This document shows positions 1 to 64,000 of a DNA stretch of 64,000 nt, piece by piece. The stretch comes from Frankia alni ACN14a (GTDB lineage Bacteria; Actinomycetota; Actinomycetes; Frankiales; Frankiaceae). The stretch covers positions 6,442,962 through 6,506,961 of the forward strand of contig NC_008278.1 in NCBI RefSeq assembly GCF_000058485.1, in the 5' to 3' direction. A program made the position numbers and the translations under genes. The notes under the pieces are model-generated. The model did no database searches. It had not been told where the DNA came from and worked only from the letters and a program-made list of their open reading frames with translations. The first letter of the stretch is position 1, and every line of letters begins with the position of its first letter.

Positions 1-384
1 CGCCACCGGGTGCAGCGGCATGCGCACCGCCACGGTGCCCCGGCCCTCACCGAGATCCCAGCGCAGCGACGCCGCGTGCCGGACCACGAGGGTCAGCCCG
101 CCCGGCCAGAACGCCGAGATCAGATCCTTCACCTGCGGGGTCTTGCGGTCGATGAGCCCGTCCAGGGTCCGCCAGGAGCCGACCAGAACCGGGACGGGCA
201 TGTTGCGCCCGCGCCCCTTGGCGGCCAGCAGCGCGGCCACCGCGTCCCGGTCGAACGCGTCGGCCCCCAGGCCGTACAACGTGTCGGTGGGCAGCACCAC
301 CAGCCCACCGCGGCCCACGGCGGCGACCGCCGCGTCCAGCCCACGGGCCCGCTCGGCCTCGTCGGAACAGTCGAAGCGCTGCAT
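1..384 (-). CDS. tsaC: Threonylcarbamoyl-AMP synthase TsaC/Sua5 (partial, 3' end outside window)
   Basis: This is the N-terminal 128 codons of a Sua5/YciO/YrdC protein, which makes threonylcarbamoyl-AMP from threonine, bicarbonate and ATP for the t6A37 modification of ANN-decoding tRNAs. The reading frame starts MQRFDC and contains the family's nucleotide-binding stretch LPTDTLYGLG (about residues 32-41), a K-R-x-x-x-x-P-like segment (KGRGRNMPVPVLV) and the FWPGGLT motif. The ATG overlaps the prmC stop as TGATG, so the two are translationally coupled. The order prfA-prmC-tsaC is common in actinobacteria. The C-terminal part lies beyond the left edge, so it cannot be told whether a Sua5 C-terminal domain is present. 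Confidence 0.93.
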   Translation of the reverse strand, partial: MQRFDCSDEAERARGLDAAVAAVGRGGLVVLPTDTLYGLGADAFDRDAVAALLAAKGRGRNMPVPVLVGSWRTLDGLIDRKTPQVKDLISAFWPGGLTLVVRHAASLRWDLGEGRGTVAVRMPLHPVA

Positions 385-1313
385 CACCCCTCCTCCCCTG
401 TCGCTCGCTGCCCGGCGCCGGCCCGGCGCCGGCCGGTGACGAACCGGTCCCGCCCGGCCAGGTCGGGATGGTCGGCCACCTCCGCCCACCGCCCGTCGGC
501 CCGCAGCAGGCCCGGTGCGGCGACACCGTGGCCGTCGGCGTGCTCGACGGCGAGCAGGCCCCCGGGGCGCAGCAGCCGGGCCGCCAGGGCGACGACGGCG
601 CGCACCACGTCGAGGCCGTCCGCACCGCCCCACAACGCCCGGGGCGGGTCATGCTCGCCCACCTCGGGCTCCACCTCGTCGCGGTCGGCATCCGGAAGAT
701 ACGGCGGATTGCTGACGACCAGGTCGACCGACCCGGCGAGCCGGGCCAGCGACGCGATGGGCGGGGCGGTGACGTCGGCCTCGTGCACCGTGACCGGAAG
801 TCCGCTCGCCGCAACGTTACGCCGCAGCCAGCCGAGCGCCGCAGGGTCCACCTCCACGGCGTGCACCCGGGCGCCGGGCACCTCCCCGGCCAGGGACAGC
901 GCGATCGCCCCGGACCCCGCGCAGAGATCCACGCACACCGGGCCGCCGCCCGACACCGAGGGCAGGGCGGCGAGGGCCCAGCCGACGACCGACTCCGTCT
1001 CCGGCCGGGGGATGAACACCCCGGGGCCGACGGCGAGGTCAAGATAGCGGAACCCGGCGAGGCCGGTCAGGTGCTGCAGCGGCTCTCGGCGGGCACGCCG
1101 GGCCACCAGCTCGTCGAGGCGTTCGGCGGCCGACGGGGGCAGCTCGTCGACGACCACCAGCCGGGCCCGGGAGATCCCCAGGGCGAACGCGGCAAGCTGC
1201 TCGGCGTCGGCGCGGGGGCTGGCGACCCCGGCCGACCGCAGCCGTTCGGTGGCCCGTGCGAGCCAGGCCGCGAGCGTCCCGGCGGCCCCGCGGGTCACCG
1301 ACGGGCCGGTCAT
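384..1313 (-). CDS. prmC: Peptide chain release factor N5-glutamine methyltransferase
   Basis: PrmC (HemK) methylates the glutamine of the GGQ loop of RF1/RF2 using SAM, which speeds peptide release. The 309-residue protein has an N-terminal helical domain, the PRPETE motif (about 102-107), the SAM-binding motif [11 protein letters not shown] (about 129-139) and the diagnostic NPPY (202-205) that contacts the substrate glutamine. Its ATG overlaps the prfA stop (ATGA), coupling the enzyme to its own substrate, and its stop overlaps the tsaC start. The C-terminus after about residue 280 is Arg/Gly-rich and probably unstructured. Confidence 0.96.
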
Positions 1314-2380
1314 GACGCCTGGGCGGCCAGCCGGGCCTCCAGGTCGGCGGCGGCGAGCGCGTCCAGCACCTCGTCGAGCTCGCCGTCGAGCACCTGGTCG
1401 AGGTTGTGCGCCTTGTAGCCGACCCGGTGGTCGCTGATCCGGTTCTCGGCGAAGTTGTAGGTACGGACCCGCTCCGAGCGGTCCACGGTGCGCACCTGGC
1501 TGGCGCGCGCCAGCGACGCCTCCGCCTCGGCCTTCTCCCGGGCGACGCCGAGCAGCCGCGCGCGCAGGATCCGCAGCGCGGACTCCTTGTTCTGCAGCTG
1601 GCTCTTCTCGTTCTGGCAGGACACCACCAGACCGGTCGGGACGTGCGTGATCCGGACCGCCGAGTCGGTGGTGTTCACGCTCTGCCCGCCCGGTCCGGAC
1701 GAGCGGAAAACGTCGATGCGCAGGTCGTTCGGGTCGATCTCGACGTCGACCTCCTCCGCCTCGGGAAGCACCAGCACCCCGGCCGCGGAGGTGTGGATGC
1801 GCCCGGCGGACTCCGTCACCGGCACCCGCTGGACACGGTGCACCCCGCCCTCGAACCGCAGGCGGCCGTACACGCCGTCGCCGGCCGCCGAGCCGCGGGC
1901 CTTCACCGCCACGCTGACGTCGCGGTAGCCGCCGAGATCGGACGGGTTGGCGTCGAGGATCTCGGTCTTCCAGCCGCGGCGCTCCGCGTAGCGCAGGTAC
2001 ATCCGCAGCAGGTCGCCGGCGAACAGGGCCGACTCCTCGCCGCCCGCGCCGGCCTTGACCTCCAGGATGGCGTCCCGGGCGTCGTCGGGATCGACCGGGA
2101 CCAGGTAGGCGCGCAGCCGCTCGTTGAGCCCGGCCAGTTCGACGTCGAGGTCGTCGACCTCTCCGCGGAACGACGTGTCCTCCGCGGCGAGCTCGCGGGC
2201 GGCGGCGAGGTCGCCCTCCACCCGCTCGAGCTCCCGGGCCAGATCGACGACCGGGGCGAGCTGCGCGTAGCGGCGGCTCAGGGCGCGGGCCTTCGCGGGG
2301 TCGTTGTGCACCGCCGGATCGGCGAGCTGCCCCTCGATCTCGGCGTGCTCCGCGACGAGGCCGTCGAGCGGGGACGTCAT
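1310..2380 (-). CDS. prfA: Peptide chain release factor 1
   Basis: RF1 recognises UAA/UAG in the ribosomal A site and triggers peptidyl-tRNA hydrolysis. The 356-residue protein has the coiled-coil N-terminal domain, the PxT-type anticodon tripeptide (P-V-T, about 187-189) followed by ESAGRIHTS, and the catalytic GGQ (231-233) in [14 protein letters not shown], plus the C-terminal RTYNF-RISDHR stretch typical of class I factors. An in-frame ATG exists at 2398, but the ATG at 2380 is preceded by a good AGAGGAAA ribosome-binding site, so I start there. It is the first gene of the prfA-prmC-tsaC unit and lies downstream of a terminator. Confidence 0.96.
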
Positions 2381-2474
2381 GGTGTTTCCTCTTCGCACGT
2401 CACGGTCCCGGACGCCGCAGGGCTCCGGAGCCAGGGTCGGCGGGACGGCGCTGCCTGCGGCGCCCCGGACGCAA

Positions 2475-2508
2475 ACGGCGCCCGCCCGGTGATCCGGACG
2501 GGCGCCGT
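2475..2508 (-). terminator. Hairpin after rpmE
   Basis: An inverted repeat with about 15-base arms (ACGGCGCCCG-C-CCGG and CCGG-A-CGGGCGCCGT, one mismatch) and a TGAT loop sits just after the rpmE stop and before prfA. It looks like an actinobacterial hairpin terminator without a U-tract, separating rpmE from the prfA operon. Confidence 0.75.
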
Positions 2509-2515
2509 GGCCGCA

Positions 2516-2752
2516 CTACTTCGCGCCGCCGACCTTCTCGCCGGGGCGCCGCCGGCCGAACCGGCGCTCGAACTTCTCGACCCGTCCACCGACGTCGAGG
2601 ATCTTCTGCTTGCCCGTGTAGAACGGGTGGCACTGCGAGCAGACCTCGGCGTTGACGACGCCGTTCTCCTTGGTGCTGCGGGTGGTGAAGGTGCTCCCGC
2701 AGGTACAGTTCACGGTCGTCTCGTGGTAGGTCGGGTGGATGTCAGCCTTCAT
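2516..2752 (-). CDS. rpmE: 50S ribosomal protein L31 (zinc-binding form)
   Basis: The 78-residue protein begins [12 protein letters not shown] and has the L31 fold signatures, with paired cysteines C16xC18 and C37xxC40 ([10 protein letters not shown]) that bind zinc. This is therefore the C+ paralogue that actinobacteria replace by a C- form under zinc limitation. It sits between rho and prfA, its conserved position. An AGGGACC-like site precedes the ATG. The hairpin at 2475-2508 follows it. Confidence 0.97.
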
Positions 2753-3182
2753 GGTCCCTCTTTCGATGTGGCCGCCGGGTCGCCGTCCGGATGGAGGGCG
2801 TGAACCGGAGCCGTCCTGCCACCAGTCTGCCAGAGGCGGACGCCACGTCCGCCGGCACGCTGGCCGTCCACGTCAACGCCGCTGCGGACCGCCCTGTTCC
2901 GCCCGGCCCACGCAGGCCGCCCGGCCCACGCAGGCCCCCCGAACCCCGGCAGCCCCTCCCCGCCAAGGCCGCTGATCCGACTGGAGCCCGGCGAGCTGCG
3001 GTGCACCGCGCACGGTTGCGGGATGCAGACCGTACAGAACGCACCGCAATGCCGGCATGCACCGCAATCGGCGACACCGACCGATGCGCGTCCCACATTT
3101 CACCGAAGACGCAACGGCTCTCCCAGCCGGACCGCCGAAGGCGATCCGGCGTCACCCCGTGTGGCGCCCAAGGACCTGGGGT
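2753..3182. other. Intergenic region rho-rpmE (430 bp)
   Basis: No convincing gene is seen here; the open frames lack family features. The region holds a dispersed hairpin repeat (2997-3050) and a stretch at 3092-3108 that matches 16 of 17 bases of the 5' arm of the rho terminator, as if a second, decayed half-copy were present. The rpmE promoter should lie in its left part. Confidence 0.6.
2997..3050. repeat. Dispersed hairpin repeat, copy A
   Basis: The two arms start TGCGGTGC and end GCACCGCA around a short GC-rich centre. The right arm (3025-3048) is nearly identical, including the block GAACGCACCGCAATGC, to the right arm of the hairpin at 14987-15040. The two copies therefore belong to one dispersed palindromic element, possibly a REP/MITE-like sequence. 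Confidence 0.6.
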
Positions 3183-3213
3183 CCCCACATTTCGCCGAAG
3201 GCGAAATGTGGGG
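3183..3213 (-). terminator. rho terminator: perfect 14-bp hairpin
   Basis: A perfect inverted repeat with 14-base arms (CCCCACATTTCGCC / GGCGAAATGTGGGG) and a GAA loop begins at the base next to the rho stop codon. This very stable structure is the likely end of the rho transcript. Confidence 0.85.
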
Positions 3214-5616
3214 CTAATCCTGCGGCGGCGCCGTCTTGGCGATCTGCATGAGGAACTCGTAGTTCGTCCGGGACTGCTTGAGACGGTCGAGCAGGAGCTC
3301 CAGCGCCTGCTGGTTCTCCCGGGTGTGGAGCACCCGGCGCAGCTTGTGCATGATCGAGAGTTCTTCGGGGGCGAGGAGGATCTCTTCCTTGCGGGTGCTG
3401 GAGGCGTCGACGTCGACCGCCGGGAAGATCCGCTTGTCGGCGATCTTGCGGTCGAGCTTGAGCTCCGCGTTGCCCGTCCCCTTGAACTCCTCGAAGATCA
3501 CGGTGTCCATCGTCGAGCCCGTCTCGACCAGCGCCGTTGCGATGATCGTCAACGACCCGCCGTTCTCGATGTTGCGCGCCGCGCCGAGGAAGCGCTTCGG
3601 CGGGTAGAGCGCGGTCGAGTCGACACCGCCGGACAGGATCCGGCCGGAGGCGGGGGCGGCCAGGTTGTAGGCGCGGCCCAGCCGAGTGATCGAGTCGAGC
3701 AGGACGACGACGTCGTGGCCGAGTTCGACCAGGCGCTTGGCCCGCTCGATGGACAGCTCGGCGACGTTGGTGTGGTCGGCCGGCGGCCGGTCGAAGGTGG
3801 AGGCGATCACCTCGCCCTTGACCGAGCGCTGCATGTCCGTGACCTCCTCCGGCCGCTCGTCGACGAGGACGACCATGAGGTGGACTTCCGGGTTGTTCGT
3901 GGTGATCGCGTTGGCGATGGACTGCAGCACCATCGTCTTGCCGGCCTTGGGCGGGCTGACGATGAGGGCGCGCTGCCCCTTGCCGATCGGCATGACGAGG
4001 TCGATGACCCGCGTCGTGAGCAGGTGGGGCTCGGTCTCCATCCGCAGACGCTCCTGCGGGTACAGCGGCGTGAGCTTGGTGAACTCGGGCCGCCCGCGCG
4101 CCTCCTCCGGCTCCATCCCGTTAATCGTGTCCAACCGGACCAGCGCGTTGTACTTGTCCCGGCGCTGCTCGCCCTCCTGCGGCGCGCGGACGACGCCGGT
4201 GATGGCGTCGCCGCGGCGCAGCCCGTTGCGGCGAACCTGGGCCAGGCTGACGTAGACGTCGGTCGGGCCGGTCAGGTAGCCGCTGGTCCGGACGAAGGCG
4301 TAGTTGTCCAGGACGTCGAGGATGCCGGCGACGGGCACGAGGACGTCATCCTCGCGCACCACCGGCTCGTTCTCGGCCGGACCGGCCTGCCCGCCGCGAC
4401 CGCGGTTGCGGCCACGCTCGCGGAACCGGCCCCGCCGGCTGCGGCCGGCGAAGTCGTCGTCGCTCTGGCCGTTCTGGCCGGAACGGTCGCTACCCGGACG
4501 GTCACTACCCGGACGGTCGCCACCGGAGCGGTCACTACCCGGACGGTCGCTACCGGAACGGTCATTACCGGAACGGTCGCCGCCCGAGCGGTCGTTGCCG
4601 GAACGGTCACCCTGGGTCCGGTCGGCGCGGCCCGAGGAGCGGTCACCGGACTGCCGGTCCTGACGATCCCCGCCGGACCGACGGTCCGTGCCCTGACGGT
4701 CGTTCGTCGGCCGCTCGCCGCCGTCACCGGAGCGACCGCTCTCGCCCGAGCGGGCATTGTCGCCCGAGCGACCGTTGTCACCGGAGCGACCGCTCTCGCC
4801 CGAGCGACCGTTGTCACCGGAGCGACCGCTCTCGCCGGCGCGGCCGTTGTCACCGGAGCGGTCGCGGCGGTCCTCACGGCCGCGGGCAGCACCGTCGCCC
4901 TGGCGGCCGGGGCTGGTCGCCGGCTGGGGCGGGGCGGACTGGGCGGCGGCGGTCGGCTGCGCGGAGAGGGCCGCCTGCTGCGCCGGGGCCGTCACGACGG
5001 GGGCCGGACGGGTCTCGACGACCGTGTCGCCGGCCGGCTCCGGCAGGGTCGGCTGCTCGAGGGTCGGGCTGGCCACGCCGCGCGACGCGCCGCGGCGGGA
5101 ACGGGTGCGGGTGGTGGTGCTGGAGCCGCCGCCGTCGCCGGCGGACTGCCGGGCCGCCAGGGGCGCCGCGGCGGGCGCCTCACTCGGCGCCGGGATGGGC
5201 GCCACCGGTGCCTGGTCGGTGGTGGGAGCGGAAGCGGTGGAACCGCCCGCGGCCTCACCGTTCTGCAGGTTCTGGATCGCGGCGATGAGCTGGCCCTTGC
5301 GCAGTCGGCCCACTCCCTGGATACCCATGGACGAGGCCATGGACTGCAGCTCGGGAAGCAGCATCGCGGACAGCCCGGTGCCCTGCCGGCGTCGCCGGGT
5401 CGCGGTGGCGCCCTCGGCGGTCGGGGTCGTCGCGGCGGCGGCCCGGGAACCGCGGCCGGCGCGCGCGCTGCCGTTGTCGGCGGCGGGCGCGGTGGTGACG
5501 GCGTCTGCGGACGAGGTGCCGGCCGCCGGCCCGCTCTCGTGGGGCGGCGATGCAGGCGTCGCAGGCGCCGCAGACTCACGTGCGCTCACTGGCAGCACGT
5601 TGGTGGTGTCGCTCAA
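3214..5616 (-). CDS. rho: Transcription termination factor Rho
   Basis: Rho is the hexameric RNA-dependent ATPase that ends transcription and limits antisense RNA. The start is a TTG at 5616, after AGGGAAGGAAA; upstream codons in this frame look like leader. The 800-residue protein has a Rho_N domain (LSAMLLPELQSMASSMGI), then a long Arg/Gly/Asp/Asn/Ser-rich arm with two internal repeat arrays (repeats of SGDNGR and DRSGxDRSG type), the cold-shock-like RNA-binding domain (NYAFVRTSGYL), the P-loop PPKAGKTM and Walker B VVVLLDSITRLGRAYN. Large basic insertions between the N-terminal and RNA-binding domains are characteristic of actinobacterial Rho and add RNA affinity. The hairpin at 3183-3213 ends the transcript. 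Confidence 0.97.
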   Translation of the reverse strand: MSDTTNVLPVSARESAAPATPASPPHESGPAAGTSSADAVTTAPAADNGSARAGRGSRAAAATTPTAEGATATRRRRQGTGLSAMLLPELQSMASSMGIQGVGRLRKGQLIAAIQNLQNGEAAGGSTASAPTTDQAPVAPIPAPSEAPAAAPLAARQSAGDGGGSSTTTRTRSRRGASRGVASPTLEQPTLPEPAGDTVVETRPAPVVTAPAQQAALSAQPTAAAQSAPPQPATSPGRQGDGAARGREDRRDRSGDNGRAGESGRSGDNGRSGESGRSGDNGRSGDNARSGESGRSGDGGERPTNDRQGTDRRSGGDRQDRQSGDRSSGRADRTQGDRSGNDRSGGDRSGNDRSGSDRPGSDRSGGDRPGSDRPGSDRSGQNGQSDDDFAGRSRRGRFRERGRNRGRGGQAGPAENEPVVREDDVLVPVAGILDVLDNYAFVRTSGYLTGPTDVYVSLAQVRRNGLRRGDAITGVVRAPQEGEQRRDKYNALVRLDTINGMEPEEARGRPEFTKLTPLYPQERLRMETEPHLLTTRVIDLVMPIGKGQRALIVSPPKAGKTMVLQSIANAITTNNPEVHLMVVLVDERPEEVTDMQRSVKGEVIASTFDRPPADHTNVAELSIERAKRLVELGHDVVVLLDSITRLGRAYNLAAPASGRILSGGVDSTALYPPKRFLGAARNIENGGSLTIIATALVETGSTMDTVIFEEFKGTGNAELKLDRKIADKRIFPAVDVDASSTRKEEILLAPEELSIMHKLRRVLHTRENQQALELLLDRLKQSRTNYEFLMQIAKTAPPQD

Positions 5617-6054
5617 GGTTTTCCTTCCCTGAAGGAACTGGCTCCTGATGAGCCGGGCGTAGCTTGTGAACCTTCTTCGCCTGCACAGATGCCGGGTGAA
5701 GGGGATGTACAGCACCGGATGGGCGACGTCGCGCCCGTCTACGGCGCCAGCGGCCGAATGCCGCGAGCGAACTCGCCGATCCCGCCCAGGTGTGCCGGTG
5801 TGGAGCCGAGGCAACGACGACGAGGCCGAAACACCGGAGTCCCGAACCACGGCCCATCTGGCACTGCCAGAGCGGCACTGCGGGAGCGAGCACGCGCCGC
5901 GGTGGCAGCGGGTGCAGTCACCAGACTATCCAGCGGCAGACACCTCGGCAACAACCTTGAGACGTCAGGACTTCCCGATGTGACACACGACCGCGGAGCT
6001 GCGGCCCGACCGCCCCACCCCAGCCCGACAATATCACCTTATGAATCCGTTCGA
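5617..6054 (-). promoter_or_regulatory. rho leader / promoter region (438 bp)
   Basis: No gene is seen here. On the minus strand a weak promoter-like pair (TTGTTG near 5951-5956, TAGTCT-like near 5922-5927) would leave a leader of roughly 300 bases before the rho TTG. A long leader would fit autoregulation of rho, but this is inferred. The right end is AT-richer just after the thrB stop. Confidence 0.3.
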
Positions 6055-7335
6055 CTACCTTTCGGGGTCGAGGCGGGTGACCTGCGCCCCGGAACGGTCA
6101 ACGCTCAGCGGCGCGACCGAGAACTCGGCGCTCGCCGCGCCCACCGCCGCCGCGGCCTGCTCCCCGCCCACCGCGAGGGCCAACACGGACGGCCCGGAGC
6201 CGGACAGGGTCGCCGGCACCCCGAGGGCGCGCAGCCGGGCGACCAGCTCGCCGGTGGCCGGCGCGGCGGGCAGCCGGTAGGGCTGGTGCAGCAGGTCCTC
6301 GGTGGCGCTGAACAGCGTGCGGGCGCGCTGCGCCGCGGCCGCGGGCTCGGCGGCGGACATCGTCAGCGCCAGCAGCGCGGCCCGGCCGAGGGTCCGGGCG
6401 GCGTCGGGCAACCCGACGAGCACCGGCAGCGCACCCCGCGACGCCTCGGTGGACTGGCGCACGGTCGGCACGAAGACCACCGGCCGCAGCTCGGCGAAGG
6501 GGTCGACGCGCAGGCAGCGGGCCCCCTCGACGTCCTGCCAGGCGACGGTGAAGCCACCCGACAGCGCGGCGGCCACATTGTCCGGATGACCCTCGATGTC
6601 ATGCGCCAGGCGCAGCATCCACGCGGCTGCGGCGGGCACCGAGGTCGCGGGGCCGGCCGAGTCCCCGGGGCCGGGGCCGGCCGCGGCCGCCGGGCCGGCC
6701 GCGGTTGCGGTTGCGGCCCGGTCAGCAGGGACGCCGGGACGGGCTACGCCGGGGTCGCCCTGGTTCGCCGCGGGGCCGGCCTCGAACTCCGGGCCGAGAT
6801 CGGGCCGGTCGAGCGCCGCCGCCGCCACGATCCCCGCCACGATGGCGGCCGCCGACGAGCCGAGCCCGCGGCCGTGCGGGATCCGGTTCACGCAGCGCAG
6901 GGCGAGCCCCGGCTGCGGCCGGCCGAGCAGGTCGAACGTCGCCCGGATCGCCCGGACCACCAGATGCGTCTCGTCCTGGGCGACCTCGTCCGGGCCGACC
7001 ACGTCGACCGTCAGACCGGACGCGGTCATCTCCACGTCGACCTCGTCGTACAGCCCGAGGGCGAGGCCGAAGGCGTCGAACCCCGGGCCGAGGTTCGCGC
7101 TCGTCGCGGGAACCCGCACCCGGACCCGCCGGGCGGCGCCGTCGGCACCCGCCCGCCCGGCGCCGACCACCGGCACGCTCCTGTACTCGCCCCGCGCGTC
7201 GCGGTCACCCGCGCCCGAGAGGTCGCGGTCACCCGCGCCGGAGACACTGCGGACAGCCCCGCCCGGGTTGTCGCGGACAGCCCCGCCGGGGGCCGCCGTT
7301 TCGGCCCCCGGGACCGCGCCGGACAGGGCGGTCAC
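6055..7335 (-). CDS. thrB: Homoserine kinase
   Basis: ThrB phosphorylates homoserine for threonine synthesis (GHMP kinase superfamily). The GTG at 7335 overlaps the thrC stop (GTGA). The 426-residue protein is about 100 residues longer than the family norm. It has a low-complexity N-terminal extension of about 70 residues before the conserved [14 protein letters not shown], and an Ala/Gly/Pro-rich insertion of about 50 residues before the [11 protein letters not shown] substrate motif. The GHMP ATP-binding motif [14 protein letters not shown] and the C-terminal [11 protein letters not shown] motif are intact, so activity is expected. It is the last gene of the hom-thrC-thrB unit. Confidence 0.95.
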
Positions 7336-8549
7336 GAAGTCTGCAGCCCGAGCGCCTCGGCGGCGCCCGCGACGGTCGGCCGGATCGTCTCCGGCCGGGC
7401 CGCCCCGCTGATCGCCCAGTCGGGATCCTTCAACCCGTTGCCGGTCACGGTGCAGACGACGCGCTGGCCGGCCTCGATGCGACCGTCCGCCCGCGCCATC
7501 AGCAGCCCGGCGACGCTCGCCGCGCTGGACGGCTCGACGAAGACGCCCTCCCGGCGGGCGAGCAGCCGGTAGGCGGCGAGGATCTGCCGGTCGTTGACGG
7601 CGTCGATGAGGCCGCCGGAGGAGTCCCGCGCGTCGACGGCGAAGTCCCAGGAGGCGGGGTTGCCGATGCGGATCGCCGTGGCGATCGTCTGCGGGGAGGT
7701 GACGATCTCGCCGCGCACGATCGGGGCCGCGCCCGCCGCCTGGAAACCGCACATCCGCGGCCGGCCGGCGTCGAGGCGGGCGTCCTCCTCCAGGTACCCC
7801 CGCCAGTAGGCGGTGATGTTGCCGGCGTTGCCGACCGGCAGGCAGTGCACGTCCGGGGCCCGCCCGAGCGCCTCGACGATCTCGAACGACGCCGTCTTCT
7901 GGCCTTCCAGGCGGTACGGGTTCACCGAGTTGACCAGGGTGACCGGCGAGGTGTCGGCGAGTTCGCGGGCGACCCGCAGGCAGTCGTCGAACGAGCCGTC
8001 GAGCTGGAGCAGCCGGGCGCCGTGCACGAGCGCCTGGGCGAGCTTGCCCAGCGCGATCTTCCCGCTGGGGACGAGCACCGCGCAGGTGATGCCGGCACGG
8101 GCGGCGTAGGCGGCCGCCGAGGCCGAGGTGTTGCCCGTGGAGGCGCAGATGACCGCCTGGGAACCCGCGCCGACGGCCCGGCTGATGGCCATCGTCATCC
8201 CGCGGTCCTTGAACGAACCCGTCGGGTTCGCGCCCTCGACCTTGAGATGAACCTCACACCCGGTGAGCTCGGACAGGTGCTCGGCGAGCAGCAGCGGCGT
8301 GCCGCCCTCCCGCAGGGTGATCACCGGCGTGTCGTCGTCGACCGGCAGCCGGTCGCGGTACTCCTCGATGATCCCCCGCCACGGCCGGTGCGACCGGTCG
8401 GGCTGGGTGGATGCCGCCGGCGCCGCCGGCCCACCCGGGAACGACCCGGACTGCGCACGAGCGCTGGACTCGGCAGCAGTGCTGGACCCGGCAGCGGCGC
8501 TGGCTCCGACGGCGCTGGACTCCGCACGAGCTGTGGACGTCGTGGTCAC
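7332..8549 (-). CDS. thrC: Threonine synthase
   Basis: This PLP enzyme converts O-phosphohomoserine to threonine. The 405-residue protein has the PLP-lysine motif GSFKDRGMT (Lys114), [15 protein letters not shown] for phosphate binding, and the glycine-rich [12 protein letters not shown] loop. The GTG start at 8549 overlaps the hom stop and is preceded by a strong GGAGGTGAG. The first 50 residues are Ser/Ala-rich and unlike the family. It is coupled on both sides (hom upstream, thrB downstream). Confidence 0.96.
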
Positions 8550-9829
8550 GGCTCACCTCCCTCGACCCGCATCACGCCGGACACCGCCCGCACCCCGACG
8601 AGGCCGCGTAGCTCCTCGACGGTGGCCGACAGCGCCGCGTCGGGCGCGGCATGCGTCACCAGAACGAGGCTCGCGTCGTCGCCGCGGCCGTCCTGGCGGA
8701 CGCTCCTGATGGACACATCGTGACGCGCGAAGGCACCGGCGACCGTCGCGAGCACGCCGGTCTTGTCGGTGACGTCGAGATTCACGTGATACCTCGTCAC
8801 GGTACGGCCCATCGGCAGGACGGGCAGCGCCGCGTAGGACGACTCGCCGGGTCCGCGACGGCCCGCGATGCGGTTGCGCGCCACGGCGACCACGTCGCCG
8901 AGCACCGCCGACGCGGTCGGCGCCCCGCCCGCCCCCTGGCCGTAGAACATCAACTGCCCGGCGGCCTCCGCCTCGACGAACACGGCGTTGAACGCCTCCC
9001 GCACCCCGGCCAGCGGGTGGGTCCGCGGAATCATCGCGGGATGCACCCGGACGCTGATCCCGTCGGTCTCGACGCTGCGCTCGGCCACCGCGAGGGCCTT
9101 GACGGTGCAGCCCATCTCGCGCGCGCTCGCGATGTCGGCGGCGGTGACGTCGCCGATGCCGACCCGGTAGACGTCGTCGATGGTCACCGGCGAGTGGAAG
9201 GCGAGCTGAGCCATGATCGCAGCCTTCGCGGCGGCGTCGTAGCCGTCGATGTCGGCGGACGGATCGGCCTCGGCGTAGCCGAGCGCGCCGGCCTCGGCCA
9301 GTGCCTCGGCGAACGACGCGCCGGTCTCGTCCATCCGGGTCAGCACGAAGTTCGTCGTGCCGTTGACGATGCCGAGCACCCGGCGGACGCGGTCGCCGGC
9401 CAGGCTCTCGCGCAGCGGGCGGATCAGCGGGATCGCCCCACCGACCGCGGCCTCGTAGTACAGGTCGGTGCCGGCGGCCGCCGCCGCGTCGTGCAGCGCG
9501 GCGCCGTCGGAGGCGAGCAGCGCCTTGTTCGCGGTGACCACCGGTTTACCGGCCCGCAGGGCGGCCAGCAGCCAGTCCCGGGCCGGCTCGATCCCCCCGA
9601 CGACCTCGATGACGAGATCGACGTCGTCACGGGCGACGAGTCCGGCGGCGTCCGCGGTGAACAGGCTCGCGTCGATGTCGAGGTCACGGACCCGCTCCGG
9701 GCGGCGCACCCCGATCCCGACGAGCTCGAGCGGCTCGCCGACCCGGGCGGCGAGGTCACCGGCGTTGGCCCGCAGCAGCCGGACGATCTCACTGCCGACG
9801 ACCCCGCAGCCGAGCAGCGCGATCCTCAC
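8546..9829 (-). CDS. hom: Homoserine dehydrogenase
   Basis: Hom reduces aspartate semialdehyde to homoserine, the branch point to threonine and methionine. The frame starts at GTG 9829, overlapping the lysA stop. The 427-residue protein shows the NAD(P) motif GCGVVG near its N-terminus, [10 protein letters not shown], the catalytic-domain block [25 protein letters not shown] and a C-terminal ACT domain ([21 protein letters not shown]). The ACT domain implies feedback inhibition by threonine, as known for actinobacterial Hom. Confidence 0.96.
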
Positions 9830-11265
9830 GGTGCCACCGCCGCGCCGGCCTGGTCCGCCGGGTCGATGTCGAGGCGCAGCAGGTCCTCCTCGGTCTCCCG
9901 CCGCACGATCAGCCGGGCGGCGCCGTCGCGCACCGCGACGACCGGCGGGCGGGTGACATGGTTGTAGTTGCTGGCCATGGACCGGTGGTAGGCCCCGCTG
10001 GCCGGCACCGCGACGAGATCGCCGGGGCGCACGTCGTCGGGCAGCGGCACGTCGTGGGCGACGACGTCGCCGGACTCGCAGTGCCGGCCGACGAGCGTGA
10101 CCACGTGGGCCGCGGCCGAGCCCGCGCGGGAGACCAGCCGGGCGGTGTACCGGGCGTCGTAGAGGGCGGTGCGGATGTTGTCGCTCATCCCGCCGTCGAC
10201 GCTGACGAAGGTGCGCAGCCCGGGCAGTTCCTTGACCGTGCCGACCTCGTACAGGGTCACCGTCGTCGGGCCGACGACGGCCCGGCCCGGCTCCACGCCG
10301 AGGCGCGGGACGGCAAGCCCCGCCGCCGCGCACTCCTTGCCCACGACGGCGGTCAGCCGCTCGGCGACGTCGGCCACCTCCAGCGGGGCGTCCTCGCTGG
10401 TGTAGGCGATGCCGAGCCCACCGCCGAGGTCGAGCTCGGGCAGTTCGAGGTCGTGGGTGTCGCGGACGCGCGCCAGCAGGCCGACCATGCGGTGCGCGGC
10501 CAGGCCGAACCCGGCCGTGTCGAAGATCTGCGAGCCGATGTGCGCGTGCAGGCCGACGAGTTCCAGCGAGCCGGCGGCGAGCACCCGCTCCACCGCCTCG
10601 GCCGCCGCGCCGCCGGCGAGCGAGAAGCCGAACTTCTGGTCCTCCTGGCCGGTGGAGACGTAGCTGTGGGTGTGCGCCTCGACCCCCGGCGTGACCCGCA
10701 CGAGGACCCGCTGGCGCACCCCGGCCTCGGCGGCGACGGCGGCCAGGCGATCGATCTCGGCGAAGGAGTCGACGACGATCCGCCCGACGCCGTAGGCCAC
10801 CGCCGCCCGCAGCTCGGCGACCGACTTGTTGTTGCCGTGGAACAGCAGCCGCCCGGCCGGGAATCCGACCGAGCGGGCCACGGCGAGCTCCCCGCCGGTG
10901 CAGACGTCGAGGTTGAGCCCCTCCTCGTCCACCCAACGGGCGACCGCGCGGCACAGGAACGCCTTGCCGGCGTAGTAGACGTCGCAGTCGGAGAACGCGC
11001 GCCGCCAGGCGGCGCACCGGGCCCGGAAGTCGGCCTCGTCCAGGACGAACGCCGGGGTGCCGAACTCGGCGGCCAGCTCGTCCACCCGGACACCGCCGAC
11101 CCGCAGCACGCCGTCGCGGTCGAGCCGGGCCGTCGCCGGCCAGAGGTTCTCCTCCAGGGCCGCCGCCGACGAGCCTCCCGGCGTCGGGCCTCCCACCGTC
11201 AGGGCTCCCGCTGTCGGGGCTCCCGCTGCCGGTGCTCCCACCGCCGGGTTGTCGGTCTCGCTCAT
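9826..11265 (-). CDS. lysA: Diaminopimelate decarboxylase
   Basis: LysA decarboxylates meso-DAP to lysine (fold-type III PLP enzyme). The 479-residue protein has the PLP lysine in YYAGKAF (Lys101), the HAHIGSQ motif, ELDLGGGLGIAY, EPGRAVVG and the intersubunit active-site HCESGD. An extra N-terminal stretch of about 45 residues is Ala/Gly/Thr/Pro-rich with a GAP/TAG-like repeat. The ATG start overlaps nothing upstream; about 120 bp separate it from argS. Its stop overlaps hom. Confidence 0.96.
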   Translation of the reverse strand: MSETDNPAVGAPAAGAPTAGALTVGGPTPGGSSAAALEENLWPATARLDRDGVLRVGGVRVDELAAEFGTPAFVLDEADFRARCAAWRRAFSDCDVYYAGKAFLCRAVARWVDEEGLNLDVCTGGELAVARSVGFPAGRLLFHGNNKSVAELRAAVAYGVGRIVVDSFAEIDRLAAVAAEAGVRQRVLVRVTPGVEAHTHSYVSTGQEDQKFGFSLAGGAAAEAVERVLAAGSLELVGLHAHIGSQIFDTAGFGLAAHRMVGLLARVRDTHDLELPELDLGGGLGIAYTSEDAPLEVADVAERLTAVVGKECAAAGLAVPRLGVEPGRAVVGPTTVTLYEVGTVKELPGLRTFVSVDGGMSDNIRTALYDARYTARLVSRAGSAAAHVVTLVGRHCESGDVVAHDVPLPDDVRPGDLVAVPASGAYHRSMASNYNHVTRPPVVAVRDGAARLIVRRETEEDLLRLDIDPADQAGAAVAP

Positions 11266-11385
11266 ATCGCCTCTGCCCGTCTCATTCCGCGGCCTGTCTC
11301 GTAGGCCCGGCCGGACTCGTTGCCCCGGCCCGACTCGTCTGCGTGGCCGGCCTCGTCGCCGCCGCGGCCGCCGTCAACCATCCGG

Positions 11386-13044
11386 TCACATCCGCTCGGG
11401 CGCGCTGACGCCGAGCAGCCCGAGGCCGTTCGCGAGCACCACCCGGGTCGCGGCGACCAGCAGCAGCCGGGCACCGGTGAGCGGGCCCGCCTCCTCGTCC
11501 CCCTGCGGGAGTACCCGGCAGGCGTCGTAGAACCGGTGGTAGACCCCGGCGAGTTCCTCCAGGTAGCGGGCGACCCGATGGGGGCCACGCAGGCTGGCCG
11601 CCGCCTCGATCACCCGCGGGAACTCGCCGAGCCCCCGCAGCAGGTCCACCTCGCGCGGATGGGTCAGCAGCGCGACGTCCGCCGTCTCCGACGCGGTCGG
11701 CAGGCCCAGCGCCTCGGCGTTGCGCAGCAGCGAACTGATGCGGGCGTGGGCGTACTGGACGTAGAACACCGGGTTGTCGCTGGTCTGGCGGGTCACCAGG
11801 TCGAGGTCGAGGTCGAGGGACGAGTCGAGCGAGGACCGGACCAGCGAGTAGCGGGCCGCGTCGACCCCGACGGCGTCGACGAGGTCGTGCAGGGTCAGGA
11901 AGGTCCCGGCCCGCTTGGACATCTTCACCGGGGCACCGCCGCGCGAGAGCGTCACCAGCTGCCCGATGATGACGTCGAGGTTGGTCGCCGGGTCGTCGCC
12001 GAAGCAGGCGGAGATCGCCTTCAGCCGGGCGACGTAACCGTGGTGATCTGCCCCGAGCAGGTAGATGAGCTGGTCGAAGCCACGGCCCCGCTTGTCGCGG
12101 TAGTAGGCGGCGTCGGCGCAGAAGTACGTCGGCTGGCCGTCGCTCTTGACCAGCGGACGGTCCTTGTCGTCACCGAAGTCGGTGGTGCGCAGCCACACCG
12201 CGCCGTCGGCGTCGTAGACGTGGCCCTGCGCGCGCAGGTCGTCGATCGCCTTCGTCAGCGCGCCGGCGGTGTGCAGCGCCCGCTCGGAGGCCCACCGGTC
12301 GAAGTGGACGCCGAAGCCCTCCAGCGTCGACCGGATCTCGGTGAGCATCAGGGCCAGGCCCTCTTCGGTGGTCACCGCGAGCGCGGCGTCCTCGGGCAGG
12401 TCGAGCAGGTCCGGCCGGCCCGCCAGCACCGCCGCGGCGATCTCCGCGACATACGCCCCGTGGTAGCCCTCCGCCGGGATCTCCCGGCCGGCGGCCGCGG
12501 CCAGTACCGACGCGCCGAACCGCTCGATCTGCACGCCGGCGTCGTTGACGTAGTACTCCCCGCCCACGGAGAAGCCGGCCGCGGTCAGGATGCGGGCCAG
12601 CGCGTCGCCGACGGCCGCCCAGCGCGCCGAGGCGAGCGTCACCGGACCGGTCGGATTCGCGCTGACGAACTCCAGGTTGACCCGCACGCCCCGCGGCTTC
12701 GCCGCATGCCCGTAGCTCTCGCCGGCCCGCACCACCGTGCGGGCGATCTCGCCGAGAGCGTCCCCGGCGAGGGTGAAGTTCAGGAATCCTGGCCCGGCGA
12801 TGTCGACGCTCGCGATCCCGCTCTGGGTGGCCAGCCGGCCGGCCAGCACCTCCGCGACCTCGCGCGGCTTGCGGCGCGCCGCCTTCGCGAGCTGCAGGGC
12901 CACCGGGGAGGCGTAGTCGCCGTGCCCGGCCGTCTTCGGTCGCTCCACCGTGACGGTGGTCGGCACAGTCACGTCCAGGTCGCCGTCGGCGACCGCGCGA
13001 CCAATGGCCGCGACGATGGCGTCGGCGAGATCGGCGGGGGTCAT
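11386..13044 (-). CDS. argS: Arginyl-tRNA synthetase
   Basis: This class I synthetase charges tRNA-Arg. The 552-residue protein has the N-terminal Add-1 domain, the SANPTGPV segment near residue 130, KMSKR (about 370) and the C-terminal DALR anticodon-binding domain ([10 protein letters not shown]). The HIGH signature, expected right after NPTGP, reads T-L-A-S here (see findings). The start ATG at 13044 gives a normal length. The gene lies upstream of lysA, the classic actinobacterial order. Confidence 0.95.
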
Positions 13045-13164
13045 GTCGCGATGCTATCGGCGCGACGCCCTCCCACGTCCGCCCGCCGATCCCCGTCAAC
13101 GCCGCCGCGCGGCGAACCAGCGGGCCGGACCCTGCGAACCCGGTGATCCGCCGGCTGAATCCGG

Positions 13165-13551
13165 CTAGACCGGCTGGCCGGCGGCGAGCTTCTGGACGAC
13201 GGTGATCAGCTCGTCGGGGTCGAACGGCTTCGTCAGGTAGTAGTCGACGCCGATGCGAGCCCCGCGCTTGACGTCGGCCTCCTGCGCCCGCGCGGTGAGC
13301 ATGATCAGCTTGATGTCGGCGGTCGACGGGTCCTCGCGCAGGGCAGCGGCCACATCCCAGCCGTTCATCCGCGGCATCATGATGTCGAGCGTGATCACCT
13401 GGGGATCGACGGTCCGCACCACCTCCAGCGCGTCGACACCGTCGACGGCGGTATGGACCTCGAAGCCTTCCAGCTCAAGGTTGACGACCACGAGCTGACG
13501 TATCACCGCGTCGTCGTCGACGACGAGGACCCGGGGGGCGGCTTGGTACAC
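13165..13551 (-). CDS. Single-domain response regulator (receiver only)
   Basis: The 128-residue protein is a complete CheY-like receiver with no output domain. The acidic pocket D12/D13, phospho-acceptor D56 (LDIMMP), T86 and K108 (TKPF) are all present, so it should be phosphorylated. A GTG start is used; its ribosome-binding site is poor. No kinase lies beside it, so partner and output are unknown. It sits between tRNA-Arg and argS with about 120 bp to argS and may be co-transcribed with it. Confidence 0.9.
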   Translation of the reverse strand: MYQAAPRVLVVDDDAVIRQLVVVNLELEGFEVHTAVDGVDALEVVRTVDPQVITLDIMMPRMNGWDVAAALREDPSTADIKLIMLTARAQEADVKRGARIGVDYYLTKPFDPDELITVVQKLAAGQPV

Positions 13552-13625
13552 ACCGGAAGCTTACGGCCGACCCGGGTGCGCGATCCGCCGTTCCCGCCTG
13601 GTAACGTATGCCGCGTTGCCCCAGA

Positions 13626-13697
13626 GCCCCCGTAGCTCAGGGGATAGAGCACCGCCCTCCGGAGGCGGGTGCGCAGGTTCGAATCCTGCCGGGGGCA
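13626..13697 (+). tRNA. tRNA-Arg (anticodon CCG)
   Basis: The cloverleaf is complete: acceptor GCCCCCG/CGGGGGC, D-stem GCTC/GAGC, anticodon stem CCGCC/GGCGG with loop CTCCGGA (anticodon CCG at 13659-13661), T-stem GCAGG/CCTGC with loop TTCGAAT and discriminator A. It reads CGG arginine codons, common in this GC-rich genome. CCA is not encoded. A 90-bp tandem repeat array starts four bases after its end. Confidence 0.97.
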
Positions 13698-13700
13698 CGC

Positions 13701-13970
13701 GCGACCTTCCATGCTTGTCGCCCTTGGGGCGACTGCGGCTTTGCCCGTGATGTTTGCCGGGGGGCCGAGCCCCCCCGAACCCCCCACGGGGCGACCTTCC
13801 ATGCTTGTCGCCCTTGGGGCGACTGCGGCTTTGCCCGTGATGTTTGCCGGGGGGCCGAGCCCCCCCGAACCCCCCACGGGGCGACCTTCCATGCTTGTCG
13901 CCCTTGGGGCGACTGCGGCTTTGCTCGTCATGTTTGCCGGGGGGCCGAGCCCCCCCGAACCCCCCACGGG
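13701..13970 (+). repeat. Three tandem 90-bp repeats directly after tRNA-Arg
   Basis: Three head-to-tail 90-base units start at 13701, 13791 and 13881. The first two look identical; the third differs at two positions (TTGCTCGTCA for TTGCCCGTGA). Each unit carries two hairpins, GTCGCCC-TTG-GGGCGAC and GGGGGGC-CGA-GCCCCCC, followed by a C-rich tail. The array could act as a multiple terminator of the tRNA transcript. Because 90 is divisible by 3, frames stay open through it, but I see no protein. Confidence 0.95.
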
Positions 13971-14166
13971 GCCAGTGGCTTTGCTCTGGCTTGGTGGGGT
14001 GGGGGCGGATCTGGGGCCGATGCAGACCTGTCATCCGAGTGGGGCGGGACATGGATGGCGTGAGGTGCCCTTTGCCGCCCGGGCAGTTTGGTGGGCTCGG
14101 CGGCTGCCGACAATGACGGCGGAGCCGGCGGTGCAACGCCGTCGCCTGCTGATCGTTCGCCCGGAG

Positions 14167-14613
14167 TTACGCAGTCGAGCGACTGCCCGCCGCGGAGCTA
14201 CCGATCCCCCCGAGCAGGGGGCGCAGTTCGTCGATCAGCGCGTCGATGATGGCCTCGCGCTCGACGTCCCGGGAGATCACGCAGGCCACCGACGGCTGTG
14301 CAACGGCCTCGACCAGGTCGGGTCGTTCTTCCCGCCAGGCAACGCCCGCCGCCCCGCGGCCTGGGCGCCGACAGAAATAGTGACAGCTCATCAGGAGCCC
14401 GGTCACCGCCTCGACCACTTCGTCGGCGGGTCCGACGACGGTGCAGCTACGGCGGCTGATCTGAGGCCCCAAAAACAGGCAGCAGGGTTCCACGTTCGTG
14501 AACAGGACGTGATCCCGAACCACGACGTCCTCATGCCGGGTGGTGCTCTGCCGCTCCTCCGCCGTGCGGATCGAACTCCGGACGCCCGGGTAACGCAGGT
14601 TGCTGGCCCGCAC
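14167..14613 (-). CDS. Hypothetical protein (unrecognised, doubtful)
   Basis: A 148-codon frame begins at GTG 14613. I do not recognise the product. It has more Cys, Ile and Phe codons and lower GC than its neighbours (for example the CHYFCRRPG and SVACVISRDVEREAI stretches) and ends in an amphipathic helix-like segment. No membrane segment or catalytic motif is evident. The different base use suggests acquired DNA or a gene remnant beside the tRNA. Confidence 0.35.
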   Translation of the reverse strand: MRASNLRYPGVRSSIRTAEERQSTTRHEDVVVRDHVLFTNVEPCCLFLGPQISRRSCTVVGPADEVVEAVTGLLMSCHYFCRRPGRGAAGVAWREERPDLVEAVAQPSVACVISRDVEREAIIDALIDELRPLLGGIGSSAAGSRSTA

Positions 14614-14843
14614 AAGCGATAGAGAGTTTGGTTTGCACGGCGGGGAGGAGACGCTCAGCGGACCGTGCAGATGTGCAGGGCGTTCGTTTGTCCAGTTTCA
14701 GGTCGCGTTTGTGGTTGTGATCAGGCGGCGTGTCGGCGCCACTGACCCCGGACCGTCGAGGCACCGCCGTGGGAACGTCTGGTCACGGGCGCCGGGGTCG
14801 CCGGTGACGTCGGGCTCACCTCCGACGGCGCCGGCCCGGTTCC

Positions 14844-14891
14844 GCGGAACCGCGGAACCGCGGAACTGCGGAACTGCGGAACTGCGGAACT
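14844..14891. repeat. 8-bp tandem repeat, six units
   Basis: The unit GCGGAACY is repeated six times (two with final C, four with final T). The first unit is also half of a perfect palindrome with the preceding GGTTCC. It lies in non-coding DNA. Confidence 0.9.
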
Positions 14892-14986
14892 GCCAGGACC
14901 GTGCCAGACCCTCGCGGTGGCAGACCGTACCGCGGAGCACGGTTCTGCGCAGGCAACGATCATCCAGGTCGGATGCGGGAGGCGCT

Positions 14987-15040
14987 TTGCGGTACGGAAT
15001 GCACGGTCTGCGGTCCCAGACCGTGCAGAACGCACCGCAA
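14987..15040. repeat. Dispersed hairpin repeat, copy B
   Basis: Two 24-base arms pair at 20 of 24 positions (TTGCGGT at one end, CACGGTCTG/CAGACCGTG next to a 6-base loop). The right arm matches the element at 2997-3050, which shows this is a repeated unit rather than a one-off terminator. Confidence 0.65.
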
Positions 15041-15289
15041 TGCGGCCGCGGTGGGCCCCGGCGCCAGGGAACACCATGATCGCCAGGGGTGGGTTCGGGT
15101 CGGTCGGGCGGGCTCGGTGGCGTGGGCTGGCCTGAATGGGCGGCACGGTGTCGGATTCGTGTCAAAGCCAGGTCGGCGGCCTGGGTCCGAGCCAGACTCT
15201 GCGGCGGCGTGCTGACCGGCTCGCGGCTGGTAGGCGCGGGCGGGCACCGGTTGGCGTGGGTAGAACGCGGTGATGAGGAGCGGGCCGGG

Positions 15290-16150
15290 ATGCGGGTGGA
15301 CTGGGAGCTTCGGGCCTGCGCGCGCAAGGGTCACGCCACCTATCGGCCCGACGAGCCCGAGCTGGCCGAACGGCTGACCGCTCGGACCGCCGTAGGGGTG
15401 AGCTGGCGATGCCTGCGCTGCGGGAACTTCGTCGTCGGCGAGCCGGCGCTCGGCGGGCCGGCGCAGGACGCGCCCGTGCTGCTGCGGGGACGGGCCCTGC
15501 GCGACGCCACGGTGCTGCGGCTGCTTGCGGTGGAGCGCCTGGTCCGGGCGCTGCTGATGGTGCTGATCGGCTACGCCATCCTGCGGTTTCGCCGGTCCGA
15601 GGACGCCGTGCAGCGGCTGTTCGACCGGGCGGTGCCCGCGGCGCGGCCGCTCGCCGACGTCCTGCATCTCGACCTGGACCACTCCCCGACGGTCGAGCAC
15701 CTGCACCACCTGCTCTACACCCGGCCGCGGACGCTGCTGCTGGTGGCGGTGCTGCTGTTCGGCTACGCGGCGGTACAGATCGTCGAGGGGATCGGGCTGT
15801 GGCTGCTCAAGCGCTGGGGTGAGTACTTCGCGGTGGTGGCGACCTCGGCGTTCCTGCCGCTGGAGATCTACGAGCTCACCGAGCGCATCACGGTACTGCG
15901 AATCGGCGCCCTCGTCGTCAACCTCGGTGCGGTGGTCTATCTGGTCGCCAGCAAGCGGCTGTTCGGGGTACGCGGCGGGGTGAAGGCCTTCGAGGCAGAG
16001 CGACACGCCGAGTCACTGCTCGAGGTCCAACAGGCCACCCGCGCCGAGGCCCGGACGAGCGGCGACCGTGCGGAAAGCCCCGGCGAGGACAGCCCCGGCG
16101 AGGACAGCGCCCGCATGGACACCACCCACATGGACAGCGTCGACCGCTGA
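15290..16150 (+). CDS. DUF2127 family membrane protein with N-terminal zinc-ribbon-like motif
   Basis: The 286-residue protein begins with a short cytosolic region carrying C-x3-H and C-x2-C (ACARKGH, RCLRCGN), which may bind a metal. Four or so hydrophobic segments follow (about 84-100, 153-172, 180-198, 207-226) with the family's VEGIGLWLLKRWGEYFAV and LPLEIYEL stretches. These match the DUF2127 predicted membrane proteins. The C-terminal tail is acidic with short SPGED repeats. The ATG at 15290 has GAGGAG upstream. The function is unknown, and it stands alone on the plus strand. Confidence 0.8.
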   Translation: MRVDWELRACARKGHATYRPDEPELAERLTARTAVGVSWRCLRCGNFVVGEPALGGPAQDAPVLLRGRALRDATVLRLLAVERLVRALLMVLIGYAILRFRRSEDAVQRLFDRAVPAARPLADVLHLDLDHSPTVEHLHHLLYTRPRTLLLVAVLLFGYAAVQIVEGIGLWLLKRWGEYFAVVATSAFLPLEIYELTERITVLRIGALVVNLGAVVYLVASKRLFGVRGGVKAFEAERHAESLLEVQQATRAEARTSGDRAESPGEDSPGEDSARMDTTHMDSVDR

Positions 16151-16293
16151 TCGCGGCTCTGCCGGAGCGCGCATTGCCGCAAAGAGCGGCCCCACATTAC
16201 GGCCACATGTGCCGGATGCGCGTTTGCCGGGGCGATACGGTGCATCATCCGGCAGAATGGTCCGGATCACTCCGACAGCGAGGGTGATCCCCC

Positions 16294-16407
16294 ATGGATT
16301 CCACCGAGGGCCCCCAACCTGCGGCGGGAGAAGCGATGCGCACGTCACGCGACCTTGTTCCGAGAGCTATGGAACAAACATGTCCAAACTTTGAACTAAT
16401 TACATGA
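16294..16407 (+). CDS. Candidate 37-residue upstream ORF coupled to the nit cluster
   Basis: A frame of 37 codons starts at ATG 16294 after GAGGGTGA and ends with its TGA overlapping the ATG of the amidohydrolase (ATGA). The other junctions of this cluster mostly use the same kind of overlap. The peptide (MDSTEGPQPA...) has no recognised domain. Its 3' half contains the inverted repeat at 16355-16377. It could be a real small protein, a leader peptide giving translational coupling, or chance. Confidence 0.3.
   Translation: MDSTEGPQPAAGEAMRTSRDLVPRAMEQTCPNFELIT
16355..16377. promoter_or_regulatory. Inverted repeat (operator-like) before the nit cluster
   Basis: TTGTTCC and GGAACAA form a perfect 7-base inverted repeat with a 9-base spacer, in an unusually AT-rich stretch 27 bases before the amidohydrolase ATG, which itself has no good ribosome-binding site. 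The symmetry and place suggest a binding site for a dimeric regulator controlling the cluster. No regulator gene is adjacent. Confidence 0.45.
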
Positions 16408-17231
16408 CATTCGCCGGCCTCGCCGATGCGCACCGTCACCTTGGTGTGCTCCCGGCCCACCCGTTCTACGGGGGGCCGGCGGTGCACCCGGACGTCTCCG
16501 CGCGCGCCACCGTCGCCCAGCTCATCGCGGACCTCGACCGCGAGGGTACCGAGCGGGCCCTGGTCATCCCGAACTACGGAGTGCCGGAGGTCGCGCGGAC
16601 CTTCGCGTTCAACGAGCTCGTGCTGGAGGCGGCCGCCCGCGACGATCGGATCCGAGCCGGGATCTTCGTCTCGCCGCGGCCGCGGGACGCCGAGCTCAAC
16701 GCCCGCGCCCTGGCCCTCGCCGGTGAGCCGGGCGTCCGAGCGCTCAAGACGACGTTCCTGCTCGGCGGGAGCGTCGACGACGCCGGCTGCCTCGCCCAGC
16801 TCGACCTTCTCTTCGCCACCGCGGTCGAGCGCGACCTCATCGTCCACGTCCACACCTCGCCCGGCGCGGCCAGCGACATCGACCAGGTCGGAAAGCTGGT
16901 GGATCGCTTCGGCGACCGGGCGAAGATCCATCTCGTGCATTTCGGTGGCGGGACGAGTGGACACATCAAACTCGCCGGCGGGCGCTTCTTCGACTGGATC
17001 GCCGCGGGAAAGCGGGTCTACACGGACCTGAGCTGGGCAGTCGGCTTCGCGCCACGGTGGCTTGCCGCCGAGATGGACCGCCGCGGTGTCGGCCACGACC
17101 GGTTGTTGTTCGCCTCCGACGAGCCGTGGGGCGACCACCCCGGCGAATATGCCCGGCTCGCCGCCGCGGTGGGCGACGGCGAGCTCGCCCGCCACGTCTT
17201 CACCGCCAACTTCGCCGCCCTCTACGACTGA
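16404..17231 (+). CDS. Amidohydrolase-family (TIM-barrel) metal-dependent hydrolase
   Basis: The 275-residue protein fits the Amidohydrolase_2 family: N-terminal DAHRHLG metal motif, LIVHVHTSPG in mid-protein (about 150), LVHFGGG (about 177) and the late LLFASDEPWG with a conserved Asp (about 233-240). Members hydrolyse or decarboxylate small cyclic or amide substrates. As the first large gene of the nitrilase cluster it may act on the product or precursor of the nitrilase, which is inference. It is not one of the usual Nit1C core genes that I know. It ends 24 bp before the next gene. Confidence 0.8.
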   Translation: MTFAGLADAHRHLGVLPAHPFYGGPAVHPDVSARATVAQLIADLDREGTERALVIPNYGVPEVARTFAFNELVLEAAARDDRIRAGIFVSPRPRDAELNARALALAGEPGVRALKTTFLLGGSVDDAGCLAQLDLLFATAVERDLIVHVHTSPGAASDIDQVGKLVDRFGDRAKIHLVHFGGGTSGHIKLAGGRFFDWIAAGKRVYTDLSWAVGFAPRWLAAEMDRRGVGHDRLLFASDEPWGDHPGEYARLAAAVGDGELARHVFTANFAALYD

Positions 17232-17255
17232 TCCCACCGCCACGAAGGAAACCCG

Positions 17256-17777
17256 ATGACCCTGGACGACACGATCGCCGAGAACATCGCCCGAAGCCTG
17301 GCGGAGATCCCGCACCCGTCGCTGCCCAAGGGCAGCAACCTCTACGGCACCACCAAGATCTTCCCGGACTACCAGGCCGAGAACGGCGAGTGCTACTTCA
17401 CCCTCGTCCACGGCATCGCCCACGAGTCGTCGGTGAGCTTCGTCGCGGTGCTGCAGGCCACCCGCGCGCTGCGCAAGGGGTTCGAGTCGGCGATCTACTT
17501 CTACGGCCCCGGCGCGATCAACTGCATCGCCAACCGCGGTTTCCCGACGACCGGCGACGCGGCCTTCCCCGGCGAGACGAACATCAACCTGGCGCTGGAG
17601 ACGTTCATCGCCGAGGGCGGCACGGTCTACTGCTGCCGCTTCGGGCTCGCCCTGCACGGCGCCCGCGAGGAGGACCTCATCAGCGGGGTCGTCCCGGCGC
17701 ACCCGCTCGACGTCCAGGACGCGCTGATCCACTACGCCCGCAAGGGCGCCATCATCAACTCCACCTACCTGGTGTGA
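17256..17777 (+). CDS. nitB: MSMEG_0572-family nitrogen starvation protein (NitB-like)
   Basis: The 173-residue protein matches the MSMEG_0572 family, a cytosolic protein of unknown biochemical function found in nitrilase-associated (Nit1C) clusters. Recognisable segments include NLYGTTKIFPDYQ, GECYFTLVHGIAHESS, YFYGPGAINCIANRGFP and the C-terminal NSTYLV. No catalytic motif is known for it. An AAGGAAAC ribosome-binding site precedes the ATG. The radical SAM gene follows after four bases. Confidence 0.88.
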   Translation: MTLDDTIAENIARSLAEIPHPSLPKGSNLYGTTKIFPDYQAENGECYFTLVHGIAHESSVSFVAVLQATRALRKGFESAIYFYGPGAINCIANRGFPTTGDAAFPGETNINLALETFIAEGGTVYCCRFGLALHGAREEDLISGVVPAHPLDVQDALIHYARKGAIINSTYLV

Positions 17778-17781
17778 GCAC

Positions 17782-18840
17782 ATGACCAGCACCGCGCTGA
17801 GAAGCGATCTCGCCGTCCACGGGGTGGCGGTGGACGCGCCCGTCGCGCGCCGCGGCGGGGCGGGCCCGTCCGACGACGGTCATGTCCTGCTCGGTGGGGT
17901 CGGCACCGCGCTGCCGATCGTCCCCACCAGCCCGTACCGGGTGAGCGAGGGGCGCCTGCTGCTCGACGGGGCCGATCTCGGCCTGACCGTCGAGCCGGTT
18001 CGCCGGCCGGCGTTCTACGACCTGCGCACCGCCGACGGCGTCCCCTACGACCAGCTCGCCCGCCTGCACGGCGCGGACGTGCTGGCCACCACGGTCGTGC
18101 AGACCTGCATCCGCTATCGGGCCGAGGAGCGCTGCCGGTTCTGCGCCATCGAGGAGTCCCTGCGCCACGGCGCGACCACCGCGGTGAAGACCCCGGAGCA
18201 GCTCGCCGAGGTCGCCGAGGCCGCGGTCCGCCTCGACGGGGTCCGCCAGATGGTGATGACCACCGGGACCACCGCGGGGCGCGATCGCGGGGCCCGCCAC
18301 CTGGCCCGCTGCGTGCGGGCGGTCGCCGCCGCGGTGCCGGGCCTGCCCGTGCAGGTGCAGTGCGAGCCGCCCGGCGATCTCGCCGTGCTGACCGAGCTGC
18401 GCGAGGCCGGCGCGGTGAGCGTCGGCCTCCACGTCGAGTCGCTGGACGACGCGGTACGCCGCCGCTGGATGCCGGGCAAGGCCACCGTGGCGATGGCGCA
18501 GTACCGGGCCGCCTGGCGGGAGGCGGTGCGGGTGTTCGGCCGCAACCAGGTCTCCACCTACCTGCTCGTCGGTCTCGGGGAGAACCCGGACGAGCTGGTC
18601 GCGGGCGCCGCCGAGCTCGTCGAGATGGGCGTCTACCCGTTCGTCGTGCCGCTGCGGCCGATCGCGGGGACGCTGGCGTTCGACGTCGACGGGGCGAGCC
18701 CTCCCCCCGCGGCGACCGTCGCCGACGTGACCGTGCGGGTCGCGGCGCTGCTGCGCGCCGCCGGCATGGCCGGCTCGGGTCAACGCGCGGGCTGCGCCGC
18801 CTGCGGCGCGTGCAGCCCGCTGCCCTCGGCGGGTGCCTGA
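17782..18840 (+). CDS. nitD: Radical SAM protein, MSMEG_0568 family (NitD)
   Basis: The 352-residue protein belongs to the radical SAM enzymes of nitrilase clusters. The Fe-S ligands lie in QTCIRYRAEERCRFCAIE, spaced C-x8-C-x2-C instead of the canonical C-x3-C-x2-C. A C-terminal CAACGAC triplet could hold an auxiliary cluster. Supporting barrel features include a QCEPPGDL stretch and the LHVESLDDAVRRRWMPGK segment. Substrate and product are unknown. Its stop abuts the next ATG (TGATG). Confidence 0.88.
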   Translation: MTSTALRSDLAVHGVAVDAPVARRGGAGPSDDGHVLLGGVGTALPIVPTSPYRVSEGRLLLDGADLGLTVEPVRRPAFYDLRTADGVPYDQLARLHGADVLATTVVQTCIRYRAEERCRFCAIEESLRHGATTAVKTPEQLAEVAEAAVRLDGVRQMVMTTGTTAGRDRGARHLARCVRAVAAAVPGLPVQVQCEPPGDLAVLTELREAGAVSVGLHVESLDDAVRRRWMPGKATVAMAQYRAAWREAVRVFGRNQVSTYLLVGLGENPDELVAGAAELVEMGVYPFVVPLRPIAGTLAFDVDGASPPPAATVADVTVRVAALLRAAGMAGSGQRAGCAACGACSPLPSAGA

Positions 18841-20279
18841 TGGATCTGGGGGGCGTCCTGCTCGGCGTGCCCGCGCCGGCGACCCGGCCACCGGCATGGA
18901 CGATCGACGTGGCGACCGAGCGGGCGGATCTCGCGGCCTATCGGCGGCTGCGCCGTGACGTCTTCGTCGTCGAGCAGGGGCTGTTCGGCGGCACCGCCCG
19001 CGGCGGCACCGATCATGACGATGCGGACGACGACGAGCGCACCGTCGTCCTGCTCGCCCGCGCGGCGGGCGGGGAGCTGCTCGGCGGCGTCCGGCTGCAC
19101 TGCGCGACCGGCGCCGATCTCGGCTGGTGGAGGGGCGGGCGGCTGGCCGTCGTCCGGCCCGCCCGCGGCGGCGCGGGACATGGCGCGGGACATGGCGCGG
19201 GGATCGGCTCGGCGCTGGTCCGGGCGGCCTGCGCGTTCGCCGAGCAGGCCGGGGTGCTGCGGTTCGAGGCGACCGTCCAGGCCGCCGGCGAGCCGGCGTT
19301 CCAGCGGCTGGGCTGGCGCTCGGTGCGTCCCTGCACGGTCGCGGGCAAGCCGCACGTGCTGATGCGCTGGCCGATCGACCGCCTCGCCCGCCAGGCCGCG
19401 GCGACCAAGGCACCCCTCGGCGCGCTGCTCGGCGGCCTGCGGCCCGGCGGTGCCGGCTTCGTCGGCGACGACGGCGCCCCCGTGCCGGGCAGCGACCTCG
19501 TCGCCGCCTGCGACGCCATCGTGCCCTCGCTTGTCGAGCGGGATCCGGAATGGGCGGGCTGGTGCGGGGTGCTCGTCAACGCCAACGACCTGGCGGCGAT
19601 GGGGGCCGATCCCGTCGGACTGCTCGACGCCGTCGGAGCCCGGGACGCCTCCTTCGCCGCCCGGGTGCTGTCCGGGCTGCGCGCGGCGGCCACGGCCTAC
19701 CGGCTGCCGATCCTCGGTGGGCACACCCAGTTCGGCGTCCCGGCCGCGCTGACGGTCACCGCGCTGGGCCGCAGCGCGCGGCCCGTGCCGGCCGGCGGTG
19801 GGCAGGCCGGGCACGCCGTCTCGCTGACCGCCGACCTCGGCGGGACCTGGCGGCGCGGTCACACCGGGCGGCAGTGGGACTCCACCACCTCCCGCGGCGC
19901 CGACGAGCTCGCCGCGATGACCGGGTTCGTCGCCCGCACCGCCCCGGCCGCCGCCAAGGACGTCAGCATGGCCGGCCTGGTCGGCACGCTCGGCATGCTC
20001 GCCGAGGCCAGCGGCTGCGGGGCCGTGCTGGACGTCGCCGCGGTGCCCCGCCCGGACTCCGCCGGCGTCGCCGACTGGTTGTCGTGCTTTCCGGGCTTCG
20101 CGATGCTCACCGCGGACGCGCCCGGCCGCGGCGTCGCGGACGCGGGCTGCGCCACCTCCAAGGTCTGCGGGGCGCTGACGACCGGCGCCGGGGTGGCCCT
20201 GCGCTGGCCGGACGGCGAACTCACCGAGGGCGTGCCCGGCACCGTCACCGGGCTGGGACCGGCCGGTGAGGTCGAGTGA
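18840..20279 (+). CDS. nitEF: GNAT N-acetyltransferase / AIR synthase-related fusion (NitE-NitF)
   Basis: A 479-residue two-domain protein. Residues about 20-180 are a GNAT acetyltransferase of MSMEG_0567 type (LRRDVFVVEQGLF, GIGSALVRAACAFAEQAGV, AFQRLGWR). Residues about 190-475 are an AIR synthase (PurM)-like ATP-binding domain (VVNANDLAAMGADPVGLLD-type motif, LPILGGHTQFGV, GCATSKVCGAL). In Pseudomonas Nit1C clusters these are two genes, and in actinobacteria they are fused. A short GHGAGHGAG repeat lies in the acetyl-CoA loop. The start ATG overlaps the nitD stop. The reaction is unknown. Confidence 0.87.
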   Translation: MDLGGVLLGVPAPATRPPAWTIDVATERADLAAYRRLRRDVFVVEQGLFGGTARGGTDHDDADDDERTVVLLARAAGGELLGGVRLHCATGADLGWWRGGRLAVVRPARGGAGHGAGHGAGIGSALVRAACAFAEQAGVLRFEATVQAAGEPAFQRLGWRSVRPCTVAGKPHVLMRWPIDRLARQAAATKAPLGALLGGLRPGGAGFVGDDGAPVPGSDLVAACDAIVPSLVERDPEWAGWCGVLVNANDLAAMGADPVGLLDAVGARDASFAARVLSGLRAAATAYRLPILGGHTQFGVPAALTVTALGRSARPVPAGGGQAGHAVSLTADLGGTWRRGHTGRQWDSTTSRGADELAAMTGFVARTAPAAAKDVSMAGLVGTLGMLAEASGCGAVLDVAAVPRPDSAGVADWLSCFPGFAMLTADAPGRGVADAGCATSKVCGALTTGAGVALRWPDGELTEGVPGTVTGLGPAGEVE

Positions 20280-21211
20280 TCACCGTCGCCGCGGTCGCGG
20301 CCGACTTCGGCCGGGACCTGACCGACGCCTTCGCCCGCATCGCCTCGATCCTCGACGCCGCGCGGGCGCGGGGCGCGGGGCTGGTCGTCCTGCCCGAGGC
20401 GGCCCTGGGCGGCTATCTGACCACCCTCGACGGCCCCACCCTCGATGGCCCCACCCTCGACGGCGCCACGGCCTCGGCCCCCCACGCAACCAGCACCGAT
20501 GGGACGAGCGGCGACGGGACCAGCTCGCTGCCGCCGGCCCTCGACCTCGACGGCCCCCAGGTGCGCCGGCTCGCCGCACTGGCCGGGGATCTGGTCGTCA
20601 CCGCGGGCCTGTGTGAGGCCGACGGCGACCTGCGTTACAACACCGCGGTCGCGGTCAGCGGCGACGGTCTGCTCGGGGTGCACCGCAAGGTGCACCAACC
20701 CCTCGGCGAGGGCGCCTCGTACCGGGCGGGCGACAGCTTCGCCGCGTTCGACACCCCGCTGGGCCGGATGGGGATGCTGATCTGCTACGACAAGGCGTTC
20801 CCCGAGGCAGCGCGGGCGCTGGCCCTCGACGGCGCCGAGATCGTGGCCTGCCTGTCGGCGTGGCCCGCGGCCCGCACCTTCCGCGCGCCCGACCTCGCCG
20901 ACGACCGCTGGACGCACCGGTTCGACCTGTTCGACCGGGCCCGCGCGCTGGAGAACCAGGTGCTGTGGGTGTCGGCGAACCAGTCCGGGAGCTTCGGGTC
21001 GCTGCGGTTCGTCGCCAGCGCCAAGGTCGTCGACGCCGGCGGCGCGGTGCTCGCCACGACCGGGACCCGGCCAGGCGTCGCCTACGCCACGGTGGACCTC
21101 CCGGCGATGCTGTCGTCCGCCCGGGCGGGCATGTACCACCTGCGCGACCGCCGTCCCGACGCCTACCTCGGGGTCGCCCGACAGGGAAACGCCCGACGTG
21201 GGAGCGCGTGA
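20276..21211 (+). CDS. nitC: Nitrilase / carbon-nitrogen hydrolase (NitC)
   Basis: The 311-residue protein is a nitrilase-superfamily hydrolase with the full triad: Glu41 (VVLPEA), Lys138 (VHRKVH) and Cys170 (LICYDKAFPE). It would convert a nitrile to a carboxylic acid plus ammonia, or hydrolyse an amide. Between Glu41 and the next conserved strand is an insertion of about 40 residues built on a TLDGP repeat (three 15-bp units), absent from usual nitrilases. The GTG start overlaps the upstream stop (GTGA). Its position in the cluster supports the sll0784-type nitrilase assignment. Confidence 0.9.
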   Translation: MITVAAVAADFGRDLTDAFARIASILDAARARGAGLVVLPEAALGGYLTTLDGPTLDGPTLDGATASAPHATSTDGTSGDGTSSLPPALDLDGPQVRRLAALAGDLVVTAGLCEADGDLRYNTAVAVSGDGLLGVHRKVHQPLGEGASYRAGDSFAAFDTPLGRMGMLICYDKAFPEAARALALDGAEIVACLSAWPAARTFRAPDLADDRWTHRFDLFDRARALENQVLWVSANQSGSFGSLRFVASAKVVDAGGAVLATTGTRPGVAYATVDLPAMLSSARAGMYHLRDRRPDAYLGVARQGNARRGSA

Positions 21212-22607
21212 CGTGGGAGCGGCCGGCCGGGAATCGCCCGACACGGTCGAACACCTCCCCGTGGCCGTGATCGGCGCCGGTCAGGCCGGGCTCGCGATGA
21301 GCTGGCATCTGACCGCCGACGGCGTCGACCACGCCGTCCTCGAACGCGACACCGCCCTGCACACCTGGTCCGACGCTCGCTGGGACAGCTTCTGCCTGGT
21401 CACGCCGAACTGGCAGTGCCGGCTGCCCGGCCACGCCTACGACGGGCCCGACCCGAACGGTTTCATGGTGAAGTCCGAGATCGTCGCCTGGCTCGACGGC
21501 TACCGCGCGAGCTTCGATCCGCCGGTCCGCGAGCACACCGCGGTGAACTCCCTGCGCCCGCTCGGCGACGGGCCCGGCGCCGCGGACCCGGCCGGCGGCT
21601 TCGCCGTGCGCACCACCGCCGGCGAGCTCGTCGCCGACCAGGTCGTCGTCGCCACCGGCGGCTACCACACCCCCGCGATCCCGCGGCTGGCCGAGCGGCT
21701 GCCGGCCGACCTGCACCAGGTGCACTCCGCGCGCTACCGGCGCCCCGCGGACCTGCCCGCCGGACCGGTGCTCGTCGTCGGCACCGGGCAGTCGGGCGCG
21801 CAGATCGCCGAGGACCTGCACCTCGCCGGCCGGCAGGTGCACCTCGCGGTCGGCTACGCGCCCCGGTTCGCCCGCCGCTACCGGGGCCGCGACGTCATCG
21901 CCTGGATGCACGACACCGGCCACTACGCCAGGCCCGTCACCGACAGGCCGGTCGAGGAGCGCAGCGCCGACCGCACCAACCACTACGTCACCGGTCGCGA
22001 CGGTGGGCGCGACATCGACCTGCGCGCCTTCGCCCGCCAGGGGATGGTGCTGCACGGCCGGTTGACGGGCGTCGACGCCGGCCGGTTCGCCTTCGCCGAC
22101 GACCTCGCCGCGAACCTCGACGCCGCCGACGAGGTCTACAACGGCATCAACGAGCTGATCGACGCCCACATCGCCGCCAACGGGCTCGACGTGGCGGTCG
22201 GCCCGAGTCGCTACACGCCGGTCTGGCAGCCCCCGAGTGCCACCGGGCCGGCCCTCGCCGTCACCGACGTGGCCGCCGTCGTCTGGGCGACCGGGTTCAC
22301 CCGCGACTACCGCTGGCTACACGCCGGGATCTTCGACGGCGCCGGGCATCCGCAGCACCGCCGCGGGGTGACCGCCGTGCCCGGGTTGTACCTGCTCGGC
22401 CTGCCGTGGCTGCACACCTGGGGGTCGGGCCGGTTCGCCGGCATCGCGCGGGACGCCGCCTACCTCGCCGAACAGGTCCGTGACCGCCGCGCGCGCCAGG
22501 TCCGCGCGCACCAGGTCCGCGCGGGCACGCTCGCCGGGCCGACGGCGGACGGCGCTCGGATGGTCGGGCAGACCTGGGGCGGCCCCTGGTCGCCGATCGG
22601 ACGATGA
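21198..22607 (+). CDS. nitH: Flavin-dependent oxidoreductase, MSMEG_0569 family (NitH)
   Basis: The 469-residue protein resembles FAD/NADPH monooxygenases. It has an N-terminal FAD motif [15 protein letters not shown], the family's [15 protein letters not shown] segment and a second Rossmann motif [15 protein letters not shown] for NADPH. GTG 21198 gives a 14-base overlap with nitC; the in-frame GTG at 21213, with GGGAG before it, is an equally good start. In other organisms NitH homologues help assimilate cyanide-derived nitriles. The tail after about residue 430 is Arg/Ala-rich. Its stop overlaps a 26-codon ORF. Confidence 0.87.
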
Positions 22608-22684
22608 GCGCGATCCGCGGAGAACGCCACCGCGAGCTGCACCACCGCGAGCTGCACCACCGCGCCGGCCGGGAGATCCGGTGA
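22604..22684 (+). CDS. Candidate 26-residue His/Arg-rich ORF
   Basis: ATGA overlap with the nitH stop starts a 26-codon frame whose peptide contains the duplicated segment RELHH. It ends in a GTGA within a duplicated ribosome-binding region (14-base repeat CGGGAGATCCGGTG at 22670-22683 and 22687-22700; the second copy ends in the start codon of the next gene). It occupies the spot where some clusters carry other small nit genes, but shows no similarity I can see to the MSMEG_0570 (NitG) family. It may be only a spacer made by local duplications. Confidence 0.25.
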   Translation: MSAIRGERHRELHHRELHHRAGREIR

Positions 22685-22697
22685 GACGGGAGATCCG

Positions 22698-23828
22698 GTG
22701 CGGGTCGCGCTGCTGACCTACTCCACGCGGCCCCGCGGCGGGGTCGTGCACACCCTGGCGCTGGCCGAGGCACTCGTCGACCTCGGCGCCGAGGTCGACG
22801 TGTGGACCTTGGCCCGCGGCGGCGACGGCGGCTTCTTCCGCGCCGTCGATCCCCGCGTCGGCGTGCGAGCGGTGCCCTTCGGGGAGGTGCCGGACGAGCC
22901 GGTGGGCCCGCGGATCCTGCGCTCGATCGCCGTCCTGGCCGCCGCCTTCGACGCCGCCGGCTACGACGCCGTGCACGCCCAGGACTGCATCAGCGCCAAC
23001 GCCGTGCTCGACGCCGCCGGTCCCCGCGGTCCCCGCGGGCCGGCCCACGCCATCCGCACGATCCACCACCTCGACGCGTTCACCACGCCGGAGCTCGCCG
23101 CCTGCCACGAACGCGCGGTCGTCGCCCCGCGGGCACACGTCTGCGTCTCCGCCGCCGTGGCCGCCGAGGTCGAGCGCGGCTGGGGAATCCGCCCGACGGT
23201 GATCCCGAACGGCGTCGACGCCGCCCGCTTCGCCGCCGCCGCGGGCGACGGCGCCGCCCGGCGGGCCTGGGCGGACCGGCTCGGTCCCTACGTCCTGGCC
23301 GTCGGCGGCATCGAACCGCGCAAGGGCACCGCCGACCTGGTCGAGGCGATGGCGCTGGTCCGCCGGGCCCGCCCGGAGCTGGCCCTGGTCGTGGGCGGCG
23401 GCGAGACGCTGTTCGACTACCGCGGCTACCGCGAGGCGGTGCTGGCACGTGCGACGGAGCTGGAGGTGACGCCGCTGATCCTCGGCCCGGTCGACCACGG
23501 CGCGCTGCCGGCACTGGTCGCGCAGGCGGCGGCGTTCGCGTTCCCGTCGACGAAGGAGGGGTTCGGGCTGGCCGCCCTGGAGGCGCTCGCCGCCGGGGTG
23601 CCGGTCGTGGCCCGGAACCTGCCGGTGCTGCGCGAGGTCCTGGGACCGGCGGTGCGCTACGCGAGCACCCCGGACGAACTGGGCGACGCGCTGCTCGCCG
23701 CCGCCGGCGCCCGCGACCCGGCGGCGACCGAACGCGGCCGGACCCTGGCCACCGGCTACACCTGGGCCGGCGCCGCCAGCGCCCACCTGACTCTGTACGC
23801 CCGGCTCATCGGCGCGAGCGCCGGCTGA
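22698..23828 (+). CDS. Glycosyltransferase, MSMEG_0565 family (GT4-like)
   Basis: The 376-residue protein has a GT-B fold: N-terminal RPRGGVVHTLALAEAL (sugar acceptor side) and C-terminal GGIEPRKGTADLVEAM and STKEGFGLAALEALAAGVPVV, the donor nucleotide-binding EGFGL-type motif of GT4. The MSMEG_0565 family of glycosyltransferases is the usual last gene of nitrilase clusters in actinobacteria. It suggests that the pathway makes or processes a glycosylated metabolite, not only ammonia from nitriles. The GTG start follows CGGGAGATCC. Confidence 0.88.
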   Translation: MRVALLTYSTRPRGGVVHTLALAEALVDLGAEVDVWTLARGGDGGFFRAVDPRVGVRAVPFGEVPDEPVGPRILRSIAVLAAAFDAAGYDAVHAQDCISANAVLDAAGPRGPRGPAHAIRTIHHLDAFTTPELAACHERAVVAPRAHVCVSAAVAAEVERGWGIRPTVIPNGVDAARFAAAAGDGAARRAWADRLGPYVLAVGGIEPRKGTADLVEAMALVRRARPELALVVGGGETLFDYRGYREAVLARATELEVTPLILGPVDHGALPALVAQAAAFAFPSTKEGFGLAALEALAAGVPVVARNLPVLREVLGPAVRYASTPDELGDALLAAAGARDPAATERGRTLATGYTWAGAASAHLTLYARLIGASAG

Positions 23829-23862
23829 GCGGCACGGGCAGCCGGACGCGGCACCTCGGCAG

Positions 23863-23902
23863 GCGGCGAGGCGGCGAGGCGGCGAGGCGGCGAGGCGGCG
23901 GG
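23863..23902. repeat. 8-bp tandem repeat downstream of the nit cluster
   Basis: The unit GCGGCGAG is repeated four times plus one variant, in the 166-bp gap between the glycosyltransferase and the convergent DUF2231 gene. No coding role is apparent. Confidence 0.85.
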
Positions 23903-23994
23903 CGGCAGGCGAGGCACGTGGCCCTGTTGACGCCGGCACGGCGAGTGCTGACGGACCGGCGTGGGCTGACGGCCTGGCGAGGTGTCGCGCAGGT

Positions 23995-24567
23995 TCAGCC
24001 GTGTTCGCCAGGTCCGGGGTTCGGACTGAAGCTGTCGTGCCAGACGGCCTTCGCCCCGCTGTCACCGATCCGGTAGATCTGCACCACCGAGCCGACCGCG
24101 ACAACCACGCTCAGGACCGCGAGCACGATCATCACGGCCAGCCCACCGGGGCGGGCGGCCGCGTGCGTCCCGCCGTCGGCGGTCCCGCCGAGCTCGCTGC
24201 GCCGACCCCACAACCAGACCGCCGCCGCCAGGACGAACAACCCGATCGCCCACGGCAGCAGGCCGTCGCCCAGCTCGGCGTGCCGGCGGACCAACGCATC
24301 CGGAGGGACCCGAGCCTCGAGCCATTCCCCGGCATGGGTGGTCAGCGGCACACTCACGACCGCGACCAGGGCCACCAACGGCGTGAGCACACCGAGCCGG
24401 CGCCGGGCGGCGGGCCAGACGGCCGACAGCACGACCAGCAGCGCGGTGAGCGGCACGAGCACGACGACGACATGCACGAGCAGCGCATGCGCCGGCAGGC
24501 CACTGATCTGCGTTGGTCCCACCGTGACTCCGATCAGGGCCGGCACCGCACATGGGCGGCGACACAC
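23995..24567 (-). CDS. DUF2231 family membrane protein
   Basis: The 190-residue protein has four membrane segments (about 27-48, 58-74, 102-121, 142-165) and the DUF2231 pattern ISGLPAHALLVHVVVVLVPLTAL, in which a conserved His sits in the first helix, followed by THAGEWLE. The family's function is unknown; some members neighbour heme or copper redox genes. It starts at ATG 24567, or at an inner GTG near MTVGPTQIS. It is transcribed divergently from a BlaI-type regulator, with BlaI-like operators between, so it may be under the same control. Confidence 0.82.
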   Translation of the reverse strand: MCRRPCAVPALIGVTVGPTQISGLPAHALLVHVVVVLVPLTALLVVLSAVWPAARRRLGVLTPLVALVAVVSVPLTTHAGEWLEARVPPDALVRRHAELGDGLLPWAIGLFVLAAAVWLWGRRSELGGTADGGTHAAARPGGLAVMIVLAVLSVVVAVGSVVQIYRIGDSGAKAVWHDSFSPNPGPGEHG

Positions 24568-24579
24568 ATAATCTATTCA

Positions 24580-24608
24580 TGTAGTACTACAGAAATAGTA
24601 GCACTACC
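24580..24608. promoter_or_regulatory. BlaI/MecI-type operators in a divergent promoter
   Basis: TGTAGTACTACA at 24580-24591 is a perfect 12-bp palindrome matching the TACTACA/TGTAGTA half-sites bound by BlaI, MecI and CopY repressors. A second, imperfect site (TAGTAGCACTAC) follows at 24597-24608, and a further GTCGTAGTC at about 24612. The stretch is AT-rich (TAATCTAT at 24569-24576) and lies between two divergent starts, one of which encodes a BlaI homologue. This points to autoregulation. Confidence 0.72.
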
Positions 24609-24639
24609 GTTGTCGTAGTCGGCGGCTAGACTTCCGGCC

Positions 24640-25080
24640 ATGCGTGACAGGGGGCCCGGGCGGCGGGTGGCCGGCGAGCTGGAGTCCGCCGTCCTCGCCG
24701 TGCTGTGGGAGGCCGGCGGGCCGCTCACCCCGAGCCAGACCCAGGAGGCCCTGGTCCGGGACGGCCACGAACTCGCCTACACGAGCGTGGCGACGACGCT
24801 CGCCCGGCTGCACGGCAAGGGCATGCTGGAACGGACAGTCGCCGGCCGTGGTCACGCCTACACCCCGACGGCGGCGGCGGCCCGGCAGCTCGCCGATCGG
24901 ATGCGCGGGCTGCTCGGGGACGGCCGCGGCCGGACCGAGGTCCTCAGCCACTTCGTCGCCGGGCTCACGGCCGACGATGAGGCCACCCTCCTCGCCTTGC
25001 TGGCCGCCGCCGAGGATGAACCCCCGACCGGCGGTGGCCCGCCGCCCGCCGCCGGCGAGCCACCGGGCGCGCGATCATGA
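24640..25080 (+). CDS. BlaI/MecI/CopY family transcriptional repressor
   Basis: The 146-residue protein has the winged-helix BlaI fold: GELESAVLAVLWEAGGPLTPSQTQEAL, then the recognition helix region AYTSVATTLARLHGKGMLER and the wing GRGHAYTP. The C-terminal dimerisation part (VLSHFVAGLTADDEATLLALL) follows, then a Pro/Gly tail. Repressors of this class leave DNA when cleaved by a partner M56 peptidase. The next gene is such a peptidase, and matching operators lie just upstream. Few bases separate the promoter from the ATG. Confidence 0.93.
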   Translation: MRDRGPGRRVAGELESAVLAVLWEAGGPLTPSQTQEALVRDGHELAYTSVATTLARLHGKGMLERTVAGRGHAYTPTAAAARQLADRMRGLLGDGRGRTEVLSHFVAGLTADDEATLLALLAAAEDEPPTGGGPPPAAGEPPGARS

Positions 25081-25159
25081 GTAGGACTTCGGCGGGGTCG
25101 CCGAGTCCCGGCCGGCCGTCCGCGCGGCAGGCCGGGCTGATGAGTCACCGGGGGCACCG

Positions 25160-26092
25160 GTGAGGTACATGGTCTGGGTTCCCCTGGTCGTCAACGTCAT
25201 CGTCGCGGTGTGCGCACCGGCCCTCGCCCGACGGCTGCCCTACCGGGTGAAGCCGGCGGCGCTTACCACCGGCGCCGTGCTCGCGGCGGCGGGCTGGGTG
25301 TCGTCCCTGACACTGCTGGCGGCCAGCTTCGCCGATCGGGTGCCGGCTCTCGCGCACCGGCTCGGCGCGACCGTCAGGGCACCGCAGGCCGAGCTTCCGC
25401 CGTCACTCGCGGGCGCGACGGCCGTTCTGGCCGTCGGTGCCGCCGCCGGCATGCTGCTGACCGCGGCCGCTCGGATCGGCCGGGACCTGATCAGGGCGGA
25501 GCGGCTGGTCCGCCGGCTGCCGCCCGGTCGGGTCCATGTCCTCCCGCAGCGCCGGCCCGACGCCTGTGCGGTCGGTGGCGTCACCGGGGGACGGGTCGTC
25601 ATCACCGCGGGCATGCTCGACTGCCTGGACAGCGCCGAGCGGGAGGCCGTGCTCGCCCACGAGCACGCCCACCTCACCGGTGGACATCACTGGCTGCGGA
25701 TGGTCGTCGCCTGCTGCGCGGCGGTGGACCCGCTGCTCAGACACCTGCCCGGTCTCGTCGAGAGCGCCTGCGAGCGGTGGGCGGACGAGCACGCGGCCCG
25801 CGCGACTGGGCAGCGGCGCGTCCTCGCGCAGGCGCTCGGGAAGGTCTCGCTGGCGACGCTGCGGGAGACCCAGGGGCACCGACCGGGCGACGCGGGAGTA
25901 TCCCGGTCAACGCCCACCACGTGCGGCTTCGACCACAGCGGCGTCACGGAAAGGATGGTGGCACTCCTCGACGGGTCAGCCAGCGCCACCCGGGTGCCCG
26001 CGACGGTCCTGCTGGCGACCAGCGCGCTCACGGCGATCATGATTGGTTCCGCGGTGCACGCCAGCACGGACTACCTCGCGCTGCTCCGCTAG
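25160..26092 (+). CDS. M56 family (BlaR1/MecR1-like) membrane metallopeptidase
   Basis: The 310-residue protein has N-terminal membrane segments (about 4-24, 35-56, 84-104), the zinc site HEHAH (about 166-170, in VLAHEHAHLTGGHHW) with a downstream acidic ligand in CERWADEHAA, and a C-terminal membrane segment (about 282-302). It has no penicillin-binding sensor domain, so it is the short actinobacterial form. With the upstream BlaI gene it should form a sense-and-cleave pair; the signal is unknown. GTG 25160 is the start. Confidence 0.9.
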   Translation: MRYMVWVPLVVNVIVAVCAPALARRLPYRVKPAALTTGAVLAAAGWVSSLTLLAASFADRVPALAHRLGATVRAPQAELPPSLAGATAVLAVGAAAGMLLTAAARIGRDLIRAERLVRRLPPGRVHVLPQRRPDACAVGGVTGGRVVITAGMLDCLDSAEREAVLAHEHAHLTGGHHWLRMVVACCAAVDPLLRHLPGLVESACERWADEHAARATGQRRVLAQALGKVSLATLRETQGHRPGDAGVSRSTPTTCGFDHSGVTERMVALLDGSASATRVPATVLLATSALTAIMIGSAVHASTDYLALLR

Positions 26093-26204
26093 CCCGCCTC
26101 ATCATCCCGGTCGCCGTGCGGGAGGCGTCGAGCACCGGTCGCGCGCAGGCTTGAGGGGCGTAGCCACACGACCGGGTACGGGGGCGCGCCGGAGAGGCGG
26201 AGCG

Positions 26205-27080
26205 ATGACGGTCAGGACCGGACGGTTCGGGGTGTGCACGGGCCAGCACCAGTGGCCGGCAGAGGCGAGTGAGCGGGCGGAGATCGCGGGCGAGCTGGAG
26301 GACCTGGGATTCGGAGCGATCTGGTTCGGCAATGCCGCGGGCGATCTGGACCTGCCGGCGCAGATCCTCACGGCGACGTCGCGGATCACGGCGGCGACCA
26401 GCATCATCAACGCCTGGACCGAGCCGGCCGAGCTCGTCGCGCGCCGCCGCGTCGCGATCGTCAGGGATCATCCGGACCGGCTGCTGCTCGGCATCGGCGC
26501 CGGGCACAAGGAGTCCGTCGAGCCTCGGACCGGACGCCGCTACGAACGTCCCTACCAGGCCGTCGTCGACTACCTGGACCGACTCGACAAGGCGATCCCG
26601 CCGGTGCCGCCCGCCGAACGGGCGCTCGCCGCCCTCGGCCCGCGCCTGCTCGGCCTCGCCCGCGAGCGCACCGCCGGGGCCGTGCCATACCTGGTCACCC
26701 CGGCGCACACCCGGCAGGCCCGGGAGATCCTCGGCGACGGCCCGCTGCTGGCCCCCGGCCAGATGGTCCTGCTGGAATCCGACCCGACGGCCGCGCGGGG
26801 CGCTGCCCGAGCCGCGCTAGCCGTCTACCTGAGGCGGGTCAACTACACCCGCAACCTGCTACGCATCGGCTTCACCGCGGACGACCTCGCCGACGGCGGC
26901 AGCGACCGTCTCGTCGACGGGCTGGTGGCCTGGGGCGACCCGGCGACCGTGGTCGACCGCCTGACAGAGCATCATCAGGCCGGCGCCGACCACGTCAGCA
27001 TCCACCTGATCACTGCTGGCGGGACGCCGCCCCTGGCGCAGTGGCGCAGGCTGGCCGCGGCCCTGTCGCCGCCCGGCTAG
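26205..27080 (+). CDS. LLM-class F420-dependent oxidoreductase
   Basis: The 291-residue protein is luciferase-like: N-terminal RFGVCTG, ELEDLGFGAIWFGN, the strand TSRITAATSIINAW and the family block RDHPDRLLLGIGAGH, with a C-terminal GDPATVVDRLTEHHQAGADHVSIHLI. Actinobacterial members usually use F420 or FMN to oxidise or reduce small molecules; the substrate is not evident. An in-frame extension exists upstream, but ATG 26205 has GGAGAGG 4-10 bases before it. Confidence 0.87.
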   Translation: MTVRTGRFGVCTGQHQWPAEASERAEIAGELEDLGFGAIWFGNAAGDLDLPAQILTATSRITAATSIINAWTEPAELVARRRVAIVRDHPDRLLLGIGAGHKESVEPRTGRRYERPYQAVVDYLDRLDKAIPPVPPAERALAALGPRLLGLARERTAGAVPYLVTPAHTRQAREILGDGPLLAPGQMVLLESDPTAARGAARAALAVYLRRVNYTRNLLRIGFTADDLADGGSDRLVDGLVAWGDPATVVDRLTEHHQAGADHVSIHLITAGGTPPLAQWRRLAAALSPPG

Positions 27081-27082
27081 CC

Positions 27083-27604
27083 TCAGTGCCGTTCAGTCCC
27101 GGCGGGAACCGGGCTGCCCGCCGATCTCGCCACGGCCGGAGTCCCCCGACCGGTCGATGCCACCGGTTCGGTTGCGCCGGAGCGGGCCGCGGGGGGCGGC
27201 GCGGGCCGCGGCGCCTCGGCCGGTTCCGGGCGCGGCCGACCGCCGCCGGGGACCGTCTCCCGCAGCGTCCGGTAGACCTCGTCGAACTCGCGGACCGCCC
27301 GCACGGAGCGGTACCCGCCGAGCCGGCGGGCCAGCATGCGCAGGCGTTCGGCGGTGCGCGCGGAGTTCACCCGGGCGTCGAGCCGGGCGGCGCGGACGGC
27401 ACGCTCGCAGGCCTGCTCGACGTCGCCCCGCTGCAGGTGGGCCTCGGCGAACCACGTCTCGTACAGCGAGATCTCCCGGGCGCGCAGCGGGTCGTAGCCG
27501 GTCAGGCCGTGGCGCAGCCGATCCTCGGCCCGGTCGGGGCGGCGCAGCTCGGTCCAGCACCGGCCGGCCATGACGTCGATCTCGCGGGCGTCCAGCCAGG
27601 GGCG
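27083..27604 (-). pseudogene. C-terminal remnant of a TPR-type transcriptional regulator
   Basis: The frame reads W-L-D-A-R-E-I-D at about 27600-27575 and continues with TPR-like helices (DRAEDRLRHGLTGYDPLRAREISLYETWFAEAHLQRGDVEQACERAV) and a Pro-rich tail. This resembles the last third of the large actinobacterial XRE-TPR regulators. The DNA-binding N-terminus is missing: upstream of about 27605 the frame runs antisense through the GGDEF gene. An ATG at 27571 could still start a 162-residue fragment. It looks truncated by a rearrangement. Confidence 0.6.
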
Positions 27605-29507
27605 AGTGTGGTGGCTGCTGGGCGCCGGGCTGGTGAGCTTCGCCCTGGCCGACTCGCTGCTGCTCGTGATCGTCACCGCCGGGCACACGCCGTCGAACGG
27701 GGTGCTGTCCAGCCTGTGGCTGCTGTCGGTGCTGATGCCGGCGCTGGCGTCCTGGCTGCGCCCGCGCTGGCAGCCGCCGGCGAAGATGTCCGGGTGGGGC
27801 GTGATCGCCGTGCCGCTGGTGCTGGCGACGGTCGCGCTGGGCCTGCTGGTGCTCGGCGCCGCGATCGACCTGCCGGCGGTCACCGTGGCACTCGCGGCGG
27901 CGACGGTGCTCTCCGCCCTGGCCCGCGCGGCCTTCACCTTCATCGAGGTCCAGCAGCTCGCGGAGAGCCGGGTGCTGGCCCGCACCGACGACCTCACCGG
28001 CCTGGCCAACCGCCGCGGCTTCATCGAGCGGCTGACCCGGGCCGAGCAGCACACCACCGGGCCGGACACCTTCGCCCTGCTGCTGCTCGACCTCGACCGG
28101 TTCAAGGAGATCAACGACTCGCTCGGCCACCAGGTCGGGGACGCGCTGCTGACCCAGGTCGGCACCCGGATCTCCGACGCCCTGCGCCCGGGCGACCTGC
28201 ACGCCCGCCTCGGCGGCGACGAGTTCGCGGTGCTGCTCGAACACGCCGACGCCGACGCCGCCCGCCGGGTCGCCGACCGGGTGCTGACCGTGCTGGCCGA
28301 TCCCTTCGACGTCGGAGGTGTGACGCTGCACGTGGGCGCGAGCATAGGGGCGGCCGTCTACCCGGACCACGCCCAGGACGCGCACACCCTGCTGCAGCGC
28401 GCCGACGTGGCGATGTACGCGGCGAAGTCGGGCCGCACCGGCGTGGAGTCCTACCGGCCGGGCGCCGACGTGAACAGCCTCGTCCGACTCGACCTGATCG
28501 AGTCCCTGCGGGCCGCCCTCGGCACCGGCCAGCTGGAGGTGCACTACCAGGTCAAGGTCGATCTCGGCTCCGGACGGATGGACGCGGTCGAGGCCCTCGT
28601 CCGCTGGCGGCACCCGACCAGGGGCCTGCTCGGCCCGGAGGAGTTCGTCCCGCTGGCCGAGCAGGCGGGGTTCATGCGGATGCTCACGATCGAGGTGCTC
28701 CACACCGCTCTCGACCAGTGTCGACGTTGGCACGCCGCCGGCCTCGAGGTCGCCGTGGCCGTCAACCTGTCCGCCTCCGACCTGCTCGATCGGGGCTTTC
28801 CCGCGCAGGTCAGCGGGATGCTCGCCGGTTTCGGCCTGAGCCCGGCGGCGCTGGAGCTGGAGATCACCGAGACGACGCTCATGCTCGACCGGGTACGGTC
28901 GGCCACCGTGCTCGGGGAGCTGCGGGCGCTGGGCGTCGGCATCGCCGTCGACGACTACGGCACCGGCTACTCGTCGCTGGCGCGGCTGCTCGAACTGCCG
29001 GTGAACGTGCTCAAGCTCGACAAGTCGTTCATCCAGCGGGTGGCGGACGACAGCCGGGCCGAGGCGATCGTGCGGTCCACCGTGAGCCTGGCCCACGCCC
29101 TCGACCTGCGGATCGTCGTCGAGGGGGTGGAGACCGCGGCGGCGGTGCGGATGCTGCGCGATGTCGGCTGCGACCTCGCCCAGGGCTACTTCCTCGGCGA
29201 ACCCGGCCCGTCCGAGCTGGTTACCGAACAACTCCGGCAGGCCGCGGCGACGGCTGGCACGATCGACCTGGAGACCGCGACGCGGGAGCCGGTCGGGCTC
29301 GCGACGCCCCGCGAGGCGAACGCCCGCGAGACGAGCGCACGGGAGACGAGCGCACGGGAGACGAGCGCCCGGGAGGCGACCCGCGATCCCGCGGCCGACC
29401 GCGGGGCTCGCCGCACCGGCGGCCGCGCCCCGACGAGGGAGGGTGGCGTGCGCAACACACCGGTGGCCCCCGGACCGACGACGCCGGCAGGCAGCCCGTG
29501 GCGGTGA
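27570..29507 (+). CDS. GGDEF-EAL membrane protein (cyclic-di-GMP turnover), probably 5'-truncated
   Basis: The 645-residue protein has membrane segments (about 11-30, 43-58, 73-110), a GGDEF domain with intact LGGDEFAVLLE (about 213-223) and an EAL domain with VEALVRW (about 340), DDYGTGYSSLARL and LKLDKSFI, so both cyclase and phosphodiesterase motifs are canonical. The protein seems to begin in the middle of a membrane sensor region: residue 11 is already inside a helix and the usual leading helices are absent. The tail carries a (A)RETS repeat. Its stop overlaps aat. Confidence 0.85.
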   Translation: MTSISRASSQGRVWWLLGAGLVSFALADSLLLVIVTAGHTPSNGVLSSLWLLSVLMPALASWLRPRWQPPAKMSGWGVIAVPLVLATVALGLLVLGAAIDLPAVTVALAAATVLSALARAAFTFIEVQQLAESRVLARTDDLTGLANRRGFIERLTRAEQHTTGPDTFALLLLDLDRFKEINDSLGHQVGDALLTQVGTRISDALRPGDLHARLGGDEFAVLLEHADADAARRVADRVLTVLADPFDVGGVTLHVGASIGAAVYPDHAQDAHTLLQRADVAMYAAKSGRTGVESYRPGADVNSLVRLDLIESLRAALGTGQLEVHYQVKVDLGSGRMDAVEALVRWRHPTRGLLGPEEFVPLAEQAGFMRMLTIEVLHTALDQCRRWHAAGLEVAVAVNLSASDLLDRGFPAQVSGMLAGFGLSPAALELEITETTLMLDRVRSATVLGELRALGVGIAVDDYGTGYSSLARLLELPVNVLKLDKSFIQRVADDSRAEAIVRSTVSLAHALDLRIVVEGVETAAAVRMLRDVGCDLAQGYFLGEPGPSELVTEQLRQAAATAGTIDLETATREPVGLATPREANARETSARETSARETSAREATRDPAADRGARRTGGRAPTREGGVRNTPVAPGPTTPAGSPWR

Positions 29508-30370
29508 CCGCGGCGCCCCGCCCGGTGGGTCCCACCGTGTGGGACGGCTTCTCGCTGCTGCGCAGTCCCGGGCGGGCACCGGTCGCGGTCGGGGGCACGC
29601 TGGACCCGGCGACGCTCGTCGGCGCCTACCGGGCGGGGGCGTTCCCGTGGCCCACCGGCGACGAACCGGAGGGCGCAGCGGGCGCCGAGGGTACGGGGGC
29701 CGCCGAGGTCGCCGAGGTCGGCGAGCCGGCGCCGGCCGGCGCGGGTGGCCTGCGCGCGCTGTTGCGGGCCGCCGTCGCCGCCCGCCGGGTGCGGCATCTG
29801 TCCCCCGGCCGCCCCGGCGGCTACGACCTGCCCTGGTGGAGCCCCGATCCGCGAGCGGTGATCCCGGCCGGCGGGGTCCGGGTGAACCGGTCGCTGCGCA
29901 AGCGGCTGCGCAACTGCGGGTGGACGACGACCGTCGACGAGTCCTTCGTCGAGGTGGTCCGCGGCTGCCAGCGCGACGGCACGTCGGGCTGGATCACCGA
30001 CGAGCTGATCGACGGCTACGCGCGTCTGCACGCCCTGGGCTGGGCGCACAGCCTCGAGGTCTGGGACGGCGACGACCTCGTCGGCGGCGTCTACGGGGTC
30101 GGGGTCGGCGGCGTGTTCGCGGGCGAGTCGATGTTCCACGCCCGCACCGACGCCTCGAAGGTCGCCCTCGCCGACTTCGACGCGCGGTTCACCGCCGCCG
30201 GGGGCGTGCTGCTCGACGTCCAGATGACGACGGACCACCTCGTCGACCTCGGCGCGCTGGAGATCCCCCGGGCCGACTACCTCGCGGTGCTGGCGCGGGT
30301 GCGCGACGCCGACGTCCGGCTCGACCGCGACCGGCGGCCGGTCGCCCGCCTCGCGCCGCCCGCGGGCTGA
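29504..30370 (+). CDS. aat: Leucyl/phenylalanyl-tRNA--protein transferase
   Basis: Aat adds Leu or Phe to proteins with basic N-termini, marking them for ClpAP-type degradation. The 288-residue frame contains the family pattern: YRAGAFPWP, LPWWSPDPRAVIP, LRKRLRNCGW, GCQRDGTSGWI, YARLHALGWAHSLEVWD, GGVYGVGVGGVFAGESMFHA and LLDVQMTTDHLVDLGA. A Glu/Gly/Ala insertion (about 45-80) splits AFPWP from the next motif. GTG 29504 gives a GTGA overlap with the GGDEF stop; GTG 29498 is an alternative. Confidence 0.95.
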   Translation: MTAAPRPVGPTVWDGFSLLRSPGRAPVAVGGTLDPATLVGAYRAGAFPWPTGDEPEGAAGAEGTGAAEVAEVGEPAPAGAGGLRALLRAAVAARRVRHLSPGRPGGYDLPWWSPDPRAVIPAGGVRVNRSLRKRLRNCGWTTTVDESFVEVVRGCQRDGTSGWITDELIDGYARLHALGWAHSLEVWDGDDLVGGVYGVGVGGVFAGESMFHARTDASKVALADFDARFTAAGGVLLDVQMTTDHLVDLGALEIPRADYLAVLARVRDADVRLDRDRRPVARLAPPAG

Positions 30371-30398
30371 CCGGCCGCCGTCGCCGCCTGCCGGCGGC

Positions 30399-31712
30399 TC
30401 AGCCGGGATCGGGCGGGTCGCTCGCCGCCACCAACGGGAAGCGGTCGCCGGCCTCGGCGAGGACGGCGAGAAGATGATCTATCTCGTCGTCGGTGTTCGC
30501 GGCGGTGATCTGCACCCGCACCCCGACCTGGTCGCGGGGGACGACGGGGAAGGGCACCACCGACGCGAAGACCCCCCGCTCGTACAGGAACCGGCCCAGC
30601 GGGTCGGCGTTGTCCGCGTCCCGCAGCGGGATCTCGACGATCGGGAATCCGCTGGTGTTCAGCGTGCCCACGCCCAGCCCGCGCAGACCGTCGAGAAACC
30701 GACTGGTCAGCCGGTACAACCGGGCCCGCAGCGCCTCGCCTCGTTGCTCGTTGACCCGCAGGCCGACCAGGCCGGTCGCCAGTGACGCGACCGGCGACGG
30801 ACCGGAGAAGATGTACGGCCCGGCCGCGGACTTCAGGTACTCCTTCACCTCGGTCGGGCAGGCGACGAACGCGAGCAGCGACGAGTACGCCTTGGAGAAC
30901 CCGCCGACGAGCACCAGGTTGTCGTAGCCGGCGCCGAGATGGCGCACGATGCCGTTGCCGCGGCTGCCGTACGGGCTCGACTCGTCGGGGCCGCGCTGCC
31001 CGACGACCCCGAAACCGTGCGCGTCGTCCACGTAGACCAGCGCGTCGTGGGCCCGCGCGAGCGGGAGGAGCTCGTCGAGCGGCGGCCCGTTGCCCGTCAT
31101 GCTGTGCACCCCGTCGACGCAGATCACCCGGGGGTGGGGCGCGGCGCGCAACAGCCGGTCCAGCCGGTCGAGCCGGTCCTCGCGGAACCGCGCCACGGTC
31201 CCGCCACGACTGGCGACCATCGCGGCCCCGTCGTGGGCGGTCTGGTGGGCGTGGAGCTCGACGAACAGCGCGCCCCGGCCGACCAGCGCCGGCAGCACGG
31301 AATGCTGGATATGGGTGATGGTCGGCAGCAGCAGCGCATCCTGCGCGCCGAGCAGCTCCGCCAGCGTGCGCTCGATGTCGTCGTAGGGCCGCGGGCTGGC
31401 AATCAACCGCGACCAGCTCGGATGCGTGCCCCACAGGTCCAGGTACGCCGGAACCGCCTCGATGATCTCCCGATCGAGATCAAGCCCCAGATAGTTACAG
31501 GAGGCGAAATCGGTGAGCCAGTGATCGCCGATCCGTATCCGGCGACCGTCGATCTCGTCGACCGTCGCGTCGTAAAAGGGCGCCTGCCGGCGCATGCGGT
31601 CGAGTTCCGTGCGGATACCCAGCGGACGGTCGAGTACGTGCCGCCAGGCCGGCGAGAATGCACTCTGCGCAGGTGGCAGGGGTCGACCCAGGGTTTCAAA
31701 GGTCTGGGACAT
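30399..31712 (-). CDS. 8-amino-7-oxononanoate synthase-like PLP enzyme (alpha-oxoamine synthase family)
   Basis: The 437-residue protein is an alpha-oxoamine synthase-type PLP enzyme: NYLGLDLDREIIEA, WSRLIASPRPYDDIERTLAELLGA, VDGVHSMTGNGPPLDELL, VDDAHGFGVVGQRG and the Schiff-base lysine in VGGFSKAYSS. Such enzymes condense an amino acid with an acyl-CoA or acyl-ACP (BioF, KBL, CqsA, Spt). No biotin genes are nearby, so a specialised-metabolite or lipid role is possible. The ATG at 31712 is chosen; an upstream in-frame extension has no family match. Confidence 0.85.
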   Translation of the reverse strand: MSQTFETLGRPLPPAQSAFSPAWRHVLDRPLGIRTELDRMRRQAPFYDATVDEIDGRRIRIGDHWLTDFASCNYLGLDLDREIIEAVPAYLDLWGTHPSWSRLIASPRPYDDIERTLAELLGAQDALLLPTITHIQHSVLPALVGRGALFVELHAHQTAHDGAAMVASRGGTVARFREDRLDRLDRLLRAAPHPRVICVDGVHSMTGNGPPLDELLPLARAHDALVYVDDAHGFGVVGQRGPDESSPYGSRGNGIVRHLGAGYDNLVLVGGFSKAYSSLLAFVACPTEVKEYLKSAAGPYIFSGPSPVASLATGLVGLRVNEQRGEALRARLYRLTSRFLDGLRGLGVGTLNTSGFPIVEIPLRDADNADPLGRFLYERGVFASVVPFPVVPRDQVGVRVQITAANTDDEIDHLLAVLAEAGDRFPLVAASDPPDPG

Positions 31713-32154
31713 CCCGGCCGCTACCTGGCCGGACGAGGGCTTGCGGGGATCACGCGACCTGGCCTGACGATCGCGGATAGCACAGAATTTCGCGGGGATC
31801 CGAGTTTTTGGAAATTCATCGGATCCGACGTGGTGGTCGGGCGCGCCACTACCATCACCCATCCTTGGGTTCACCGGGAACGCACGTCGCCGGGTCAGGG
31901 AACGAGGAGAAACCAACGGAACCAAGGGAACGTTGAGCAAGTAAACGATAAACCTCCCGACCCGCCGATTCCACACATCGCGCGCGAGCTGGGCAAACGC
32001 ATAGCGAGACGCTCCGTCCACCGCACCCGACGCCCGCGCGGCGATACACCGGGGACGGCGCATCTCACCTCGCGCGACCGCCGCCCGCGAGGCACCGACC
32101 GGCCCTCGCCCGGGGCCGGCGGACCCCCGTGGCCGGAGTGTTATCGTCCCCGCC
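31713..32154. promoter_or_regulatory. Divergent intergenic region (442 bp), AT-richer than its surroundings
   Basis: No gene is seen here. The part at about 31780-31990 is clearly less GC-rich than the rest (TTTTTGGAAATTCATC, GTAAACGATAAACC). It includes two GGATCCGA/GGATCCGA-type direct repeats at 31796 and 31820 around the AT run. It should hold promoters for both flanking genes, but no confident -10/-35 pair could be chosen. Confidence 0.4.
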
Positions 32155-33156
32155 ATGTCTGACACGGCGGCATCCGCGGCGACCTCCGCCGAGCCCACGA
32201 CAGCGACAGCGGGGCCCTCCTCGTCGGACGCGGCGCGGTCCGCGGCCCTCCCGGCGAAGGAGGCGACCCCGGCGAAGGGGGCGACCCCGGCGAAGGGGGC
32301 GACCCCGCCGACCCAGGCGGCACCGGCCCGGCAGGCGGCCCCGATCCAGCCGGCGGCACCGGCCCAGCAGGCGGCCGCGGGCAGCGCCGCGGACAGCCCG
32401 GACGGCGAGGCGCCCCTCGTGCGCACCCTGCCGTACTCCGGCTGGGGCCTCGGCCGGTCGAAGACCCTCTTCCTCGCCCACCGCAAGGAGCCCGTCGACC
32501 CGGCGGGGTTCTACTCGCTCATCGCCGCCGACTCGGTGCGCCAGCTCATGCGGTACACCTCGCTGACCGGCCAGCTCGTGCTGGACGTCGGCGGCGGCCC
32601 GGGCTACTTCCGCTCGGCCTTCCTCGACGCCGGCGCCCGCTACGTATGGGTCGAGCCGGACGTCTCGGAGATGGAGGCCGGCGGCATCGAGGTCCCTGGC
32701 CGGGTCCGGGGCAGCGCGCTGGACCTGCCGTTCCTGTCCGGCAGCGTCGACCTGTGCTACACGTCCAACGTCCTGGAGCACGTCCCCGACCCGTGGCGGA
32801 TGTGCTCGGAGCTGGTCCGGGTCACCCGCCCCGGCGGACTGATCTTCCTCAGCTACACCAACTGGCTGTCGCCGTGGGGCGGCCACGAGACGGCACCGTG
32901 GCACTACCTCGGCGGTGACCGGGCGGCAGCCCGCTTCGAGCGCCGCAAGGGTCAGGCACCGAAGAACATCTACGGCCGGACGCTGTTCCCGGTGTCGGTC
33001 GCCGACACGCTGTCCTGGGCCCGCCGCCGCGCCGACGTCGACATCCTCGACGCGATGCCGCGCTACCTGCCGGACTGGGCGAAGGTGATCCTCAAGGTGC
33101 CCGGCGCCCGCGAGATCGTCACCTGGAACCTCGCGATGGTGCTCCGCAAGCGCTGA
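32155..33156 (+). CDS. Class I SAM-dependent methyltransferase
   Basis: The 333-residue protein starts with about 90 residues of Ala/Pro/Thr-rich, probably disordered sequence containing KGATPA repeats. A Methyltransf_11-type domain follows, with motif I LVLDVGGGPGYFRSA (about 141-155), motif II YVWVEPDVSEME and NVLEHVPDPWRM. The C-terminal half (APWHYLGGDRAAARFERRKG, LPDWAKVILKVPGAREIVTWN) is shared by actinobacterial methyltransferases near cell-envelope glycan loci. The substrate is unknown. Confidence 0.87.
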   Translation: MSDTAASAATSAEPTTATAGPSSSDAARSAALPAKEATPAKGATPAKGATPPTQAAPARQAAPIQPAAPAQQAAAGSAADSPDGEAPLVRTLPYSGWGLGRSKTLFLAHRKEPVDPAGFYSLIAADSVRQLMRYTSLTGQLVLDVGGGPGYFRSAFLDAGARYVWVEPDVSEMEAGGIEVPGRVRGSALDLPFLSGSVDLCYTSNVLEHVPDPWRMCSELVRVTRPGGLIFLSYTNWLSPWGGHETAPWHYLGGDRAAARFERRKGQAPKNIYGRTLFPVSVADTLSWARRRADVDILDAMPRYLPDWAKVILKVPGAREIVTWNLAMVLRKR

Positions 33157-33315
33157 GGCCGCCGCGAACGGACCCTGCGCCGCGACCCGAACGTGGCCCG
33201 GCGCAGGGGAGCGGCGCCACCTGTCTCTTCCACAGGGACACATCGGACGCCGAGCCCTGTGGAAGAGCCACGGAGGCGCTCTCCCACGCCTCCCCCGCCG
33301 GACCGGACGCGCGGT

Positions 33316-36996
<3,681 letters not shown>

Positions 36997-37018
36997 GGAT
37001 GCGTATGTTGTCGCATCC
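36997..37018. promoter_or_regulatory. Palindrome at the divergent helicase promoters
   Basis: GGATGCG and CGCATCC form a perfect 7-base inverted repeat with an 8-base AT-rich spacer, ending one base before the GTG start of the PHP-UvrD gene. It lies in the 221-bp region shared with the divergent SF1 helicase gene and could bind a repressor. Confidence 0.4.
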
Positions 37019-37217
37019 GCGCACGGCGACCGGCGGCGGCACGCCGAAGAGGCGGCCCCGGGCGCCCGCCGGCCAACGGCAGGCATACACCGAGGCCACG
37101 GCCGATCCATGCCCGCCAGCCCCCGGCCGGCCACGGCGTGGCCCGCGCCGACGCACCACCCGGCCCGCCGCCCGTCGGGGACAACCGTCATTATTTCGTC
37201 GTGGCGGAGCCTCGATC

Positions 37218-40200
37218 ATGGCGGCGCGGAGGGGTAAGGGAACGGGAGGGACGGCGGATGGCACCCTACGGCCGACGCCTGCGGCCCGCCGCGGGCGCGA
37301 GGCGGGCGCGGCAGGTGATCCGGTGACGGCGCGCCACGACGACGCCGTGCAGCGGGCGGCGCTGGCCGACCGCTGCCACCGGCTGGTGCGCTTCCTGCAC
37401 GAGGTCGCGGTGGCCCGCTCCGCGCGGGTGCGGACCGTCGAGGAGCACCCGCTCGCCGTCTGGCTCGCCGACATCCCGGCCGGCGTCGCCCTGGCGGAGC
37501 ACGCCGGCGCCGGCGAGGTCCTGCTGACCGCCCCCGCCGCCGCCACGCTGCCCCCGCCCCCGCCGCTCCCGCCGCTGCTTGCCGGCCGGATCCGCCTGCC
37601 CGACGCGGCCGCCGCCGACCCCGACCGCCCGCCGGCATGGCCGAACGCCGACGTTGGCGCCGACGTTGGCGCCGACGCGGACGCGGACGCCGACCCGGGC
37701 GCCGACGCCGCGACCGGTCCCGACCCGGCGAGCCCGGAGTACGGCCGGATCGAGGCCGCCTACCGCGAGTGGCTGCCCGGATGGCGGATCTGGGCGACGC
37801 GCGCCCGGGCCGACGCCGAACGCCGCGCCCTGCACAACACGCTGCACGCCGTCGCCGCCCGGGTGGCCCAGGAGGGCGACGCGCTGGAGCTGGTGCTGGC
37901 CACGGGCCTGCTCACCTGGGCGCCGCCCGGCGGCCCGCTCATCCGCGAGCACCTGCTGTCCACCCGCGTGAGCTGCGAGATCGACCCGGTCAGCTCGGAC
38001 ATCCGGGTGCGGGTCCCGGCGGGCGGGGCCACCCGACTGGGCGACGGCCCGCTGCTCGACGGCCTTCCCGGGTTCCGCCGGGAACGGACCAACCACCTGC
38101 ACGAACGCCTGCAGAACCGGCCACCGGTCCCGCTCGGCGCCGACGACCCGCGGCTGCTGCGGGACTGGCTGGCCCTGGCGTTGGACGTGCCGGTGGACGG
38201 CTTCGACCCGCAGGACGCGCCGCCGCCGCCGTCACCGCCGGACGGCCCGGCCCACCCCCGGGTGACCTTCGCCCCCGCGCTCGTGCTGCGCGTGCGTGAC
38301 CAGGCCTCGCTGCTGACCTACTACGAGCGGATGCTGGCGGCGTTGCGCGGCGACGGGCCGCCGCCGCTGGGACTCGTCCAGCTCGTCGCCACCCTGGATG
38401 CCGACGAGCGGCTCGCCTGGCTCGACGCCGAGGGCGCGACGAGCGGCGCCGAGCTCGGCGCCGACCCGCTGCTGCCGCTGCCGGCCAGCCCCGAGCAGGC
38501 CCGGGTGCTCGAACGGCTGCGCCACGACAACGGCGTCGTCGTCGAGGGTCCGCCCGGCACCGGCAAGACCCACACGATCGCGAACCTGATCTCCGCGCTG
38601 CTCGCCGAGGGTCAACGGGTCCTCGTCACCAGCCAGAAGGCGCAGGCCCTGCGGGTGCTGCGGGAGAAGCTGCCGCCCGAACTGCAGCGGCTGTGCGTGT
38701 CGCTCACCGACGTCGAGGAGGCCTCCGGCCCCGCCGGCGGTGCAGCCGCGACGGTGGACGCCGGCGGGGTCGGTTCGCCCGAGCTCGCCGCGAGCGTCAG
38801 CGCACTGGCCGCGGAGAAGGCGGTCTACCACCCCGAGGCGCTCGACCGCCGGATCGAGCAGGCCGCGCGACGGCGGGCCGAGGCGCTGCGCGCCCGGGCC
38901 GAGCTCGCCGAGCGGGCCCGCGGCGCGCGGGCCGCCGAGCGCGCCGTGCATCCGGACGGCGAGGTCGGCGCCGCGGGCTGGGGCGGGACCCGGGCGGGCA
39001 TCGCCGCCCGGGTCCGCGACGGTGGCGAGGCCCACGGCTGGTTGCCGCTGCCCGTGCCGCCCGCGGTCAGCGGCGACGAACGGCCGGCGCCGCTGACCGA
39101 CACCGAGGCGGTCGAGCTGTACTCCCTGTTGCGTGCCTGCGCCGACGACCCGGTCTCGCCGGCGGCGACGGACGCCGGGCGCCCGGCGGATCCGGCGGAC
39201 CCGACGGATGTCCCGACCGGCGCGGTACCACCGGTCCTGCCTGCGGCACGCTTCGCCGCGCTGGTGACCGCGGACCGTGCGGCCCGGCGGGCGGCCGAGG
39301 CGGCCCGGGCCGAGGTCACCGCCGCCGCCCGCGGCCTGCTGGACGCGATCGCCACGGCCGGCCCCGGATCGTCGCCGACCGGCCCGCTGCGGGCGGCGGT
39401 GACCGCGCTCGTCCGCGCCCTCGACGACCTGTCCGCGCACGGCGCCCGCGGGCCGGATCGGGAGTGGATCCCCGCCGCCCTCGATGACGCCCTCGCCGGC
39501 CGGGACCGGCTGCTGTGGGCCAAGGTGAGCGCCGCCGCGCCGCTCATCGCCGAGGCGGCCCGCCACGTCGACGACCTCGGCCTGCGCGCCGTCGTGCTGC
39601 CCTCCGCCGGCTCCGCCCCGATCGACCCGGCCCGGGTGGCGGACGGCGGCGCGGGCGTCCCCGGCGGCGCGGGCGAACCCGACCGCGCCGTCCCCGACCG
39701 TGCTGAACCCGACCGCGCTGAACCCGACGGCGCCGAACCCGACGGCGCCGGGCGGGGCACCGAGCTCGATCCCGCCGTCCTGCTCCCCCGCGCCGAGGCG
39801 CTGCGGGCACATCTGGATGAGGGCGCCGAGCTCCGGCGTCGCTTCCGGCCGAAGGTCCAGCGGGACGCCGACGCGCTGCTGCGCCACGTGACCGTCGACG
39901 GGGTCGCGCCGACCACCCCGGAACTGCTCGACGTCGTCCTGACCCGCCTGCGGGCGGAGCTCGCCGTCGAGGCCGCCGGTCGCGGCTGGACCCTGGTGGG
40001 CCGCCCACCGCGGCCCGGTGATCCGCTGGAGGTCCGGCTGTCCCGGCTGGTCGAGGGGCAGCAGGCCGTCGAGAGGATCGACGCCGTCGTGGCGGCGCGA
40101 GACCGGGTCGTCGCCCTCGCCGCCGAGGCGGCGCCCGGGCAGCCGGTCACGATCGACTCCGCTGCGGACGGGCGGGATCTCGCCGCCGCGATGGCCGCGC

Positions 40201-42398
40201 TCGAGCCGATGGCCGCCGCGGTCGACGCCGACCGGGCGCTCGCCGACCTCGCCGACGCCTACGACCGCCTCGCCGCCGACCCCGACGCCCCCACCGCACT
40301 GGCCGCCGAGCTCGGTGCCGTGGCCGCCGCCGCCCGGACCCGCGACGCCGACGCCTACGCCACCGCCCGCGCCGCGCTCGACGCCGCGGCGGCCCGCCGG
40401 CAGGCCGCCGCCCGGCAGGCCGTGCTGCTCCACCGGCTGCGTGCGGCGCATCCCGCGTTGGCGGATCTCCTGACCGCTGCCACCATCCACCGATCCGACC
40501 GCGGCCCCGGCGGCGAACGGGGGCGCGACGACGGCGGCGATGATCCCTGGCCGGCCCGGCTGGCGTCGTTCTCGGCCGCCTGGGCCTGGGCCGTCGCGGC
40601 CGACTGGCTGACCCGAGCCGCCCGCGACGCGGGCGTCCCCGGCGGTGCGGCCACGGCGTCGCCCGACCTGGACGCCCAGCTCGACGCGGCCGAGGACGTC
40701 CTCGCCGCGGCCACCGCGGAGCTGGCCGGGGCGAAGGCGTGGAAGCACTGCCTGGAACGGATGGGCGCCGAGCAGTCGGCCGCGCTGCGCGCCTACGCCG
40801 ACACCGTCGCCGCCGGCGGCACGCTCGCCGGTCGGCATGCCGAGCGCTACCGCCAGGCCGCCCGGGAGGCGATGGAGATCGCCCAGACGGCGGTGCCGGC
40901 CTGGGTGATGCCGATCCGGGAGGTGCTGTCGACCATCCCCGCGGTCCGCGACAGCTTCGACGTCGTCATCGTCGACGAGGGCAGCCAGGCCGGGCTCGAC
41001 AGCCTGTTCCTGCTGTGGCTGGCGCCCCGCGTGATCGTCGTCGGCGACGACCGCCAGTGCACCCCGCCGGTCGACCCGGCGCAGGAGCTCGACCCGGTCC
41101 TCGACCGGCTCGACGCCCTGCTGCCGGACGTGCCGGCGTGGCTGCGCGTCGGTTTCACCCCGCGGTCCAGCCTGTTCAGCCTGCTGCGGACCCGCTTCGG
41201 CGAGGTGATCCGGCTGCGCGAACACTTCCGCTGCATGCCCGAGATCATCGAGTGGTCGTCGGCGATGTTCTACCGGGACGCGCCGCTGCTGCCGCTGCGC
41301 CAGTTCGGCGCGGACCGGCTGACGCCGCTGGTCGCGCGGTTCGTCCCGCACGGGTTCACCACGGCCACTGCGGCGGGGCCGCGTAACCCGGCCGAGGCCG
41401 AGGCGCTCGTCGCGCAGGTCCTGGCCTGCGCCGAGGACCCGCGCTACGCCGGGCTCAGCTTCGGCGTCGTGGTCACCCAGGGCACCGCGCAGGCCACGCT
41501 GATCCGCGACCAGCTCGCCGAGCGGATGTCGGCCGCCGAGCACCTGCGCCGCCGGCTGCGGGTGGGCACACCGGCCGACTTCCAGGGCGACGAGCGCGAC
41601 GTCGTGTTCCTGTCGCTGGTCGTCGCGCCGGGCGACCGGCCGGTCCCGCTGACCCGGCTGGAGTACCAGCGGAGGTTCAACGTCGCGGCCTCCCGGGCGC
41701 GCGACCAGGTCTGGCTGTTCCACTCGGTGTCGCCGGCCGACCTCGACCACCAGGATCTCCGCCACAGCTACCTCAGCTACGTGCTGTCGGCGGCGCGCCC
41801 GGCCGCGCCGCTGCCCGGGGTGACGCCACCGCTCGCCGAGGTCGCCACGGACCGCCCCCATCCCGCCTTCGGTTCGCTGTTCGAGCAGCGGGTGTTCCGC
41901 CACCTCGCCGGGCGCGGCTACCTCGTCACGCCCCAGGTGGAGGTCAACGGCCGGCGGGTCGACCTGGTCGTCGCCGGCGGGCGGGCCCGGCTCGCCGTCG
42001 AGTGCGACGGGGACGTCGGCCCCGGGCCGGCGGAGATCGCCCGCGAGTTCGACCGGGAACGGGAGCTGCGCCGGGCGGGATGGCGGTTCTGGCGGGTCCG
42101 TCAGTCCGACTTCGAGCTCGACCCCGAGGCGGCGCTGGCCTCGCTGTGGCCGCGGCTGGCCGCCGCCGGAATCGCCCCGATGGCGGCCGAGCGGACGGAC
42201 CCCGACGGGCGGGGGGCGCCGGGCCGCCCGACCGCCCCGAGCGGGCCGGTCCGCGCCGGCGCGGACGAGCTGCTGCACCGCTGGCGTCCGATCACGCTCT
42301 CGGAGCTGGAGGGCCTCGACGACGCGCCGGCACCGGCCGGGCGCGGCGATCCGGCCGGTGCACGGCGCTCGCCGGGTACCGGCGCCTCGGCCGACTGA
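37218..42398 (+). CDS. Upf1-like SF1 helicase with C-terminal Vsr/MTES_1575-like nuclease domain
   Basis: A 1726-residue protein. Residues 1-430 are a poorly conserved N-terminal region with an (A)DADAD repeat. The helicase has P-loop VVEGPPGTGKTHTIANLI (about 443-460), Walker B VIVDEGSQAG (about 1250), GDDRQCTPP, the REHFRCMPEIIEWSS motif and VAASRARDQVWLFHS (about 1488). Between P-loop and Walker B is a long helical insertion of about 700 residues, probably coiled-coil. The end (about 1555-1645) reads SLFEQRVFRHLAGRGY, VDLVVAGGRARLAVECDGD and RELRRAGWRFWRVRQSDF, the PD-(D/E)xK-like REase_MTES_1575 pattern. Similar proteins occur in defence islands. ATG 37218 has GGAG upstream. Confidence 0.87.
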   Translation: MAARRGKGTGGTADGTLRPTPAARRGREAGAAGDPVTARHDDAVQRAALADRCHRLVRFLHEVAVARSARVRTVEEHPLAVWLADIPAGVALAEHAGAGEVLLTAPAAATLPPPPPLPPLLAGRIRLPDAAAADPDRPPAWPNADVGADVGADADADADPGADAATGPDPASPEYGRIEAAYREWLPGWRIWATRARADAERRALHNTLHAVAARVAQEGDALELVLATGLLTWAPPGGPLIREHLLSTRVSCEIDPVSSDIRVRVPAGGATRLGDGPLLDGLPGFRRERTNHLHERLQNRPPVPLGADDPRLLRDWLALALDVPVDGFDPQDAPPPPSPPDGPAHPRVTFAPALVLRVRDQASLLTYYERMLAALRGDGPPPLGLVQLVATLDADERLAWLDAEGATSGAELGADPLLPLPASPEQARVLERLRHDNGVVVEGPPGTGKTHTIANLISALLAEGQRVLVTSQKAQALRVLREKLPPELQRLCVSLTDVEEASGPAGGAAATVDAGGVGSPELAASVSALAAEKAVYHPEALDRRIEQAARRRAEALRARAELAERARGARAAERAVHPDGEVGAAGWGGTRAGIAARVRDGGEAHGWLPLPVPPAVSGDERPAPLTDTEAVELYSLLRACADDPVSPAATDAGRPADPADPTDVPTGAVPPVLPAARFAALVTADRAARRAAEAARAEVTAAARGLLDAIATAGPGSSPTGPLRAAVTALVRALDDLSAHGARGPDREWIPAALDDALAGRDRLLWAKVSAAAPLIAEAARHVDDLGLRAVVLPSAGSAPIDPARVADGGAGVPGGAGEPDRAVPDRAEPDRAEPDGAEPDGAGRGTELDPAVLLPRAEALRAHLDEGAELRRRFRPKVQRDADALLRHVTVDGVAPTTPELLDVVLTRLRAELAVEAAGRGWTLVGRPPRPGDPLEVRLSRLVEGQQAVERIDAVVAARDRVVALAAEAAPGQPVTIDSAADGRDLAAAMAALEPMAAAVDADRALADLADAYDRLAADPDAPTALAAELGAVAAAARTRDADAYATARAALDAAAARRQAAARQAVLLHRLRAAHPALADLLTAATIHRSDRGPGGERGRDDGGDDPWPARLASFSAAWAWAVAADWLTRAARDAGVPGGAATASPDLDAQLDAAEDVLAAATAELAGAKAWKHCLERMGAEQSAALRAYADTVAAGGTLAGRHAERYRQAAREAMEIAQTAVPAWVMPIREVLSTIPAVRDSFDVVIVDEGSQAGLDSLFLLWLAPRVIVVGDDRQCTPPVDPAQELDPVLDRLDALLPDVPAWLRVGFTPRSSLFSLLRTRFGEVIRLREHFRCMPEIIEWSSAMFYRDAPLLPLRQFGADRLTPLVARFVPHGFTTATAAGPRNPAEAEALVAQVLACAEDPRYAGLSFGVVVTQGTAQATLIRDQLAERMSAAEHLRRRLRVGTPADFQGDERDVVFLSLVVAPGDRPVPLTRLEYQRRFNVAASRARDQVWLFHSVSPADLDHQDLRHSYLSYVLSAARPAAPLPGVTPPLAEVATDRPHPAFGSLFEQRVFRHLAGRGYLVTPQVEVNGRRVDLVVAGGRARLAVECDGDVGPGPAEIAREFDRERELRRAGWRFWRVRQSDFELDPEAALASLWPRLAAAGIAPMAAERTDPDGRGAPGRPTAPSGPVRAGADELLHRWRPITLSELEGLDDAPAPAGRGDPAGARRSPGTGASAD

Positions 42399-42399
42399 C

Positions 42400-44052
42400 T
42401 CACCGGCCCGCCGGACGGCCCCGCCGGTCGGCCGGTCCCGAACGCGTCGTCCCGGCCCGGGGGGACCGGGGCGCACCTGCCGGGGGCGACCCGCCCCTGC
42501 CGGGCTCGGCGGCGGGCCGCTCACCGCCCGCCGGTCCCACGGGCTCGTCCGCCGCGCCCACAGGCTCGCGCTCGTGCCCGTCGCCGCCCGCGTCCGCGAC
42601 ACCGCCCGCGTCCGCCACGCCCGCCACGCCGCCCGCGTCCGCGACACCGCCCACGTGCGCCACGTCCGCCACGTCCGCCACGTCCGCCACGCCATCCAGG
42701 TCGTGCACGGTGTGCGTGCCATCCACGTCCGGCGCTCCGTCGGCGTCCGGCGCTCCGTCGGCGTCCTGCGCGCCGGCGGCACTGACGATGCGGGTGAACG
42801 GCGGCCGGTGCAGCCGGGGTTTCGCCGCCGTCGGCTCCGTGAAGTCCGCCCGGTGGATGCGGCAGAATGCGGTCTGCGTCCCGGGCCCGATCCGACACAC
42901 CCCGACGTCCGCCGCCGCCGACAGGTAGGCCAGCGCCTCGGCGCGTTCGAGCCCGACACGGCTCTGCAGGAACACCACCGCCGAACGGGTCGCCCGGCGG
43001 ATCGCCTCGGTCAGATCTGCGTCGACTCCCACGGTGACCCAGACGTTGTCGGTCTCGACGAACGGCTCGCGCAACGCCCCCAGGGCGGCGCGGGCGGCCG
43101 CCTCCCGCAGCGCCGTCAGGCGCAGCGTCGCGCGCAGCGGGCCCTCCAGGGCCGTCGCACCGATCTTGCCGTCGCCGACGGCGTAGTGCGGATCACCGAC
43201 GGCGAACAGCGCGCCGGCGACCTGGACGGGCAGGTAGAGCCGGGCGCCGGTGCCCAGATCGCGGCAGTCCAGGGCGCCGCCGTGCGGGCCGACCGAGGTG
43301 GCGGAGATGACCTCGGTGGTACTGTCCACCGCGACCGCCATGACGCCCAGGAACGGGGCCAGCGGGAAGCGGGCTCGTCCGCCGCTCGTGCTGGTCAGCG
43401 CGCCGAAGAGACGTCCGCGGCGGCGTTCGACGGCGCAGAAGGTGGTGACGGTGCGAAAGCGCTGCCAGTGCCGCGCGTCGGCATCCGGCTCGGGCGGGTC
43501 GCCCTCTGGAAACTCCCCGGCGAGCAGGCCCGCGCCGTGACGGGAGGAGACGATCCCGTACCGGGCCCGCGGGTGCAGCGACAGGACGTCGACGCGCAGC
43601 ACGTCACCGGGCTGGGCCCCGCGGACGAGCACCGGCCCGGTCACGATGTGCGGGGCGTCCACGCCGAAGCGGTGCGGCAGGCCGGAGGCGGCGATGGCCC
43701 GGGCGTCGGCGAGGACCTCGGACGGCGGCACGCCGAGGTCGGCGAGGAACGCGTCGGGATCACGGCCCTGGTCGCCGAGGATCCCCTCCGGGCTGACCGT
43801 GTCGAAGGTGACCGCGGCGCCGGAGTCGATGCTGAGCACGGGCCTGGTCAGTGCGTTGGGCAGCTCGCCCCATGTGACGGTCTCGGGGGTGGAGGGCAGG
43901 TAGTGCTTTCCCTCGATCTTGCCCCGGCCTGGCTGCAGCGCCACAGGCGGGCCTACCAGGCCCGGTGCCGGCCGGGCGGGTTCCCGCCGTGACGAGCCGC
44001 CCGGGCGCGCGGGCGACCGGCCCCCGGGGTCCCGGCGGGCCGGACTCGACAT
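42400..44052 (-). CDS. Acetamidase/formamidase family protein
   Basis: The 550-residue protein matches the FmdA/AmdA family up to about residue 410: HYLPSTPETVTWGELPNA, VTFDTVSPEGI, APHIVTGPVLVRGAQPGDVLRVDVL, FLGVMAVA, GPHGGALDCRDLGTGARLYLPVQVAGALFAVGDPHYAVGDGK. It would hydrolyse formamide or short amides to acid and ammonia. The last 130 residues are a low-complexity tail made of GAPDADG, VADVADV and GGVADAG repeats, absent from the family, then a Pro/Arg-rich end. The ATG at 44052 is followed by about 45 residues not found in homologues. It is convergent with the helicase gene (1-base gap). Confidence 0.85.
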   Translation of the reverse strand: MSSPARRDPGGRSPARPGGSSRREPARPAPGLVGPPVALQPGRGKIEGKHYLPSTPETVTWGELPNALTRPVLSIDSGAAVTFDTVSPEGILGDQGRDPDAFLADLGVPPSEVLADARAIAASGLPHRFGVDAPHIVTGPVLVRGAQPGDVLRVDVLSLHPRARYGIVSSRHGAGLLAGEFPEGDPPEPDADARHWQRFRTVTTFCAVERRRGRLFGALTSTSGGRARFPLAPFLGVMAVAVDSTTEVISATSVGPHGGALDCRDLGTGARLYLPVQVAGALFAVGDPHYAVGDGKIGATALEGPLRATLRLTALREAAARAALGALREPFVETDNVWVTVGVDADLTEAIRRATRSAVVFLQSRVGLERAEALAYLSAAADVGVCRIGPGTQTAFCRIHRADFTEPTAAKPRLHRPPFTRIVSAAGAQDADGAPDADGAPDVDGTHTVHDLDGVADVADVADVAHVGGVADAGGVAGVADAGGVADAGGDGHEREPVGAADEPVGPAGGERPAAEPGRGGSPPAGAPRSPRAGTTRSGPADRRGRPAGR

Positions 44053-44285
44053 GCGAAACGACAGGACTGGTCATGCACGCGCGTCAGATTTTCAGTGGCA
44101 TATGACGAAAAGGTGACGCGGATGTTGCGATCACGGTCATTCGCCCGAACGGGGGGTGCTGGGCCGGTGAGCGGGGGGTCGGTGGGCGTAGGGAGACGGT
44201 TCGGCGGACGGCACCGGCGCTTCGGTGCCAGCACCGGCACCGGCACCGGCACACCCTTCCGCGCCGGCATCGGCACCGGCGCGCC

Positions 44286-45278
44286 GTGACCGCGACGCTG
44301 CGGGATCTCGGCGAGTTCGAGCTGATCCGTGCGATCACCGCTCGTTTCGCCCTCGGCCAGGACGTGCTCGTCGGCCCGGGCGACGACGCCGCGGTGCTGT
44401 CCGCACCGGACGCCCGGGTGGTCGTCACCACCGACCTGCTGCTGGAGGGCCGCCACTTCCGGCGGGACTGGTCGTCGGGCGTGGACGTCGGGCACAAGGC
44501 CGCGGCGCAGAACCTCGCGGACGTGGCGGCGATGGGGGCCCGACCGACCGGATTGTTCGTCGGCTTCGCCGCACCCGGCGACCTCACCGTCGACTGGGCG
44601 CTGGCGCTGGCCGACGGGCTCGCCGCCGAGTGCGCCCGGGCCGGGGCCACCGTCGCCGGCGGTGACATCAGCTCCGCCGACTCCATCATGCTGGGGGTGA
44701 CCGCTCTCGGCGATCTCGAGGGCCGGGCGCCGGTGCTGCGCTCGGGGGCCCGACCGGGTGACGTGGTCGTGCTCGCCGGTTCCCTCGGTCGGGCCGAGGC
44801 GGGCCTGGCCCTGCTCACCGCGGGCCTGGGCCACGACGCCGATGCCGACGCCGACGCCGATGCCGACGCCGGCTGGACGGGGCTGGTCACAGCGCACCGG
44901 CGCCCGCGGCCGCCCTACCCGCTCGGCCCGGCGCTCGCCGCGGCGGGCGCCCACGCGATGTGCGACGTCTCGGACGGTCTGGTCCAGGACCTCGGCCACA
45001 TCGCCACCGCGTCGGGGGTGAGGATCGATCTCGACCTGGGCGGCCTGACCGCCCTGGCCGCCGCGGAGCCACTGCCCTCGGCCGCCGCTGAGCTGGGGGC
45101 GGACCCGCTGGACTGGGTGCTCACCGGCGGTGAGGACCACGCGCTCGTCGCCTGCCTGCCCCCGGCGGCGGCCATCCCCGGTGGCTGCGAACGGATCGGG
45201 CTGGTGCTGCCGGGAACGGGCGTCACCCTGGCCGGGCGGCCGACCGCCGGCCGCGGGGGCTGGAATCACTTCAGGTGA
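44286..45278 (+). CDS. thiL: Thiamine-monophosphate kinase
   Basis: ThiL phosphorylates thiamine monophosphate to the active diphosphate cofactor. The 330-residue protein has the family blocks VGPGDDAAVL, TTDLLLEGRHF, HKAAAQNLADVAAMGARP, VAGGDISSADSIML, MCDVSDGLVQDLGHIA and LTGGEDHALVACLP. A (DA)7 run at about 185-198 comes from a 6-bp-based repeat in the gene. The GTG start overlaps the stop of a 64-codon frame (44095-44289) as GTGA; that frame is Arg/Gly/Thr-rich and probably not a gene. Confidence 0.94.
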   Translation: MTATLRDLGEFELIRAITARFALGQDVLVGPGDDAAVLSAPDARVVVTTDLLLEGRHFRRDWSSGVDVGHKAAAQNLADVAAMGARPTGLFVGFAAPGDLTVDWALALADGLAAECARAGATVAGGDISSADSIMLGVTALGDLEGRAPVLRSGARPGDVVVLAGSLGRAEAGLALLTAGLGHDADADADADADAGWTGLVTAHRRPRPPYPLGPALAAAGAHAMCDVSDGLVQDLGHIATASGVRIDLDLGGLTALAAAEPLPSAAAELGADPLDWVLTGGEDHALVACLPPAAAIPGGCERIGLVLPGTGVTLAGRPTAGRGGWNHFR

Positions 45279-45432
45279 CCGTGGGCCCAGCGGCGTAACC
45301 ACCCGGCCGGCCGCGGCCGCGGCCGCACATCGCACCGCGGCGGGCGATCCCGCCGGGCGGGCGGCGGGCTCGGTGCGGGGGAACTCGGTGCGGCGGAACT
45401 CGGTGCGGGTGGACGGGCCCGAACAGCAGAAA

Positions 45433-45457
45433 TCGCCCCGGCGATCCGCCGGGGCGA
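45433..45457. terminator. Bidirectional hairpin terminator
   Basis: TCGCCCCGGC and GCCGGGGCGA are perfect 10-base arms around GATCC. It lies about 155 bp after thiL. On the minus strand it is followed by TTT. Confidence 0.7.
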
Positions 45458-45513
45458 GCTGCGTTATTCGAACCAAGTAGACGCCGGCCCGCCAGGTCGC
45501 CTCACGGGCGTAG

Positions 45514-45535
45514 GTCGCTCGAAGCGACTTTTATT
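45514..45535 (+). terminator. Intrinsic terminator with T-tract
   Basis: GTCGCT-CGA-AGCGAC forms a 6-bp stem followed directly by TTTTATT, a classic rho-independent form that is rare in such GC-rich DNA. It probably ends the thiL transcript. Confidence 0.7.
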
Positions 45536-45834
45536 GGGTCCGGGGGCCATGATGCGGGCCGGCGACACTCAGTTTAACGGATGGATCGCCCCAGGTGTTC
45601 CCCACGCGGGAAGCCGGACGAACGACCCGCATCGGGTGCTGGCCGCCAGGCCGGGGCGAGTCACCCTCCGCTTCCGACCCGGCACGCGACGACCGACCAG
45701 GTGGACGGCAGGGCGGCGTCGACCCGGCACGCACCGTGCCTGTGACCCGACCGGGCGGGCCCGCCCCTGCCCTGGGTGTCCAGAGCGGGTAGCCTGAGCA
45801 GACGGTGGCAGAAGGGCCTTTCGGAGGCCGTGAA

Positions 45835-48800
45835 GTGAGACCGTGGATAGAGGCGAATGGCCCCGTGACAGCACCGACGGTTCCTGCGTCAGGACCTGAC
45901 TTCGGACCTAATGAATGGCTGGTCTTCGAGATCTACCAGCAGTTTCTCGAAGATCCGCAAAGCGTGTCGCCGGAGTGGCGGGAGTTTCTCTCCGACTACC
46001 GGCCCACCGCGCCGCCGGCCGGCCCCGGTGCGGACGCGCCCGCCGCGGAGGTGGCACCAAGCGGGATCTCGCCCGACGGTGAGGTCGCGCACACGGCGCC
46101 GCCCGCGGCGAAGCCTACTCCGCCTGCGGCCCCGGCGTCCGTGCCCACTCCGGCCCCGCCCGCGAAGCCCGCCGCGGCGGCGCCCGCGAAGCCCGCCACG
46201 CCCGCACCCTCCGCGCCCGCGAAGCCGGCAGCCACCGCGCCCGCCGCGGCCGCCAAGCAGCCGGCACCCGCCCCCGCCGGCGCGCAGGGCTCGGCCACCA
46301 CGCCGCTACGCGGCGCGGCCGCCCGCGTGGTCAGCAACATGGAGACGTCGCTGCACGTCCCGACCGCCACGTCGGTGCGGGCGTTCCCGGCGAAGCTGCT
46401 CGCGGACAACCGCATCGTCATCAACCGGCACCTGGCCCGCTCCAGCGGCGGCAAGGTGTCGTTCACCCACATCATCGGCTACGCGATGGTCAAGGCCCTG
46501 GCCGACCACCCCGCCATGAACGCCTCCTACGCCGAGGTCGGCGGCAAGCCGGCGCTCGTCCAGCCGGAGCACGTCAACCTCGGGCTGGCCATCGACCTGG
46601 TGACCCCGAAGGGCCGCCAGCTCGTCGTCGCCGCGGTGAAGAAGGCCGACACGCTGGACTTCAACCAGTTCTGGGCGGCCTACGAGGACCTGGTCCGCCG
46701 CGCCCGGTCGAACAAGCTGACCACCGACGACTTCACCGGCGTCACCATCAGCCTGACCAACCCGGGCGGCATCGGCACGGTGCACTCGGTGCCCCGGCTG
46801 ATGGAGGGCCAGGGCACGATCATCGGCGTCGGCGCGATGGAGTACCCGGCCGAGTTCTCCGGCGCCGCGGCCAACACGCTGGCCCGGCTCGCGATCTCCA
46901 AGACGATCACGCTGACCAGCACGTACGACCACCGCATCATCCAGGGCGCCCAGTCCGGCGAGTACCTGCGCCGGATGCACCAGCTCCTGCTGGGCGAGGA
47001 CGGCTTCTACGACGAGATCTTCCAGTCGCTGCGGGTGCCGTACGAGCCCATCCGCTGGGTCTCGGACATGCCCGTGGTGCACGAGGGCGACCTCGACCAC
47101 AACGCCCGGGTGCTGGAACTGATCCACGCCTACCGGGTGCGCGGCCACCTGATGGCCGACACCAACCCGCTCGAGTTCGCCATCCGCAGCCACCCCGACC
47201 TGGACATCATCAGTCACGGGCTGACGCTGTGGGACCTCGACCGCGAGTACGCCGTCGGCGGGTTCGCGGGCCAGCGGACGATGTCGCTGCGCGACGTGCT
47301 CGGCGTCCTGCGCGACTCGTACTGCCGCCGGGTCGGCATCGAGTACATGCACATCCAGGAGCCCGACGAGCGGGCCTGGATCCAGGCTCGGGTCGAGCGC
47401 TCCGCGGAGCGCCCGGACCCGGCCGAGCAGCTGCACGTGCTGGAGCGCCTCGGCGCCGCGGAGGCGTTCGAGTCCTTCCTGCAGACGAAGTACGTCGGCC
47501 AGCGCCGGTTCTCCCTCGAGGGCGCCGAGTCGACCATCCCGACGCTCGACGAGGTGCTGGAGCGCTCCGCCGACGCCGGCATCGACGAGGTCGTCATCGG
47601 CATGGCCCACCGCGGCCGGCTGAACGTGCTCGCCAACATCGTCGGCAAGTCCTACCGGCAGATCTTCGCCGAGTTCGAGGGCCACCTCGACCCGCAGACG
47701 GCGCACGGCTCCGGCGACGTGAAGTACCACCTGGGCGCGGAGGGCGTGTACACCGGCCGCGAGGGGCGCAAGGTGCCCGTCTCGGTCGTGGCGAACCCGT
47801 CGCACCTGGAGGCCGTCGATCCGGTCACCGAGGGCGTCGTCCGCGCCAAGCAGGACATCCTGGACAAGGGCACGGCCGGCTTCACCGTCCTGCCGATCCT
47901 CGTCCACGGCGACGCCGCGTTCGCCGGGCAGGGGGTCGTCGCCGAGACGCTGAACCTCTCCCAGCTGCGCGGCTACCGCACCGGCGGCACCATCCACCTG
48001 GTCATCAACAACCAGGTCGGGTTCACCACCTCGCCGGAGTCGAGCCGGTCGTCGGTGTACGCCACCGACGTCGCCCGGATGGTCCAGGCCCCGATCTTCC
48101 ACGTCAACGGGGACGACCCGGAGGCGTGCGTGCGGGTGGCGGCGCTGGCCTTCCAGTACCGCCAGGCGTTCAACAAGGACGTCGTCATCGACCTGCTCTG
48201 CTACCGCCGCCGCGGCCACAACGAGATGGACGAGCCGTCGTTCACCCAGCCGCTGATGTACGACACCATCGCCAGCAAGCGCTCGGTGCGCAAGCTCTAC
48301 ACCGAGGCGCTGATCGGCCGCGGGGACATCACCCGCGACGAGGCCGAGCAGGCGATGAAGTCCTACCGCGCGGAGCTGGAGAAGGCGTTCGCGCAGACCC
48401 GGGACACCACCCCGTCGGGCACCGCGCCGCAGCCGCGGATCGTCACCACCCCGGAGGAGGCGGCCGCCGCCGCCGCGGTCAGCACCGCGGTCTCCGCCGA
48501 GGCCGTGAAGAAGGTCGTCGAGACGCAGGTCAACCTGCCCGACGGCTTCACCGTCCACCCGCGGCTGCGCCCCCAGATCGAGCGGCGCGCCCAGATGGTC
48601 GAGACCGACGCGATCGACTGGGCGCTCGCCGAGACGCTGGCGTTCGGCACGCTCATGCTCGACGGCCGCTCGGTCCGCCTGACCGGGCAGGACAGCCGCC
48701 GCGGCACCTTCGGTCAGCGGCACGCCGTGCTGGTCGACCGGCACAGCGCCGAGGACCACACCCCGCTGCGGACGCTGCGCTACGGCGTCGACGGGACCGA

Positions 48801-49671
48801 GCACAACGACGGCGTCGGCACCTTCTACGTCTACGACTCGCTGCTCAGCGAGTTCGCGGCGATGGGGTTCGAGTACGGCTACGCCGTCGCCCGGCCGGAC
48901 ATGCTGGTCCTCTGGGAGGCGCAGTTCGGCGACTTCGCCAACGGCGCCCAGTCGATCATCGACGAGTTCATCAGCGCGGGCGAGGCGAAGTGGGGCCAGC
49001 GCTCGGCGCTGGCGCTGCTGCTCCCGCACGGCTACGAGGGCCAGGGGCCGGACCACTCCTCCGCCCGCATCGAGCGGTTCCTGTCGCTGTGCGCGGACAA
49101 CAACATGACGGTCTCGGCGCCGTCGTCGCCCGCCAGCTACTTCCACCTGCTGCGCCGGCAGACCCTCTCGCCGGTGCGGCGCCCGCTGGTCGTCTTCACA
49201 CCCAAGTCGATGCTGCGGCTGAAGGCCGCCACCTCGACGGTGGCGGAGCTGACCGAAGGTGGCTGGCAGCCGGTGATTCCCGACGACTTCGTCACCGACC
49301 CGTCGACGGTCCGCCGGGTGCTGCTCTCGGCCGGCAAGGTCTACTACGACCTGGCCGCCGCCCGGGGCCGGCACGACGACGCCGAGCGGTTCGCGCTGCT
49401 GCGGGTCGAACAGCTCTACCCGACTCCCGGGCCGGAGCTGGCGAAGGCGCTCGAGCGCTACCCGAACCTCACCGACGTCGTCTGGGTGCAGGAGGAGCCG
49501 GCGAACCAGGGCGCCTACCCGCACATGGCGCTCAACCTCGGCGAGTTCCTGCCCGGCGGGATCCGCCTGCGCCGGATCTCCCGGCGGGCGGCGGCGGCAC
49601 CGGCGTCGGGTTCGTCGCGGGTGCACGAGCGCGAGCAGCAGGCCCTCGTCGAGGCCGCGTTCGAGGACTGA
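45835..49671 (+). CDS. kgd: Multifunctional 2-oxoglutarate decarboxylase/dehydrogenase (Kgd/OdhA type)
   Basis: Actinobacteria fuse an E2-like succinyltransferase to the ThDP-dependent E1 of 2-oxoglutarate dehydrogenase. The 1278-residue protein has the N-terminal [14 protein letters not shown] tail, an Ala/Pro/Lys linker (about 60-155), the acyltransferase core with [12 protein letters not shown] (about 364), and E1 with [17 protein letters not shown] (about 590), [30 protein letters not shown] and [12 protein letters not shown]. No lipoyl domain is present, as expected. Regulation by a FHA protein (GarA/OdhI) is known for the family. GTG 45835 has GGAGG seven bases upstream; GTG 45805 is also in frame. 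Confidence 0.96.
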
Positions 49672-49691
49672 GCAGTCACCGCCTGAGCGAC

Positions 49692-49724
49692 ACCTGGCGG
49701 CTACGTTACGGACGGCCGCCAGGT
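49692..49724 (+). terminator. Hairpin 1 after kgd
   Basis: ACCTGGCGGC and GCCGCCAGGT form a perfect 10-bp stem with a 13-base loop, 20 bp after the kgd stop. It is probably part of a double terminator with the next hairpin. Confidence 0.6.
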
Positions 49725-49738
49725 ACGGCATCGACGAG

Positions 49739-49779
49739 GAGGACGGACGGTACCGGCAGCACCGGTACCGTCCGTCCTC
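49739..49779 (+). terminator. Hairpin 2 after kgd: perfect 18-bp stem
   Basis: Two 18-base arms (GAGGACGGACGGTACCGG and its exact complement) surround a 5-base CAGCA loop. It is the strongest terminator-like structure in the window. It is followed by a duplicated ATGCCGTCGGGCAGCAGG segment (49781 and 49799). Confidence 0.8.
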
Positions 49780-49871
49780 AATGCCGTCGGGCAGCAGGAT
49801 GCCGTCGGGCAGCAGGGTGCGGCTGAACAGCGGGACGCGCGCGAGACGCCGCCGGGGACGACGGGAGCGGG

Positions 49872-50051
49872 ATGTACTTCACCGACCGAGGCATCGAGGA
49901 GCTCGCCGACCGCCGCGGCGCGGAGACGGTGACCTACGAGGGGCTCGCCGACTCGCTGCGGGCGTTCGTCGACGTCCATCCGGAGTTCGAGGAGGCCGTC
50001 GAGCGCCTCGCCACCTGGCTCGCCCGCCCCGACGACGACGCCGACCTCTGA
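49872..50051 (+). CDS. DUF6104 family small protein
   Basis: A 59-residue protein starting MYFTDRGIEELADRRG, preceded by GGGAGCGG. The sequence has the pattern of small actinobacterial DUF6104 proteins that commonly follow kgd: VTYEGLADSLRAFVDVHPEFE and VERLATWLAR with an acidic tail. It is predicted to be cytosolic and helical. Its function is unknown, and conserved position beside kgd suggests a link to it. Confidence 0.85.
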   Translation: MYFTDRGIEELADRRGAETVTYEGLADSLRAFVDVHPEFEEAVERLATWLARPDDDADL

Positions 50052-50066
50052 GCCCCGGCCGGGGCC

Positions 50067-50110
50067 GTCAGGGCGTCAGGGCGTCAGGGCGTCAGGGCGT
50101 CAGGGCGTCA
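50067..50110. repeat. 8-bp tandem repeat overlapping a stop codon
   Basis: The unit GTCAGGGC is repeated five and a half times. The last units carry the TGA stop of the oxidoreductase gene on the minus strand (50100-50102), so copy-number change would not alter that protein but would change the short gap between the convergent genes. Confidence 0.9.
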
Positions 50111-51074
50111 GCACCAGCTTGCCGAAGACGTCCCCGCCGGCGAGCTGCTCGAACGCCGCGCGCGCCGCGGACAGCGGGCGCACCTGGTGCACGGGCGGGC
50201 GGACGCCGGTGCGCTCCAGGAAGGCGAGCAGATCGACGAGCTCGTCGCGGCTACCCATCGTGGAGCCCACGACGGACAGCTGCAGGAAGAAGATCCGGGT
50301 GAGCTCGGCCGGCGGGTTCGGGCCGCTGGTCGCGCCGGAGACGACGATGCGCCCGCCCGGCCGCAGGGACTTCACCGAATGGCTCCAGGTGGCGGCGCCG
50401 ACGGTTTCGATGACGGCGTCGACCCGCTTCGGCAGCCGGGCGCCGGACTCGAACGCGCCGTCGGCGCCGAGAGCCGTGGCCCGCGCCCGCTTGCCCTCGT
50501 CCCGCGAGGTGACGAACACGGTGTGCCCCGCGGCCTTGCCGATCAGCAGGGCGGCGGTCGCCACCCCGCCGCCGGCGCCCTGGACGAGCAGAGTCCCGCC
50601 GCCGGCCGCCGGCAGGCCCGCTCGGGACACCACCATCCGGTAGGCCGTGAGCCAGGCGGTCGGCAGGCACGCAGCCTCCTCCCACGTCAGCCCGGCGGGC
50701 TTCGGCACGAGGTTGCGCCGGGGCACCGCGACCCGCTCGGCGAGGGTGCCCGGATGCAGTTCGGACAGTAGGGTTCGCCGCGGGTCCAGCGTCTCGTCGC
50801 CGGCCCCCGCAGCCGGATCACCGATCACCGCGTGCACGACGACCTCCTCCCCCTCGGCGGTCACCCCGGCGGCGTCACAGCCGAGGATCATCGGGAGGCG
50901 GTCGGCCGGCAGGCCCACTCCGCGCAGACTGAAGAGGTCGTGATGGTTCAGCGAGGCGGCCCGCACCGTGACGGTGGCCCACCCGTCCGGCGGCGCGGGC
51001 TCAGGCTGCTCGCCGAGGGACAGACCGTCGAGAGGGGCATCGGGATGCAGGGAAACCGCGGCGGCTGCGAGCAC
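50100..51074 (-). CDS. Zinc-type alcohol dehydrogenase-like / quinone oxidoreductase (MDR family)
   Basis: The 324-residue protein is a medium-chain dehydrogenase/reductase: RAASLNHHDLFSLRGVG, LGCDAAGVT, PKPAGLTWEEAACLPTAWLTAYRM and the NADPH motif LLVQGAGGGVATAAL (about 163-177). It lacks the structural-zinc four-Cys lobe, so it is nearer to the quinone reductase or zinc-free enoyl reductase branch. The GTG start at 51074 is used. The substrate is unknown. It is convergent with the DUF6104 gene. Confidence 0.88.
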   Translation of the reverse strand: MLAAAAVSLHPDAPLDGLSLGEQPEPAPPDGWATVTVRAASLNHHDLFSLRGVGLPADRLPMILGCDAAGVTAEGEEVVVHAVIGDPAAGAGDETLDPRRTLLSELHPGTLAERVAVPRRNLVPKPAGLTWEEAACLPTAWLTAYRMVVSRAGLPAAGGGTLLVQGAGGGVATAALLIGKAAGHTVFVTSRDEGKRARATALGADGAFESGARLPKRVDAVIETVGAATWSHSVKSLRPGGRIVVSGATSGPNPPAELTRIFFLQLSVVGSTMGSRDELVDLLAFLERTGVRPPVHQVRPLSAARAAFEQLAGGDVFGKLVLTP

Positions 51075-51253
51075 CCCACGAACCTACGACCGCCCGGTCG
51101 CGGGCGCGAGCGACGCGAGGCGGCCGCAAGGGGGATGCCGGGGTCAATTCCGACGAACAGGGATCATCCGCCCCGGTCCGCGCGTCCCCGGGTCCGTTGT
51201 GCTGAACTCATCGCCGTGGGTACGACAAGCGTGGACGGTGCGGTGAACAAACC

Positions 51254-51499
51254 GTGGTGACCCGGGATGACCCGTCGGAGACGCCCCCGCGGCGCGGCGC
51301 GCACCGGCGGCTGAGCTTCCGCCGCCGGCACGTCGTCCCGATCCCGGAGGCACCCGCCACGGTCATGGTCGACGGCACACCGGTCATCACCGTCATGTCG
51401 GCGGACTTCGTCTGCTGCTCCTACAAGGGCTGCGGGACGCTCCGCCCGCTCGACGACGCCGTCGAGCACCGGCCCTGCCAGGGGTGCGGCCGCGTCTGA
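51254..51499 (+). CDS. Small zinc-ribbon-like protein
   Basis: An 81-residue basic protein. The N-terminal 30 residues are Arg-rich (RRGAHRRLSFRRRHVV). The C-terminal half has C-C-x4-C and C-x2-C (FVCCSYKGCG, RPCQGCG), likely a zinc knuckle. A GTG at 51254 or 51257 starts it, without a clear ribosome-binding site, so it might be leaderless. I do not recognise the family. It is followed by a bidirectional terminator. Confidence 0.6.
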   Translation: MVTRDDPSETPPRRGAHRRLSFRRRHVVPIPEAPATVMVDGTPVITVMSADFVCCSYKGCGTLRPLDDAVEHRPCQGCGRV

Positions 51500-51537
51500 G
51501 GACGCGCCCGCTCGGGCCCTGCTCCGCCGTGGACGAC

Positions 51538-51571
51538 GGGGACCCCGCAGGCGGCTGCCCGCGGGGTCCCC
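51538..51571. terminator. Bidirectional terminator between convergent genes
   Basis: GGGGACCCCGC and GCGGGGTCCCC are perfect 11-base arms with a 12-base loop, located between the small zinc-ribbon gene (plus) and malic enzyme (minus), serving both. Confidence 0.8.
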
Positions 51572-51590
51572 GACCGTCCGGGATCTTCCG

Positions 51591-52820
51591 TCAGCGCCGG
51601 GCGACCCCGTCGGCCCGGGCGGCCGCGGCGACCGCCGCGGAGACGGCCGGAGCCACCCGGGGGTCGAACACGCTCGGGATGATGAGGTCGTCGGCCAGCT
51701 CGTCGGCGATCACATCGGCGAGCGCCGTGGCGGCGGCGAGCTTCATGCCCTCCGTCACCCGGCTGGCCCGCACGTCGAGCGCACCGCGGAACACCCCGGG
51801 GAACGCCAGCACGTTGTTGATCTGGTTGGGGTAGTCGCTGCGCCCGGTGGCGACGATGCGGGCGTACTTGTGGGCGATCGCGGGCTCCACCTCGGGGTCC
51901 GGGTTCGCCATCGCGAAGATGATCGCCTCGGGCGCCATGGTGGCGACCGCCTCCTCCGGCACCTGCCCGGAGGACAGACCGAGGAACACGTCCGCGCCGC
52001 GCAGCGCGTCGGTGATCGAACCGGTCAGGCCGGCGGAGTTGGTCTCGGCGGCGAGCGCGGCCTTCACCGAGGTGAGGGCCTCGCGGCCGGGGTAGATGAT
52101 GCCGCGGCTGTCCCCCACCGCGATGTCGCCGATGCCGGCGGCCAGCAGGATGCGGGTCACCGCCACTCCGGCCGCCCCCGCGCCGGACACCACGGCACGC
52201 AGGTCGCCGAGGGTGCGACCGGTCAGCTTGGCGGCGTTCTCCAACGCGGCCAGGGCGACGATCGCGGTGCCGTGCTGGTCGTCGTGGAAGACCGGGATGT
52301 CGACGCGCTCCTGCAGGAGGCGCTCGATCGCGAAGCACCGCGGCGCCGAGATGTCCTCGAGGTTGATTCCACCGAAGCTCGGCGCGAGCCGGACGACGGT
52401 CTCGACGATCTCCTCGACGTCGGTGCAGGCGAGCGCGAGCGGGACGGCGTCGACGCCGCCGAAGTGCTTGAACAGGGCCGCCTTGCCCTCCATGACCGGC
52501 AGGGAACCCAGAGGGCCGATGTCACCGAGGCCGAGCACGGCGGTCCCGTCGGTGACGACTGCGACGGTGTTGGACCGCCAGGTGTAGTCGTCGGCAAGCG
52601 CCGGCGTCTCGGCGATCGCCGTGCACACCCGCGCGACCCCGGGAGTGTAGGCCAGCGAGAGGTCCTCGCGGTTCTCCAGGGGGACGGTGAGCGCGATGCC
52701 GATCTTACCGCCGCGGTGCAGGGCGAAGGCGGGATCGTCGTCGGACGGGCGCGGGCTGACCCCGGCCAGTTCCGACGCGGCGGTGGAGTCGAGGGTCGAG
52801 TGGTCAGTGGTTGCGGTCAC
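51591..52820 (-). CDS. NAD(P)-dependent malic enzyme
   Basis: The 409-residue protein oxidatively decarboxylates malate to pyruvate. Family blocks are [13 protein letters not shown], the substrate lysine region [52 protein letters not shown], the NAD-binding [17 protein letters not shown] and [12 protein letters not shown]. The length fits the bacterial short form without a PTA domain. GTG 52820 has GAGGAG nine bases upstream; longer in-frame starts have no family match. Confidence 0.95.
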
Positions 52821-53212
52821 GGAGATTGCTCCTCGGACATGCCGCCGGTGGCCCCGTGGGCGATCGTGGTACCACCTGGGCGGCGCTACAAGACGCCCGC
52901 CCTCCGTGCGTGCCGTGTCCGCAGGAGGGCGGGCCTGAGCGGCCCCACTCCACGATGTTTGGTGATCGTGCAGCGGGACGAGCGCCCGGGGGTTGCCCGG
53001 GGTTACATCCAATATCGCACGCCGACCCGCTCCAGCTCTCGCCGAAGGTTCGCCCACGGTGAACCTCGGACGAACCTCACCGCAACGCAAACGAAACATG
53101 TCGACACGGAGCGGGTGTGCGAGCGTAGCGAAGACGTCACATGATCAGGGTTTGGTGCACTCGGACACCGCCCACATCACGTAACGCTCCGCCCGAATCC
53201 TGGAGGTCATCA
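52821..53212. promoter_or_regulatory. Divergent leader region malic enzyme / amino-acid ABC operon (392 bp)
   Basis: No gene is seen here. It contains a perfect 11-bp stem-loop at 52895-52934 (GCCCGCCCTCC / GGAGGGCGGGC, 18-base loop), which would lie in the 5' leader of the malic enzyme transcript and could act as an attenuator or mRNA stabiliser. Near 53045-53080 is a GAACCTC direct repeat (GAACCTCGGACGAACCTC). The ABC operon start has TGGAGGTC upstream. Confidence 0.45.
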
Positions 53213-54124
53213 GTGCACAGCGGCGTTTTTCGTCATGGTGCGAGGATATCTGCCCTGGTCATGAGCCTCGCGTTGCTGACGATCGCGGCGGGCTGTGGCG
53301 ATGATGACTCCGACTCCACGGTCACCCCGGCGACGGCCACCGCCGCTGACAGCGTCATCGCAGGTCAACTACCCCAAAGCAGTCGCGACAAGGGGACGCT
53401 CACGGTGGCCACCGACCCGTCCTACGCGCCGAACGAGTTCTTCGACACGGACGGAAAAACCATCATCGGAATGGATATCGACCTGGCCCGCGCACTCGGC
53501 GGTGTCCTGGGTCTCAAGGTCCAGCCCACGCAGGTGGTCTTCGACTCGATCCTGCCCGGTCTCGCCTCCGGCCGATATGACGTCGGCATGTCGTCGTTCA
53601 CCGACACCAAAGAGCGGGAGAAGCAGGTCGACTTCGTGACCTACTACTCCGCGGGCACCTCCTTCATGACCCGCGGCGAGGACGGCGCGGAGATCGCCAC
53701 GCTGGCCGACCTGTGCGGACACACGGTGGCGGTGGAGACCGGCACCACCCAGCAGACCGACGCCGGCGACCAGAGCGGCCGGTGCACGGCCGCGGGCAAG
53801 CCCAAGGTCACCGTCCAGAACTACGACGACCAGAACGGCGCCAACCTGGCCCTCACCTCGGGCCGCGCCGAGGTGTCGATGGCGGACTCCCCGGTCGCCG
53901 ACTACCAGGCGAAGCTGTCCGGCGGAAAGATCCGGATCGTGGGGAAGCCCTACGGGACCGCGCCCTACGGCATCGCCGTGCCGAAGAACTCCGGCCTGGC
54001 CGCCCCGCTGCGCGCCGCCATGGCGAAGCTGATCGACGACGGCTCCTACGCGAAGATCCTCGACCGATGGGGGGTCCGTGACGGGGCCATCAGCGACCCG
54101 CGGCTCAACGGCGCGGCCGGATGA
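53213..54124 (+). CDS. Amino-acid ABC transporter substrate-binding lipoprotein
   Basis: A 303-residue SBP_bac_3 protein. The signal peptide ends in the lipobox I-A-A-G-C (Cys28), so it is anchored outside the membrane. The periplasmic-binding fold follows: LTVATDPSYAPNEFFDTDGKTIIGMDIDLARALG, VVFDSILPGLASGRYDVGMSSFTDTKERE and AVETGTTQQ. GTG 53213 follows GGAGG by eight bases. The permease start overlaps its stop (ATGA). The specificity is probably polar amino acids; it cannot be set more closely. Confidence 0.93.
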   Translation: MHSGVFRHGARISALVMSLALLTIAAGCGDDDSDSTVTPATATAADSVIAGQLPQSSRDKGTLTVATDPSYAPNEFFDTDGKTIIGMDIDLARALGGVLGLKVQPTQVVFDSILPGLASGRYDVGMSSFTDTKEREKQVDFVTYYSAGTSFMTRGEDGAEIATLADLCGHTVAVETGTTQQTDAGDQSGRCTAAGKPKVTVQNYDDQNGANLALTSGRAEVSMADSPVADYQAKLSGGKIRIVGKPYGTAPYGIAVPKNSGLAAPLRAAMAKLIDDGSYAKILDRWGVRDGAISDPRLNGAAG

Positions 54125-55122
54125 CGGCCGCGGACGCCCCGCCGCCCGGCGCCCCGCCGCCCGGCGCCCCGCCGCCCCCGCCCGGCGCCGCGCCGACCGC
54201 CGAGCCCGCCCTCGCCGCCGAACCCGCCCTCGCCGCCGAAGCCGCGCCCGCCGCCGAAGCCGCGCCCCCCGTGGCCGGGGGGGACGTCGACGCCGTGCCG
54301 CTGCGCCATCCCGGCCGGTGGGCCGCGGGTGTGGTCATCCTGGTCCTCGCCGCGATGGGGGTGCACTCCCTCGTCACCAACCCGCATTTCCAGTGGGGCA
54401 CCGTCGGCGACTACCTGTTCGCCGAGCCGGTGCTGCGCGGCCTGTGGGCCACCGTCTACCTGACGGTGATCGCGATGGCGATCGGGATCGTCGGCGGAAT
54501 CGTGCTGGCCATCCTGCGGATGTCGCCGAACCCGGTCGTGGCCGGCGCCGCCTGGCTGTACATCTGGTTCTTCCGGGGCACCCCGCTGCTGGTACAGATC
54601 CTGTTCTGGAGCTTCGTCGGCGCGCTGTACCCCCGGCTTTCGCTCGGAATACCGTTCGGGCCGAGCTTCGTCTCCGGCGACGCCAACCACATCGTGCCGC
54701 TGTTCGCCGCGGCGGTGCTCGGGCTCGGCCTCAACGAGGCCGCCTACATGGCCGAGATCGTGCGCGCCGGCATCAACGGCGTCGACGCGGGCCAGACCGA
54801 GGCGGCGTCCGCGCTCGGCATGTCCCGGGCGCTGGCCCTGCGGCGCATCGTGCTGCCGCAGGCCATGCGGACGATCATCCCACCCACCGGCAACGAGACC
54901 ATCTCGATGCTCAAGACGACCTCCCTGGTGAGCGTGATCTCCTACAACGAACTGCTCAACGCCACGCGCATCGTCTACGCCCGCACCTTCCAGACGATCC
55001 CGCTGTTGATCGTGGCGGCGCTGTGGTATCTCGCCCTGACCTCGGTGCTCACGCTCGGCCAGCACCAGCTCGAGCGCCGTTTCGCCCGCGGCACCCTGCC
55101 CGGCGCCGGGGACCGCCGGTGA
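54121..55122 (+). CDS. Polar amino-acid ABC transporter permease
   Basis: The 333-residue protein begins with an unusual 60-residue Ala/Pro/Gly/Glu tail (GAPPPGAPPP, EPALAAEPALAAE repeats) before the first membrane helix. It then follows the HisM/GlnP pattern: LRGLWATVYLTVIAM, FFRGTPLLVQILFW and the EAA loop GLNEAAYMAEIVRAGINGVDAGQTEAASALGM, ending LERRF. It is a single permease, so it should work as a homodimer. Starts and stops overlap with both neighbours. Confidence 0.93.
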   Translation: MTAADAPPPGAPPPGAPPPPPGAAPTAEPALAAEPALAAEAAPAAEAAPPVAGGDVDAVPLRHPGRWAAGVVILVLAAMGVHSLVTNPHFQWGTVGDYLFAEPVLRGLWATVYLTVIAMAIGIVGGIVLAILRMSPNPVVAGAAWLYIWFFRGTPLLVQILFWSFVGALYPRLSLGIPFGPSFVSGDANHIVPLFAAAVLGLGLNEAAYMAEIVRAGINGVDAGQTEAASALGMSRALALRRIVLPQAMRTIIPPTGNETISMLKTTSLVSVISYNELLNATRIVYARTFQTIPLLIVAALWYLALTSVLTLGQHQLERRFARGTLPGAGDRR

Positions 55123-55892
55123 GCGGCAGCGCGGTGCCGATGGTCCGCGCCGAGCGGGTGCGCAAGTCCTTCGGCCAGCACGCCGCCCTTCGGGAGGTCT
55201 CCCTGACCGTGGTCCCCGGCGAGGTGACCTGCCTGATCGGGCCATCCGGATCCGGGAAGACCACGTTCCTGCGCTGCATCAACCACCTGGAGCGGATCAG
55301 TGGCGGCCGGCTGGAGGTCGACGGGGAGCTCGTCGGTTACCGCGAGCACCGTGGGCGGATCCGGGAGCTGCGGCCCCGCGACATCGCCCGCAAGCGCCAG
55401 GAGATCGGGATGGTGTTCCAGCGGTTCAACCTCTTCCCGCACCTGACCGCCCTGGAGAACATCATCGAGGCCCCGGTCCGGGTGCGCGCCGAGCGGCGAT
55501 CCGAGGCGGTCGACCGGGGCCGGGCGTTGCTGGCCCGGGTGGGCCTCGCCGATCGGGCCGGCGCCTATCCCGCGGAGCTCTCCGGCGGGCAGCAGCAGCG
55601 GGTCGCGATCGCCCGGGCGCTGGCGATGCGTCCCAAGCTGATGCTGTTCGACGAGCCGACCTCCGCGCTCGACCCCGAGCTGGTCGGCGAGGTGCTGGAG
55701 ATCATGCGCCAGCTCGCCGCCGAGGGGATGACGATGATCGTGGTGACGCACGAGCTCGGGTTCGCCCGCCAGGCGGCCGACACCGTCGTCTTCATGGACG
55801 CCGGCACGGTCGTCGAGTCCGGGCCGCCGGCCACCCTGCTCACCGCGCCGGCGCACGAGCGCACCCGCGCCTTCCTGTCCAAGGTGCTCTAG
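55119..55892 (+). CDS. Polar amino-acid ABC transporter ATP-binding protein
   Basis: The 257-residue ATPase has Walker [10 protein letters not shown], the Q-loop in [14 protein letters not shown], signature [17 protein letters not shown], Walker [15 protein letters not shown] and the switch His in VTHELGFA. The sequence is of the GlnQ/HisP class. The GTG start overlaps the permease stop (GTGA). An ATG at 55140 is a possible shorter start. Confidence 0.94.
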
Positions 55893-56025
55893 CTTCACGA
55901 CGGACTCCGGCCGCACCACCACCGGAGCCGGCGCTCCGCACGAGCCACACCTGAGCACCAACGCGCGCCGACCCGACGGTCCGGCCTGCTGGGAGGCAAC
56001 CGGTCGAACCGGTACCTTCGCTGTC

Positions 56026-56652
56026 GTGGAGATCAGCGAACTATCGGTTCCGGACGCCTGGGTGTTCACCCCTCGTCAGCACTCCGACAGCCGCGGGACC
56101 TTCCTGGAGTGGTTCCGCTCCGACGCTCTTGCCGAGGTCGTGGGCCATCCGCTGACCCTGTCGCAGGCCAATCACAGCGTCAGCCGGGCCGGGACGCTTC
56201 GCGGCGTGCACTACGCTCAGGTGCCACCCAGTCAGGCGAAGTACGTGACCTGCGTACGCGGGCGGGTGCTCGACTGCGTCGTCGACATCCGCACCGGATC
56301 GCCAACGTTCGGCACCTTCGCCGCGGTCCTGCTCGACGACGTCGACCGGCGCGGCCTGTACGTCTCGGAAGGTCTGGGGCACGCCTTCATGGCGCTGACC
56401 GACGACGCGGCGATCTCCTACCTGTGCTCGACGCCCTACACCCCCGGCCGCGAACACGGCGTCGACCCGCTCGACCCCGATCTGGCCCTGCCCTGGCCCG
56501 ACGACCTCACGCCGCTGCTGTCGGAGAAGGACGCCGCCGCCCCCTCCCTGAAGGAGGCCGAGTCGGCGGGCCTGCTGCCCACCTACCGCGACTGCCGGGC
56601 CTTCTACGACGAGCTACGCGCCGCCGGCGCCATGGCGGGCGGATCGCGATGA
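56026..56652 (+). CDS. dTDP-4-dehydrorhamnose 3,5-epimerase family protein (RmlC-like)
   Basis: The 208-residue cupin has the RmlC signatures DSRGTFLEWFRSD, LSQANHSVSRAGTLRGVHYAQVPPSQAKYVTCVRGRVLDCVVDIR, SEGLGHAFMAL and YLCSTPYTPGREHGVDPLDP. The catalytic His in RGVHY is present. Rhamnose genes rmlA/B/D are not adjacent, so the sugar may be another dTDP-deoxyhexose. GTG 56026 starts it. Its stop overlaps the GNAT gene. Confidence 0.9.
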   Translation: MEISELSVPDAWVFTPRQHSDSRGTFLEWFRSDALAEVVGHPLTLSQANHSVSRAGTLRGVHYAQVPPSQAKYVTCVRGRVLDCVVDIRTGSPTFGTFAAVLLDDVDRRGLYVSEGLGHAFMALTDDAAISYLCSTPYTPGREHGVDPLDPDLALPWPDDLTPLLSEKDAAAPSLKEAESAGLLPTYRDCRAFYDELRAAGAMAGGSR

Positions 56653-57332
56653 TCCGGGTGGCCGGCCCCGGCGACGTCGAGGCCATCCTGGAACTCGTCC
56701 GGGCGCTGGCCGCCTACGAGCGCGAGGCGGACCAGGTCACCATGACCCCGGCCGAGCTGCAGGCCGCCCTGTTCGGCCCGATCCCGGCCGCCTACTGCCT
56801 CGTGGCCACGGCGGACCAGCCACCCGCGGGTGCTACCCCGACCGGGGGACCACCCCCGTCCGGGGGACCACCCGCAACCGATGGTGCGCCTCCGACCGGC
56901 GGCACGACGGCGACCGGCGGCACGACGGCGACCGGTGGTGCGCCTGCGACCGGCGGTGCGCCTGCGACGGGCGCGGACCGTCCGCCCCCGATCGTGGGCT
57001 TCGCGATCTGGCATCCCACCTTCTCCACCTGGACTGGCCAGTCCGGCATGTACCTGATCGACCTGTTCGTGCAACCGGGGCACCGCCGCAGCGGCCACGG
57101 CCGGGCGCTGCTCGCCGCGCTCGCCACGGTCTGCGCCACCCGCGGCTACCGGCGGCTCGAATGGGCCGTGCTCGACTGGAACACCCCGGCGCAGGCGTTC
57201 TACCGCTCGTTGGCGGCGCGGCCGCTGACCGGGTGGTCGACCTGGCGGGTGGACGGCGACGCCCTCACCGATCTCGCCGCTCTGGCCCGCCCGCGCCCGT
57301 GCACCGGGACCGGCACCGGCGATCCGTCCTGA
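56649..57332 (+). CDS. GNAT family N-acetyltransferase
   Basis: The 227-residue protein is a GNAT enzyme: IRVAGPGDVEAILELVRALAAYE, then YLIDLFVQPGHRRSGHGRALLAALATVC (acetyl-CoA loop) and RLEWAVLDWNTPAQAFYRSLAA. Between strands 2 and 3 sits an insertion of about 55 residues of Gly/Thr/Pro repeats (TGG, ATGGAP units), encoded by tandem 15/30-bp repeats. It resembles the diamine/thialysine acetyltransferase branch (SAT type). It is coupled to the RmlC gene by ATGA. Confidence 0.87.
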   Translation: MIRVAGPGDVEAILELVRALAAYEREADQVTMTPAELQAALFGPIPAAYCLVATADQPPAGATPTGGPPPSGGPPATDGAPPTGGTTATGGTTATGGAPATGGAPATGADRPPPIVGFAIWHPTFSTWTGQSGMYLIDLFVQPGHRRSGHGRALLAALATVCATRGYRRLEWAVLDWNTPAQAFYRSLAARPLTGWSTWRVDGDALTDLAALARPRPCTGTGTGDPS

Positions 57333-57694
57333 TCTCGCCGGGTTGGCCCGGATCGGGCCCGGCTCGGCGGTTCGTCTCCGTTCTCGGCCCCGCGCACCCG
57401 GCCGGGACCGGCACCGGCCAGGCACGGAAAGAGGCCGCCGGTGCGGGCTTACGATCACCCGACCTGCGGGACCCACCGGCGGCTGGGTACGGTGGAGGCG
57501 GTGGCCGTCGCCGGCCGCCGACGGAGCGGATCGCGAGCGGCCATGAGGGACGTCACGGCCGCCGCGCAGATGCATGATGCCGTCGGTGGACGGGAAGGCA
57601 GTCATTCACAACATCATCGTTCGGCCGGCTCCGGCCGGCGGACCACCCGCGAGGGTTCCTCCTCGCACTACGCAGGCTCTTTGGGGGTAGGAAC
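57333..57694 (+). promoter_or_regulatory. Region upstream of the anti-sigma/sigma operon (362 bp)
   Basis: No gene is supported here. The final bases TTTGGGGGTAGGAAC before GTG 57695 provide the ribosome-binding site. I looked for a SigB/F-type GTTT-N15-GGGTA promoter; GGGGTAG is present, but no suitably spaced GTTT. Confidence 0.35.
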
Positions 57695-58231
57695 GTGGAT
57701 CCGACGCCTTCGACCGGCGGCGCGGAGAACTCCGACACCATCGACAGCCAAACCGCCCATTCCGGCGGACTGCGCGACGTCGTCGCGCTCACCCTGCCCG
57801 CGGCCAGTGCCTACCTGACCGTGCTGCGCACGGCCACGGCCTCCCTCGCGGCTCGGCTCGACTTCACCCTCGACGACATCGAGGACCTGCGGATCGCCGT
57901 GGACGAGGCGTGCGCGCTGCTGCTCGTCTCCGCGGTGCCCGGGTCGTCGCTCGACTGCACGTTCACGCTCTCGCCCGGAGTGATGCACGTGCTGGTGACG
58001 GTCGAGAGCCTCGACGGCGAGCCGCCGTCCGAGGACACCTTCGCCTGGACGGTCCTCAAGGCCCTCGCGGGCGATGTCGACACCTCCACCGGCCCGGGCA
58101 ACAAGGTGAGCATCACGCTGCAGAAGCGCCGGGGCGTGCGGGCGGATCTCGGCGAGCCGCCGGCGGGGCACGTCCGCGGATCGGGTGCCGCCGACCAGAC
58201 ACCACTGGGTGACGCGGTAGGTACACCGTGA
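57695..58231 (+). CDS. Anti-sigma factor, RsbW/SpoIIAB-like ATPase
   Basis: The 178-residue protein matches HATPase_c_2 anti-sigma kinases: VVALTLPAASAYLTVLRTATASLAARLDFTLDDIEDLRIAVDEACALLL (helix with the N-box Asp/Glu region) and TFAWTVLKALAGDVD near the end, with a degenerate G-box. It should bind the sigma factor encoded next to it and release it after anti-anti-sigma signalling. No RsbV-type gene lies here. The sigma start overlaps its stop (GTGA). Confidence 0.87.
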   Translation: MDPTPSTGGAENSDTIDSQTAHSGGLRDVVALTLPAASAYLTVLRTATASLAARLDFTLDDIEDLRIAVDEACALLLVSAVPGSSLDCTFTLSPGVMHVLVTVESLDGEPPSEDTFAWTVLKALAGDVDTSTGPGNKVSITLQKRRGVRADLGEPPAGHVRGSGAADQTPLGDAVGTP

Positions 58232-59199
58232 CGTCAACCGGCAGAACCCCGACTCCGCCCCGCACGGCAGCCGGCCAGGACGCCCCCGCGGTGGACCCGG
58301 TGGCCGCCCTGAGCCAGCGGGGGGCGGCCCTGGACGAACATCCCGCCGAGCGAGGCCAGGAGGCGGACCTCGGTGCCGAGGTCGCGGCCCAGCCGGTGCC
58401 GACCGCCGAGCCCGAGCGCGAGAGCACCGAGCGCACCCACTCTCCCGACCGGGCGATGGCCCGGGCGCTGTTCGTGCGCCTGGCCGAGCTGCCCGAGGGT
58501 GACGCGGAGCGCGCCGCCATCCGTGACCAGCTGGTCCGGATGCATCTGCCGCTGGTGGAGTACCTCGCCCGTCGCTTTCGCAACCGTGGCGAGCCGCTCG
58601 ACGACCTCGTCCAGGTCGCCACGATCGGCCTGATCAAGTCGGTGGACCGGTTCGACCCGGAGCGCGGGGTGGAGTTCTCCACCTACGCCACCCCGACGAT
58701 CGTCGGCGAGATCAAGCGGCACTTCCGCGACAAGGGCTGGGCGATCCGGGTTCCCCGCCGTCTGCAGGAGCTCAAGCTCTCCCTGACGAAGGCGACGTCC
58801 GAGCTGTCCCAGACACTCGGCCGCTCCCCCACCGTCAGCGAGATCGCCCGGCACCTGCAGATGAGCGAGGAGGACGTCCTCGAGGGCCTCGAATCGGCCA
58901 ACGCCTACTCGGCGGTCTCCCTCGACGCGCCGGACTCCGGTGACGACGAGGCTCCCGCCGTGGCGGACACCCTCGGCGTCCAGGACGAGTCCCTGGAGGG
59001 CGTCGAGTACCGCGAGTCGCTCAAGCCGCTGCTGGAGAAGCTCCCGCCGCGGGAAAAGCGCATCCTGCTCCTGCGCTTCTTCGGCAACATGACCCAGTCG
59101 CAGATCGCCACCGAGCTCGGAATATCCCAGATGCACGTGTCCCGGCTGCTGGCCCGAACCCTGGCCCAGCTACGCCGCGGCCTGCTCGAGGACGGCTGA
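58228..59199 (+). CDS. RNA polymerase sigma factor, SigB/SigF family
   Basis: The 323-residue protein has a disordered N-terminal region of about 80 residues. It then has region 2 (HLPLVEYLARRFRNRGEPLDDLVQVATIGLIKSVDRFDPERGVEFSTYATPTIVGEIKRHFRDKGW), region 3 (RVPRRLQELKLSL...TVSEIARHLQMSEEDV) and region 4 (LPPREKRILLLRFFGNMTQSQIATELGISQMHVSRLLARTLAQLR). This is the group 3 general-stress/sporulation type, partnered with the preceding anti-sigma gene. Confidence 0.95.
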   Translation: MTSTGRTPTPPRTAAGQDAPAVDPVAALSQRGAALDEHPAERGQEADLGAEVAAQPVPTAEPERESTERTHSPDRAMARALFVRLAELPEGDAERAAIRDQLVRMHLPLVEYLARRFRNRGEPLDDLVQVATIGLIKSVDRFDPERGVEFSTYATPTIVGEIKRHFRDKGWAIRVPRRLQELKLSLTKATSELSQTLGRSPTVSEIARHLQMSEEDVLEGLESANAYSAVSLDAPDSGDDEAPAVADTLGVQDESLEGVEYRESLKPLLEKLPPREKRILLLRFFGNMTQSQIATELGISQMHVSRLLARTLAQLRRGLLEDG

Positions 59200-59382
59200 C
59201 CCTCCCGCCTCCGGCCACCTGGCCACCCCCGGCCGTCCGGCCGCCCCGCCGGGCCGTCCGGCCTTGCTCGGCGAACGTCCTGACCCGGCCACGCGCCGCC
59301 CCAGGACCGCCCTCATCACCCGAAGAACCCGCCACCCGCGCAAACCCGAACACCCGAACCCGAACACCCACCGGGCGCGGTC

Positions 59383-59916
59383 TCAGGGATGCCGCGGCCC
59401 GCGGGTGACCTGCCGGCCATCGCCGCGTCCGGCGTCCCCGCCCTCGTCCTGCCCCGCGTGGGTGGCGGGGCCGCGGGCGTCGGAGGCCGACGGACCGAAC
59501 CCGACCGAGGCCAGCAGGGCCACGATGATCACGAGCGGGACGACGAACAGCGGAATGCCGTAGCCGTAGTCGCCGGCCTGCACCAGGCCCCAGGCGACCG
59601 GCAGGCAGAGGATCTGCACGACGAGCGTCGGCGACCGGTAGGACGCCCCTCGCCGCAGCACTCCGGCCGCGAGCACGGCCACGCCCACGGCGCCGAGGAT
59701 CGCGAGCACCCCACCGGTCTCGGCGCGCCCCACGTCGTCGATGTCGGACCCGAACCCACGCAGCACCTGCAGGACGCCCAACGCCAGCAGGACGAGCGCC
59801 TCGGCGACGAGCAGGACGCTGGCCACCCAGGTCGTGACAGACGCGGTGCGCGCGGCCGCACGCAGTTCGTCGAACCGGCCGCCCGCCGGCTGCCCGGGAC
59901 GGCTCGTGGATCCCAT
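59383..59916 (-). CDS. Conserved membrane protein, unknown function
   Basis: The 177-residue protein has four hydrophobic segments (about 26-50, 69-88, 99-116, 121-144) and a hydrophilic C-terminus with Gly/Asp/Arg. ATG 59916 is chosen; the frame extends upstream through repetitive DNA, which is unlikely to be coding. It resembles small actinobacterial integral membrane proteins of unknown role. Confidence 0.7.
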   Translation of the reverse strand: MGSTSRPGQPAGGRFDELRAAARTASVTTWVASVLLVAEALVLLALGVLQVLRGFGSDIDDVGRAETGGVLAILGAVGVAVLAAGVLRRGASYRSPTLVVQILCLPVAWGLVQAGDYGYGIPLFVVPLVIIVALLASVGFGPSASDARGPATHAGQDEGGDAGRGDGRQVTRGPRHP

Positions 59917-60346
59917 GCCTGCGACACTACGTCTCCAAGGCCTCAGACCGGTCCCCCAAGGGCCCCAGAACGTTCTCCCGGGGCCCCAGACCGTCCTCCC
60001 AGGGACCCTGCAGACCGATCCTCCGAGGGCCCCCGGCCCCCAGACCGGTCTCCCACGACCCCAGGCTGTTCTCCCCCGGGCCCCGCCGGACCAGACTCTC
60101 CCGGGGAGCCGGTCCAGTCCCGCGATCTCGAAGTGGCGCGCCCTCCGCCCAGCTGGGCGCGTATGGGGGTCGCCGTCACCGTCACACGACTCCCCCGGGC
60201 GCCCGTTGCGGGCGATTCCTACCGATTCGAGGCGGGCGCGAGATCCGCGGAGCGCGACGGCGCCGACACCCGGGCCCCCCGGTTTCACCGATGTGAGAGT
60301 TTTCCCAGCCGCCGCCCGGGATGGGCGGGCGGACTACGGTAGAGGC
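59917..60346. repeat. Intergenic region (430 bp) with degenerate ~28-bp repeats
   Basis: From about 59944 to 60115 there are at least six imperfect copies of a unit like CCCCAGACCGGTCTCCCANGG, with spacing near 25-30 bases. No coding content is seen. The remainder leads into the lipid-kinase gene, with a short AT-richer stretch (TTTCACCGATGTGAGAGTTTTCC) near 60283-60305. Confidence 0.65.
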
Positions 60347-61459
60347 ATGCGAGGGCTGCTGGTCGTCAACCCCGTCGCCACCACCACAACGGAGCGTGTT
60401 CGTGACGTCCTCGCCAGCGCGCTCGCGGCGGACGTCGCGATGGAGACCGTGCTGACCAAAGGCCGCGGTCACGGGGTCGAGCTGGGGGCGCGAGCGGTCG
60501 AGCTCGGGGTCGATGTGGTGATCGCCCTGGGCGGGGACGGCACCGTCAACGAGATCACCAACGGGCTTCTGCAGAACGGCCCGGGCGACGACGGGCCGGC
60601 GCTCGCGGTGGTGCCGGGTGGTAGCACCAACGTGTTCGCTCGAGCGCTGGGTTATTCGGCGTCGCCGGTGGAGGCGACCGGTGAGCTGCTGAACGCGTTG
60701 CGCGAGGGGCGCAGCCGCCGGATCAGCATCGGTCGGGCCGAGTACGGCGACGTGAGTCGCTGGTTCACGTTCTGCTTCGGCATCGGGCTGGACGCGCGGG
60801 TGGTCGCGCGGGCCGAGGAGAAGCGGCACAAGGGGCGCCGCAACAGCGCCGGCCTGTTCCTGCGGACGGCGGCGGGTCAGGTGACCCGCGGCGCGGACCG
60901 GGGCGCCCCACCCATCGCCCTGGAGACGACCGCCGCCCACAGCCTTCCTACCGGCGACGGGCCCCTCACCGACGCCGCTCTCCCCACCGGCGCCGCTCCG
61001 CCTGCCGACGCCGGCCCCTTGACCGACGCCGGCCCGCCGAGCGACGCCGGCCCGCCGACCGACGCCGGCCTGCCGACCGACGCCGGGCAGGCCGCGGATG
61101 CGGCGGCGGCCGGGAGCACCGAGGAGCGCATCGCCCTCGGCATCGTCTGCAACACCCGCCCGTGGACCTACCTGAACTCCCGTCCCGTGCTGGCCTGCCC
61201 CGAGGCGTCGTTCGACACCGGGCTGGATCTGCTGGCGCTGCGCCGGGTGCGGCTGTCCAGCGTGCTGCGCACTGCCTCGCAGATCCTGGGAGACGGGCGC
61301 GGTCCGCGCGGGCGCAACGTCGTGCGCCGCCACGACGCGGCTGTGATCCGGTTCCTCGCGGATCACCCGCTGCCGCTACAGATGGACGGCGAGTACCTCG
61401 GCGAGTACCTCGACGTCACGCTCACCCACCACCCGCGGGCCCTGCGCGTCATCGCCTGA
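60347..61459 (+). CDS. Diacylglycerol kinase-family lipid kinase
   Basis: The 370-residue protein has the DAGK catalytic motif ALGGDGTVNEITNGLL (about 60-75), VVPGGSTNVFARALGYS and FCFGIGLDARVV, with a C-terminal QMDGEYLGE motif. It probably phosphorylates a lipid such as diacylglycerol in membrane turnover. Residues about 205-255 are an insertion of repeats (TDAGPPSDAG units; 15-18-bp tandem repeats) in a loop of the C-terminal domain. ATG 60347 has GGTAGAGG upstream. Confidence 0.9.
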   Translation: MRGLLVVNPVATTTTERVRDVLASALAADVAMETVLTKGRGHGVELGARAVELGVDVVIALGGDGTVNEITNGLLQNGPGDDGPALAVVPGGSTNVFARALGYSASPVEATGELLNALREGRSRRISIGRAEYGDVSRWFTFCFGIGLDARVVARAEEKRHKGRRNSAGLFLRTAAGQVTRGADRGAPPIALETTAAHSLPTGDGPLTDAALPTGAAPPADAGPLTDAGPPSDAGPPTDAGLPTDAGQAADAAAAGSTEERIALGIVCNTRPWTYLNSRPVLACPEASFDTGLDLLALRRVRLSSVLRTASQILGDGRGPRGRNVVRRHDAAVIRFLADHPLPLQMDGEYLGEYLDVTLTHHPRALRVIA

Positions 61460-61756
61460 TCCGGCAGGTGCCGCGAGACCGGATGGTCGAGGCCAACCGG
61501 ACGGGTACGGCCGAGGCCCGCACCTACGTCCGAGGCCCGCACCGCCGGACGGTCCGCTGCCCACGGCTCGGATTCCGGGCAGCCCGCGGCCGCCCGCCCG
61601 CCGCTGTGATCGATCGTGCACGGAATCGTGCCGAGGCTTCGGTACGGTCCGCGCCCGGAATGCCGTCCTTATCCCTCGGCGTGATGTGGCCGCATTCTGG
61701 CCTTGACTCCCGCCACGACGATCCAGGGTAGGGACGCGCGTCGTCGCCGTCTCGGC
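61460..61756. other. Intergenic region (297 bp)
   Basis: Between convergent lipid-kinase and phosphodiesterase genes I see no gene, no strong hairpin and no promoter. An AT-richer patch lies at about 61610-61700. Confidence 0.5.
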
Positions 61757-62635
61757 TCAGTGGTCCGGGGAGGCGCCCGAGGCCGGAGAGGCGCCCGAGG
61801 CCGGGGAGGCGCCCGAGGCCGGGGAGGCGCCCGAGGCCGGGGAGGCGCCCGAGGCCGGGGAGGCGCCGGGGGTGGGCGAGGTGTCCGGGGCAGGCGGGGC
61901 GGCCAGGGCTCGGCGGATCTCGACCGGGTCGTCGCAGATCGCCCCGTCGACCCCGGCGTCCCGCAACCGGCGCGCGGCGTCGACGGCGGTGACCGTCCAC
62001 GTCACCAGGCGCACGCCGGCCTGCCGGGCGCGGGCGCCCGCGTCCGGCGAGCCGAGCACGGCGCTGATGTGGGCGTGCAGCTCGGCGTGGCCCGCGGACC
62101 GCGCGTAGGCGAGGCCGCCGCTGACGGACATCCGCGGCATCGTCAGGAACGCCGTCGTGACCGCCAGTTCCGCATCGCGCAGGGCCTCGATGGCGAACCA
62201 GTCGAACGACGACACCGTGATGCCGCCGGCTCCTGCGTCGAGGTCGGCCACGGTGGGCCGTGGCCCCGTCCAGCCCCGGGCGCGCAGCCGCTCGGCGAGG
62301 GCCCGCGCCGTGCGCTCCCGGGGGGCGTCGAAGTCCGGCTGGCCGGGCTGGTTCTTGATCTCACAGATCAGCCGGCCGCGGCCGGCCCAGACGTCGAGGA
62401 TCTCGTCGAGCAGCGGGATCCCCCGGGCGCGCAGCGCCTCGGTGGGCTGCCGGACGATCGCCCGCCCGGCCGGCCTGGACAGCCGGGCGTCGTGCACGCA
62501 CACCAGGTCCCCGTCGGCGCTGCGGCGGACGTCGATCTCGACGCCGTCCGCGCCTGCTCGCAGCGCCGCATCCACCGCCTCGACCGTGTTCTCCGGGCCG
62601 GGGACCCTGCTACCGCGATGACCGAGAACCTCCAT
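61757..62635 (-). CDS. Glycerophosphodiester phosphodiesterase
   Basis: The 292-residue TIM-barrel protein has the GDPD catalytic set: LGHRGSRVPGPENT (His6, Arg7, Glu15), GADGVEIDVRRS and CVHDA (His48), then LICEIKNQPG and the C-terminal TWTV and GAICDDP motifs. It cleaves glycerophosphodiesters to glycerol-3-phosphate and an alcohol. The start is taken at ATG 62635, directly before the barrel. The last 40 residues are a GASPAS repeat from an 18-bp minisatellite (61767-61870). Confidence 0.93.
   Translation of the reverse strand: MEVLGHRGSRVPGPENTVEAVDAALRAGADGVEIDVRRSADGDLVCVHDARLSRPAGRAIVRQPTEALRARGIPLLDEILDVWAGRGRLICEIKNQPGQPDFDAPRERTARALAERLRARGWTGPRPTVADLDAGAGGITVSSFDWFAIEALRDAELAVTTAFLTMPRMSVSGGLAYARSAGHAELHAHISAVLGSPDAGARARQAGVRLVTWTVTAVDAARRLRDAGVDGAICDDPVEIRRALAAPPAPDTSPTPGASPASGASPASGASPASGASPASGASPASGASPDH
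61767..61870. repeat. 18-bp minisatellite inside the phosphodiesterase 3' end
   Basis: Five to six in-frame copies of an 18-base unit (GAGGCGCCCGAGGCCGGG) encode the C-terminal GASPAS repeat. The period is a multiple of three, so copy-number change keeps the frame. Confidence 0.9.
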
Positions 62636-63173
62636 GGGCCAACCCTGCCATCTCCGGCGGGCCGCGCGTGTCACGGCAGGCGGGGAGGACGCCGCCCAGC
62701 CGCGGCCGGAGTAACCCGGATGCGCGCAGACGAACATCGATGCCCAGATGGCATGACGCCGGCCACTTGATCGGGAAGAACCCGCCCTGCGCCGCGCGCA
62801 CCGGCCCGTCGGCAGCCGGGTCGTGCCACCGCATCCCCTGTCAACCAGGACTTCTGTGGCGCTTCAGCAACCGTCGGAGACGGTCGCACCCCGTGGCCCA
62901 TCTGTGTCCCTGCCGGACAAGTGCAGGCCAGGCAGGGTGTGAAGACGGTTGCAGGTTCTTGCGCCCCTGCCCGTTCCGGTGGGAGGGTGGCGAATGTCCG
63001 AGGTGGATGCACGTGCACCCGGGCTCACCGACAGCCAGGAACCCGCTCCACGGCCCGCCGACGGGGCCGAGCAGACAACCTGCTCATTTAATTTTCATCC
63101 GCGGCACAACCGTAGCGGCTCGCAAAGCGTCTCATGTGCAGTGTGGCCCGAGACGAGAGAGGGAGTTGGACGC
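62636..63173. promoter_or_regulatory. Region upstream of whiB1 (538 bp)
   Basis: No gene is supported here; the whiB frame stays open upstream to 62949, but codon use and content do not look coding. The whiB1 promoter and leader should lie in the right part. It contains AT-rich TTTAATTTTCATCC (about 63088-63101). No clear operator was found. Confidence 0.4.
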
Positions 63174-63422
63174 ATGGACTGGCGCCACAGAGCGCTCTGC
63201 CGTGACGAGGATCCCGAGCTCTTCTTCCCGATCGGTACTACCGGTCCGGCGGAACGCCAGGTCGAAGAGGCAAAGGCCGTTTGCGCGCGGTGCGCAGTCA
63301 CCAGTGACTGCCTCAACTGGGCACTGGACACCGGGCAGGACTCCGGTGTCTGGGGCGGGTTGAGCGAGGACGAACGCCGGGCGCTCAAGCGCCAGGTCCG
63401 TCTGCGGGTGCGAACCGCCTGA
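63174..63422 (+). CDS. whiB1: WhiB1/WblE-family iron-sulfur transcription regulator
   Basis: The 82-residue protein has the four Fe-S cysteines C9, C37, C40 and C46, then the G-V-W-G-G turn (58-62) and a basic C-terminus (RRALKRQVRLRVR) that binds DNA. The N-terminus MDWRHRALCRDEDPELFFPIG matches WhiB1/WblE closely. In mycobacteria this protein binds the major sigma factor and senses nitric oxide through its 4Fe-4S cluster. ATG 63174 has AGGGAG upstream. Confidence 0.95.
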   Translation: MDWRHRALCRDEDPELFFPIGTTGPAERQVEEAKAVCARCAVTSDCLNWALDTGQDSGVWGGLSEDERRALKRQVRLRVRTA

Positions 63423-63791
63423 GTGCACGACCCCCGGTGGCCCAGCGCCGAGGACCGGGGTGCTCCAAGGACGTGCCACGTCCGCATCACCACAACCACC
63501 CGCGGTAGATCCTGCCCGCCGTACCTCGCACCATCGGCGGACCACAGCGGTCCCCGCACGACGCCACGCCATGACCCGTGCTCAGGCACGGGGGTGGCTG
63601 GCAGCAGCATCGGCCGTTCTGTCCGCGCGTCCGCCGCAGCGATGCGGCGCGACGCGGACGGGGCGGCCGTAATGTTTTCGACCCCCGCCGCGGCCCCCGC
63701 GCGCCCCGCCTGCGGGCGCGGAACATCGCCGCACCGGCCGCGAGCGAGGGACACATGATGGGGGATACCCCCGCGCGCGCACCCTAAACAC
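63423..63791. other. Intergenic region (369 bp)
   Basis: Between convergent whiB1 and the histidine kinase gene there is no supported gene. No hairpin terminator with long arms was found. Confidence 0.5.
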
Positions 63792-64000
63792 TCAACTTTC
63801 AGAAAGTGGGATGGACAGGAGCGCCTCGGTGCCCCGCTCCGGGCCGGCCTGCAGCCGGATGGTGCCGTGCATCTCGCCGAGCACGAGCTGACGGACGATC
63901 TGCAGCCCCAGCCGGGGCGAGTGCTCGAGCTGGAAGTCCTCCGGCAGGCCGGCCCCGTCGTCGGCGACCACGACGTCCAGCCGGTCCACCGCACGCTGCA
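63792..64000 (-). CDS. Sensor histidine kinase, C-terminal ATPase part (cut by window edge)
   Basis: The last about 69 codons of a kinase enter from the right edge. VVVADDGAGLPEDF is the G1 box and SPRLGLQIVRQLV the G2-like box of the HATPase domain, followed by GTIRLQAGPERGTEALLSIPL and the end. The LGLQIV form suggests the HisKA_2/HWE-type family. The sensor and dimerisation parts are outside the window. Confidence 0.8.
   Translation of the reverse strand, partial: QRAVDRLDVVVADDGAGLPEDFQLEHSPRLGLQIVRQLVLGEMHGTIRLQAGPERGTEALLSIPLSES

Follow-up and report, generated by a model that had tools for sequence, protein, structure and literature searches.

A deletion in Frankia alni ACN14a joining the remnants of two divergent genes, an NsdA-family regulator and a membrane GGDEF-EAL protein

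Frankia alni is a nitrogen-fixing soil bacterium, and strain ACN14a is a reference strain for Alnus-nodulating Frankia. In the 64,000-nucleotide stretch of its genome analysed here (the window), two divergent genes are cut short at a single junction, and comparison with relatives leaves us nearly certain that a deletion in ACN14a produced it. A single event in the ACN14a lineage, probably illegitimate recombination of the end-joining type as judged from its edges, would have joined an NsdA-family regulator, at approximately codon 451, to a divergently oriented membrane GGDEF-EAL gene, at approximately codon 198. The 5′ end of each gene would have gone, together with all the DNA in between, in which lay an LLM-class oxidoreductase gene or its decayed remains. 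The event is ordinary and its junction is well defined (Table 1). Both remnants are most likely young pseudogenes, and the full explanation, a deletion that left two pseudogenes, is one that we consider probable.

Table 1. Features around the junction, in window coordinates.
Feature	Position	Strand	Basis
Different LLM-class F420 oxidoreductase (TIGR03620)	26205..27080	+	family score; start chosen by motif
3′ remnant of NsdA-family regulator	27083..27598	-	tblastn; profile scores
First in-frame start of surviving GGDEF-EAL ORF, ATG	27570..27572	+	anti-SD pairing
Deletion junction	27599..27599	.	blastn edges, edge alignments, genus scan
Membrane GGDEF-EAL remnant	27600..29507	+	domain scores, tblastn, motif/hydropathy scan, structure model
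aat (leucyl/phenylalanyl-tRNA-protein transferase)	29498..30370	+	TIGR00667, 168.4 bits vs cut-off 143.55

The junction is placed by the points at which homology to relatives stops. When window positions 22001-33000 were compared by blastn with 11 regions from 10 same-genus genomes, the minus-strand regulator homology had its edge at 27599 in all nine regions holding the regulator, and the plus-strand GGDEF-EAL homology had its edge at 27595-27600 in all ten regions holding that gene. A preliminary description of this DNA had put the end of regulator homology near 27600 and had expected both genes to extend further; the blastn edges agree with the former, and the latter is borne out by QA3 (G003), where the open frames encode 826 aa (GGDEF-EAL) and 621 aa (regulator). 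We also scanned 13 genomes of the genus, including ACN14a (G000), with a 401-bp query that had the junction at its centre. It matched ACN14a unbroken from 1 to 401, and a contiguous junction was found in none of the 12 others. The GGDEF side of the query is present in all 12, starting at query 197-202, and the regulator side in 11, ending at query 201 (= 27599); F. casuarinae CcI3 (G010) is without it. The two sides lie divergently on one contig in eight genomes, separated by 2.7-3.8 kb: 3,778 bp in G003, 3,565 in G008, 3,495 in F. torreyi CpI1 (G011), approximately 3,326 in G002, 3,199 in G005, 3,183 in G009, 2,862 in G004 and 2,678 in G007 (the values for G011, G002, G005 and G009 are arithmetic from genus-scan positions). 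In G001, G006 and G012 they are on separate contigs. Judged from CpI1 and QA3, the loss comes to about 3.5-3.8 kb. A MAG labelled Frankia alni (L068) has a GGDEF-EAL protein merely 50% identical and is therefore uninformative on the species. The proposal that a deletion took both N-termini is thus supported: the junction is absent from all 12 relatives, and full-length homologues exist among them.

What was lost can be read from QA3, where the order is GGDEF-EAL (L056, 6274-3794, minus strand), LLM oxidoreductase (6842-7726, plus) and regulator (8114-9979, plus); CcI3 has the same gene order with a shortened regulator. Relative to QA3, ACN14a has lost the F420-dependent LLM oxidoreductase gene entirely, along with residues 1-197 of the GGDEF-EAL protein and residues 1-450 of the 621-residue regulator. 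The lost oxidoreductase is an LLM-class F420-dependent member of TIGR03560 (319.4 bits for the QA3 gene against a cut-off of 231.4). At this locus G003 and G010 have the gene complete, G011, G002 and G009 have fragments of it, and it was not found in the G004, G005, G007 and G008 regions; a genus search (E 1e-60) gave full-length matches (>80%) in G003 and G010 only. Since several relatives have it in fragments or gave no match, the gene may already have decayed in the ancestor of ACN14a. One earlier claim fails here: the two truncated genes were thought to have shared one promoter region, but in QA3 and CcI3 a complete LLM gene lies between them. There the LLM gene is the divergent neighbour of GGDEF-EAL and the regulator follows in tandem behind it, so the two genes have no common promoter in these strains. 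As to the form of the fragments, the LLM gene of CpI1 (L057, 6294-6925) is in pieces in differing frames, with similar fragments in G009.

The regulator remnant matches residues 451-617 of the QA3 protein by tblastn, and its frame is still open. The QA3 orthologue scores 247.1 bits against NF053720 (NsdA-family TPR-like; cut-off 75); the remnant scores 82.9 bits but covers just positions 324-431 of the 432 in the model, its last quarter. Unlike NsdA-family regulators, the ACN14a copy has no residues 1-450, and the N-terminal helix-turn-helix region, which lies in the deleted part, is not retained (an HTH_31-like region at residues 14-79 of the QA3 regulator, 20.5 bits, below the cut-off of 27). 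The remnant is presumably dead. It is one of 12 places over the NF053720 cut-off in the ACN14a genome, leaving 11 others. A Streptomyces rimosus member of the family is reported to be a negative regulator of rimocidin biosynthesis (PMC12243394). Three further observations concern the regulator. First, there is a second indel at window 27097-27099: QA3 has approximately 376 bp (L056, 9964-10338) between the LLM and regulator 3′ ends that the window does not have, and the last few regulator codons differ between the two. Second, the deletion has left a 420-aa open frame on the minus strand (27083-28345) made up of GGDEF-EAL antisense and the regulator remnant; this chimeric frame could be annotated by a gene caller, and it has no Pfam match. 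Third, the CcI3 regulator (L061, 5203-5598) has an apparent independent internal deletion, with approximately residue 84 joined in frame to the C-terminal region.

The GGDEF-EAL remnant matches the QA3 protein from residue 198 onward. Window 27570-29504 scores 223.3 bits for EAL (Pfam PF00563, cut-off 31.3) and 156.5 bits for GGDEF (PF00990, cut-off 23.8), and a pattern scan with a general list of GGDEF/EAL catalytic motifs found RPGD-x5-GGDEF, EALVR, NLSA, EITE, DDYGTG, KLD and EGVE. With the GGDEF motif and its RxxD site present together with the EAL-type motifs, the catalytic motifs are intact as had been proposed, the QG site aside, whose pattern matched just a wrong place. In its Pfam matches, its motifs and the polytopic membrane N-terminus of its relatives the protein is like membrane-anchored GGDEF-EAL proteins (c-di-GMP turnover); it differs from them in that six of its ten predicted helices, counted from the N-terminus, are gone, along with the original start and the DNA upstream of it. 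A hydropathy scan gave nine helices in QA3 and four in the window. Modelled with AlphaFold2 (A1, 10 sequences; mean pLDDT 71.8, pTM 0.39), the F. torreyi orthologue has ten N-terminal helices. A loop separates the end of the sixth (193) from the start of the seventh (199), and the cut at 197/198 is accordingly predicted to fall in it (residue numbers were mapped onto the model by our own arithmetic). The surviving frame had been described as beginning at 27570 inside a mid-protein membrane helix: the called ATG is indeed at 27570 on the plus strand, but the break is placed by the model in the loop before the seventh helix. Because an even number of helices is retained, the catalytic domains could have kept a cytosolic position. 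Among the relatives, the gene is unbroken from residue 1 in G001, G002, G003, G004, G007, G008, G009, G010, G011 and G012, and in two pieces around an extra stretch in G005. In G006 (a draft, 85% complete; L028, 1904-2094) the alignment is split in two and shifts frame near residue 63 (frames by our own arithmetic), which could reflect either a lesion or a mistake in the assembly. Two of the 12 relatives may thus carry other GGDEF-EAL lesions, and none carries the ACN14a cut. The gene of Candidatus Frankia meridionalis (L082, 6001-8752) is interrupted by an insert, across which the frame changes, and it too looks broken.

Retained motifs, a cut between helices 6 and 7 and an even number of remaining helices all favour a reading in which the deletion is real and the truncated protein could still work as a c-di-GMP enzyme, having lost most of its membrane sensor half and being expressed by upstream read-through from ATG 27570, GTG 27606 or a later start. 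We regard this as unlikely, and the start codons are one reason. ATG 27570 sits in what was the antisense of the regulator, in a frame open from a stop at 27495, and the next in-frame start is GTG 27606. Anti-Shine-Dalgarno pairing is -2.9 at ATG 27570, -5.7 at GTG 27606, -5.3 at ATG 27735, -7.0 at GTG 27801 and -8.9 at GTG 27810, against a background mean of -4.2 (10th percentile -7.8) and -9.9 at the called QA3 start. The two nearest starts therefore have weak ribosome-binding sites, which argues against a working remnant. GTG 27810 has a fair site, so a shorter product is possible; a start there drops two more helices and leaves approximately two. In the regulator, the change that made ATG 27570 is a synonymous one. 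Eight of nine relatives compared have ATC, and the ninth (G005), which is uncut at the junction, also has ATG. This again tells against a working remnant, and on the same grounds the selected gain of a new start was rejected.

Codon constraint, estimated as omega with our own codon-model script on six taxa and a topology assumed from distances, bears on the same question. For the GGDEF-EAL remnant, omega is 0.042 on the ACN14a branch and 0.077 elsewhere (LR 3.2, p 0.07), the unique codons on that branch comprise 3 nonsynonymous and 17 synonymous ones, and fixing its omega at 1 costs 46 log units; the aat values are 0.045 and 0.069. Constraint this strong would favour a protein that still works. 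However, omega for the regulator remnant is also low, 0.12 on the ACN14a branch vs 0.19 elsewhere (0.10 vs 0.18 under a second topology), with an interpolated upper bound of approximately 0.33 under the first topology, so that low omega is mostly a mark of the time before the deletion. The low value in the regulator suggests that the deletion is recent, in which case conserved codons are no proof of function; purifying selection was rejected as such proof, since the regulator remnant has no relaxation either. If that remnant has been free to drift since the deletion, a rough linear mixture would put the event within approximately the last fifth of the branch or less. With its start and ribosome-binding site lost, together with the region upstream, the GGDEF-EAL remnant is in our view probably a young pseudogene or a poorly made protein.

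The effects of the deletion probably extend to aat. The aat frame opens with a GTG at 29498, inside the GGDEF-EAL gene, whose stop codon lies at 29505-29507; this overlap, of 10 bp in the window, is seen directly there and in QA3, and the same start context occurs in eight of 12 relatives (G003, G004, G005, G007, G008, G010, G011 and G012); by script, the start motif fell elsewhere in G002 and G009 and was not found in G013 and G017. Given the overlap, the two genes are probably one operon. With the deletion aat may have lost its upstream promoter, and it would now depend on either read-through or a promoter of its own inside the operon. The TIGR03620 gene, the closest on the plus strand upstream of the GGDEF-EAL remnant, is a possible source of read-through. 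A scan for promoters and terminators returned zero of each, and with chance expectations of 0.1 and 0.3, respectively, it does not discriminate. In blastn against the fetched regions the TIGR03620 gene aligns in the G003 region only. The 3′ flank (window 24640-27080) is variable: a BlaI/M56-peptidase stretch aligns in the G011, G002, G009, G012 and G004 regions and not in G003. A more far-reaching reading is that the deletion went beyond decay: by a cut at a helix boundary it released a membrane-bound c-di-GMP enzyme from the sensor half, put the enzyme and aat under read-through and removed an NsdA-like regulator, changing c-di-GMP or developmental control in a strain-specific way; we think this decidedly improbable.

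As for mechanism, the microhomology at the edges is 1 bp, G27599, common to both. Within 150 bp of the QA3 edges no same-strand word of at least 10 is common to the two, and the longest common word is one 9-mer at offsets that do not match. Direct-repeat homologous recombination was rejected on the 1-bp microhomology and the absence of an edge repeat in QA3, and repeat- or IS-mediated deletion on the word search, which covered the same strand only. There is no transposase among eight proteins scanned around the locus. Transposases are reported to be few in ACN14a, at 33 ORFs (PMC2770080). A Ku gene is present in the ACN14a genome, so end joining is possible, and one common base without a repeat suggests an event of that type. 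Very short microhomology, no repeat and gene remnants on both sides are also what is generally known of ordinary illegitimate-recombination deletions, and the ACN14a case differs from ordinary gene-inactivating deletions just in the genes hit.

Movement of the missing DNA within the genome was rejected. The QA3 interval (L056, 5400-9700) has 17 matches in all in ACN14a: its flanks abut (6470323-6470560 and 6470560-6470844), and the others are one 72% stretch, an LLM paralogue with 64% protein identity, and 14 short matches of at most 53.6 bits each. Regulator residues 1-450 have five partial matches in the rest of the genome at 28-50% identity. The rest of the ACN14a genome yielded paralogous or weak matches and no orthologue of the missing DNA. 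This also bears on the reading that the ACN14a sequence contains an artefact of assembly or cloning, which is very improbable: the genome is a single contig, 99.87% complete, the edges have no repeat able to collapse, and the missing DNA is not placed elsewhere. That the short forms are ancestral and the relatives gained the extra DNA is hardly credible, since nothing was found to support it, the homologue search and genus scan contradict it, GGDEF-EAL homologues in further genera of this family (L018, L019, L021) have the same N-terminal half, and such a gain would require two genes to acquire, at a single point, N-terminal halves that are conserved and in frame.

In the part of the Frankia literature covered by our search, we found no published description of the ACN14a deletion. 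The locus decays elsewhere too: the CcI3 regulator has an apparent internal deletion, and in several relatives the LLM gene is in fragments or was not found. In the reference strain, the deletion disrupts a c-di-GMP gene together with one regulator of the NsdA family and may strip aat of its promoter, and results obtained in ACN14a on GGDEF-EAL, the regulator or aat may therefore misrepresent the genus.
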